Assembly: GCF_002633015.1 (NCBI RefSeq)
Contig: NZ_NSIU01000023.1
Location: forward strand, 1 to 36,006
Source of the DNA: Sulfuricurvum sp. PD_MW2
Lineage (GTDB): Bacteria; Campylobacterota; Campylobacteria; Campylobacterales; Sulfurimonadaceae
Length of the DNA stretch: 36,006 nt
Reading direction: 5' to 3'
The position numbers were made by a program, and so were the translations under genes. Below, in pieces: positions 1 to 36,006 of this stretch (its first letter is position 1; each line of letters opens with the position of its first letter). Below the pieces are notes generated by a model. It was not told where the DNA came from. It worked only from the letters and a program-made list of their open reading frames with translations, and did no database searches.

Positions 1-68
1 AGATAATATTGAATTGATGTTAGTATAATTGAGTATCATTTCAAAATACAATTTAATACGGATCGGTT

Positions 69-2669
69 ATGCAAGAACATACAGTACACTATTTTAATGA
101 TTATACCCCGAGTGATTACACCGTTGTAAGCTGTTCTCTGGAATTTATAATTGAAGAGTCTTCGACACGGGTTGAAAATATAATGGAGATTCGACGCCAA
201 AACCCTTTGGCAAAAGAGTTGTGTTTGGACGGTGAAAAACTCGATTTGGAATTGATCTGGGTTGATGAGACATTGTTGGATACGTCAGATTATACGAAAA
301 CAGAATCCTCTTTACGATTTGCATTGGATGCAGATACGGCACGTATCCGTATTATTAACCGCATCTATCCGGATGAAAATACGGAGTTAGAAGGGCTTTA
401 TCGCTCGGGCGGAATTTGGTGTACCCAAAATGAACCCGAAGGGTTCCGACGGATTACCTATTTTATCGATCGTCCGGATGTAATGAGCCGTTTTACGACG
501 AAAATTATTGCGAACAAAGAACGATGTCCTGTATTGCTCAGTAACGGAAATTTACGCGGTACGGCGACTCTGGATAACGGCAAACATCTTGTACTGTGGG
601 AAGACCCGATACCAAAGCCTTGTTATCTTTTTGCATTGGTTGCGGGGGATTTGGGCTCGATTCACGATACGTTTGTCACAATGAGCGGAAAGAGTGTCGA
701 TCTGGCGATCTATTGTGACCGGGGAAATGAAGAGAAATGCCACCATGCGATGCGTAGCCTCAAAAAATCGATGGAGTGGGATGAATATACCTATGGGCGT
801 GAGTACGATTTGGAGGTTTACAACATTGTCGCCGTTGACAGTTTCAATATGGGGGCAATGGAAAACAAAGGACTCAATATTTTCAATTCCCACTATGTTC
901 TAGCCGATGAAGACAGTGCGACCGATACGGACTTTATGGGGATTGAGAGTGTTATTGCGCATGAATATTTTCATAACTGGACAGGGAACCGTATTACGTG
1001 CCGCAACTGGTTTGAACTGACCCTCAAAGAGGGGTTGACCGTCTTTAGAGATCAGTGCTTCAGTGCCGATATGAACTCGGAACTGACCCAGCGTATTGAT
1101 GACGTTCGCTCCCTTCGCGAGCGTCAATTTGTAGAGGATGCAGGCCCGACAGCGCACCCCATTAAACCTGCGTCGTACATGGAGATCAATAATTTTTATA
1201 CCGCTACCGTGTATGAAAAAGGCTCAGAAGTGATTCGGATGATGCATACCCTTTTAGGGCGTGATAAATTCCGTTTGGCTACTGATTATTATTTTGAACA
1301 CTTTGATGGAAAAGCGGTCGGAACCGAAGAATTTTTAGAATCGATGCAGTCTCAAAGCCCGATTGATTTGACACAGTTCAAACGGTGGTATTCGCAAGAA
1401 CGAACGCCGACTTTGGCGATTACAAGCTGTTATGATGCCGAGCGATCTGAATTGGCACTCAAAGTAGTCCAAAAAATACCAAAAAATACGAAAAGTGAGC
1501 AGCAACTTCCTTATGCGCTTCCGCTTTCTATCGCCTTGCTGGATGAGAGTGGAAAACCATTTGATCTTTCTACGAACGATATTACAATAGTCCATAATAG
1601 TGTTCTTTGGATTGAAAAAGAGATCCATGAGATTACCTTCACTGGAATCACAGCAAAGCCAAGACTCTCTCTTAACCGTCATTTCAGTGCACCGGTTCTT
1701 ATCGAGTGTAATGAACTTGATTTCCCGTTTTTGATGGCGCACGATACGGATGGATTTGTTCGCTATGAAGCGGCACAGCAGTTTGGTATTCAAACACTAG
1801 AGGCAATGATGGAGGGGCGAGCGATTGATGCGGATTTTATCAGTAGCTATGGGGCCGTATTAGCGGATACGTCGATTGATCCGATGTTCAAAGCGCAGCT
1901 CTTGGAGCTTCCGACTATTACTGCATTGATGCAGCGTCAGACAACAATCGATGTCACCTCGATTGTTGGTGCTCTGGATGCACTCAAGCATACCTTGGCA
2001 GAGCGCTTTAGAGATGAGATGACGGCTCTTATTGATATTGTGTACGCACCGACCAATGCAAACATCGATGGCGAAAGTATGGGGAAACGTGCCTTGAAAA
2101 ATCGGTTGCTCAGTATGTTGATGAGTTTGGAAGATGCATCAATCTATCATATGTGCTATACCCATTACCGCGAAGCGCGTTCGATGAGTGAGCGATTGGT
2201 GGCACTTGATTTATTGGAAAATTATGCACCTGATATGGCAGCCGAAGCATTGAGAGATTTTTATGCACGATATCAAAACCAAACACTGGTCATGAACAAA
2301 TATTTTTCGGTACGTGCATCTTGCCGTCGAGAGGGGACGTTAGAGAGAGTTAAAGCACTTCAAAACGATCCTGCCTATGACAGCAAAGTTCCAAATTTGG
2401 TTAGATCGTTGATCGGGAGTTTTGCACGAAATCCGATCGCTTTTTATCAGGATAGCGGAGAGGGATTTGTTTTTGTGGCGGATAAAGTGATTGAAATCGA
2501 TGCCCTTAATCCTCAAATCGCTTCAGGACTTGCCGGAGCATTTAAAAATTACGGCAGATTATCCATCGAACAAAAAACGCTGATGGGTGTTGAGCTTGAT
2601 CGGATAAAAAATTATCCTAGCATCTCAAATAACGTGTATGAAATTGTGAGCAAAATTCTAGAAAGTTAG
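69..2669 (+). CDS. pepN: Aminopeptidase N (M1 family zinc metallopeptidase)
   Basis: Cytoplasmic M1 aminopeptidase that removes N-terminal residues from peptides during protein turnover. The exopeptidase motif GAMEN lies at residues 262-266. The zinc site HEYFH is at 298-302, with the third ligand E321 in TLKEGLTVF, almost the same numbering as E. coli PepN (H297, H301, E320). The 866-residue length is typical of the gammaproteobacterial-type PepN, with the N-terminal beta domain before the catalytic core and an alpha-helical C-terminal half. The start fits the family because the usual YxxDYTPxDY-like N-terminus begins at once. The ribosome binding site is weak, and a possible -10 TATAAT sits at 24-29. 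The gene stands alone; the next gene converges on it with 1 bp between the stop codons. Confidence 0.96.
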   Translation: MQEHTVHYFNDYTPSDYTVVSCSLEFIIEESSTRVENIMEIRRQNPLAKELCLDGEKLDLELIWVDETLLDTSDYTKTESSLRFALDADTARIRIINRIYPDENTELEGLYRSGGIWCTQNEPEGFRRITYFIDRPDVMSRFTTKIIANKERCPVLLSNGNLRGTATLDNGKHLVLWEDPIPKPCYLFALVAGDLGSIHDTFVTMSGKSVDLAIYCDRGNEEKCHHAMRSLKKSMEWDEYTYGREYDLEVYNIVAVDSFNMGAMENKGLNIFNSHYVLADEDSATDTDFMGIESVIAHEYFHNWTGNRITCRNWFELTLKEGLTVFRDQCFSADMNSELTQRIDDVRSLRERQFVEDAGPTAHPIKPASYMEINNFYTATVYEKGSEVIRMMHTLLGRDKFRLATDYYFEHFDGKAVGTEEFLESMQSQSPIDLTQFKRWYSQERTPTLAITSCYDAERSELALKVVQKIPKNTKSEQQLPYALPLSIALLDESGKPFDLSTNDITIVHNSVLWIEKEIHEITFTGITAKPRLSLNRHFSAPVLIECNELDFPFLMAHDTDGFVRYEAAQQFGIQTLEAMMEGRAIDADFISSYGAVLADTSIDPMFKAQLLELPTITALMQRQTTIDVTSIVGALDALKHTLAERFRDEMTALIDIVYAPTNANIDGESMGKRALKNRLLSMLMSLEDASIYHMCYTHYREARSMSERLVALDLLENYAPDMAAEALRDFYARYQNQTLVMNKYFSVRASCRREGTLERVKALQNDPAYDSKVPNLVRSLIGSFARNPIAFYQDSGEGFVFVADKVIEIDALNPQIASGLAGAFKNYGRLSIEQKTLMGVELDRIKNYPSISNNVYEIVSKILES

Positions 2670-2670
2670 A

Positions 2671-3840
2671 TTACATTCCCGGAATACGGGGAATGTAGCC
2701 CAGTTTGGACATTTTATAATACCATCCCCACCCAATCTTCATCCAGTGACCGAAAAAAGGCATCGGAATCAGTTTGGCTTGATGATCGTCTCGGTAAACA
2801 AATCCGGCACCGTTACCCATGTCCATCAGACACAGAATATTGAGATGCTCCATATATCCTTGTTTTTCACCTGATTTTAATCCGCATGAAATAGCACTGT
2901 TGTGAGCGGCATTACGCGCCATTATTTCAGCAACATGTCCTTGTTTCGCTTTCCATTCAGGCCCTTCCAATGCGGCAGCGTCTCCGATGGCATACCAGCC
3001 TTCAACCGCTTCAATTTCACAAAAATTATTGATCTTGATAAAGCCGGCTCCATTGAGGGGAAGACCTGATTCTTTGATCAACGGTTGACCATCACCCGCA
3101 GGGATAAACATCGTTAAATCGGATTCTAAACGGCTATCATCTTCAAAAATGACAGCGTCGCTTTCAAAACATTTTATCTTTTTACCATAACGGGTAGAAA
3201 AGCGGTTTCGTTTGAACATGGTTTCCATCATTGAGAGCGCTTTTGGTCCCATACGTGCTCCGGGAGAAGGCATCGGAGCAAAAAATGTCATCTCATACCG
3301 GTCTCGAATCCCCAGCTTTTTTAACCGGTGATGGAGATTAAAAAAGAGTTCAAATCCCGGACCGCCGCGTACAGCACTCGGGTCATTCGGGTTGCCGCCA
3401 AAACCGAATACGATTTTGCCGGATCCCTTTTTAATCAGTACATCGATTTTGTCGCGTAACGCAACGGATTGTTCAGGCGCACCGCAAATGGATAGTGTAT
3501 GCTCTATCCCCATCGGCTTCATTTTTGCCGCACCGATGGCGATGATCAGATGATTCACCTGACGGATCCCTTCTTCTTGAAGTGTTATCGTTTTTGCTGA
3601 AGAATCGATATTTACTACAGTATCTACCGTGAGTTTAAAATTATGGCGAGCAGCTATCCTATCCAAAGAGAATGCGACATCATCAAAACGGACAGATTTG
3701 ACCGGAATCCAAATAGCGATGGGATAGATGAAAAGATAGCTTCTATCACTGATGAGCTCGACGTTAAACCCCTCTTTTCGATAATAGATAGCTGCTTCTA
3801 CTCCAGCGATACCTCCGCCGATTATTACAACGTTTTGCAC
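2671..3840 (-). CDS. SQR/flavocytochrome-c-type FAD-dependent oxidoreductase
   Basis: A 389-residue FAD/NAD-fold flavoprotein of the sulfide:quinone oxidoreductase/flavocytochrome c sulfide dehydrogenase superfamily. The N-terminal dinucleotide fold VVIIGGGIAGVEAA is at residues 4-17, and a second FAD-contacting motif (YAIGDAA) lies near the C-terminal third. The C-terminus is rich in aromatic and basic residues, as in SQR tails that sit in the membrane. Cysteines occur at 119 and later (IKCFE, NNFCEIE, SCGL, ILCLM), but I cannot map a confident catalytic pair, so sulfide oxidation is an inference. The start is GTG at 3840, preceded by GGAC, and leaves only three residues before the FAD fold. 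It is divergent from a second SQR-like gene across 301 bp. It could instead be an NADH dehydrogenase-like or other sulfur-compound oxidoreductase. Confidence 0.8.
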   Translation of the reverse strand: MQNVVIIGGGIAGVEAAIYYRKEGFNVELISDRSYLFIYPIAIWIPVKSVRFDDVAFSLDRIAARHNFKLTVDTVVNIDSSAKTITLQEEGIRQVNHLIIAIGAAKMKPMGIEHTLSICGAPEQSVALRDKIDVLIKKGSGKIVFGFGGNPNDPSAVRGGPGFELFFNLHHRLKKLGIRDRYEMTFFAPMPSPGARMGPKALSMMETMFKRNRFSTRYGKKIKCFESDAVIFEDDSRLESDLTMFIPAGDGQPLIKESGLPLNGAGFIKINNFCEIEAVEGWYAIGDAAALEGPEWKAKQGHVAEIMARNAAHNSAISCGLKSGEKQGYMEHLNILCLMDMGNGAGFVYRDDHQAKLIPMPFFGHWMKIGWGWYYKMSKLGYIPRIPGM

Positions 3841-4141
3841 TTTGATGTCCTTATTAACTATACAAAATTATAAGAATAGTTTTATTTATGCTATGAATGA
3901 TAATTATAATACAATGGCGCTTAAAGTCAAAAGGGATAAATATTTTTTTCGTCATAATTATTATTTATTTTTCTATGCAGTATTGATAAGTATTACTTAA
4001 ATTGTGAAAAAATGTAACATCAGTAGCTTTCACAGTAATTTTAATCAAAAAAGTATCTCTAAATTTAAGCTTGTGATATAATTGTGATCTAATAGGGTTA
4101 TAATCGACTTTTATGGAATTATCAAAAATGAAGGAGAAGCA
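3841..4141. promoter_or_regulatory. Divergent regulatory region between two SQR-family genes
   Basis: No gene was found in these 301 AT-rich bases. Facing the plus-strand gene are an extended -10 (TGATATAAT, with TATAAT at 4077-4082) and a second TATAAT at 4099-4104, both with poor -35 boxes, which suggests activator dependence. TTGTGAT occurs twice as a direct repeat at 4071-4077 and 4082-4088 (period 11 bp), with a further TTGTGA at 4002-4007. Facing the minus-strand gene is a TATAAT at 3872-3867. The plus-strand gene has a good AGGAG five bases before its ATG. These are promoter readings by eye. Confidence 0.5.
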
Positions 4142-5611
4142 ATGGCAAGAGTAGTCGTTCTCGGTGGCGGTGTCGCCGGACATACTGCCGCAACGTTTGC
4201 AGCAGATTGGCTCGGAAAAGATCACGAGGTAGTGGTAGTCACCCCTAACTCAAAATGGAACTGGATCCCATCAAACATTTGGGTTGGTGTTGGTCAAATG
4301 TCGAAAGAAGAGGTTACTTTTGAACTTGCTCCCGTGTATGCAAAAGCGGGAATTACCTACAAGCAAGCAAAAGCGGTAAGCCTTAACCCAGAAGGAAGCA
4401 CGAATAGTGACAAACCGTTCGTTACTATCGAATATACTGGGCAAGGCAAAGCGGGACAAAGCGAAGAAGTAACGTATGATTATCTGATCAACGCAACAGG
4501 TCCAAAACTCAATTTTGCTGCAACTCCTGGTCTTGGTGATGCAAACGGAATGGGTGAATTTACTGTTTCTGTATGTACGGCAGATCACGCAGATCACGCT
4601 GCGCATGAATTTGCAAAATGTATCGAAAAAATGAAAAAAGGGGAGCGCCAAAAATTCCTCATCGGAACCGGTCACGGTATGTGTACATGTCAAGGTGCGG
4701 CGTTCGAATATATTTTCAACATCGAGCATGAACTTCGCAAAGCAGGCGTTCGTGATATGGCAGATCTTCAATGGATCTCAAACGAATCATTTCTTGGCGA
4801 CTTCGGTATCGGCGGATTACACATGAAACGCGGCGGATATGCGGCTTCTTCACGTCTTTTTGCTGAATCACTTTACTCTGAGCGCGGTGTTAAATGGTTG
4901 ATCGGTGCTCATGTAAACAAAGTTGAAAAAGGGAAAGTCTCTTATGAACTTCTTGATGGTTCAATGGGTGAAGAGTCATTTGATTTCGCGATGTTAATCC
5001 CACCGTTTGCCGGTGTTGGTCTTAAAGCGTATGATAAAGCGGGTGAAGATATCACTGCAACTGTATTTGCTCCAAACGGTTTCATGAAAGTTGATGCAAA
5101 CTACAACGCAGGTGCGTATGAGAACTGGAAAGCATCTGACTGGCCACGTACATACCAAAACCCGACATACAAAAACCTTTTTGCAGCGGGTATCGCGTTT
5201 GCTCCTCCGCATCCGATCTCTAAACCGATGACGACGCCAAACGGAACCCAAATTTTCCCAACACCTCCACGTACAGGGATGCCAAGCGGTATCATCGGTA
5301 AAGCGGTCGCTCACAGCGTGTGTGATTTGATCAAAAAAGGTCCGAACGCACATTTGCATGAAGCGTCTATGGCGGAAATGGGTGCAGCGTGTGTTGCATC
5401 AGCGGGTAAAGGTCTATTTGACGGTACTGCAGCAGCATTGACTGTTTATCCGGTTGTTCCTGACTTCGAAAAATATCCGGGTATCGGACGTGATTTGGAT
5501 TACACCTTCGGTGAAATCGGACTTGCAGGTCACTGGATCAAGCACATCCTTCACCACATGTTTATTTATAAAGCCAAGCTCAATCCGGGCTGGACACTGA
5601 TCCCTGAATAA
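4142..5611 (+). CDS. sqr: Sulfide:quinone oxidoreductase-family flavoprotein
   Basis: Likely oxidises sulfide at the membrane surface and passes electrons to quinone. The 489-residue protein starts with a classic FAD fold (VVVLGGGVAGHTAA, residues 4-17). Cysteines lie at 145, 160, 181, 183, 394 and 417; C145 and the C181-T-C183 pair are candidates for the redox/persulfide site. The tail (GHWIKHILHHMFIYKAKL, about 464-480) is amphipathic and histidine-rich, as in SQR membrane anchors. It is longer than type I SQRs (about 430 residues), mainly through insertions, so the SQR type is not assigned. AGGAG precedes the ATG at good spacing. It is followed 20 bp later by a 53-residue gene with its own ribosome binding site, apparently in the same transcript. 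Family membership is firm; the exact substrate is inferred. Confidence 0.85.
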   Translation: MARVVVLGGGVAGHTAATFAADWLGKDHEVVVVTPNSKWNWIPSNIWVGVGQMSKEEVTFELAPVYAKAGITYKQAKAVSLNPEGSTNSDKPFVTIEYTGQGKAGQSEEVTYDYLINATGPKLNFAATPGLGDANGMGEFTVSVCTADHADHAAHEFAKCIEKMKKGERQKFLIGTGHGMCTCQGAAFEYIFNIEHELRKAGVRDMADLQWISNESFLGDFGIGGLHMKRGGYAASSRLFAESLYSERGVKWLIGAHVNKVEKGKVSYELLDGSMGEESFDFAMLIPPFAGVGLKAYDKAGEDITATVFAPNGFMKVDANYNAGAYENWKASDWPRTYQNPTYKNLFAAGIAFAPPHPISKPMTTPNGTQIFPTPPRTGMPSGIIGKAVAHSVCDLIKKGPNAHLHEASMAEMGAACVASAGKGLFDGTAAALTVYPVVPDFEKYPGIGRDLDYTFGEIGLAGHWIKHILHHMFIYKAKLNPGWTLIPE

Positions 5612-5631
5612 GTAAAAAGGAGAAAAATATT

Positions 5632-5793
5632 ATGAATGAAATCGAAAAATACGTTAAGCCATACGACGATAACTTTACGACCATGGTTCCTACAAGTTTT
5701 GTCATCAAAATGCGTACCTGCAAAATTTGGCAGTTGTTTCGCTTTATCATGATCAACATCAAAATGTTGATCGTTGTTCGTAAAAGCCACTAA
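5632..5793 (+). CDS. Small basic protein encoded directly downstream of sqr
   Basis: A 53-residue reading frame with a strong ribosome binding site (AAGGAG, about nine bases before ATG), 20 bp after the SQR stop and before a hairpin. The N-terminal part (MNEIEKYVKPYDDNFTTM) is polar. Residues about 21-50 mix hydrophobic and basic residues (IWQLFRFIMINIKMLIVVRK) and look like an amphipathic, membrane-surface helix rather than a full transmembrane span. One cysteine is at residue 26. I do not recognise the family. Position and signals suggest an accessory peptide of the SQR, for example anchoring or assembly, but that is inference from context only. Confidence 0.65.
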   Translation: MNEIEKYVKPYDDNFTTMVPTSFVIKMRTCKIWQLFRFIMINIKMLIVVRKSH

Positions 5794-5797
5794 GTCT

Positions 5798-5842
5798 CTT
5801 ACCCATAGCTATAGGTACTTTTTTTAGTACCATAGCGGTAAG
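5798..5842 (+). terminator. Imperfect hairpin ending the sqr transcript
   Basis: The arms CTTACC/GGTAAG, GCTAT/ATAGC and GGTACT/AGTACC pair with a four-base and a one-base bulge around a T-rich loop. It begins four bases after the small gene stops. The downstream T tract is short (TTTATT), so efficiency is uncertain; it could also act as a 3' stabilising structure. Confidence 0.5.
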
Positions 5843-5893
5843 TTTATTCAATCAAAGCGAGTAGCTTAAAATCCCCATATAAAGAAACTTCCC

Positions 5894-6712
5894 ATGATTA
5901 AAGAGTTGATCACCTATCCTGACGAGCGGATCCGATATATTTCGGCGGACATACGAAAGTTTGATGATGAATTGTTTGAACTGCTGGAAAACATGCGTGA
6001 TACGATGGAACATCACGAGTTGAATGCTATTTCTGCCATTCAGATTGCCATGCCCTATAGTGCAATACTTATCAAAGATGATGAGCGTATTATTGAATTG
6101 ATCAATGCACGATTGATTTCAACTGACGGCTCTGAAGAGATCGATGAAGTAAATCCGTATTTTCCAAAAGGATTTAGTGCAAAAATCAAACGCTACGGAA
6201 AGATTAAAATCGTTTTTGAAAACCGATACGGAGAATTACAGCACCTTGATGCGGAAGGTGAATTATCACAACGTCTTCAACGCCAAATTGACTTTCTCTT
6301 TGGCGGAACATTACTCGATAAACTGGGTAAAAACGAGAGAAAAGAGGCGGAGAATATTTTGGTCTCTCAACATGAGGGAGTCTATGATTTCGGTGCGTCC
6401 TGTCCTCGTGTATTTATTCGCGATTATTTCAAAAAAGGGGCAAAATACCTGATGGGCATAGTCTTGTTGAGTTTTATAGCCCCATTTGTCGTTTCACCCG
6501 AAGTGCGTGAGATGATTTTTACGATCGATAAAATTGCATTGGCATTGGTTCCTGTTCTAATGGTGATCTATTTTCTCTATGCGCAGCATGAAGCAAAAAT
6601 TTATAAGCAGTGTACCAGTTGTCAAATCGGCAATATTATCGGAACGACCGCTATCATGGCTGTGCAGCTTTTGATTGTATCGTTAGGTGTGTTTTTGTGG
6701 ATCGCTCCATAA
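5894..6712 (+). CDS. Peptide deformylase-like pseudoenzyme with C-terminal membrane domain
   Basis: Residues 1-150 follow the peptide deformylase fold: the YPDERIR start, then strands and helices in the usual order, ending in QIDFLFGGTLLDKL where real enzymes have HEIDHLNGxLFIDRL. The catalytic residues are gone. GxGxAAxQ has become L-N-A-I-S-A-I-Q (43-50, only Q50 kept), the EGCLS segment near 80-92 has no cysteine, and HExDH has become R130-Q-I-D-F134. Without the Cys and two His ligands it cannot hold the usual metal. After the domain come about three hydrophobic segments (about 187-202, 213-230 and 250-270) with a CTSC pair at 240-243 between the last two. The hybrid kinase follows 73 bp downstream. 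The function is unknown; a binding or sensory role is an inference. Confidence 0.75.
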   Translation: MIKELITYPDERIRYISADIRKFDDELFELLENMRDTMEHHELNAISAIQIAMPYSAILIKDDERIIELINARLISTDGSEEIDEVNPYFPKGFSAKIKRYGKIKIVFENRYGELQHLDAEGELSQRLQRQIDFLFGGTLLDKLGKNERKEAENILVSQHEGVYDFGASCPRVFIRDYFKKGAKYLMGIVLLSFIAPFVVSPEVREMIFTIDKIALALVPVLMVIYFLYAQHEAKIYKQCTSCQIGNIIGTTAIMAVQLLIVSLGVFLWIAP

Positions 6713-6785
6713 AATAACATGTGATACTCCAATTTTTGTGTATCATTCGTGCTAAGAAGAGATAGATGAAGATTGAGAGAACGAA

Positions 6786-9056
6786 ATGAGTGTATTAAAA
6801 CCCCTCTATGAGGCAAAAATAACGTTAGTCTCCGCAAAGCAAATGATATTGCAAGAATGGGTTGATGAGCCGACGTGTTCTGAAATTTTAAGACGACACG
6901 AAATTGAACCTGAAGTCTTTGTACGTGAATATGCGGCGAACGTTTTTGACTATTTCATGGGAGTTGTCTCCGGCACAACGATGCTTGGAGAGTGCCCCGT
7001 CATCGCCGAACTGATCGATTATTTAAAGTACAAAGAGCTTCGGGCAGATGAGCTTTTTACCCTTTGTACCCATTTCAAACATGCAATGCTGAATGCAACG
7101 TACCGCTTAGGGATTAACGATCAATCCATATTCATAGCTGTCAGTTATCTCTTTGACCAAAATTTCTCGGGTGTACTCAAACTTTATACCGATACAATTT
7201 ACCAAAAAGAGCAAGAGGCTCTTAATGCCTCAAAAGCCAAAGAGTATTTTCTCTCCAATATGTCTCATGAGATTCGTACCCCGTTAAATGCAATTTTGGG
7301 GTTTGTTTCACTGTTACGTGATGAGACCACAAACCCACGATATCAACAGTATCTAAATATTATTTCAAACAGTGGAGAAAATCTTCTCCATATTATTAAT
7401 GATATATTGGATTTTTCAAAACTTCGAAGCGGAGAGTTTACCGTTGATCCGCAGCCCTTTAATATCCATGATGAGATATCGCATACTATGGAGCTGTTTG
7501 TTCCGGGTGCGAACTCCAAAAATATCACATTAACCAGTTTTATCGATCCATCAATCCCCTATGAGATCGTAGCGGATGCGTTACGGATTAAACAGATCGT
7601 CGGAAATTTTTTAAGCAATGCAATCAAATTCAGTCATCATGGCGGTGCTATACACGTAGAAGCCCGTTATCAAGAGGGATTTTTATCACTATCGGTACGA
7701 GATGATGGCGTCGGTATAGCACCGGTGGATCAGGAACGGATTTTTGATGCCTTTTCGCAAGCGCAAGAGGGGAACTTGAAAATCAATGAAGGGACCGGAT
7801 TGGGGCTTTCCATTTGTAAACAGTTGGCGGTTCATATGGGAGGGATGATTGAACTCGAATCCTCCGTAGGGAAAGGAAGTACGTTTACCCTCAAAATCCC
7901 TGTTCTTGTGAATCAAGAGTGTGAGAATTTAAAATTTGACGTTTCGATGTTTGAAGGGATTCGATTTGGATTGCTTGCGTATGATCCGAGTGAGAGTTAT
8001 AAGCTTGAATCTCTGCAACGATATTGGGAACATTTCGGGCTTAATATTCAATTGATCCACGATGTTCAAGAACCGTGTGACCTGCTCATTTTCTTGGAAA
8101 GTTCAATGAATGTTGAAGCGCGCCAACTCATTATTCAAAATCAAATCCCATCCATTGCCATTCTCGATTTCTTGGATGAACGGTATGACTCTATCCCTAC
8201 GATAGCGCCGCTTACTTTTCCGATTTATTGTACAAAACTTCAAAATGCTTTGTGTGAAGTTCTTGGGATGAAAGGGAATCATCTTCCTGTAACGGGGGGA
8301 ATCAAAAAACGGGGCGGATTCGCCGGTAAGGTTTTGGTTGCCGAGGATAACCATGCCAATCAAGAATTGATAAAAATCATTTTGGAGAGATACGGATTAA
8401 GCTATTGTATTGCATCCAACGGTATAGAAGCGGTGAATGCATTTTTATCAGAAACCTTTGATATGGTATTGATGGATGAACAAATGCCGAAAATGGATGG
8501 CAATGAAGCAACTGCGGCTATTTTAGCGTATGAAAAAGAGGCCAACCGTACACATACCCCGATTATAGCGTTAACTGCTAATGTCATCAAAGGGGCGAGG
8601 GAGCGGGCGATTCAAAACGGATATGACGCATTTTTAGGAAAACCGATCGTGATCAAAGATATCGAACATGTATTTGAACGGTATTTGAATTCGGTTCTTT
8701 TGAATGAAACGGCTTGTGCAAAACCGATTACGTCTAAATGGGGAAAAATCGATATGCAATATCTCAAAAGTGCATTGATGCTTGAAGAAGAGCAGATCGA
8801 TTATCTTCTGGGAATATACCATCAAAAAATGGAACACTCGTTTCAAGATCTTTTTAATGCGATTCGTAATCAAGAGTATGAAACAATTCGATTTATTGCC
8901 CATGCGATGAAAGGATCAAGTGCGAATTTCCGGTTTGATGAAATGTCACGATTGGCGTATGTTATTGAGGAATCTGCAGCTGAAGAGGATCGTAATTTTG
9001 ATTTTCTTGAAGCGTATGAAGTGCTCCAAAATGAGTTTAAACGGTGGTTTGAATAA
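6786..9056 (+). CDS. Hybrid sensor histidine kinase with receiver and HPt domains
   Basis: A 756-residue multidomain phosphorelay kinase without transmembrane segments, so it probably senses a cytoplasmic cue. The order is: all-helical input domain (about 1-140, RsbRD/globin-like in appearance but not assigned); DHp with H161 in SHEIRTPLNAILGF; ATPase domain with N box, DDGVGIAP and GTGLGLSI (about 265-385); a degenerate receiver-like segment (about 390-500); a full receiver with EDN and phospho-acceptor D564 in LMDEQMPKMDG; and a C-terminal HPt with H706 in AHAMKGSSANF. All phosphorelay residues are present. The response regulator converging on it from the other strand (stops 6 bp apart) is the obvious candidate partner. 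The start has no strong ribosome binding site, but the frame begins just after an in-frame gap. Confidence 0.92.
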   Translation: MSVLKPLYEAKITLVSAKQMILQEWVDEPTCSEILRRHEIEPEVFVREYAANVFDYFMGVVSGTTMLGECPVIAELIDYLKYKELRADELFTLCTHFKHAMLNATYRLGINDQSIFIAVSYLFDQNFSGVLKLYTDTIYQKEQEALNASKAKEYFLSNMSHEIRTPLNAILGFVSLLRDETTNPRYQQYLNIISNSGENLLHIINDILDFSKLRSGEFTVDPQPFNIHDEISHTMELFVPGANSKNITLTSFIDPSIPYEIVADALRIKQIVGNFLSNAIKFSHHGGAIHVEARYQEGFLSLSVRDDGVGIAPVDQERIFDAFSQAQEGNLKINEGTGLGLSICKQLAVHMGGMIELESSVGKGSTFTLKIPVLVNQECENLKFDVSMFEGIRFGLLAYDPSESYKLESLQRYWEHFGLNIQLIHDVQEPCDLLIFLESSMNVEARQLIIQNQIPSIAILDFLDERYDSIPTIAPLTFPIYCTKLQNALCEVLGMKGNHLPVTGGIKKRGGFAGKVLVAEDNHANQELIKIILERYGLSYCIASNGIEAVNAFLSETFDMVLMDEQMPKMDGNEATAAILAYEKEANRTHTPIIALTANVIKGARERAIQNGYDAFLGKPIVIKDIEHVFERYLNSVLLNETACAKPITSKWGKIDMQYLKSALMLEEEQIDYLLGIYHQKMEHSFQDLFNAIRNQEYETIRFIAHAMKGSSANFRFDEMSRLAYVIEESAAEEDRNFDFLEAYEVLQNEFKRWFE

Positions 9057-9062
9057 GAGAGG

Positions 9063-9812
9063 CTACTCTTCGAGATAGTAGCCGACCCCTGATGCATTTT
9101 TGATAACGTCGGTAGGAAGTTTGCTGCGAAGCCGCCAAACAAGTGTACGGACACTGTTATCTGTTGCCCCTTTGCTCTCCCATACGTAATTAATCGCTTG
9201 TTGGAAATCAACAACACTGCCGAGTTGCGCTACCAAAAGACGGATAAACGCGTTCTCTTTTTTCGTGAGTTTGATTTTTTGGTTTTGGTAGAATGTCTCA
9301 CCCAACCCGGTATCGTGGCGGTACCCCTCACCGAATTCGACAATCGGTTTATCGGAGAGTTTTTTTGCATATACCAGCTTTTCAAGCTCTTCACGGTCTG
9401 ATTTGAGCTCATCTAAGCTCGAATTACGTTTTTTCTCTTCTTTGAAGCGATACAGAGCCATTTGTATTGTTGTGTGTAGATTAATCGGATCAAACGGCTT
9501 AACAATGTATCCGTATGGCTCGGTTTTTTTCGCTTTGGAGAGAATATCGTTATCCGAATGAGCGGTAAGATAGATAAACGGCATTTGGTTCTTATCACGG
9601 ATGTATTGTGCCAGTTCAATTCCATCGGTTGTTTTTTGTAATCCGATATCGATCAAAGCGATATCGGGATTATAAATTTTAATTTTATTACGTGCCGTCA
9701 CAGCATTGTCCGCTAATGAAATGACGTCATATCCTTGTTTTTCCAATGACATTTTTAGATTGATTGCGGTAACTTCATCGTCTTCGATGATTAGCACTTT
9801 TATAGTACTCAT
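9063..9812 (-). CDS. OmpR-like response regulator
   Basis: A 249-residue two-domain regulator. The receiver has the acidic pair at residues 11-12 (IIEDDE), phospho-acceptor D55 (IALIDIGL), T98-region LTAHSD and the lysine in VKPFDP. A linker and a C-terminal winged-helix DNA-binding domain follow (about 165-249, LTKKENAFIRLL through VRTLVWRLRSKL). The ATG at 9812 was chosen because AGAGAG lies just upstream and the receiver starts immediately; a further 12 codons upstream are in frame but unlikely. The gene faces the hybrid kinase tail to tail, so it probably receives phosphate from that kinase's HPt domain. A palindrome lies 36 bp upstream of its start. Confidence 0.88.
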   Translation of the reverse strand: MSTIKVLIIEDDEVTAINLKMSLEKQGYDVISLADNAVTARNKIKIYNPDIALIDIGLQKTTDGIELAQYIRDKNQMPFIYLTAHSDNDILSKAKKTEPYGYIVKPFDPINLHTTIQMALYRFKEEKKRNSSLDELKSDREELEKLVYAKKLSDKPIVEFGEGYRHDTGLGETFYQNQKIKLTKKENAFIRLLVAQLGSVVDFQQAINYVWESKGATDNSVRTLVWRLRSKLPTDVIKNASGVGYYLEE

Positions 9813-9847
9813 AAACTCTCTTTGAGATAATATTGAATTTCCATTCA

Positions 9848-9870
9848 TTTTATCACATTATATGATAAAA
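9848..9870. promoter_or_regulatory. Palindrome upstream of the response regulator
   Basis: Perfect eight-base arms TTTTATCA and TGATAAAA are separated by seven bases. A TATAAT for the minus strand lies inside the palindrome. This placement suits an operator for the response regulator at 9812 (possibly autoregulation), and it lies about 135 bp from hemN. It is not an FNR consensus (TTGAT-N4-ATCAA). The binding protein is unknown. Confidence 0.4.
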
Positions 9871-10005
9871 AGCTTAGGTTTTGACGTATAATATATTCTA
9901 TTTTGCCACCACTATTTCTGTTGGTAACAGAGGAATTTTAGGGGACATTCAATCCAACTAGGTATAATCGCGGCAATATACCTTAGATTTGAGGGACGCA
10001 GTATT

Positions 10006-11373
10006 ATGCTTGATTTTGACAAATTTACCAAATATTCCAAACCGGGACCTCGATATACCAGCTATCCGACAGCGCTGGAATTTAGTGATACCTTTGATTA
10101 TAACGGCTATCTTACAAAGCTTCATGCGCAAGATCCGTCTCGTCCTCTCTCTTTGTATTTTCATTTACCGTTTTGTAAAAATGCTTGTTACTTTTGCGGA
10201 TGTAACGTTGTGTTTACTTCCAAAGAGGACAAAAAAGAGCGCTATATTGATTATATAACCAGAGAGATGCAGATTTTAAGTACCCATATCGATGTGAACC
10301 GTCCGGTGATTCAGCTCCATTTCGGTGGAGGTACTCCGACGTTTTTTGATGCGGATCAGCTGAAGCGTATCATCGGTGCGATCAAAAGTCATTTTAAAAA
10401 TTTTGCAGAGGGTGCCGAGATCAGTTGCGAAATTGATCCACGTCACATCGATGAAGATCAAATGCGCGTGATGAGTGAGGCCGGATTTAACCGAGTTAGC
10501 TTTGGAATTCAAGATTTTGAGGAAAAAGTACAGGTTGCAGTACACCGCGTTCAGCCTTATGACATTACTAAAGCGGCGATGGATTTGGCTCGTAAATATA
10601 ATATGGTGAGTGTTAACGTCGATTTGATCTACGGATTGCCGTATCAGTCTCTGGAGACCTTTAAAAAGACGCTCGATCTCGCAATCTCACTTGATCCGGA
10701 CCGTTTTGCGGTATTTAACTATGCGCATGTGCCGTGGCTCAAAAAAACAATGCGCAAGATTGATGAGACAACATTGCCGCATCCGGCAGAGAAACTCGCA
10801 ATTATGCGTTACACCATCGACCATATGGCTGAGTGTGGGTATAAGATGATCGGAATGGACCATTTTGCCAAACCGGAAGATGAACTCTTCAAAGCAATTG
10901 AAAAAGGGGAATTGCATCGTAATTTCCAAGGCTACACTACCAAAGGCGGCGCGGATTTGATCGGTATCGGCTTGACGAGTATCGGAGAAGGGGTTGATTA
11001 TTACGCCCAAAACTTCAAAGATATGGAGAGCTATGAAGCGGCTATTGATGCGGGGAAACTCCCTTATGAGAGAGGGGTGGCATTGAATGAAGATGATCGT
11101 ATCCGTCAGTATGTCATTATGGAACTTATGAGTAATTTCAAACTCGATATCAACCGATTTGAGCGGTTATACGGGGTGAAATTCAAAGAGTATTTTGCAG
11201 ACGCGATCGAAGCGTTGAAACCGTATGAAGCGGATGGATTGCTTAGTATCTCTGATGCTTCGATAGAGTGTTTGCCGACAGGAACCTTATTGATTCGAAA
11301 TATTGCCATGCCGTTTGATGCATACATGAAACGACATGCCGCGTCTGATAAAGCTTTTAGTAAAACGGTGTAA
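10006..11373 (+). CDS. hemN: Oxygen-independent coproporphyrinogen III oxidase
   Basis: Radical-SAM enzyme that decarboxylates coproporphyrinogen III to protoporphyrinogen IX in anaerobic or microaerobic heme synthesis. The cluster motif C57-X3-C61-X2-C64-X-C66 is the HemN form (CxxxCxxCxC), with Y51 and HLPF just before it. The GGGTP motif and the C-terminal HemN domain follow. The 455-residue length matches E. coli HemN (457) and argues against the shorter HemW-like proteins. The ATG is preceded by GAGGG. A TATAAT at 9963-9968 is a possible -10. It opens a six-gene run on the plus strand. Confidence 0.95.
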   Translation: MLDFDKFTKYSKPGPRYTSYPTALEFSDTFDYNGYLTKLHAQDPSRPLSLYFHLPFCKNACYFCGCNVVFTSKEDKKERYIDYITREMQILSTHIDVNRPVIQLHFGGGTPTFFDADQLKRIIGAIKSHFKNFAEGAEISCEIDPRHIDEDQMRVMSEAGFNRVSFGIQDFEEKVQVAVHRVQPYDITKAAMDLARKYNMVSVNVDLIYGLPYQSLETFKKTLDLAISLDPDRFAVFNYAHVPWLKKTMRKIDETTLPHPAEKLAIMRYTIDHMAECGYKMIGMDHFAKPEDELFKAIEKGELHRNFQGYTTKGGADLIGIGLTSIGEGVDYYAQNFKDMESYEAAIDAGKLPYERGVALNEDDRIRQYVIMELMSNFKLDINRFERLYGVKFKEYFADAIEALKPYEADGLLSISDASIECLPTGTLLIRNIAMPFDAYMKRHAASDKAFSKTV

Positions 11374-11375
11374 CT

Positions 11376-12653
11376 ATGGAAACACGTCAAATTTTCCCTT
11401 TTACCGATACGTCGGATGCTTGTATCAAATGCGGTAAATGTATCCCGGTCTGTACGATTCATAATGTGAATGCCGATGAGGTTACCTCTCCGCGCGGTTT
11501 TATCGATTTGCTCGGTGCATATCAGCGCGGACAGTTGGAGTTGGATAAAAATGCCAAAGCTATTTTTGAGAGCTGCTTTTTGTGTACCAATTGTACCGAT
11601 GTTTGTCCAAAAGCGCTTCCGACCGATATGGTGATTGAACAGGTACGTGCCGATATCGCAGACAAATACGGTATTGCATGGTTCAAACGGGCATTCTTTT
11701 ATCTTTTGCGTCATCGTACGACCATGGATATATTGTTTAAACTCGGATACGTATTTCAGACCTGCGGCTTTAAGATCAAAGCAGAGATCAATTCGATGCA
11801 GCCGAGATTTAATCTCCCTATCATTAAAAAAGACCGTTTGCTGCCGTCGATGGGCAAAACCTCATTTATGAACAGTTATCCGGAAAATATTTCCAACGGA
11901 GGAAAACGTCGTGTGGCGATCTTTATCGGGTGCTTGGGGAACTATAACTATACTGAAATCGGTAAAGGGCTTTTGGAAATTTTAGAGGCATTGAATATCG
12001 ATGCATTTATTCCCAAAAAACAGCTTTGCTGTGGAGCACCGGCGTATTTTACCGGGGATTTTGCTACGGTCGATCATAACGCTAAAAAGAATATTGTTTA
12101 TTTTGAAAGCTTTATCGATGAAGTGGAAGCGATCATTATTCCTGAAGCGACCTGCAGTGCGATGGTTAAAATCGATTATGAACATTTTTTCCATGATCAG
12201 CCTGAATGGCTGGAGCGTGCAAAAAAATTGAAACATAAGATTTTCATGGCAACTGAGTGGTTGGAGCAAAAAACGGAACTTAAAGCACTGCTGGCTTCCA
12301 AAGGGCGCAGTGATTTGAGTGTTACGTATCATGATCCGTGTCATGCCCGTAAAATGCAGGGTGTTTATAAAGAGCCTCGAGCATTGGTCTCGCAAAACTA
12401 TACCATTACCGAGATGAGTGACCCGAACGCTTGCTGCGGTTTTGGCGGTGTAACGATGCAGACGGAAAATTTCCATTTTGCTCAAGCTGCAGGAAAACCA
12501 AAGGCTGCTATGATTGCTAAAACGGGGGCAAACGTAGTCACTGCCGAGTGCAGTGCATGTCGAATGCAGATCAACAATTCGATGAATGAAGCGGACTTGG
12601 ATGTTGTATTTAAAAATCCGATTGAATTGATTGCCGAGGCATTGCGTCAATGA
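11376..12653 (+). CDS. Iron-sulfur CCG-domain oxidoreductase subunit (GlcF/HdrD-like)
   Basis: A 425-residue protein with two [4Fe-4S] ferredoxin motifs (C16xxC19xxC22xxxC26, and a second CxxCxxCxxxCP starting near residue 67), then two cysteine-rich CCG domains (CCGAPAYFTGD near 215 and CCGFGGVTM near 352). This architecture is shared by glycolate oxidase subunit GlcF, anaerobic GlpC, LutA and HdrD. CCG domains bind a further cluster and serve electron transfer with a flavoprotein partner. No FAD-binding glcD-like partner is present here, so the substrate is open. It starts two bases after hemN and overlaps the next gene by four bases (ATGA), indicating one transcript. Confidence 0.85.
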   Translation: METRQIFPFTDTSDACIKCGKCIPVCTIHNVNADEVTSPRGFIDLLGAYQRGQLELDKNAKAIFESCFLCTNCTDVCPKALPTDMVIEQVRADIADKYGIAWFKRAFFYLLRHRTTMDILFKLGYVFQTCGFKIKAEINSMQPRFNLPIIKKDRLLPSMGKTSFMNSYPENISNGGKRRVAIFIGCLGNYNYTEIGKGLLEILEALNIDAFIPKKQLCCGAPAYFTGDFATVDHNAKKNIVYFESFIDEVEAIIIPEATCSAMVKIDYEHFFHDQPEWLERAKKLKHKIFMATEWLEQKTELKALLASKGRSDLSVTYHDPCHARKMQGVYKEPRALVSQNYTITEMSDPNACCGFGGVTMQTENFHFAQAAGKPKAAMIAKTGANVVTAECSACRMQINNSMNEADLDVVFKNPIELIAEALRQ

Positions 12654-13147
12654 CCACCATGGAAGTCGAATCGTTTCTAGAGACGTTTCAGACTCTCGTG
12701 ATGGCTTCCCTGACGCCTGAGGGGAATCCTCATGCCAGTACGGCACCGTATGTACGCGCGGGAAATGATTTTTATATTCTTATCAGTACCGTTGCCCAAC
12801 ACGGTCGTAATCTTCTTGTTCACTCTAATGTTTCTCTTCTCTTTGTCGAAGATGAGTTCCGGTGGGTTCAACCCTTTGCCCGTAAACGGGTGACGATTGA
12901 AGCGGTAGCATCACAGATTACTCGGGATGAGGAGACGTATGGAATCGTGATTGAACGGTTTCGTGCCCATTTTGATCCGGAGTTGATTACCTCTTTGAGC
13001 CAAATGGGAGATTTTCATCTCTTCAAGCTCTCCCCTCAAAGCGGCAGTGTTGTAATGGGATTTGGAAAAGCCTATCGATTGAATGAAAACCTGCAGGTGC
13101 AAACACAGATCATGGGTCAGCACCAAAAAGGTCACGGCAATGGATAA
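12650..13147 (+). CDS. FMN-binding split-barrel protein (HugZ/PNPOx-like)
   Basis: A 165-residue protein of the pyridoxamine-5'-phosphate oxidase-like split-barrel superfamily. The N-terminal strand pattern (VMASLTPEGNPHASTAPYV, then FYILISTVAQHGRNL) matches the HugZ-type heme-utilisation group found in Campylobacterota, whose best-known member degrades heme. It is shorter than H. pylori HugZ (about 250 residues) and lacks the long N-terminal extension. The hemN context fits a heme-related role, but the sequence alone cannot separate heme oxygenase, flavin binding or another activity. It overlaps the preceding gene by ATGA and the next by eight bases. Confidence 0.75.
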   Translation: MTTMEVESFLETFQTLVMASLTPEGNPHASTAPYVRAGNDFYILISTVAQHGRNLLVHSNVSLLFVEDEFRWVQPFARKRVTIEAVASQITRDEETYGIVIERFRAHFDPELITSLSQMGDFHLFKLSPQSGSVVMGFGKAYRLNENLQVQTQIMGQHQKGHGNG

Positions 13148-13475
13148 ACTTCTCATCGTATGGAGCAGCGGAGAGATTGAAGTGGCTAAAAAGCTGGTGT
13201 TGCTCTATGGAAGCGTTATTTTGCCCCGTGGTTACTGGGATGAAGCACATATCATGATTTGGGGCCCTTCGGCAAAGCTTTTGGCTGAAAACGATGAATT
13301 GCAAGCTATGGTTGGAAAAGTCCTCGAGAGCGGGGTAAAAGCCTCTGTGTGTGTCGTATGCAGCGATGATTATGGTGTGAGCGATCAGCTCCGCTCTTTA
13401 GGCATCGAGCCGACCCATACGGGAGAGTTTTTAACACAAGCGCTCAAAAACGACTGGAAAGTCATAACGTTTTAA
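13140..13475 (+). CDS. DsrE-family small protein
   Basis: A 111-residue protein with the Rossmann-like DsrE/DsrF fold pattern: LLIVWSSGEIEVAKKLVLLYG, then AHIMIWGPSAKLLAEN, then KASVCVVCSDDYGVSDQLRSLGI. Family members bind or relay sulfur, but many are uncharacterised. Cysteines are present in VCVVCSDD (about residues 75-78). I start it at ATG 13140 because an AAGG lies eight bases upstream and the core strand begins directly; a longer in-frame start at 13083 would bury it in the previous gene. It overlaps that gene by eight bases. Confidence 0.75.
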   Translation: MDKLLIVWSSGEIEVAKKLVLLYGSVILPRGYWDEAHIMIWGPSAKLLAENDELQAMVGKVLESGVKASVCVVCSDDYGVSDQLRSLGIEPTHTGEFLTQALKNDWKVITF

Positions 13476-13484
13476 AGGAATCTC

Positions 13485-14060
13485 ATGGTGATCGATCCTC
13501 AATCTCTTGATGTAGGTACCGTCTACAAATTGATGAGCAACACTATTTTTCCCCGTCCTATCGCATGGATTTCAACGGAAGGGGAAACAGGTGTGAATCT
13601 CGCACCTTTTAGCTATTTTATCCCTGTCTCTTCTGAACCCCCGTGTGTGATGGTTTCCATCGGGCAAAGTGAAGAAGGTGGACTCAAAGATACCGCGAAA
13701 AACATCCTTTTGCACTCTAAAGCGACGATCTCACTTGCGGATGATCATAAAGCAGGTCTCATTGATGCAACGGCAGAAGCATTCGCGTATGGGGTGAATG
13801 AGGCTGAAAAATTTGGTATTGCGATGGCAAAAATAGCTGATGAATATCCTCCTTGTGTGGCTGATGCCAAAGCGGCATTATTGTGTTCTCTTCACCAAGA
13901 GGTCTCTTTAAACGGTAGCGAACAAATCATCCTCTTTTTAAAAATCGATGCCTTTTATTATGCCGATGAAGTCGTCGATGAACGCTATAACGTGAAATTG
14001 GAAAATATCGGACGTGTCGGGCGTGATTATCTTGTCGATGCGAAACGGATGAAGGTTTAA
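13485..14060 (+). CDS. Flavin reductase-like domain protein
   Basis: A 191-residue FMN-binding split-barrel protein of the flavin reductase-like family: the FPRPIAWISTEG segment followed by NLAPFSYFIPVSSEPPCVMVSIGQ is the typical FMN-contacting region near residues 20-60. Such proteins reduce or bind FMN and often serve as electron-transfer partners. It has a clear AGGA before the ATG, nine bases after the DsrE-like gene. It is the second split-barrel flavoprotein in this operon. The physiological partner is not evident. Confidence 0.82.
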   Translation: MVIDPQSLDVGTVYKLMSNTIFPRPIAWISTEGETGVNLAPFSYFIPVSSEPPCVMVSIGQSEEGGLKDTAKNILLHSKATISLADDHKAGLIDATAEAFAYGVNEAEKFGIAMAKIADEYPPCVADAKAALLCSLHQEVSLNGSEQIILFLKIDAFYYADEVVDERYNVKLENIGRVGRDYLVDAKRMKV

Positions 14061-14062
14061 GT

Positions 14063-14875
14063 ATGGAATTTTGGAATCATATTTACGAGCACTTCAATCC
14101 TGTAGCAATCAATCTTGGGTCGATTCCGGTTCATTGGTATGGATTAATGTATGTTTTGGCACTTTTGAGTGCTCTTGTGATCGCGAAATGGATTGTGCAA
14201 AAAGATAATATTGCAATCACCAAAGAACAGTTAGACGATTATTTTATTTATGCGGAGATCGGTGTCATTTTAGGCGCACGATTAGGGTATGTCCTCTTCT
14301 ACGATACTCATACCGCCTACTATGTGAGTCATCCGTGGCAAATTTTTAACCCGTTTATTGACGGTCAGTTCGTCGGGATTCGAGGTATGAGTTTTCACGG
14401 TGCCATTGTCGGCTTTTTGATCGCTTCCTATCTGTATCATCGTCGTCATGGGATTGCGTTTGGTTTGTTGATGGATTTGGTTGCGGTATCGGTTCCGCTC
14501 GGGTATGTGTTCGGTCGAATCGGTAATTTCCTGAATCAAGAGTTGGTGGGGCGTGCGACTGATGTGCCGTGGGGTATATACGTGTATGATACCCTCCGAC
14601 ACCCTTCACAGCTTTATGAAGCATTTGTGGAGGGGATTGTAGTCTTTGCGATTATCTATCTTTATCGTAAGCGCAAAGCTTTTGAGGGGGAATTGATCTT
14701 GCTCTATGGATTCTGTTATGGAATCGGACGAGGTCTGGTCGAATTTTATCGCGCACCTGATGCTCAGATCGGCTATATCGTCGGTCAATGGATGACGCTT
14801 GGAATGGCCCTTAGTTTTGCGATGGCGGGTGTTTCAGCACTCTTGTGGATCTATTTTAAAAAGCAAACCCGTTAA
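14063..14875 (+). CDS. lgt: Prolipoprotein diacylglyceryl transferase
   Basis: Inner-membrane enzyme that transfers diacylglycerol from phosphatidylglycerol to the lipobox cysteine of prolipoproteins. It is 270 residues with about seven hydrophobic segments. The Lgt signature GRIGNFLNQELVGR lies near residues 151-164, and the FHGAIVG loop (about 112-118) holds the conserved histidine. It closes the hemN operon, starting two bases after the flavin-reductase-like gene with AAGG upstream. Its stop codon overlaps that of the convergent sensor kinase by two bases. Confidence 0.95.
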   Translation: MEFWNHIYEHFNPVAINLGSIPVHWYGLMYVLALLSALVIAKWIVQKDNIAITKEQLDDYFIYAEIGVILGARLGYVLFYDTHTAYYVSHPWQIFNPFIDGQFVGIRGMSFHGAIVGFLIASYLYHRRHGIAFGLLMDLVAVSVPLGYVFGRIGNFLNQELVGRATDVPWGIYVYDTLRHPSQLYEAFVEGIVVFAIIYLYRKRKAFEGELILLYGFCYGIGRGLVEFYRAPDAQIGYIVGQWMTLGMALSFAMAGVSALLWIYFKKQTR

Positions 14876-16077
14876 AAACGGATACAGAAGTGATGTATCC
14901 CCTCTTCATACTCGTAGTGTAAATTAAAGCGGTGGAGGTCACATACCGCTTGAGCGATATAAAGTCCCAATCCTAAACCACCGTCTCCACGTTCGGTGAC
15001 AAATGCCTGCAATGCTTCTTCGACGGGCCGTTTGAGCGGTTCACCGCTATTGCGAATACAGATTTTTTCTCCGTCGCAGTCTATATGGATCGGATACGAT
15101 GTCGCATGCCGTACCGCGTTATCGATAAGATTTTGAAGTGCACTGGTAAAGAGCTCACTGTCTACCAAAATACTCTGCGTGCATCCGCTGAGCTTGAGCA
15201 CACCTTCTTCAATCATCAGATTGTCGATCGCGGTTTGGATCATGGAATCAAGGCTTTTTGGACTTTTGGAGAGGGAAAAAGCATGCATCTTTTCAATCTC
15301 GGCCATTTGTCGAATCAAATGTTCCAACCGTAAAAACAACTTGGCAAGCAAGTTTCGGTTAGGACTCGGTTCTTCAAGTTCAACGATCAATTTTCCTTTG
15401 GTAATCGGCGTTTTGAGCTCATGCATGATATTTCGCAAAAAGAGCTCACGCGATTTTTTAAGACGGTTTTGTTTTTGCAGTGCATCGTGAAAAGCGTTGG
15501 AGATAAGGGCAATTTCGTCTTTCCCGTTGTTTGGCTCATCGGTAATCTCTTCTCCCTCGCCATAGCGCTGTATTTGCTCATACAGGTGCTTTAGTGGCTT
15601 GAGATTATTCCATAAAAGTAGGTACATACTGACCAATCCGCTCATCAGAGCAAAGAATAAAAACCAGACGAAATAGAATGTCGTCTCTTCCGCCATATCA
15701 CGGTAGTACATGGTACAGTGGTCACGTTCTAATGCATAAATAAAGCCGTTATTATCTTTGAAAATAGTGACGTTGACATTGCGTGAATGGAGCTTTTCCC
15801 GCATAGGACGAGGAAGATGGATCGGTTCATAATGAGGAGCAATGTTGTTGATCAGTTTGAACCCCGCCTCTTTAAGCTCTTTGTTTTGTTCGACGCAGCT
15901 TTGTATGGTTGATTCTTCTAAAATGCGTGAGAGCTCCATAGATCTGTGCGCAAGCAGGTGAAACTTTTGTTCTTTTTGTTCATTGAGTGCCGAAATAAAG
16001 AGGAGAAACAAAACAATAATAGCTAATGCAAAAAAAGCATGAAGTTTAAAAAAAACAGAGTGACGACGAGAAATCAT
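14872..16077 (-). CDS. ArsS-like sensor histidine kinase
   Basis: A 401-residue membrane kinase. A first transmembrane segment follows MISRRHSVFFKLHAFF, then a periplasmic domain (about 40-130) with a cysteine (SCVEQN), a second transmembrane segment, HAMP-like linker, DHp with H219 in HELKTPITKGKLIVELEE, and an ATPase domain with NLIDNAVRHA, CIRNSGEPL and GLGLGLYI. The HELKTPxxKGK form and ISRRxSVFFK start resemble the ArsS acid-response kinases of Helicobacter and related Campylobacterota. The start at 16077 gives a four-base ATGA overlap with the regulator upstream; an in-frame extension upstream reads through the regulator gene and is rejected. The sensed signal is unknown here. Confidence 0.87.
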   Translation of the reverse strand: MISRRHSVFFKLHAFFALAIIVLFLLFISALNEQKEQKFHLLAHRSMELSRILEESTIQSCVEQNKELKEAGFKLINNIAPHYEPIHLPRPMREKLHSRNVNVTIFKDNNGFIYALERDHCTMYYRDMAEETTFYFVWFLFFALMSGLVSMYLLLWNNLKPLKHLYEQIQRYGEGEEITDEPNNGKDEIALISNAFHDALQKQNRLKKSRELFLRNIMHELKTPITKGKLIVELEEPSPNRNLLAKLFLRLEHLIRQMAEIEKMHAFSLSKSPKSLDSMIQTAIDNLMIEEGVLKLSGCTQSILVDSELFTSALQNLIDNAVRHATSYPIHIDCDGEKICIRNSGEPLKRPVEEALQAFVTERGDGGLGLGLYIAQAVCDLHRFNLHYEYEEGIHHFCIRF

Positions 16078-16736
16078 AGGGTAAACTGATACCCCATTCC
16101 ACGAATGGAGCGGATAAGGGTAGGGTGTTTTGGGTTGGGTTCCACTTTTTGCCGGATTCGGCTGATAAGAACGTCGATACTTCGTTCCGAACTTTCCCAT
16201 CCTATCGATTCGACATTGTTGGCGATGAAATCACGAGAGATAATTTGGCGACGGTGTTTGATGAGCAAACCGAGAAGCTCAAATTCGGCGCGGGTGAGTG
16301 GAATCAGTTCCCCTTCTTTGTAAATTCCGTTTTCATCGACGCGAAACATTTCACTGCTCGCCTGTATCGTTTTGCCGTTGATACGTCGCAGGAGACTTTG
16401 GATACGGGCTACCAGTTCTCTGGGCTCATAGGGCTTTGGGAGGTAGTCATCGGCACCGAGTTCCAGTGCGATTACTTTATCTCCCAAATCACTCCGAGCC
16501 GAGGAGATGATGATCGGGATGTCGCTGCGCTCACGAAGCGCTTTGCACACATCCAATCCATCCATATCGGGAAGAGTAAGATCAAGCAGTACTAAATCAT
16601 ACGATTCGATTGCCAAAGAGTTTAGCGCTGCTTTGGGATGGGCGTAAGAGATCACCTCCATCTGATAACGGCTCAGATACTGCGTTAGCAGATCTGAGAT
16701 TTCGAGGTCATCTTCAATCAGGAGGATTTTGATCAT
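16074..16736 (-). CDS. ArsR-like (OmpR family) response regulator
   Basis: A 220-residue regulator. The receiver has E8-D9-D10, phospho-acceptor D52 (VLLDLTLPDMDG), and LPKPYEPRE with the conserved lysine near 102. The winged-helix DNA-binding domain (about 125-220) ends in RSIRGMGYQFTL, the usual OmpR-family tail. It lies between the periplasmic metal-binding protein (6 bp gap) and its kinase (4 bp overlap), so the three are one operon. The name ArsR refers to the Helicobacter acid-response regulator family and not to arsenic repressors; orthology is an inference. Confidence 0.88.
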   Translation of the reverse strand: MIKILLIEDDLEISDLLTQYLSRYQMEVISYAHPKAALNSLAIESYDLVLLDLTLPDMDGLDVCKALRERSDIPIIISSARSDLGDKVIALELGADDYLPKPYEPRELVARIQSLLRRINGKTIQASSEMFRVDENGIYKEGELIPLTRAEFELLGLLIKHRRQIISRDFIANNVESIGWESSERSIDVLISRIRQKVEPNPKHPTLIRSIRGMGYQFTL

Positions 16737-16742
16737 ATGAAA

Positions 16743-17159
16743 TTACTTTTTATCGCACTCTTTGCAGCCCATGCCGCCCATTTTGTTGTCATCACCCATT
16801 TTCATTCCTTTCATGCCGCCCATTTTGCTATCATCACCCATTTTCATCCCTTTCATACTACCTTTCATATCTTCTTTTGGACACATTTTAGGTGCATTAG
16901 CTTCAAGTGATTTACGTTGTTCAGGAGTGAGTACATTCATCATTTTTTCGTGTTGTTGGTTATGGAAATTTTTTCCTTCTTCACGAAGTTTTTGGATTTG
17001 AGCTTTTTGATCGTCAGAAAGACCCAATTTTTCAAACGGTTTTGGAAGTTTAGAAGTGTCGCATTCACATTTTTTCATCATCATCCCGCCCTCTTTCATA
17101 GGGCATGCCATCAACGCTGTTGCACCGAGGATCAGTGCGATACTTAGAATCTTTTTCAT
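16743..17159 (-). CDS. Spy/CpxP-like periplasmic metal-binding protein
   Basis: A 138-residue exported protein. The signal peptide MKKILSIALILGATALMA runs into a cysteine (LMAC, residue 19), so it is either cleaved after Ala or is a lipoprotein with an atypical lipobox. The core (LGLSDDQKAQIQKLREEG to VLTPEQRKSLE) carries the LTxxQ motif of the CpxP/Spy/ZraP superfamily. The tail is rich in Met, Lys, Gly and Asp, with two copies of a 14-residue KMGGMKGMKMGDD-type unit and a final GCKECDKK, a likely metal site. The start at 17159 has GGAG seven bases upstream. It heads an operon with the ArsRS-like pair, as ZraP goes with ZraSR, suggesting feedback on the kinase. Confidence 0.78.
   Translation of the reverse strand: MKKILSIALILGATALMACPMKEGGMMMKKCECDTSKLPKPFEKLGLSDDQKAQIQKLREEGKNFHNQQHEKMMNVLTPEQRKSLEANAPKMCPKEDMKGSMKGMKMGDDSKMGGMKGMKMGDDNKMGGMGCKECDKK
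16773..16856 (-). repeat. Tandem 42-bp repeat inside the Spy-like gene
   Basis: Two adjacent 42-base units (16773-16814 and 16815-16856) differ at only three positions, in frame, and encode the repeated Met/Gly/Asp unit. A decayed third copy follows on the N-terminal side. Being a multiple of three, copy-number change would alter tail length without a frameshift. Confidence 0.85.
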
Positions 17160-17256
17160 AGGTTTTCTCCGTGTTTTAAGTTTTAACTCTAACATCATAG
17201 AACACTATTGCTAATATTTGATCAATCTTGTATTAACAATATTAATGAAATGATAT

Positions 17257-18285
17257 TCAGGTTTGCGTTTCAGTGATTTTCATCAATGTCATAAACAAAA
17301 CAGTGATAGCCGGTCCGATTATCATCCCCCAAAACCCGAAAGTTGCAAGACCGGCGATAATAGCAAAGAAGATAATGAGTTCATTGATTTTTTCTTGGGG
17401 TTTGATCAATCTTTGGTTGATCAGTTTAATGATGACCGGTTTGATAAATGTATCGGCGATAACGGAAATAACGATGATCGTGTATAGGGTAATAAATAGG
17501 GCATTTTCGGTGTGTCCCAAAGAGAGCTCGAACAAAGCAAACGGAAGCCACATAATCACACCGCCCACGACCGGAATCAAAGAAGCAAAGCCATACATAA
17601 TCCCAAAGAGCAACCCGTTGTACCCCATATAGCCAATCGCAATTCCGAACAGCGCCCCCTCGAAAACAGCGGTTGCGAGAATCGAGTAGAAAACAACGCT
17701 CATGGCCGAACGCATCTCGAACATAATCAGTGTGCTTTCCTGTTGCGGAAAATGGGCGGAACGTTTGAAAAAGTCGAAAATTTCCCGTCCATAATAGTGG
17801 GCAATAAAATAGAAAATGAGAATAAAGAGCGTTCCGGAGAGAAACGACATCGCAAAACTTCCGATTTGGGATGCGTAAGCGAGGATATGTTGTGAGAATG
17901 CAGAGGGATCAAATTTGATCAAATAGCGTTCGATCCGTAGTTCGATGTGAGAAAGTGCAGGGGGAAGATGAGCTGTCCAATGGTGCACTTTGGCTTCGAC
18001 TGTACTGAGCATTGTCGGATCAAGATTTTGCAATGTGACCGAGAGATGAAAGAGAAAATATCCCAACGGGGCGAAAAAAAGAACTCCCAGTAACAGGGTT
18101 GATAAGGCTGAAGCCCAAAATCGACTTTTTGTGAGATGAAAGAATCCCATTTGAATATGGTGGGTAGAGATGGCTAACAAAGAAGCGACAATGATGCTCA
18201 TCCAAAACGGGGCATACAAAACGTATATTCCATACGAAGCCATCAGCAGCAATATAAGGGTGAAATGTTCTTTTTTGATTTGCAT
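17257..18285 (-). CDS. AI-2E family (PerM/TqsA-like) membrane permease
   Basis: A 342-residue polytopic membrane protein of the AI-2E/UPF0118 family. Hydrophobic segments occur in the family's pattern: two close pairs at the N-terminus (about 8-35 and 58-82), then a long soluble stretch, then a block of about five segments from residue 145, with the conserved GLLFGIMYGFASLIPVVGG and DTFIKPVII regions. Family members have been linked to export of autoinducer-2 or to ion exchange; substrate cannot be read from sequence. It starts two bases after ruvB, so it is co-transcribed with panB and ruvB. Confidence 0.87.
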   Translation of the reverse strand: MQIKKEHFTLILLLMASYGIYVLYAPFWMSIIVASLLAISTHHIQMGFFHLTKSRFWASALSTLLLGVLFFAPLGYFLFHLSVTLQNLDPTMLSTVEAKVHHWTAHLPPALSHIELRIERYLIKFDPSAFSQHILAYASQIGSFAMSFLSGTLFILIFYFIAHYYGREIFDFFKRSAHFPQQESTLIMFEMRSAMSVVFYSILATAVFEGALFGIAIGYMGYNGLLFGIMYGFASLIPVVGGVIMWLPFALFELSLGHTENALFITLYTIIVISVIADTFIKPVIIKLINQRLIKPQEKINELIIFFAIIAGLATFGFWGMIIGPAITVLFMTLMKITETQT

Positions 18286-18287
18286 AG

Positions 18288-19295
18288 CTATTCAAACAAT
18301 CCGTTTTGAGGCGTTCCGAATTTTAGGAGTTCATAGGTTTTTGGCGTTGCGACACGTCCGCGTGCTGTACGTTCCAAATAGCCATTGGCAAGGAGATAGG
18401 GTTCCAATACATCTTCAATCGTCCCCTCATCTTCACTGAGTGCTGCAGCGATCGTACTAAGACCCATGGCCCGCCCTTTGGCTTCCATGAGCAGTTTGAG
18501 GAGGCGTATATCCATCTCATCAAATCCGTTGGCATTGATCCCGAGCTGATCGAGGGCATAACGGGAACGCTCATGTAAAATAGTGGTCTCATTTGCCACA
18601 TCAGAGAAATCACGTACCCTCTTTAGCAATCGCAAAGCGATACGAGGAGTTCCTCGTGAGCGTTTCGCGATTTCGAGTGCCGCATTTTTATCGATGTTCT
18701 TGCCCAATTTCAAAGAGGCTTGGGTGATGATGCTGCAGAGTTCCTCAGGGGTATAAAACTGCATCCGAAAATTCATCCCAAAACGATCGCGCAAAGGGTT
18801 CGAGAGCATTCCTGCACGGGTTGTTGCTCCGATGAGGGTAAAACGGGGAAGATCGATTTTGACCGTTTGTGCCGCAGGACCGCTGCCGATGATGATGTCG
18901 AGACGAAAATCTTCCATAGAGGGATAGAGAATCTCTTCGACAGCAGGGGAGAGACGGTGAATCTCATCGATAAAAAGGATATCTCCCTCTTCGAGGTTGG
19001 TAAGAATGGCAGCGAGATCACCGCTTTTTTCGATCATCGGAGCAGCGGTGACTTTGATATTGCTCCCCATCTCGTTGGCGATAATGAGGGCTAACGTCGT
19101 TTTCCCTAAGCCCGGAGGGCCGTAAAAGAGAACATGATCGAGTGCTTCACGACGTTTTGAGCTTGCTTCGATAAAGACACCAAGATTTTTTTTGATCTGC
19201 TCTTGCCCGACATAATCATCCCATGCGCTCGGACGTAATGACGTTTCGGTGCTCTCTTCTGCGTTAAATTTTTCGATTTCGACGATACGTTCCAC
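18288..19295 (-). CDS. ruvB: Holliday junction branch migration ATPase RuvB
   Basis: Hexameric AAA+ motor that drives branch migration of Holliday junctions together with RuvA. The 335-residue length is canonical. Walker [10 protein letters not shown] is at residues 59-67, Walker B is FIDEIHRL near 107-114, sensor 1 is GATTRAGML, and the arginine finger region is [18 protein letters not shown]. The C-terminal winged helix ends in RTARGRVAT. The start is GTG at 19295, with a GGAAG that overlaps the panB stop codon, so translation is probably coupled. Confidence 0.97.
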
Positions 19296-19306
19296 GTTAT
19301 AGCTTC

Positions 19307-20095
19307 CTAGTATACATAGTTTTCATCGGGGAAAGCGCGCGTTTTTACTTCATCAGCATAGTGTTGTACTGCCTCTTTCACCGCTGCCGCGCCATTCATG
19401 TATTGTTTGACGAATTTCGGGACAAACGGCTCATAGAGTCCGAGCATATCGGAGAATACGAGAACCTGCCCATCCACACCGTTACCTGCACCGATTCCGA
19501 TAACAGGGATGGAGACGCTTTGTGCCACACGTGTTGCTACATCGGCTTTTACCCCTTCGATAACGAGGATAAAGGCTCCTGCCTCTTCGATGGCTTGAGC
19601 ATCTGCGATGAGAGATAGAGCCTCTTCTTCGCTTTTCCCTTTGACCTTGTAGCCTCCTTCGGCACGAAAGGCTTGGGGAAGGAGCCCGATATGTCCGCAT
19701 ACCGCAATGCCGTTGGAAGTGAGGTGGCGCACCAGATGGGCTTTATCGGTACCTCCTTCGATTTTTACAGCGTCAGAGGGCGTTTCACGATAAATTCGGA
19801 TTGCGTTTTCCAGAGCTGTTTTTTCGTCACAATAGGTACCGAAGGGCATATCAGTGATCACAAATGTCTCAGGTGCACCTTTACACACCGCTTGGGTATG
19901 ATAGATCATTTGATCCATTGTAGAACTGAGGGTATCGCTATTGCCCCCGAAGCTCATGTTAAGACTGTCTCCCACGAGGAGGATGTCGGCACTCTCAGAC
20001 AAAAGACGAGCAAAGAGAGCATCATATGCTGTGATCATGACGATTGGTTGAGCGCCTTTGCGTTTTTGGATAGAGCCGATGGTGAGTTTCTTCAT
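19307..20095 (-). CDS. panB: 3-methyl-2-oxobutanoate hydroxymethyltransferase
   Basis: First committed step of pantothenate synthesis: transfers a hydroxymethyl group from methylene-tetrahydrofolate to 2-oxoisovalerate. It has the family's [19 protein letters not shown] (metal-binding Asp), VKIEGG and GHIGLLPQ motifs and a length of 262 residues. I choose the ATG at 20095 because [13 protein letters not shown] aligns with the usual PanB N-terminus and GGGA lies upstream; an upstream in-frame ATG would add seven residues with no ribosome binding site. It is first in a panB-ruvB-permease transcript. Confidence 0.96.
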
Positions 20096-20124
20096 ACTAT
20101 AATATCCCATAGTCATTTAAAGTG

Positions 20125-20160
20125 GATAGTTTACCCAAAATTTGTTTTGGGTAGCTATTC
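20125..20160. promoter_or_regulatory. Strong hairpin in the panB/HPt divergent region
   Basis: Perfect nine-base arms TACCCAAAA (20132-20140) and TTTTGGGTA (20145-20153) with a TTTG loop, extended by ATAG/CTAT beyond a small bulge. No T run follows on either strand, so it is not a standard terminator. It lies 30 bp before the panB start and would be in that gene's 5' leader or promoter. Confidence 0.5.
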
Positions 20161-20191
20161 TATGGCAATTAAGAGGGGAGATTAAACAAAA

Positions 20192-20211
20192 GATGGATAT
20201 AATTTTCCATC
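20192..20211 (+). promoter_or_regulatory. -10 element flanked by inverted repeat, HPt-trpA promoter
   Basis: TATAAT at 20198-20203 is enclosed by GATGGA (20192-20197) and TCCATC (20206-20211). The start codon at 20228 has AGGAG upstream. The geometry suits a repressor site over the promoter of the HPt-trpA operon. No good -35 is seen. Confidence 0.45.
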
Positions 20212-20227
20212 ATAGGAGAAGATCGAA

Positions 20228-20632
20228 ATGGGCATACGCAGCGTTTTAGAAGCTAATTTTGACTTTGAAATCATTGACGAATTTCTGGACCATTATGCGA
20301 TGATGACGGAGATTATGGAACCGTTGATGGTCGATTTGGGAAATGCGGAGCGTTATCATCGAAGTATTGAGGAACTGTTTCGTATTTTTCATAACATCAA
20401 GTCAGCTTCAGGATATTTGCAGATTGAACCGATGATGCGCTTGGCCGCTTTTACCGAAGATGCTCTCGAACAACTGCGTTCACGGGACAAGATCGTGAAT
20501 GATGAGACGGTAACATGGCTGATCAGTGTTGCTGATATGTTTATGCAGTGGCAAGAAGATTTGAAAATGGATAACGATCTCTCTAAAGTCCATTTTTCCC
20601 TTTTAATTTTACCCGATATGGAGAAAGCGTGA
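20228..20632 (+). CDS. Stand-alone HPt (CheA P1-like) phosphotransfer protein
   Basis: A 134-residue all-helical protein. The segment FRIFHNIKSASGYLQIEPM matches the HPt phosphorylation helix, with H55 as phospho-acceptor, followed by the MRLAAFTEDALEQLRSR helix as in CheA P1 domains. No kinase or receiver domain is attached, so it would act as a phosphorelay intermediate or a decoy, with the partner elsewhere. Its TGA overlaps the trpA GTG start (GTGA), which ties its translation to a biosynthetic gene of unrelated function. Confidence 0.8.
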   Translation: MGIRSVLEANFDFEIIDEFLDHYAMMTEIMEPLMVDLGNAERYHRSIEELFRIFHNIKSASGYLQIEPMMRLAAFTEDALEQLRSRDKIVNDETVTWLISVADMFMQWQEDLKMDNDLSKVHFSLLILPDMEKA

Positions 20633-21369
20633 AGCAACTCGTAGCTTATATTACCGCAGGATATCCTGATAAAAATTTTACCGTTGATTTGGCATTGGCA
20701 CTTGGAGAAAACGGTGTTGATACTCTTGAACTGGGTGTTCCGTTTTCAGATCCTGTTGCCGATGGTCCCGTGATCGAAGCGGCAAACCATCGTGCGCTAG
20801 AAAACGGATTTCGTTTTGCTGATTTGATCGAGATTTCACGTGCCGTCGCTCCTAAAATTGATACATTATGGATGGGATACTTCAATCCGTTTTACCAATA
20901 TGGGATGGAAGCGTTGCTCGATACTGCAAAAAATATCGGTGTCAACGGTTTGATCATCCCCGATGTACCGTATGAGGAAGCAAAAGCGTATCACGGGTTA
21001 TTTGAAAACCGAGGTTTGGCAAATATCACCTTTGTCGCTCCGACCGATGGAGAGGAACGTATTGCTGCGATCACGGCAGAAGCGCGTAAATTTATCTACC
21101 TTGTCGCCTATGCAGGGATTACAGGAAGCGGTCAGTCAGAGGATTTGGCTCCGATTATAGAGATGATCAAACGTCATACGCAGACACCGGTTTATGTAGG
21201 GTTTGGGGTCAATGAAAAAACGGCGCGTGAAAAAGTGCAGGGGGCAGATGGTGTGATTGTGGGTTCGGCAATTGTACACGTATTGTTGGATGATACCCTC
21301 TCATTTGCAGAAAAAATTGCGAAATGCTGTGAGATTACTCGAAATATCAAAGGGCTGATCAACAGCTGA
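20629..21369 (+). CDS. trpA: Tryptophan synthase alpha subunit
   Basis: Cleaves indole-3-glycerol phosphate to indole and glyceraldehyde-3-phosphate, channelling indole to TrpB. Catalytic E34 (LELGVPFSDP) and D45 (VADGP) correspond to E49 and D60 of the E. coli enzyme; IPDVPYEEA, LVAYAGITGSG and GFGVN follow. At 246 residues it is shorter than E. coli TrpA (268), because it starts directly at the first barrel strand. The start is GTG at 20629, with GGAG six bases upstream. No trpB or other trp genes are nearby, so trpA is detached from a trp operon here. Confidence 0.95.
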   Translation: MKQLVAYITAGYPDKNFTVDLALALGENGVDTLELGVPFSDPVADGPVIEAANHRALENGFRFADLIEISRAVAPKIDTLWMGYFNPFYQYGMEALLDTAKNIGVNGLIIPDVPYEEAKAYHGLFENRGLANITFVAPTDGEERIAAITAEARKFIYLVAYAGITGSGQSEDLAPIIEMIKRHTQTPVYVGFGVNEKTAREKVQGADGVIVGSAIVHVLLDDTLSFAEKIAKCCEITRNIKGLINS

Positions 21370-21395
21370 AGTAGGTGTGAAATGTTTGTAAAAAA

Positions 21396-22283
21396 GTGAT
21401 TCGTCATGGAGCGTTTTCGCTCTTAATGATGGTAAATATTTTTGCAGACAGTACCGCTCTTTACGATACCCTTAAAGAACCTTCTACTGCTGTTATGGCT
21501 GCTGATCCAATCTCTTCAGCAATAATCCGAAACGATCCGATCCTGCCGATAGACGATGGGTACAAAGACTATTTTCCACAGAATGTGAATGTCAATCAAC
21601 AACTCCCTAATCGGTATGGAAGTGTTATCGAAGATTCGATCTATTTGCAAGGGGTGATGCTCTCTGCAATTGCCGTTTTGGCACTTATGCCCGAGAGCAT
21701 CACCAACTGGAATGCCGCAAAACTCGAAGAAAAATCGCTCTCGCAACGATGGAAAGATCATGTATCCACTGCTCCGGTTTGGGATAATGACAATTGGTTC
21801 ATCAACTATGTCGGGCATCCCGTTTCGGGTGCTTGGTACTATACGATGGCGCGAAACGATGGATTGAATATCCAAGAGTCGGCTATTGTTTCGGTTTTGA
21901 TGTCTACTTTTGTATGGGAATACGGGTATGAAGCGTTTGCGGAAGTCCCCTCGATTCAAGATTTGATATTTACACCGCTTTTCGGATCGATCCTCGGAGA
22001 GGGGATGTTTGTATTGCAGGGAAAATTGGATAGACAAAACGGGATGATCTTTGGTTCAAAGAAATTGGGAAATATTGGTTATTTTCTGATCGATCCTTTG
22101 GGCAATATTGCCGCTTGGATGAAAAGTGGACTAAATTATTTTCATATCAATGCCGATGTCACAATGACAATACAGACCTATCCCCTTGCAGGTAAGGAAA
22201 ATCGATCATGGGAGAGCCTGAACACTCCACCGTCTTTTTCCAACCATGAGAGAGAATACGGTTTTATCATCCGTATTCAATAA
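21396..22283 (+). CDS. DUF3943 family exported protein
   Basis: A 295-residue protein with a probable signal peptide (MIRHGAFSLLMMVNIFA). The central region NYVGHPVSGAWYYTMARNDG, then FVWEYGYEAFAEVPSIQDLIFTPLFGSILGE, matches my knowledge of the DUF3943 pattern (membrane-associated, function unknown). The start is GTG at 21396, 26 bp after trpA; an internal ATG at 21426 is possible but would remove the basic n-region of the signal peptide. It probably sits in the envelope. It may be co-transcribed with trpA, or with the following tmRNA region by readthrough. Confidence 0.72.
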   Translation: MIRHGAFSLLMMVNIFADSTALYDTLKEPSTAVMAADPISSAIIRNDPILPIDDGYKDYFPQNVNVNQQLPNRYGSVIEDSIYLQGVMLSAIAVLALMPESITNWNAAKLEEKSLSQRWKDHVSTAPVWDNDNWFINYVGHPVSGAWYYTMARNDGLNIQESAIVSVLMSTFVWEYGYEAFAEVPSIQDLIFTPLFGSILGEGMFVLQGKLDRQNGMIFGSKKLGNIGYFLIDPLGNIAAWMKSGLNYFHINADVTMTIQTYPLAGKENRSWESLNTPPSFSNHEREYGFIIRIQ

Positions 22284-22347
22284 TGGAAAATAAACATACT
22301 ATTTACACGGATAGGGTATACTTCCATTATAACTTCGGTTACCACGT

Positions 22348-22717
22348 GGGGGCGACATGGCTTCGACTGGATCAAGAAGGTTTAGGTTGCATCGCCGGAC
22401 TGAGCAGCTCCGTTATACGGCTCACCTTGCTTAAACGCAAACAACACTAATTACCGTCCTGCTTACGCTGTAGCGTAAGTTTAATTTAACTTAGGACTGC
22501 TCTACCTCTCTATGCTATCACCGAGAGGGTTTGGGGTATAACCACTGCGATAGCTATATTCTCAGAGTGCCTCGGATGGGAATGAATTTAGAGGATAGTG
22601 TGCTGTAGATTTGCACGTTGTGTGAAAGCCCACGAGATTTAAACAACGTTACTAAGCATGTAGACGCCTTTACTCACTTGGTTTAGGACTCCGGTTCAAT
22701 CCCGGACGCCTCCACCA
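22348..22717 (+). ncRNA. ssrA: tmRNA (transfer-messenger RNA)
   Basis: Rescues stalled ribosomes by trans-translation. The 5' end GGGGGCGACATGGCTTCGAC and 3' end with the T-arm GGTTCAATCCC and CCACCA are diagnostic, and 5' GGGGGCG pairs with 3' CGCCTCC to form the acceptor stem. The one-piece RNA is about 370 nt with CCA encoded. The tag frame at 22437-22478 reads ANNTNYRPAYAVA followed by TAA, close to the ANNVKFAPAYAKAA type of Campylobacter but ending in AVA. A stem-loop directly after the tag frame (GCTTACGCTGTAGCGTAAG) overlaps its last codons, as in other tmRNAs. Possible promoter: TTTACA at 22302-22307 with a poor -10 near 22325. Confidence 0.97.
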
Positions 22718-22861
22718 ATCTTTCAGCCTATTTCAAGTATTTTTTTCCTCATTTTATTTTTTTGTGTCCAAAGCAAACTGAATTTGAATCACAGTGTTAC
22801 CGTGTGTTTAAAAGCAGGATGATTTTTTTTGTATAATTTCGCATTTACATGGAGAAACGAT

Positions 22862-23428
22862 ATGAAAAAATTATATAGTTTGGTTGCAGCCGTTGTTCTC
22901 ATGAGCGGATGTTCGTATCAAAATGAAGCGATACAGCTTTCAGCGTATCAACCGCAGTATTTAGGCAAAACGACACAAGATCAAAACAGTGTTTCGTTTG
23001 TATCCGTAACGGATGGAAGAGATGATAAAACATCGATTGGATATGTTGAAGCCAATGGCGTAGTGACGTCAAAATTTTACAGTTATGTTGATTTTGCAAG
23101 CCGATACAAAGAAGCGATTAGCAGTGCGATGCAAGCTGGCAAGTTTAATATGGCAAAAAATGCAGCAGAAGCAAATGCAATTATTGGGGTAAAAATTAAA
23201 ACGATTCAGATCGTGTACAATGATACAAATAAATTTGATGAAAATCTTCGCGGTAAGATCGTGATTGAAGTGACCCGCACAAAAGGAGATAAAACGCTAG
23301 TCCAAACGATCACTCAGCAAGAGGGTAAATGGATAAAACCATCCTATACCTCTAAGGATATAGAACCACTCTTGGATTCACTATTCACCGATAGCATTAA
23401 CTCGATCGCGGCTAAATTGGCTGAATAA
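22862..23428 (+). CDS. YajG-like lipoprotein
   Basis: A 188-residue putative lipoprotein: MKKLYSLVAAVVLMSGCSYQ, with lipobox cysteine at residue 18. The body has the alternating strands and VSVTDGRDDKTSIGYV pattern that I associate with the YajG family of uncharacterised outer-membrane lipoproteins; that assignment is moderate. The start at 22862 is set by GGAG at good spacing and by the signal peptide; an 11-codon upstream extension is rejected. It is a single gene after tmRNA, convergent with the next. Confidence 0.72.
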   Translation: MKKLYSLVAAVVLMSGCSYQNEAIQLSAYQPQYLGKTTQDQNSVSFVSVTDGRDDKTSIGYVEANGVVTSKFYSYVDFASRYKEAISSAMQAGKFNMAKNAAEANAIIGVKIKTIQIVYNDTNKFDENLRGKIVIEVTRTKGDKTLVQTITQQEGKWIKPSYTSKDIEPLLDSLFTDSINSIAAKLAE

Positions 23429-23443
23429 ATAAGCATAAAGTAT

Positions 23444-24199
23444 TTAGAAACGTGTTGCGATTCCAAAACCGATAAAATTCGAAGAGTATCGGTTTAATCC
23501 CAACCCAACATTAAAATCGAGTTGAATATCATTACTCAACAAATAGGTCATACCCCCATCGATTGTTTTGGTATCGTGCATACTGGACTCTGAGGGCATG
23601 ATCGTATAAACCTCAATAAAACTCCCGATGCTTTCTGTGTGAGCAAATGAAGCCCCTAGCGAGAACTGCTGATTGTAGATTCTGTTGCTATCTATCTGAG
23701 ATGAACTTGCTTGAACGGTGCCGAAGAGCGTATTCTCATCTGAAAGTGAATAATCCCAGAGCAATCCGACTAACGGATCGGTACTGTCCGAAGTGGATGG
23801 AGCGGTTCCGGTGGGAAGAGAGAGAACTCCTAATAGCGTCAAATTGTACTGCTCATTCTCAATAAGTTTGTATTTTCCACCGACCGCCAAATCGGCTTTT
23901 GAATGTGCAGTTGGTGAGCCATCTTCTTTGTCTACATTAATACCATCCCATTGAATGTCAAACTCTGCATTTTCAGAGATTCCGGTGCGTAAAACCATCA
24001 GAGGAAGGGTGTGTGAAGAGGGTTTTGTATCATAATTGTTGAATGTGTATTGATAACCGAGTTCAACATTCACAACATTGGGCTTCACGGTTCGCGTACC
24101 GGTTGAAAATCCGGGACGATCTGGGGTGATGGCATCATCGTGAGCCCATCCATTGATGGTACACAATGCTACCAACAAAAAAGAATATGATTTTTTCAT
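23444..24199 (-). CDS. Outer-membrane beta-barrel, phenol-degradation MetA-like (transporter) family
   Basis: A 251-residue exported protein. The signal peptide MKKSYSFLLVALCTINGWA is followed by ITPDRPGFSTGTRTVKPNVVNVELGYQYTF, the N-terminal mark of the MetA-pathway-of-phenol-degradation family (PF13557), then repeated amphipathic strands ending in a terminal aromatic (ATRF), as in outer-membrane barrels. Family members are often annotated as transporters, without a proven substrate. It is divergent from the RND efflux operon across 143 bp, so it may share its control region; that link is inference. Confidence 0.75.
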   Translation of the reverse strand: MKKSYSFLLVALCTINGWAHDDAITPDRPGFSTGTRTVKPNVVNVELGYQYTFNNYDTKPSSHTLPLMVLRTGISENAEFDIQWDGINVDKEDGSPTAHSKADLAVGGKYKLIENEQYNLTLLGVLSLPTGTAPSTSDSTDPLVGLLWDYSLSDENTLFGTVQASSSQIDSNRIYNQQFSLGASFAHTESIGSFIEVYTIMPSESSMHDTKTIDGGMTYLLSNDIQLDFNVGLGLNRYSSNFIGFGIATRF

Positions 24200-24342
24200 C
24201 TTGATCTTTTTATATAAAATTATCTGTAATATTAACGTTAAATAGTTTGAAAACTATCTCATTTGTCGGTAATGGAGACTCTCATGATTTTCTCACGTTA
24301 AATCCCTACAATAACATCATATTTTTCTATAAAGGCTGAACA
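24200..24342. promoter_or_regulatory. Divergent control region of the metal-efflux operon
   Basis: No gene. ACGTTAAAT occurs as a direct repeat at 24235-24243 and 24295-24303, exactly 60 bp apart. A dyad ATAGTTT-GA-AAACTAT spans 24242-24257. A -10-like TACAAT is at 24307-24312 with no good -35, as expected for an activator-dependent promoter. The operon's own response regulator is the obvious candidate to bind, but this is inference. Confidence 0.4.
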
Positions 24343-24702
24343 GTGAAATTAATTTCCTTTGTTTCTTCGGCACTCTTTTCTTTATCACTGTATGGTGCTA
24401 TGGGCTCATCGGTGAGTATCCCGACGCAACAGCATCTCAAATACACGTTTGGAAACCATCGAAACCATCCGGTACAAATCATGGAAGAAAATCAATATTA
24501 TAAATCGATTGCACCGATGAAAGAAGCGGATGTACGCAACCATCTTTCCAATCAAGGGTATAGTATTGGAAGTATCCAATTGCGTGATATCGCGTCTGAA
24601 TTGGTCTATCAGGTGTACGCTCGAGATAATACGTCGAAAAATATAAAACTCTATGTAGACCCAAGCAATGGATCAATTTTAAAAATGGAAGCATGCCAAT
24701 GA
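24343..24702 (+). CDS. Small exported PepSY-like protein, first gene of RND efflux operon
   Basis: A 119-residue protein with a signal peptide (MKLISFVSSALFSLSLYGAMG). The second half (KEADVRNHLSNQGYSIGSIQLRD, then YVDPSNGSILKMEAC) has the helix-strand pattern and ending VDPxxGxIL typical of PepSY-type domains. PepSY proteins are periplasmic and often found with sensor kinases or metal transport genes. The start is GTG at 24343 with AAGG upstream. Its TGA overlaps the ATG of the TolC-like gene. The function is not known; a periplasmic metal or kinase-modulating role is only suggested by context. Confidence 0.7.
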   Translation: MKLISFVSSALFSLSLYGAMGSSVSIPTQQHLKYTFGNHRNHPVQIMEENQYYKSIAPMKEADVRNHLSNQGYSIGSIQLRDIASELVYQVYARDNTSKNIKLYVDPSNGSILKMEACQ

Positions 24703-25883
24703 AATTGAGATGGGGATACAGTTTGGTGTTACTCCCTTTTTTGGGACAAGCGATCACGTTTAATGAACTCACTAATCGTGCATCTGAGGTTTCGGAAGAG
24801 TTGATCGAATCAAATGGGCGTATGAATGCGATCGGTTTTGAAAAAGCTTCGGCGCTCGCGGGAGAACCATTGAGTATTGAAACATCGGCACGAAACATCA
24901 GAGCCGATAATACCAATGACAGTGGAAAAGAGTATGGGATCATGCTTGATTATGCGTTCAAGTTGCCTTCATTTAAATCAGCCAAGGCCAATGAGTTTGA
25001 TGTTCAGAAAAAAGAGACGGAACATGAAATAGCCGCTCGAAAAGCATTGATACAAGTTGCGCTAAAAAGGGGATGGCTTTTGTATCAGTTGGAGTATCAA
25101 AGAAGCCTGATCTTAAGTGAAAAACGTGATTTTTCTTATAAAGCGTATCAAATCGGAGAGAAAAAGTTCAAAGCGGGACGGTTATCGCAGATGGAGCTTT
25201 TGCGTTTGGAGAACGAATACCAAAGTACACTCCAAGAACTTGCAGCCGTTTCGATGGAAGCCGAACATGCACAGCATTATCTCAAAGGTGCCCTAATGTC
25301 AGATCAAGAGGTGATGGTGGATGATCTGAATTTTGCATTTATCTCTTCTTCTGCATTGGAAGAGAGGTTGAAAAATGCACCTTTATTGAAATCGCTTGAT
25401 CTTCGTATCGATGCATATAACGCTCAAATCGCGACACAGCGACACTCTACGATCGAATCGATTTCAGTAGGGGTGGGGATAACTCAAGAACCTACCCAAA
25501 ACAGTCTGGATGTACGATTGAGTATTCCTCTCTCCATCAGCAGTAAAAATGAGAATAAGATTGCAGCGTTGATGAGTGAACGAAGCGCTTTAGTCAATTT
25601 ACGAGAAGTGAGCCGACAAAAACTGGAATTGAGCGTTAAGGGGCTGTTTGAACATTTGAGAGAACGTGAAGAGAATATAAAAAAATTGGCCGAGAATGAG
25701 AAAAAGTACGAAACGCTTTTTACGATGGCTCAAAAAGGGTATGATGGAGGTGTAATCGGTCAGTTTGAATATCTGGCTTCCAAAAACGCTTATTATGAGG
25801 CACGTTTGCGTACGTTGAAGATGAAACAAAATTATATTGAAGAGATGAGTGTTATCGAAGAAAAAATTGGGGAGGTATGGTAA
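24699..25883 (+). CDS. TolC-family outer-membrane efflux protein
   Basis: The outer-membrane channel of the efflux pump. It is 394 residues with signal peptide MKLRWGYSLVLLPFLGQA, then long coiled-coil helices (about 90-190 and 290-380) in the two-fold repeat layout of OEP domains. It is shorter than usual for CusC/TolC (430-490). The start at 24699 is chosen because GGAAG lies seven bases before it and ATGA overlaps the previous stop; an ATG two codons earlier is too close to that site. A GGGGAGG near the 3' end serves the adaptor gene. Confidence 0.88.
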   Translation: MKLRWGYSLVLLPFLGQAITFNELTNRASEVSEELIESNGRMNAIGFEKASALAGEPLSIETSARNIRADNTNDSGKEYGIMLDYAFKLPSFKSAKANEFDVQKKETEHEIAARKALIQVALKRGWLLYQLEYQRSLILSEKRDFSYKAYQIGEKKFKAGRLSQMELLRLENEYQSTLQELAAVSMEAEHAQHYLKGALMSDQEVMVDDLNFAFISSSALEERLKNAPLLKSLDLRIDAYNAQIATQRHSTIESISVGVGITQEPTQNSLDVRLSIPLSISSKNENKIAALMSERSALVNLREVSRQKLELSVKGLFEHLREREENIKKLAENEKKYETLFTMAQKGYDGGVIGQFEYLASKNAYYEARLRTLKMKQNYIEEMSVIEEKIGEVW

Positions 25884-26932
25884 TGAAAAAAAGTATTTTT
25901 TTACTTATGATTGCGACGTTGATGAGCGCAGATATTAAAATGAGCGATGCTCAAATGAAAAAAATGGGTATTGCAGTTCAGCAGGTGAGAGAGATACAAT
26001 CCGAAGCAATGGGACCTTTTATCGGGACATTCGACTATAATGACAAAGGGGCTCGAAATTATACGTTGAGTTCCGAAGCAACCGTTGCAGAGTTGATGAA
26101 ACAAACCGGTGATACGGTCAAACCGGGTGAAGTCATTTGTACGATTGCCTCATCCGAACTGCTGGCAAGCAGTTATGAACTCAAAGATCTTCGCAATCGA
26201 CTAAAACTTGCACAAGAATATGCGCAAAAGGATCAGGCTCTTTACAAAGACGGTGTCATCTCATTACGCGAATCGCAAAAGAGTGCGTTGGATGTGATGA
26301 GTCTAAAAGCGAAAATCGGAGAAATACAGAACCGTTTCGTTTTTTCCGGTGCGGATGTCTCTCCTAAAAATGGGATGATGTTTACGATACGTGCCCGTCA
26401 AAACGGCATACTGGCTCATGCTCCTCTCAAGACTGGAGAGAAAATTGAGCCTTTTATGCCGTATTTGAAAATAGCGAGTGCCAATGCTCTAAGTGCCTTC
26501 ATTAAAATCCCGCCAAAGATGATCGGAAGCGTCCAAAAGGGAGCATTACTAATGGATAAGACTGGAAAAGAGGTCGGAAAAATTACGGCTATCTCTTCGG
26601 GTGTTGATATCTTGAACAATTCTGCAACTGCGATAGCGGTATTAGCCTCTAGTAACAACTATCGTGCCGGTACATCGGGTGAGTTTTATATCACTTCACT
26701 CCAAATGGACAAATGGGTATTACTTCCTAAATCCTCAGTGACAAAATACAAAAAAAATGATATCTGTTTTGTGAAAACTGCCAATGGGTTTACCCCTCAG
26801 ATCGTAGAGATTCAAAAAACCTATAAAGATCATGTTGCAATCAAACCGGCAGGATTAAATCTAACATCCAAAGTGGCAACGGATGGGATTATTATCCTCA
26901 AGGGAGCACTAAATGGATTGGGATTTGAGTAA
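25883..26932 (+). CDS. RND efflux periplasmic adaptor (CusB-like membrane fusion protein)
   Basis: A 349-residue adaptor linking the inner-membrane pump to the outer channel. It has a signal peptide (MKKSIFLLMIATLMS), a lipoyl half (SSEATVAELMKQTGDTVKPGEVICTIAS), a helical hairpin (about 95-150), the second lipoyl half (IRARQNGILAHAPLKTGEKIEPF) and a beta-barrel. It lacks the Met-rich N-terminal metal patch of CusB, although KMSDAQMKKMGI is present near residue 21. The start at 25883 overlaps the preceding TAA and has GGAGG seven bases upstream. It overlaps the pump gene by one base. Confidence 0.9.
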   Translation: MKKSIFLLMIATLMSADIKMSDAQMKKMGIAVQQVREIQSEAMGPFIGTFDYNDKGARNYTLSSEATVAELMKQTGDTVKPGEVICTIASSELLASSYELKDLRNRLKLAQEYAQKDQALYKDGVISLRESQKSALDVMSLKAKIGEIQNRFVFSGADVSPKNGMMFTIRARQNGILAHAPLKTGEKIEPFMPYLKIASANALSAFIKIPPKMIGSVQKGALLMDKTGKEVGKITAISSGVDILNNSATAIAVLASSNNYRAGTSGEFYITSLQMDKWVLLPKSSVTKYKKNDICFVKTANGFTPQIVEIQKTYKDHVAIKPAGLNLTSKVATDGIIILKGALNGLGFE

Positions 26933-29900
26933 TGATTAACTCTATTATTGAATTCTCTCTCAAACAGCGTCTGATTGTTATTTTACTTTCATTGGCGCTC
27001 TTTGGGGCGGGGATATACTCATTCTATAAAATTCCGATTGATGCATTTCCTGATATCTCCTCTACGCAAGTCAAAATTATCATGAAAGCACCGGGGATGA
27101 CCCCTGAAGAAGTTGAAAACCGTGTCGTTAAACCGCTGGAAGCTGAACTTTTGGGGCTTGAGAATCAAAAGCTTCTAAAAAGTACCTCCAAATATGCGAT
27201 AGCGGATATCACGATCGATTTCAATGACGGTACCGATATTTACCGCGCCCGTGCTCAGGTTTCCGAAAAACTCGCATCACTCTTGCCGACATTGCCAAGC
27301 GGTGTAGAGGGGGGAATGGCACCGATTACGACCCCTTTGGGTGAAGCTTTTATGTTTACCATTGAGGGGAATCTAAGCCAAAAAGAGAAACGAGAACTTC
27401 TCGATTTCGTGATTCGCCCGGTTTTACGAGGTGCAAAAGGGGTCGCGGATGTCAATGCCCTCGGTGGTGAAGCGCGCGCGATTGTTGTACAGCCTGATTA
27501 TACGGCAATGCGGGATTTAGGGATACCGCTGAGCGTTCTCAAAGAGACTCTGGAAAATAATCTCAAAAACGACGGTGCAGGACGCGTTGATGCCAATGAA
27601 GAGAGCTATCTGGTCAAAGTACAAAGCGGTGTGAAAGATGCCGGTGAGATTGCCAATATTACGATCCACTCCCATAATGGTCCGATCCGTATCGGTGATT
27701 TTTGTGAAGTTCGTGACGATGCACGCACTCGATTGGGATACGTGACCAAAGACGGTATCGGCGAAGCAACGGAAGGTCTGATCCTAACACTTAAAGGGGC
27801 TAATGCCCAAGAGACGATTGCTCAGATCAAAGAGAGATTGGAGCAACTTAAACCACAACTTCCTACGGGTGTCACAATTGTGCCGTTTTACGATCGTAGT
27901 GATTTAATCGAAAAAGCGGTTGGTACGGTTTCAAAAGCATTGGTTGAAGCTATCGTGTTGGTTATTGTCCTTTTGATGCTGTTTTTAGGTGATGTCCGTG
28001 CCGCGATTGCGGTGAGTGTCATTTTGCCGTTTTCGATCGCGATTGCATTTTTGTTGATGAAGTATTTTGGATTAAGTGCCAATTTGATGAGTTTGGGCGG
28101 GTTGGCAATTGCCATCGGTATGTTGGTCGATTCTGCGGTTGTTGTCGTTGAGAATTCTTTTGCCAAATTGAGCGAGAATAACACGTCACTGCCGAAATTG
28201 CATCAGGTTTACCGAGCAACACAAGAGGTGAGTACGGCAGTTTTTAGCGGTATTTTGATTATTGCCGTCGTATTTTTGCCGTTGTTAACGTTAGAAGGAT
28301 TAGAGGGAAAACTTTTTGCTCCTGTTGCAATGACCATTGTTTTTGCATTATTCGGATCACTTCTCCTGTCATTGACACTTATACCGGTAGTCAGTTCTTT
28401 GGTGCTCAAAAGTACACCGCATAAAGAGACGTTTATCGGGAACTTTTTTGCCCGTCTGTATGAGCCGATGCTCTCTTTTGCATTGAACCGTACAAAACTC
28501 CTTTTTAGCGGAGCTATCGCTTTTTTGATTGTCAGTTTTACGTTATTCGCGTTTGTAGGGAAAAGCTTTATGCCGACTTTGGATGAGGGAGATATTATTT
28601 TGGGGGTAGAGACACCTCCGTCGATTTCGCTTGAAAAATCCAAAGAGCTGAATCTAGCCATACAGCGCACACTGATTGCAAACGTTCCGGAGATAAAAAC
28701 CATTGTTGCACGTACCGGATCGGATGAACTCGGACTGGATCCTATGGGGCTAAATCAAACCGATACGTTTATTACGCTTAAGGCGCAGACAGAGTGGCAA
28801 GCCAAAAACAAAGAGGAAATCAAAGCAAAAATCCAAGAATCGCTCAAAAATTTCCCCGGTATCAGTTTTAGCTTTACACAGCCGATTGAGATGCGTATAT
28901 CTGAAATGTTAACCGGTTCACGTGGGGATTTGGCGATCAAGATTTATGGGAATGACATCGATACGTTAAATACATTGAGTCAAAAAATTGCCGATACGTT
29001 AGATGAGGTAAAAGGGTCTTCCGAAGTCTTTACCACTCTGAATGAAGGGGTCAATTATCTGAGCGTAAAGCCGAACCGTACAGAATCGGCAAAGACCGGT
29101 GTGGATACGGCGGAACTCGAACTCTTTTTGAAAACTGCTCTGGAGGGGGTCACGATAGATGAACTTTCCGTGGAGAATACGAGAATTCCGGTTTTAATGC
29201 GTCTGGATGGTGAAGTCTCTCAGGATATGGAACTTTTCAAATCGTTAGAACTCCCTTTGAGTGACGGGTTTTCGGTACCGATTTCGAGTGTAGCTCAGAT
29301 CGAAACGAGTGAAGGGGCTTTGAAAGTCGATCGTGAAAATGCCAAACGATACAGTACTGTTCGTGCCAATGTTGAAGGCCGTGACTTGGTCGGTTATGTG
29401 GAAGAGGTCAAACAAAAAATCGATGCGAATGTTAAACTTCCAAACGGATACACTATCGTCTATGGAGGGCAGTTTGAAAACCAACAGCGCGCTGCTGCAA
29501 AATTGATGACGGTTATTCCGATCAGTATTGGTGTCATATTTTTGATTTTATTCTTTACGTTCCGTTCGGTGAGTTCGACAACCCTTATTTTGCTCAATAT
29601 TCCCTTTGCCGTGACAGGGGGGATTATCTCGCTGTATTTCAGCGGAGAGTATCTCTCGGTTCCGGCATCGGTCGGATTTATCGCCCTTTTCGGGATCGCG
29701 GTTCTCAACGGTGTCGTGATGGTGAGTTATTTCAATACGTTGCTGGGCAGCGGTTATTCGATCGATGATGCCGTTGCTGAGGGTGCACGCAGACGGCTTA
29801 GACCGGTTTTGATGACGGCGTTTATCGCTGCATTGGGATTACTGCCGTTGTTGTTTGCAACAGGTGTGGGAAGTGAGATCCAAAAACCGCTTGCGATTGT

Positions 29901-29988
29901 TGTATTGGGCGGATTGGTGACATCGACGATTTTAACCCTTTTGATTCTTCCTCCTGCATTTAAAATGATCTACAAAAGAGGCAAATGA
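26932..29988 (+). CDS. Heavy-metal-type RND efflux pump (CusA/CzcA family)
   Basis: Proton-driven inner-membrane pump, 1018 residues, with the standard RND layout of two periplasmic loops (about 35-335 and 560-870) and twelve transmembrane segments. Transmembrane segment 4 reads IAIGMLVDSAVVVVEN with D400 and E407, the proton-relay pair of CusA and CzcA. The extra Asp that zinc/cobalt/cadmium CzcA pumps carry six residues earlier is Ala394, as in the copper/silver CusA group. Of the CusA methionine pathway only one candidate (in EMLTG, about residue 660) is apparent. The family is clear; Cu/Ag specificity is possible but not shown. Coupled TAATG junction upstream. Confidence 0.93.
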   Translation: MINSIIEFSLKQRLIVILLSLALFGAGIYSFYKIPIDAFPDISSTQVKIIMKAPGMTPEEVENRVVKPLEAELLGLENQKLLKSTSKYAIADITIDFNDGTDIYRARAQVSEKLASLLPTLPSGVEGGMAPITTPLGEAFMFTIEGNLSQKEKRELLDFVIRPVLRGAKGVADVNALGGEARAIVVQPDYTAMRDLGIPLSVLKETLENNLKNDGAGRVDANEESYLVKVQSGVKDAGEIANITIHSHNGPIRIGDFCEVRDDARTRLGYVTKDGIGEATEGLILTLKGANAQETIAQIKERLEQLKPQLPTGVTIVPFYDRSDLIEKAVGTVSKALVEAIVLVIVLLMLFLGDVRAAIAVSVILPFSIAIAFLLMKYFGLSANLMSLGGLAIAIGMLVDSAVVVVENSFAKLSENNTSLPKLHQVYRATQEVSTAVFSGILIIAVVFLPLLTLEGLEGKLFAPVAMTIVFALFGSLLLSLTLIPVVSSLVLKSTPHKETFIGNFFARLYEPMLSFALNRTKLLFSGAIAFLIVSFTLFAFVGKSFMPTLDEGDIILGVETPPSISLEKSKELNLAIQRTLIANVPEIKTIVARTGSDELGLDPMGLNQTDTFITLKAQTEWQAKNKEEIKAKIQESLKNFPGISFSFTQPIEMRISEMLTGSRGDLAIKIYGNDIDTLNTLSQKIADTLDEVKGSSEVFTTLNEGVNYLSVKPNRTESAKTGVDTAELELFLKTALEGVTIDELSVENTRIPVLMRLDGEVSQDMELFKSLELPLSDGFSVPISSVAQIETSEGALKVDRENAKRYSTVRANVEGRDLVGYVEEVKQKIDANVKLPNGYTIVYGGQFENQQRAAAKLMTVIPISIGVIFLILFFTFRSVSSTTLILLNIPFAVTGGIISLYFSGEYLSVPASVGFIALFGIAVLNGVVMVSYFNTLLGSGYSIDDAVAEGARRRLRPVLMTAFIAALGLLPLLFATGVGSEIQKPLAIVVLGGLVTSTILTLLILPPAFKMIYKRGK

Positions 29989-30275
29989 TGCATTTAACGA
30001 GCATGGATATTTATTTCGAGATTACTAATAAAGATATTTTAGTTGATTTATTATTGGAAGAAGGCTATGATGATTTTTATTTTTTCCCTTGCAAACGATA
30101 CAGTGCGGGAGCTTTTTTGATCAGTGCCGAGGAGCAGGTGAGTGCGAGACGGGATTTTGGTTTATTTCGTCTTTTTTTACATGAGACGGAAGCTATCGTT
30201 CTCTCTGCAGCGATCAAAAAGGAATTAAAAGATAAAACCATCAAAATATTTCTCAATGAGCTAAAAGAGTTATAA
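29985..30275 (+). CDS. DUF3240 (PII-like) protein of metal RND operon
   Basis: A 96-residue cytosolic protein that fits the DUF3240 family, PII/CutA-like small proteins commonly encoded behind czcA-type pump genes. Features: ILVDLLLEEGYDDFYFFPCKRY, then LISAEEQVSARRDFGLFRLFLHE, then a helix ending in FLNELKEL. Cys in FPCKRY could bind metal. The ATGA overlap with the pump stop and immediate abutment with the response regulator show one transcript. The start may be either of two adjacent ATG codons. The role is unknown; regulation of the pump or metal binding is inferred. Confidence 0.72.
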   Translation: MMHLTSMDIYFEITNKDILVDLLLEEGYDDFYFFPCKRYSAGAFLISAEEQVSARRDFGLFRLFLHETEAIVLSAAIKKELKDKTIKIFLNELKEL

Positions 30276-30923
30276 ATGCGAATACTGATCGCCGATGACG
30301 AACCGGAACTTTTAGAATTACTCAAACTTTCATTGCAGAATGAAGCGTGGGTGATAGATACGGTTGGTGAAGTAAAAGACGCCAAAGGATATCTTGATGC
30401 GTATACATATCAGATTTTTCTTGTGGATCGAACATTCCATGGAAAAGATTGTGTTCAGGAATTGATTACGTACGGCAAAGATAAAAATCCTTTGATGGGG
30501 ATTTTAGTGTTGAGTGCATTGGGTAGTATCGATGAAAAAGTGCAAGGACTGGAATACGGTGCAGATGATTATTTAGAAAAGCCGTTTGATATCAAAGAAC
30601 TGCGTGCACGATTAATGGCTTTATCACGCCGTTTTGTCCCAAAAATTAAATTTTTTGAAGACCTGGAAATAGATACACAGTCCAAAAAAATTAAAAAATC
30701 CGGAAATGAGATTCTCCTCAGCAGCAATGAGCAAAAACTATTTTTTTATCTTTTGGAACGAGAATCAATCGTTTCGCGAGATGAAATCATGGATGCCATT
30801 TATGATAATCCTGAAAATATTACCTCAAATGCCATTGATGAATTGGTCGGTCGCATACGCCGAAAGCTCCATCCGGGTATCATTAAAACCATAAAAACTC
30901 GAGGGTATTTAATTGCGATTTAA
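30276..30923 (+). CDS. OmpR-family response regulator of the efflux operon
   Basis: A 215-residue regulator with D7-D8 (IADDEP), phospho-acceptor D51 (FLVDRTF, an unusual loop where most have DLxLP), L-S-A at the Thr/Ser position, and LEKPFD with the conserved lysine near 105. The winged helix (about 120-215) ends in KTIKTRGYLIAI. It begins directly after the DUF3240 stop. It probably controls this operon in answer to the metal exported. Its end overlaps the kinase start by 11 bases. Confidence 0.9.
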   Translation: MRILIADDEPELLELLKLSLQNEAWVIDTVGEVKDAKGYLDAYTYQIFLVDRTFHGKDCVQELITYGKDKNPLMGILVLSALGSIDEKVQGLEYGADDYLEKPFDIKELRARLMALSRRFVPKIKFFEDLEIDTQSKKIKKSGNEILLSSNEQKLFFYLLERESIVSRDEIMDAIYDNPENITSNAIDELVGRIRRKLHPGIIKTIKTRGYLIAI

Positions 30924-32127
30924 ATGGGCTATGTCGTTAAAGTTTAAGATTGCCCTCATTTTTGCATTCGGTTTAGCGATAGCCTTCAGTATCAATTTAA
31001 TCATTGCCGCAAAAACGATTCATACACAGAAAGAAGAAGATGTAGAAAAAGTATTGACACACCTGCTTGTCGAAAGCAACGATGAATACATCAGTAGTGT
31101 ACTAACTCCTTCGAGCGATCTCAATTTTTTATACACTATTCCTCATAATATGATGATTCTATCCGATTCAGAGGTGAATGCCCTTCGCTTTATGATCTCG
31201 ACCAATCCCTATCGAACAAATGAAAAATTTATTGTCTCCTCTATCAAACTTGCCAATAATTATTATCTCAATGCGATCAGCGATCACCGCAAAATTGATG
31301 AAGCGACCTATAAATATACACAGGTATTGATCTTTCGTTATGTTGTTTCATTGATCATTATTTTACTCATCACTATCGTCGCCCTTGATTTCTATATGAA
31401 GCCGTTGGAACAATTAGCCATCAAAACAAAAACGTGGAAACGAGAGAACCCTTATGATTTTGTTTTGGATGATGCCTCATCGGAGATCAAAGAGGTATCA
31501 AGCGCTTTTGAGGGATTGGTAAAGAGATTGGAATCGTATCGCCAAAAAGAGACTGAACTCTTTAAAGAAGCGGCACATGAACTCAAGACCCCCTTAGCAT
31601 TAATGCGATCGAGACTGGACGTCTATGAAGTGAGTGATCACTATGAGAAAGATAAATTTATTGCTGATCTCGGGCAGGATATCGAACGATTAACCAGAGA
31701 GCTGAAAAATGTTCTTTTTCTTGAAAGTTCAGATTTTGAAGAGTCCAGCACAATAGATATCATTCATGTTTTTAAAATGCTAGAGCGAAAAATGGATATT
31801 TTGATCCAGCGAAAGGGACTGAAATTGGAACTTCCGACAGAAACGTTTACCGTAGTTGCATCGGAAAAACTGCTGTTTAAAGTTTTGAGTGCATTGCTTG
31901 AAAATGCTATTACCTACGCAAGAGAAGATACTATTGTCGAAGTAGGTTGTCTTCCGCTGGAAAGAAAAGTGTGGATTTATAATAAAATTGGAACAGAAAA
32001 ATATTTGTTCAGTTCGAAAATAGGAGAGAAAATACTTAAACGTCTGCGTAGTGAAATAGGATTTGATTACAAGATCGATCAAAATAAAGACTCTTTTCAA
32101 ATCGAGCTGATTTTTTTCCCAGCATAA
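30913..32127 (+). CDS. Sensor histidine kinase of the efflux operon with degenerate G2 box
   Basis: A 404-residue membrane kinase. A transmembrane segment lies at about 10-28, a periplasmic domain at about 30-135 and a second segment at about 138-160, followed by linker and DHp with H222 (EAAHELKTPLALMRSRLD). The N box LLENAITYA is normal, but the ATP lid is very short. G1 reads IYNKIG without the usual Asp, and where GLGLxI should be there is KIGEKILK. ATP binding and kinase activity may therefore be weak or lost. The start is TTG at 30913 with GAGGG seven bases upstream; ATG at 30931 is the alternative. It is the last gene of the efflux operon. Confidence 0.85.
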   Translation: MRFKWAMSLKFKIALIFAFGLAIAFSINLIIAAKTIHTQKEEDVEKVLTHLLVESNDEYISSVLTPSSDLNFLYTIPHNMMILSDSEVNALRFMISTNPYRTNEKFIVSSIKLANNYYLNAISDHRKIDEATYKYTQVLIFRYVVSLIIILLITIVALDFYMKPLEQLAIKTKTWKRENPYDFVLDDASSEIKEVSSAFEGLVKRLESYRQKETELFKEAAHELKTPLALMRSRLDVYEVSDHYEKDKFIADLGQDIERLTRELKNVLFLESSDFEESSTIDIIHVFKMLERKMDILIQRKGLKLELPTETFTVVASEKLLFKVLSALLENAITYAREDTIVEVGCLPLERKVWIYNKIGTEKYLFSSKIGEKILKRLRSEIGFDYKIDQNKDSFQIELIFFPA

Positions 32128-32172
32128 AACTGCTTTTTACTTTCCCAATACCTCAAAAAGAATAATTTATAC

Positions 32173-32199
32173 TTATTTTTTAATTCCATTAAAAAATAA
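32173..32199. repeat. AT-only perfect inverted repeat
   Basis: TTATTTTTTAAT and ATTAAAAAATAA form 12 perfect base pairs around TCC. It sits 15 bp upstream of the next promoter's -35 box and 46 bp after the sensor kinase stop. With no GC pairs it is a poor terminator; it may be an UP-element-like or H-NS-type AT tract, or a weak bidirectional terminator. Confidence 0.55.
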
Positions 32200-32213
32200 C
32201 TTTATTAAATATA

Positions 32214-32242
32214 TTGACACATATACTACAAGATGATACAAT
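32214..32242 (+). promoter_or_regulatory. Sigma-70 promoter of the 79-residue gene
   Basis: TTGACA at 32214-32219, a 17-base spacer and TACAAT at 32237-32242, close to consensus. The downstream gene has GAGG seven bases before its ATG at 32271. Confidence 0.78.
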
Positions 32243-32270
32243 AGTCAAATCTAATCATTGAGGTTATAAA

Positions 32271-32510
32271 ATGTTAACTAGTTCCAGTGATGCTTATGAT
32301 AGACAACATGTGATGAAACGTTTGATTGATATCTCCACTGAACACATGGTGGTAGCCTATCGGGCAAAGATGACCAACTACGAAATCTTGTTGTGTCAGG
32401 AGATCAGTTCGATCGGGAATATCTCTTTACTCGAAGTACTTGAGAAAATGGCTGACTACAAACAAACAAGCGAATTTTTGCTGTATAAAAAAGATTTCAT
32501 CTTTATCTAA
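32271..32510 (+). CDS. Small orphan protein upstream of parA-like gene
   Basis: A 79-residue protein that I do not recognise. It has a near-consensus promoter and a GAGG ribosome binding site, so expression is likely. It is mainly helical by composition (RQHVMKRLIDISTEHMVVAYRA, then LLEVLEKMADYKQTSEFLLY), with one cysteine (LLCQEI), no signal peptide and no transmembrane segment. The first residues (MLTSSSDAYD) look unstructured. It is separated from the ParA-like gene by a promoter and operator array, so it is a separate transcription unit in the same neighbourhood. Confidence 0.65.
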   Translation: MLTSSSDAYDRQHVMKRLIDISTEHMVVAYRAKMTNYEILLCQEISSIGNISLLEVLEKMADYKQTSEFLLYKKDFIFI

Positions 32511-32516
32511 CACGAT

Positions 32517-32626
32517 ACTGTAAAGGTCCATTATCCTACAAAGGCCATAGTATATAATATAAGTTTTATACAGTAAAAAACTTGACATTAACTGTTTTTT
32601 AGTGGTATGATACTGTAATAAACAGT
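32517..32626. promoter_or_regulatory. Helically phased ACTGT/ACAGT site array
   Basis: Five sites occur in 110 bp: ACTGT at 32517-32521, ACAGT at 32570-32574, ACTGT at 32591-32595, ACTGT at 32612-32616 and ACAGT at 32622-32626. Centre-to-centre distances are 53, 21, 21 and 10 bp, all close to multiples of 10.5. The first and fourth share the longer context GATACTGTAA. The third lies in the promoter spacer and the fourth directly after the -10. This suits a dimeric regulator such as the RHH protein at 33269, or a centromere-like site. Confidence 0.55.
32582..32611 (+). promoter_or_regulatory. Promoter of the ParA-like/RHH/lipoprotein operon
   Basis: TTGACA at 32582-32587, an 18-base spacer and TATGAT at 32606-32611. 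It is overlapped by two ACTGT sites and flanked by others, so repression by occlusion is likely. The start codon at 32647 has only a weak ribosome binding site (GGGA). Confidence 0.72.
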
Positions 32627-32646
32627 TTCATAATATGGGAAAATAG

Positions 32647-33237
32647 ATGAATATAACTATTGTCAATTTTAAAGGCGGTGTCGGAAAATCGATGATCGCT
32701 CATCAGCTTATTTCAGGGTATGGATTTAACGGATACGAGATTGATCCTTATGGATCACTTTCCGATCGATTACCTGAAAGTGTTCTACGAGTTGATATTC
32801 AAGAAAAAAAAATCGAAGAACCAAAAAAGGAAACCATTTTTGATTTTGGCGGATTTGACGATGTCAAGCTCGATCAAGCTATCAGTTATTCCGATTTGAT
32901 TGTTATCCCATTTATACCGACTCTAGAGACGATACAAGGAACTGTTGATACATTGGTACGGGTCGCTTCAGCCAATAAACCGATTCTCATGGTACCGAAT
33001 ATGAGTCAAAAAGAGAATGATATCAATGATGCAAAATTTGTTTTTGAAGAGACATTGGGTTTTGAGATTGAAATGTTTCCGATTCCGATGAGTGTTGCAC
33101 TTCAGACCGCTATCAATGAGAATTGTGCAGTGGGAGATCTTTCCAAACAAGGTGGAATCAAAGCCTATGCGTATAAAAAAAGTTCAAAAATCATTGATGA
33201 TCTACACGCCAAAATACGAGAATATGAAAATCTTTAA
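32647..33237 (+). CDS. ParA/MinD-like deviant-Walker ATPase
   Basis: A 196-residue SIMIBI-class ATPase. The deviant Walker A is KGGVGKS (residues 9-15, with signature K9 and K14), the switch I region is YEIDPYGSLSD (about 31-41), and the Walker B-like IFDFGGFDD lies near 64-72, where D-F-G replaces the usual D-x-P. It lacks the N-terminal DNA-binding domain of P1-type ParA and matches the short Ib type (about 190-220 residues). Such proteins position plasmids, chromosomes or protein clusters. An RHH protein follows 31 bp later, the normal partner for short ParAs. No replication gene is present, so plasmid partition is doubtful. Confidence 0.85.
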   Translation: MNITIVNFKGGVGKSMIAHQLISGYGFNGYEIDPYGSLSDRLPESVLRVDIQEKKIEEPKKETIFDFGGFDDVKLDQAISYSDLIVIPFIPTLETIQGTVDTLVRVASANKPILMVPNMSQKENDINDAKFVFEETLGFEIEMFPIPMSVALQTAINENCAVGDLSKQGGIKAYAYKKSSKIIDDLHAKIREYENL

Positions 33238-33268
33238 TTCGATACGATCGAGCTAAAGGAGAGGGTAA

Positions 33269-33520
33269 ATGGAAGAAGTTAAGGAAAATAAATTTGCTTC
33301 TCGTGTAACACAACGAGAGCTCTCTACACACAAAGAGATTCAAACGGCCAAACATCCAGGCGGACGTCCGAAAAAAACAGACGAGATCAAGCAGAGCGAA
33401 AAAGTTTTTTTGACATTGACAAAAACCGAAAAAGCGAAATTGGATGAGCATACTGCGCGCACGGGTGAATCAATAGCCGGTGCAATCCGAAGAGCCTTAA
33501 AAGAAATGGGAATGATATAA
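33269..33520 (+). CDS. Ribbon-helix-helix DNA-binding protein, ParB-like partner
   Basis: An 83-residue protein with a basic, flexible N-terminal half holding an AT-hook-like GGRPKK (residues 31-36) and a C-terminal ribbon-helix-helix: strand KVFLTLT, helix EKAKLDEHTARTG and helix ESIAGAIRRALKEMG. In short-ParA systems such proteins bind arrays of short repeats near the operon promoter, act as repressor and centromere binder, and stimulate the ATPase through the N-terminus. AAAGGAG precedes the ATG. The array at 32517-32626 is its likely target (inference). Confidence 0.78.
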   Translation: MEEVKENKFASRVTQRELSTHKEIQTAKHPGGRPKKTDEIKQSEKVFLTLTKTEKAKLDEHTARTGESIAGAIRRALKEMGMI

Positions 33521-33533
33521 CAAAGGAGTATGA

Positions 33534-34331
33534 ATGAAACGATCACTTATAGTAGCTATGTCTTTGGTAGTGTTTGCAGGGTGTGCACCGCAACCTACGG
33601 CACAGGTGCCTCAAAAAGCATGTATGAATGCTGCACAGCTAAACTCGTACGGTTATGATCATCTTGAAAAAGTAGCAAAACTGTTGCGTGAAGACAAAAA
33701 GAATATTGAAGCGTTTGATGGTTTTATAGCAACGATGAAGGGTACGGTTGATAATTATGCAGATATGATCAAATCGAGTGTCTATATCAGTAATGTTGTC
33801 CGCTTTTTACCGATACCGTATGCAGGAGAGGTTTCAAATACAACCAAGTTGGTTTCTAAAACTGTACTCAACCTCGGTGGTGCAGCGAGTGCTCTGAATC
33901 GGTATAAAAACAGTTCGGATACATTTTTAACGACTTTTGATAAAATGAACCGCACGAGTGTTAGCGGTGCTGAAATCTCAAAGTTGGCGGTATTCGCCGA
34001 TACAAAACTGTTGAACGATGCAAAAGATTTGGAAAATTCATTGAAGGATATTTCAGAGTCAACAGCAGCGATGGCAGCGACTACTCAGGGAATTTCTGAT
34101 GCGTTGGAAAGCACTGGAAATTATGTGAATCAAGCCAAAACATTTGTTGGTTTCTCGCAACCGGCTAATGATGATAAATCAAAAGTGGTACAAAATCGTA
34201 ACTCAATCAATACTCGTATGGCACAACTTAGCCAAAAAATTGTCTCTTTGGAAAAAAGCGGCGAAGCACAACGCCTTAATATTGCAAAAGCCCGAATCTA
34301 CTCAGAGTTGGCTGTACAATTGGAAAAGTAA
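33534..34331 (+). CDS. Putative lipoprotein of unknown function in the ParA-like operon
   Basis: A 265-residue protein. MKRSLIVAMSLVVFAGCAPQ is a lipoprotein signal with lipobox cysteine at residue 17. The mature part is almost wholly helical: KVAKLLREDKKNIEAFDGFIATM, then a glycine-rich stretch near SNTTKLVSKTVLNLGG, then long polar helices with heptad-like spacing to the C-terminus. I do not recognise the family. AGGAG lies five bases before the ATG, 13 bp after the RHH stop, so it is in the same transcript. An exported lipoprotein in a ParA/RHH operon is unusual. A good terminator lies 38 bp after its stop. Confidence 0.72.
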   Translation: MKRSLIVAMSLVVFAGCAPQPTAQVPQKACMNAAQLNSYGYDHLEKVAKLLREDKKNIEAFDGFIATMKGTVDNYADMIKSSVYISNVVRFLPIPYAGEVSNTTKLVSKTVLNLGGAASALNRYKNSSDTFLTTFDKMNRTSVSGAEISKLAVFADTKLLNDAKDLENSLKDISESTAAMAATTQGISDALESTGNYVNQAKTFVGFSQPANDDKSKVVQNRNSINTRMAQLSQKIVSLEKSGEAQRLNIAKARIYSELAVQLEK

Positions 34332-34368
34332 GGTGTATGCTAAATAGTTAGAGTAAGAGAGATAAATT

Positions 34369-34390
34369 GAAAAAGGCTTATGCCTTTTTC
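34369..34390. terminator. Bidirectional Rho-independent terminator
   Basis: GAAAAAGGC and GCCTTTTTC form nine perfect pairs around TTAT, with the A run and T run inside the arms, so it can work for both converging operons. The stop codon of the minus-strand phnA-like gene (34378-34380) lies in the loop. Confidence 0.8.
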
Positions 34391-34947
34391 ATAAATGCAG
34401 CGACCAATACGATCGTTGAGCCGTTGATTTTTCCCTCGATATAGCGTGGATCATCCGTTAGACGAATATTTTTAACAATTGTTCCACGTTTTGCGGTAAA
34501 TCCTGCCCCTTTTACTTCCAAATCTTTGATAAGCGTTACGGTATCACCTTCTGCCAAGATGGTTCCATTGCTATCACGTTGGATAACTGCGCCGCCCTCG
34601 TCATTACTTGCTGTGTTGAGCATTCCTGCTTCTGCCCACACTTTTACATCATCCTCAAGATACATCATTTCGAGTTGATCTTGATCTCCAAGTGCACTTA
34701 GAAGACGATATGCCATGACCTGTACAGCTGGAACTTGGCTCCACATACTGTCTCCAAGACATCGCCAATGGTCTGTATCAAGTCCTTGCGGATTTTGGAT
34801 TTGGCTTTTGCAGGTTTCACAGATATAGATCGATTGATCTGCTGAACCATCACTCGGAGCGACGCCAAACGGTGCCAGACCTTCTGTTGCACCGCATAGT
34901 TCACAAATGTTTCCGCTTCGTTCACTTAATGTTTGTTCAATACTCAT
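34378..34947 (-). CDS. PhnA/YjdM-type zinc-ribbon protein
   Basis: A 189-residue protein. The N-terminal zinc ribbon has C15-x2-C18 (CELCGA) and C43-x2-C46 (CETC). The middle (about 55-110) is specific to the longer form. The C-terminal domain (DSNGTILAEGDTVTLIKDLEVKG, then GTIVKNIRLTDDPRYIEGKING) is the well-conserved PhnA/YjdM beta domain. Despite the historical name, the family is not needed for phosphonate breakdown and its role is unclear. It is much longer than E. coli YjdM (about 111 residues). It starts at 34947, likely in tandem with the hydrolase gene 45 bp upstream on the same strand. Confidence 0.85.
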   Translation of the reverse strand: MSIEQTLSERSGNICELCGATEGLAPFGVAPSDGSADQSIYICETCKSQIQNPQGLDTDHWRCLGDSMWSQVPAVQVMAYRLLSALGDQDQLEMMYLEDDVKVWAEAGMLNTASNDEGGAVIQRDSNGTILAEGDTVTLIKDLEVKGAGFTAKRGTIVKNIRLTDDPRYIEGKINGSTIVLVAAFMKKA

Positions 34948-34992
34948 TCATTCGCCTTTGTTATAAAAATGCAATTATAGCGTATTAGACAA

Positions 34993-35769
34993 TCAGAACT
35001 TTATTCGAGCACCATCTTCAAGAACGCTTCCTTTGTTCCACAACAGTGATAATGCTTTTAGCTCTTCTATAATCGTTTTTTGAAATAGCACTTTTAAATG
35101 CATGACATGAAGCGTAAAATCATTCCGATGGCATTTTTTTAGCTCATCAGCAAGAATTTTAGGCGTGAGATGTTTACTGTCCAATGCGAGAGAATCAAAT
35201 CCGGAAGGAAATGAAGATTCTGTAATGAGCGTGTGGATATTTTTGCGCGCATCGAGCAGCTCCCAAATCCTGTCACATCGATAGGTATCGGCTGTAAAGA
35301 GTATGGCTGAACCATTTTTTTCAATGATGTAACCGCAACTTCCTTCCGTATGATTGGTTTTGAATGGTGTTAGGATGACATCATCGATTGTGTAAGGTAC
35401 TTCAAGTTCTAAGGGGATGAATTCAATTGTTTTATCGGTATGCCCGATGAGCAGGATCTCTTCAAAATTTGGCCATATACGCTGGTTAAAAATGAATTGG
35501 CGCAAATCATCTAATGTCGACTGAAGTGCATAGATTTTTAAAGAGATACTTTTTTGCGTTACGAACAGATCGGCGAGAAAAGGGATATCGATGATATGAT
35601 CTAAATGAGAGTGGGATAAAAAAATATGCTCGATAGTAAATACATCATTCCCGAATGTATTTATCAAATTTCCTGCATCAATAACACAATGTTCAGAAAC
35701 ACGTAAACAGGTGGTTCCTTGAGTAGGGGTACGTGTGCCGCTAGTTCCTAAAAACTCAATGTAGTCCAT
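34993..35769 (-). CDS. Metallo-beta-lactamase-fold hydrolase, class II cyclic nucleotide phosphodiesterase-like
   Basis: A 258-residue enzyme. The metal motif H53-S-H55-L-D57-H58 sits in IFLSHSHLDHIID, a form close to the HxHLDH of class II cAMP/cGMP phosphodiesterases and RNase Z-like enzymes. Further ligands are probably the His in NHTEGSCGYI, the Asp in LFTADTYRCD and the C-terminal LHVMHLK. The start at 35769 is chosen because GGGAG lies eight bases upstream; several in-frame ATGs further upstream lack such a site. Substrate is uncertain: cyclic nucleotide, another phosphodiester, or a cyclic dinucleotide. It could be co-transcribed with the phnA-like gene. Confidence 0.8.
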   Translation of the reverse strand: MDYIEFLGTSGTRTPTQGTTCLRVSEHCVIDAGNLINTFGNDVFTIEHIFLSHSHLDHIIDIPFLADLFVTQKSISLKIYALQSTLDDLRQFIFNQRIWPNFEEILLIGHTDKTIEFIPLELEVPYTIDDVILTPFKTNHTEGSCGYIIEKNGSAILFTADTYRCDRIWELLDARKNIHTLITESSFPSGFDSLALDSKHLTPKILADELKKCHRNDFTLHVMHLKVLFQKTIIEELKALSLLWNKGSVLEDGARIKF

Positions 35770-35967
35770 ATCCATGTCTCCCATGATGAGTAAATGATTA
35801 TAGTACAAATCCGATGAAATTAGTATTGAGTGTTTTTATTTAGTATTTGTTGTAGAATGAAATTCATTTTAGAAGGCATTAGTTTGGAAATACAATGGTG
35901 AAAGCTATATATTAATGATAGCATGTAGGTGAATTTGGATTTTTTTTGTATTTCTTTAGGAAAGGTC

Positions 35968-35996
35968 TTGACATTATTGTTAATTTCCCCTATAAT
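35968..35996 (+). promoter_or_regulatory. Perfect consensus promoter at the window edge
   Basis: TTGACA at 35968-35973, 17 bases, TATAAT at 35991-35996. The bases after the -10 (TCCCGTCCAC) make a GC-rich discriminator of the kind found at stringently controlled rRNA and tRNA promoters. The transcript begins at about 36003, outside what can be read here. The rest of 35770-35967 holds no gene that I can support; a TATAAT for the hydrolase gene lies at 35802-35797. Confidence 0.82.
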
Positions 35997-36006
35997 TCCC
36001 GTCCAC

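Follow-up and report, generated by a model that had tools for sequence, protein, structure and literature searches.

Genes for a short ParA-like ATPase and a ribbon-helix-helix (RHH) partner lie directly in front of a lipoprotein gene in the 36,006-nucleotide stretch of Sulfuricurvum sp. PD_MW2 DNA analysed here (the window). The locus raises the question of what a plasmid-type partition pair does on a bacterial chromosome, where plasmid-type cassettes are easily read as debris. The initial annotation offered two readings, a remnant of an integrated plasmid and a device for positioning an envelope-linked cargo, and we found no literature on a ParA–RHH pair in Sulfuricurvum among open-licence papers. 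Our analyses lead us to favour, as the probable explanation, a plasmid-type (type Ib-like) cassette composed of an RHH operator array, parA and rhh, resident on the Sulfuricurvum chromosome and kept by selection, with the lipoprotein gene as a downstream passenger. A cassette that is kept with its DNA sites, under strong selection across the genus and with close plasmid relatives, makes it possible to ask what role a partition system can have without a plasmid.

Anatomy of the cassette and its promoter array

All genes of the operon are on the forward strand. The ParA-like ATPase (32647–33237, 196 aa) is followed by the RHH partner (33269–33520, 83 aa) and by the helical lipoprotein (33534–34331, 265 aa) at the operon end, with gaps of 13–31 bp, and a terminator-like hairpin (34368–34391) separates the lipoprotein gene from the convergent yjdM. 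These three genes, and a 79-aa orphan on the same strand (32271–32510) that is a neighbour outside the cassette, lie where the initial annotation had placed them; the open reading frames, the Pfam matches of ParA and RHH and the conservation of the genes bear it out.

The ParA passes the curated cut-off of the Pfam CbiA family (31 bits against 25.4), but is distant from curated models such as NF041546 (24.9 bits against a cut-off of 180). Its KGGVGKS motif, residues 9–15, is invariant across 10 homologues and is accompanied by EIDPYGS and by FDFGGFDD, which is unusual where a classic Walker B is the rule in ParAs. The N-terminal DNA-binding domain is absent, so that the protein is a short ParA without an N-terminal helix-turn-helix and with the deviant Walker A KGGVGK[ST] found in type Ib systems. 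The RHH protein narrowly passes Pfam RHH_1 (21.4 bits against 20.5). In its predicted structure, a low-confidence tail precedes two confidently modelled C-terminal helices. Matches in the PDB are weak (E 0.85 or worse) and mostly to RHH proteins, including the centromere-binding ParB of pCXC100. The basic N-terminal tail is conserved (RVTQRE, GGRPKK), and a small RHH protein with a flexible N-terminal tail, encoded directly 3' of parA, is again the type Ib arrangement.

The lipoprotein has a lipobox that reads FAGC in the open reading frame. Its predicted structure consists of four long helices (mean pLDDT 68), and the fold has no significant match in the PDB. Distant relatives with 24% identity occur in another family of the same order (G076:C88:4393-5109 and G093:C48:3720-4409). 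A Pfam search returned no family above the cut-off for either the lipoprotein or the 79-aa orphan. The orphan is one of a small protein family, four copies of which are encoded in G016 (noted at G016:C4). The proposal that the orphan has its own promoter holds in that a promoter-like match is present (TTGACA-17-TACAAT), but the region as a whole contains no more such matches than its shuffles (8 against 8.0).

The operon itself is preceded by a promoter-like site on the forward strand (32582–32611, TTGACA-18-TATGAT), which is bracketed by an array of ACTGT or ACAGT half-sites (32570–32626). The half-sites are ACAGT at 32570, ACTGT at 32591, ACTGT at 32612 and ACAGT at 32622, that is, at −77, −56, −35 and −25 from the parA start codon, with starts 21, 21 and 10 bp apart. 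A further ACTGT half-site at 32517–32521, −130 from the parA ATG, occurs in the window's genome only. In the 136 bp of 32511–32646 there are five half-sites, where dinucleotide shuffles give 0.50 (P about 5e-5). Among the 16 loci of the genus, CTTGAC 5' of parA is conserved in 15, the remaining locus being cut short. The −35/−25 core is intact in most, including the relocated copy in G017, and altered in G014 and G034; the −56 half-site is degenerate at many of these loci. The window's genome has a single copy of the core ACTGTN5ACAGT, the 10 matches of this core in five genomes together do not exceed those of a reversed control pattern (14), and the three-site pattern was found in these five genomes solely at parA. 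Further arrays were therefore rejected.

Type Ib systems carry repeats upstream of the operon, to which an RHH repressor binds, and the tail of this repressor has an arginine finger (PMC5016525). The Sulfuricurvum cassette shares with TP228 parFGH, pSM19035 delta–omega–parS and pCXC100 the short ParA devoid of an N-terminal DNA-binding domain, the small RHH partner with its flexible tail, the partner gene downstream, and direct and inverted repeats upstream, at the operon promoter (PMC5016525). It differs in being chromosomal, in having no adjacent replication genes, in its short array and in the extra lipoprotein gene at the operon end, and the studied type Ib proteins are not close in sequence to its ParA or RHH. 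The chromosomal array is short, with four or five half-sites, and is therefore no more than a candidate centromere. The cassette may work like a type Ib plasmid partition system; full membership is not claimed, because the plasmid is missing and RHH binding is only predicted.

The most likely mechanism, and the most economical one, is autorepression by RHH dimers that bind the ACTGT/ACAGT array at the promoter, with ATP-bound ParA engaging the RHH–DNA complex. The RHH tail would then stimulate the ParA ATPase, by analogy with ParF–ParG or delta–omega, the conserved arginines of RVTQRE being no more than a lead. With no plasmid to segregate, the chromosomal cassette would act on its own locus, which it would regulate and might also tether. 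That the domesticated pair goes further, and actively positions or anchors the chromosomal locus via its single array, as a second, RHH-based anchoring beside an ordinary ParABS, is a tentative idea to which we give a rather low probability. It is unlikely, too, that the cassette is only a transcription regulator, in which the RHH protein and ParA as its co-factor set the expression of their own operon and of the lipoprotein with no movement of DNA. Such a role would suit an array that brackets a single promoter and has a core unique in the window's genome, but three genomes carry the pair without the lipoprotein, which therefore cannot be the sole target, and a mere repressor would not obviously need the invariant nucleotide site of ParA.

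Chromosomal setting and plasmid relatives

The window, a single 36-kb contig from an assembly of 2.26 Mb, ends 1.7 kb past the lipoprotein gene, the far right side being known from relatives only. Since the same locus is found in 2.36-Mb and 2.57-Mb chromosomes of relatives, it is chromosomal, as the initial annotation had supposed. In two complete, dnaA-first chromosomes, the cassette lies at 0.76–0.79 of the length, about 0.5–0.6 Mb from dnaA, whose position was taken to measure the distance from the origin. A separate chromosomal parB gene is present elsewhere; the cassette itself differs from a chromosomal ParABS in that its partner is an RHH protein and its site is not near the replication origin. 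The absence of replication and mobility genes was likewise upheld: the proteins examined around the window locus include no Rep, integrase or relaxase, and the flanks of the G017 copy are core genes. While a type Ib system resides on the low-copy plasmid that it stabilises, the Sulfuricurvum cassette resides in megabase chromosomes, in G017 beside serS.

The part of the window from the tmRNA gene ssrA to the lipoprotein gene (22348–34331) differs from species to species and looks like a variable region. Insertion into ssrA (22348–22717) was rejected, as no stretch of 12 or more of its last 80 bases recurs elsewhere in the window. A viral origin was also rejected, as neither phage records nor IMG/VR contigs gave a match, and so was a defence system, as PADLOC gave none.

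Nitratiruptor plasmids with annotated replication initiators encode the closest ParA and RHH proteins found outside the genus. The proteins of pNitYY0814, pNitYY0918 and the G077 plasmid are about 62–65% (ParA) and 43–46% (RHH) identical to the window pair. The plasmids of these Nitratiruptor strains have been described as circular, with sizes of 24–35 kb (PMC9723563). The same array arrangement precedes parA on pNitYY0918 and on the G077 plasmid (contig C2), and a second site pair, in the parA–rhh gap, is common to the G077 plasmid and some Sulfuricurvum genomes, but lost in the window's clade. Unlike in Sulfuricurvum, the pair in these relatives is on a plasmid, circular and with a replication initiator in the two named ones, and is not accompanied by the lipoprotein gene, which was found on none of the plasmids.

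A 56% identical ParA is encoded with TraC, DnaB-like and DnaG proteins on L145, a contig binned as Gracilibacteria, and a 47% identical one with a Rep3 initiator on L146, a Campylobacterales contig. The plasmid-type relatives G094, L144 and L145 have no ACTGT motif 5' of parA. At about 40% identity, ParA relatives are found on large contigs of G353, where the protein beside the pair has no Pfam match, and of G405, where a phage-type integrase lies about 3 kb away. Because plasmids with replication genes carry the closest relatives of the pair beyond Sulfuricurvum, we assign it a plasmid origin, and a move from plasmid to chromosome is the direction that these outgroup relatives suggest. As side observations, L145, which carries the ParA–RHH pair, is possibly a misbinned Campylobacterota plasmid, and type II secretion/pseudopilin-like and glycosyltransferase-like genes lie near the par pair on pNitYY0918 (as annotated), L144 and L146, a possible shared plasmid cargo noted for L144, L146 and L125.

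The existence of related Campylobacterota plasmids with the same array raises another possibility, namely that the cassette is kept for interference with related incoming plasmids (incompatibility), like ParI of a Pseudomonas putida genomic island, or that it helps a related plasmid in trans. ParI provides a precedent of a chromosomal ParA that destabilises plasmids (PMC9178275), and a conditional benefit would fit the patchy presence of the cassette. However, ParI acts as a lone ParA, whereas the whole cassette is retained here, and in the complete G016 genome the exact core site is on none of the four smaller contigs; we regard this role as improbable.

As a type Ib-like cassette resident on the chromosome, the locus can be set beside other partition-type genes found on chromosomes. 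The chromosomal ParMR of Desulfitobacterium and others is likewise a plasmid-type cassette conserved on the chromosomes of a genus beside an ordinary ParABS, with no role found, but ParM is actin-like and not a Walker ATPase (PMC12270681). The ParA–RHH cassette is the Walker-ATPase counterpart of this case, with a defined array. The orphan ParAs ParI, PpfA and BcsQ are also chromosomal ParA-family ATPases away from the main parAB, but are without a ParB-type DNA-binding partner and site (PMC9178275); the Sulfuricurvum cassette has both. It also departs from the protein-cargo orphan ParAs of the PpfA and McdA type, in that an RHH partner and a conserved DNA array are present and the lipoprotein is not obligate.

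Separability of the lipoprotein gene

The genus sample comprised 41 genomes, of which 40 are relatives and one is the window's own. Of these 41, 29 encode the lipoprotein and 16 the ParA–RHH pair: 13 genomes have both, 16 have the lipoprotein but no intact pair, three have the pair but no lipoprotein, and nine have neither. Some of the assemblies are incomplete, which makes each count of absence an upper bound. The parA gene of G012 is divided between the ends of two contigs, and rhh of G026 could not be scored because undetermined bases interrupt it. An RHH partner stands beside every close ParA homologue, and the identity of ParA across the genus is 73–94%. The patchy presence of the cassette shows that it is dispensable.

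These distributions bear on the envelope-linked cargo. The proposal amounts to the three genes forming one machine, in which ParA and RHH position an envelope-linked complex containing the lipoprotein. In all 13 genomes with both, the lipoprotein gene is the next gene after the pair, separated by a short gap or, in some genomes, with overlapping start and stop codons, and the distances of ParA correlate with those of the lipoprotein (Spearman 0.71). But the same correlation is seen with YjdM, the product of an unrelated neighbour (0.81), and the presence of the pair and that of the lipoprotein are not associated over the 41 genomes (Fisher P 0.31). Without a membrane-spanning part or a linker, the lipoprotein would sit outside the cytoplasm in which ParA and RHH act, and no plasmid relative carries it. 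The envelope-cargo reading fails because lipoprotein and pair so often occur apart, the lipoprotein without the intact pair in 16/29 of its genomes, an outcome set beforehand as refuting, and the pair without the lipoprotein in 3/16; we hold a single machine to be very unlikely.

The lipoprotein gene is thus a separable and more widespread neighbour; in genomes where it follows the cassette, it is probably co-transcribed from the par promoter. In G004 and G023, the orphan is directly 5' of the lipoprotein gene with no pair between them. In G015, the gene before the lipoprotein clusters with the L,D-transpeptidase-like gene beside the G029 pair.

Selection and descent

Median dN/dS across the 11 loci with the pair is 0.057 for ParA, 0.050 for RHH and 0.087 for the lipoprotein, with 0.059 for yjdM over 12 loci; synonymous sites are near saturation, so these ratios are rough. 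The pN/pS values agree (ParA 0.12, RHH 0.14, lipoprotein 0.22, yjdM 0.16). Genus-wide conservation with pN/pS of 0.12–0.14 shows that ParA and RHH are not chance open reading frames, and dN/dS near 0.05 that the cassette is under purifying selection and not decaying. It is highly doubtful that the locus is decaying debris from an integrated plasmid or island, without a function today. Its plasmid relatives, its patchy presence, the truncated rhh of G037 and the loss of the second site pair in the window's clade would fit decay, but dN/dS is near 0.05 for both genes, albeit over pairs with near-saturated synonymous sites, Walker A and RHH are intact in nearly all copies, and the promoter and array are conserved. 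Of the remnant proposed initially, the plasmid origin stands, given the Rep-bearing plasmid relatives, while the decay does not.

The pair occupies three chromosomal sites: before the lipoprotein gene; in G017, between serS and a laccase-family gene, neighbours that Pfam confirms; and in G001, amid another set of genes, read by eye only. In G037, only the C-terminal half of rhh remains, before the lipoprotein gene, which is direct evidence of one loss. The correlation of ParA distances with those of the lipoprotein and of YjdM is the pattern expected under vertical descent. The gene trees are without strong conflict, many of their forks being weak, and vertical descent with losses and some relocation would fit these sequences better than repeated transfer.
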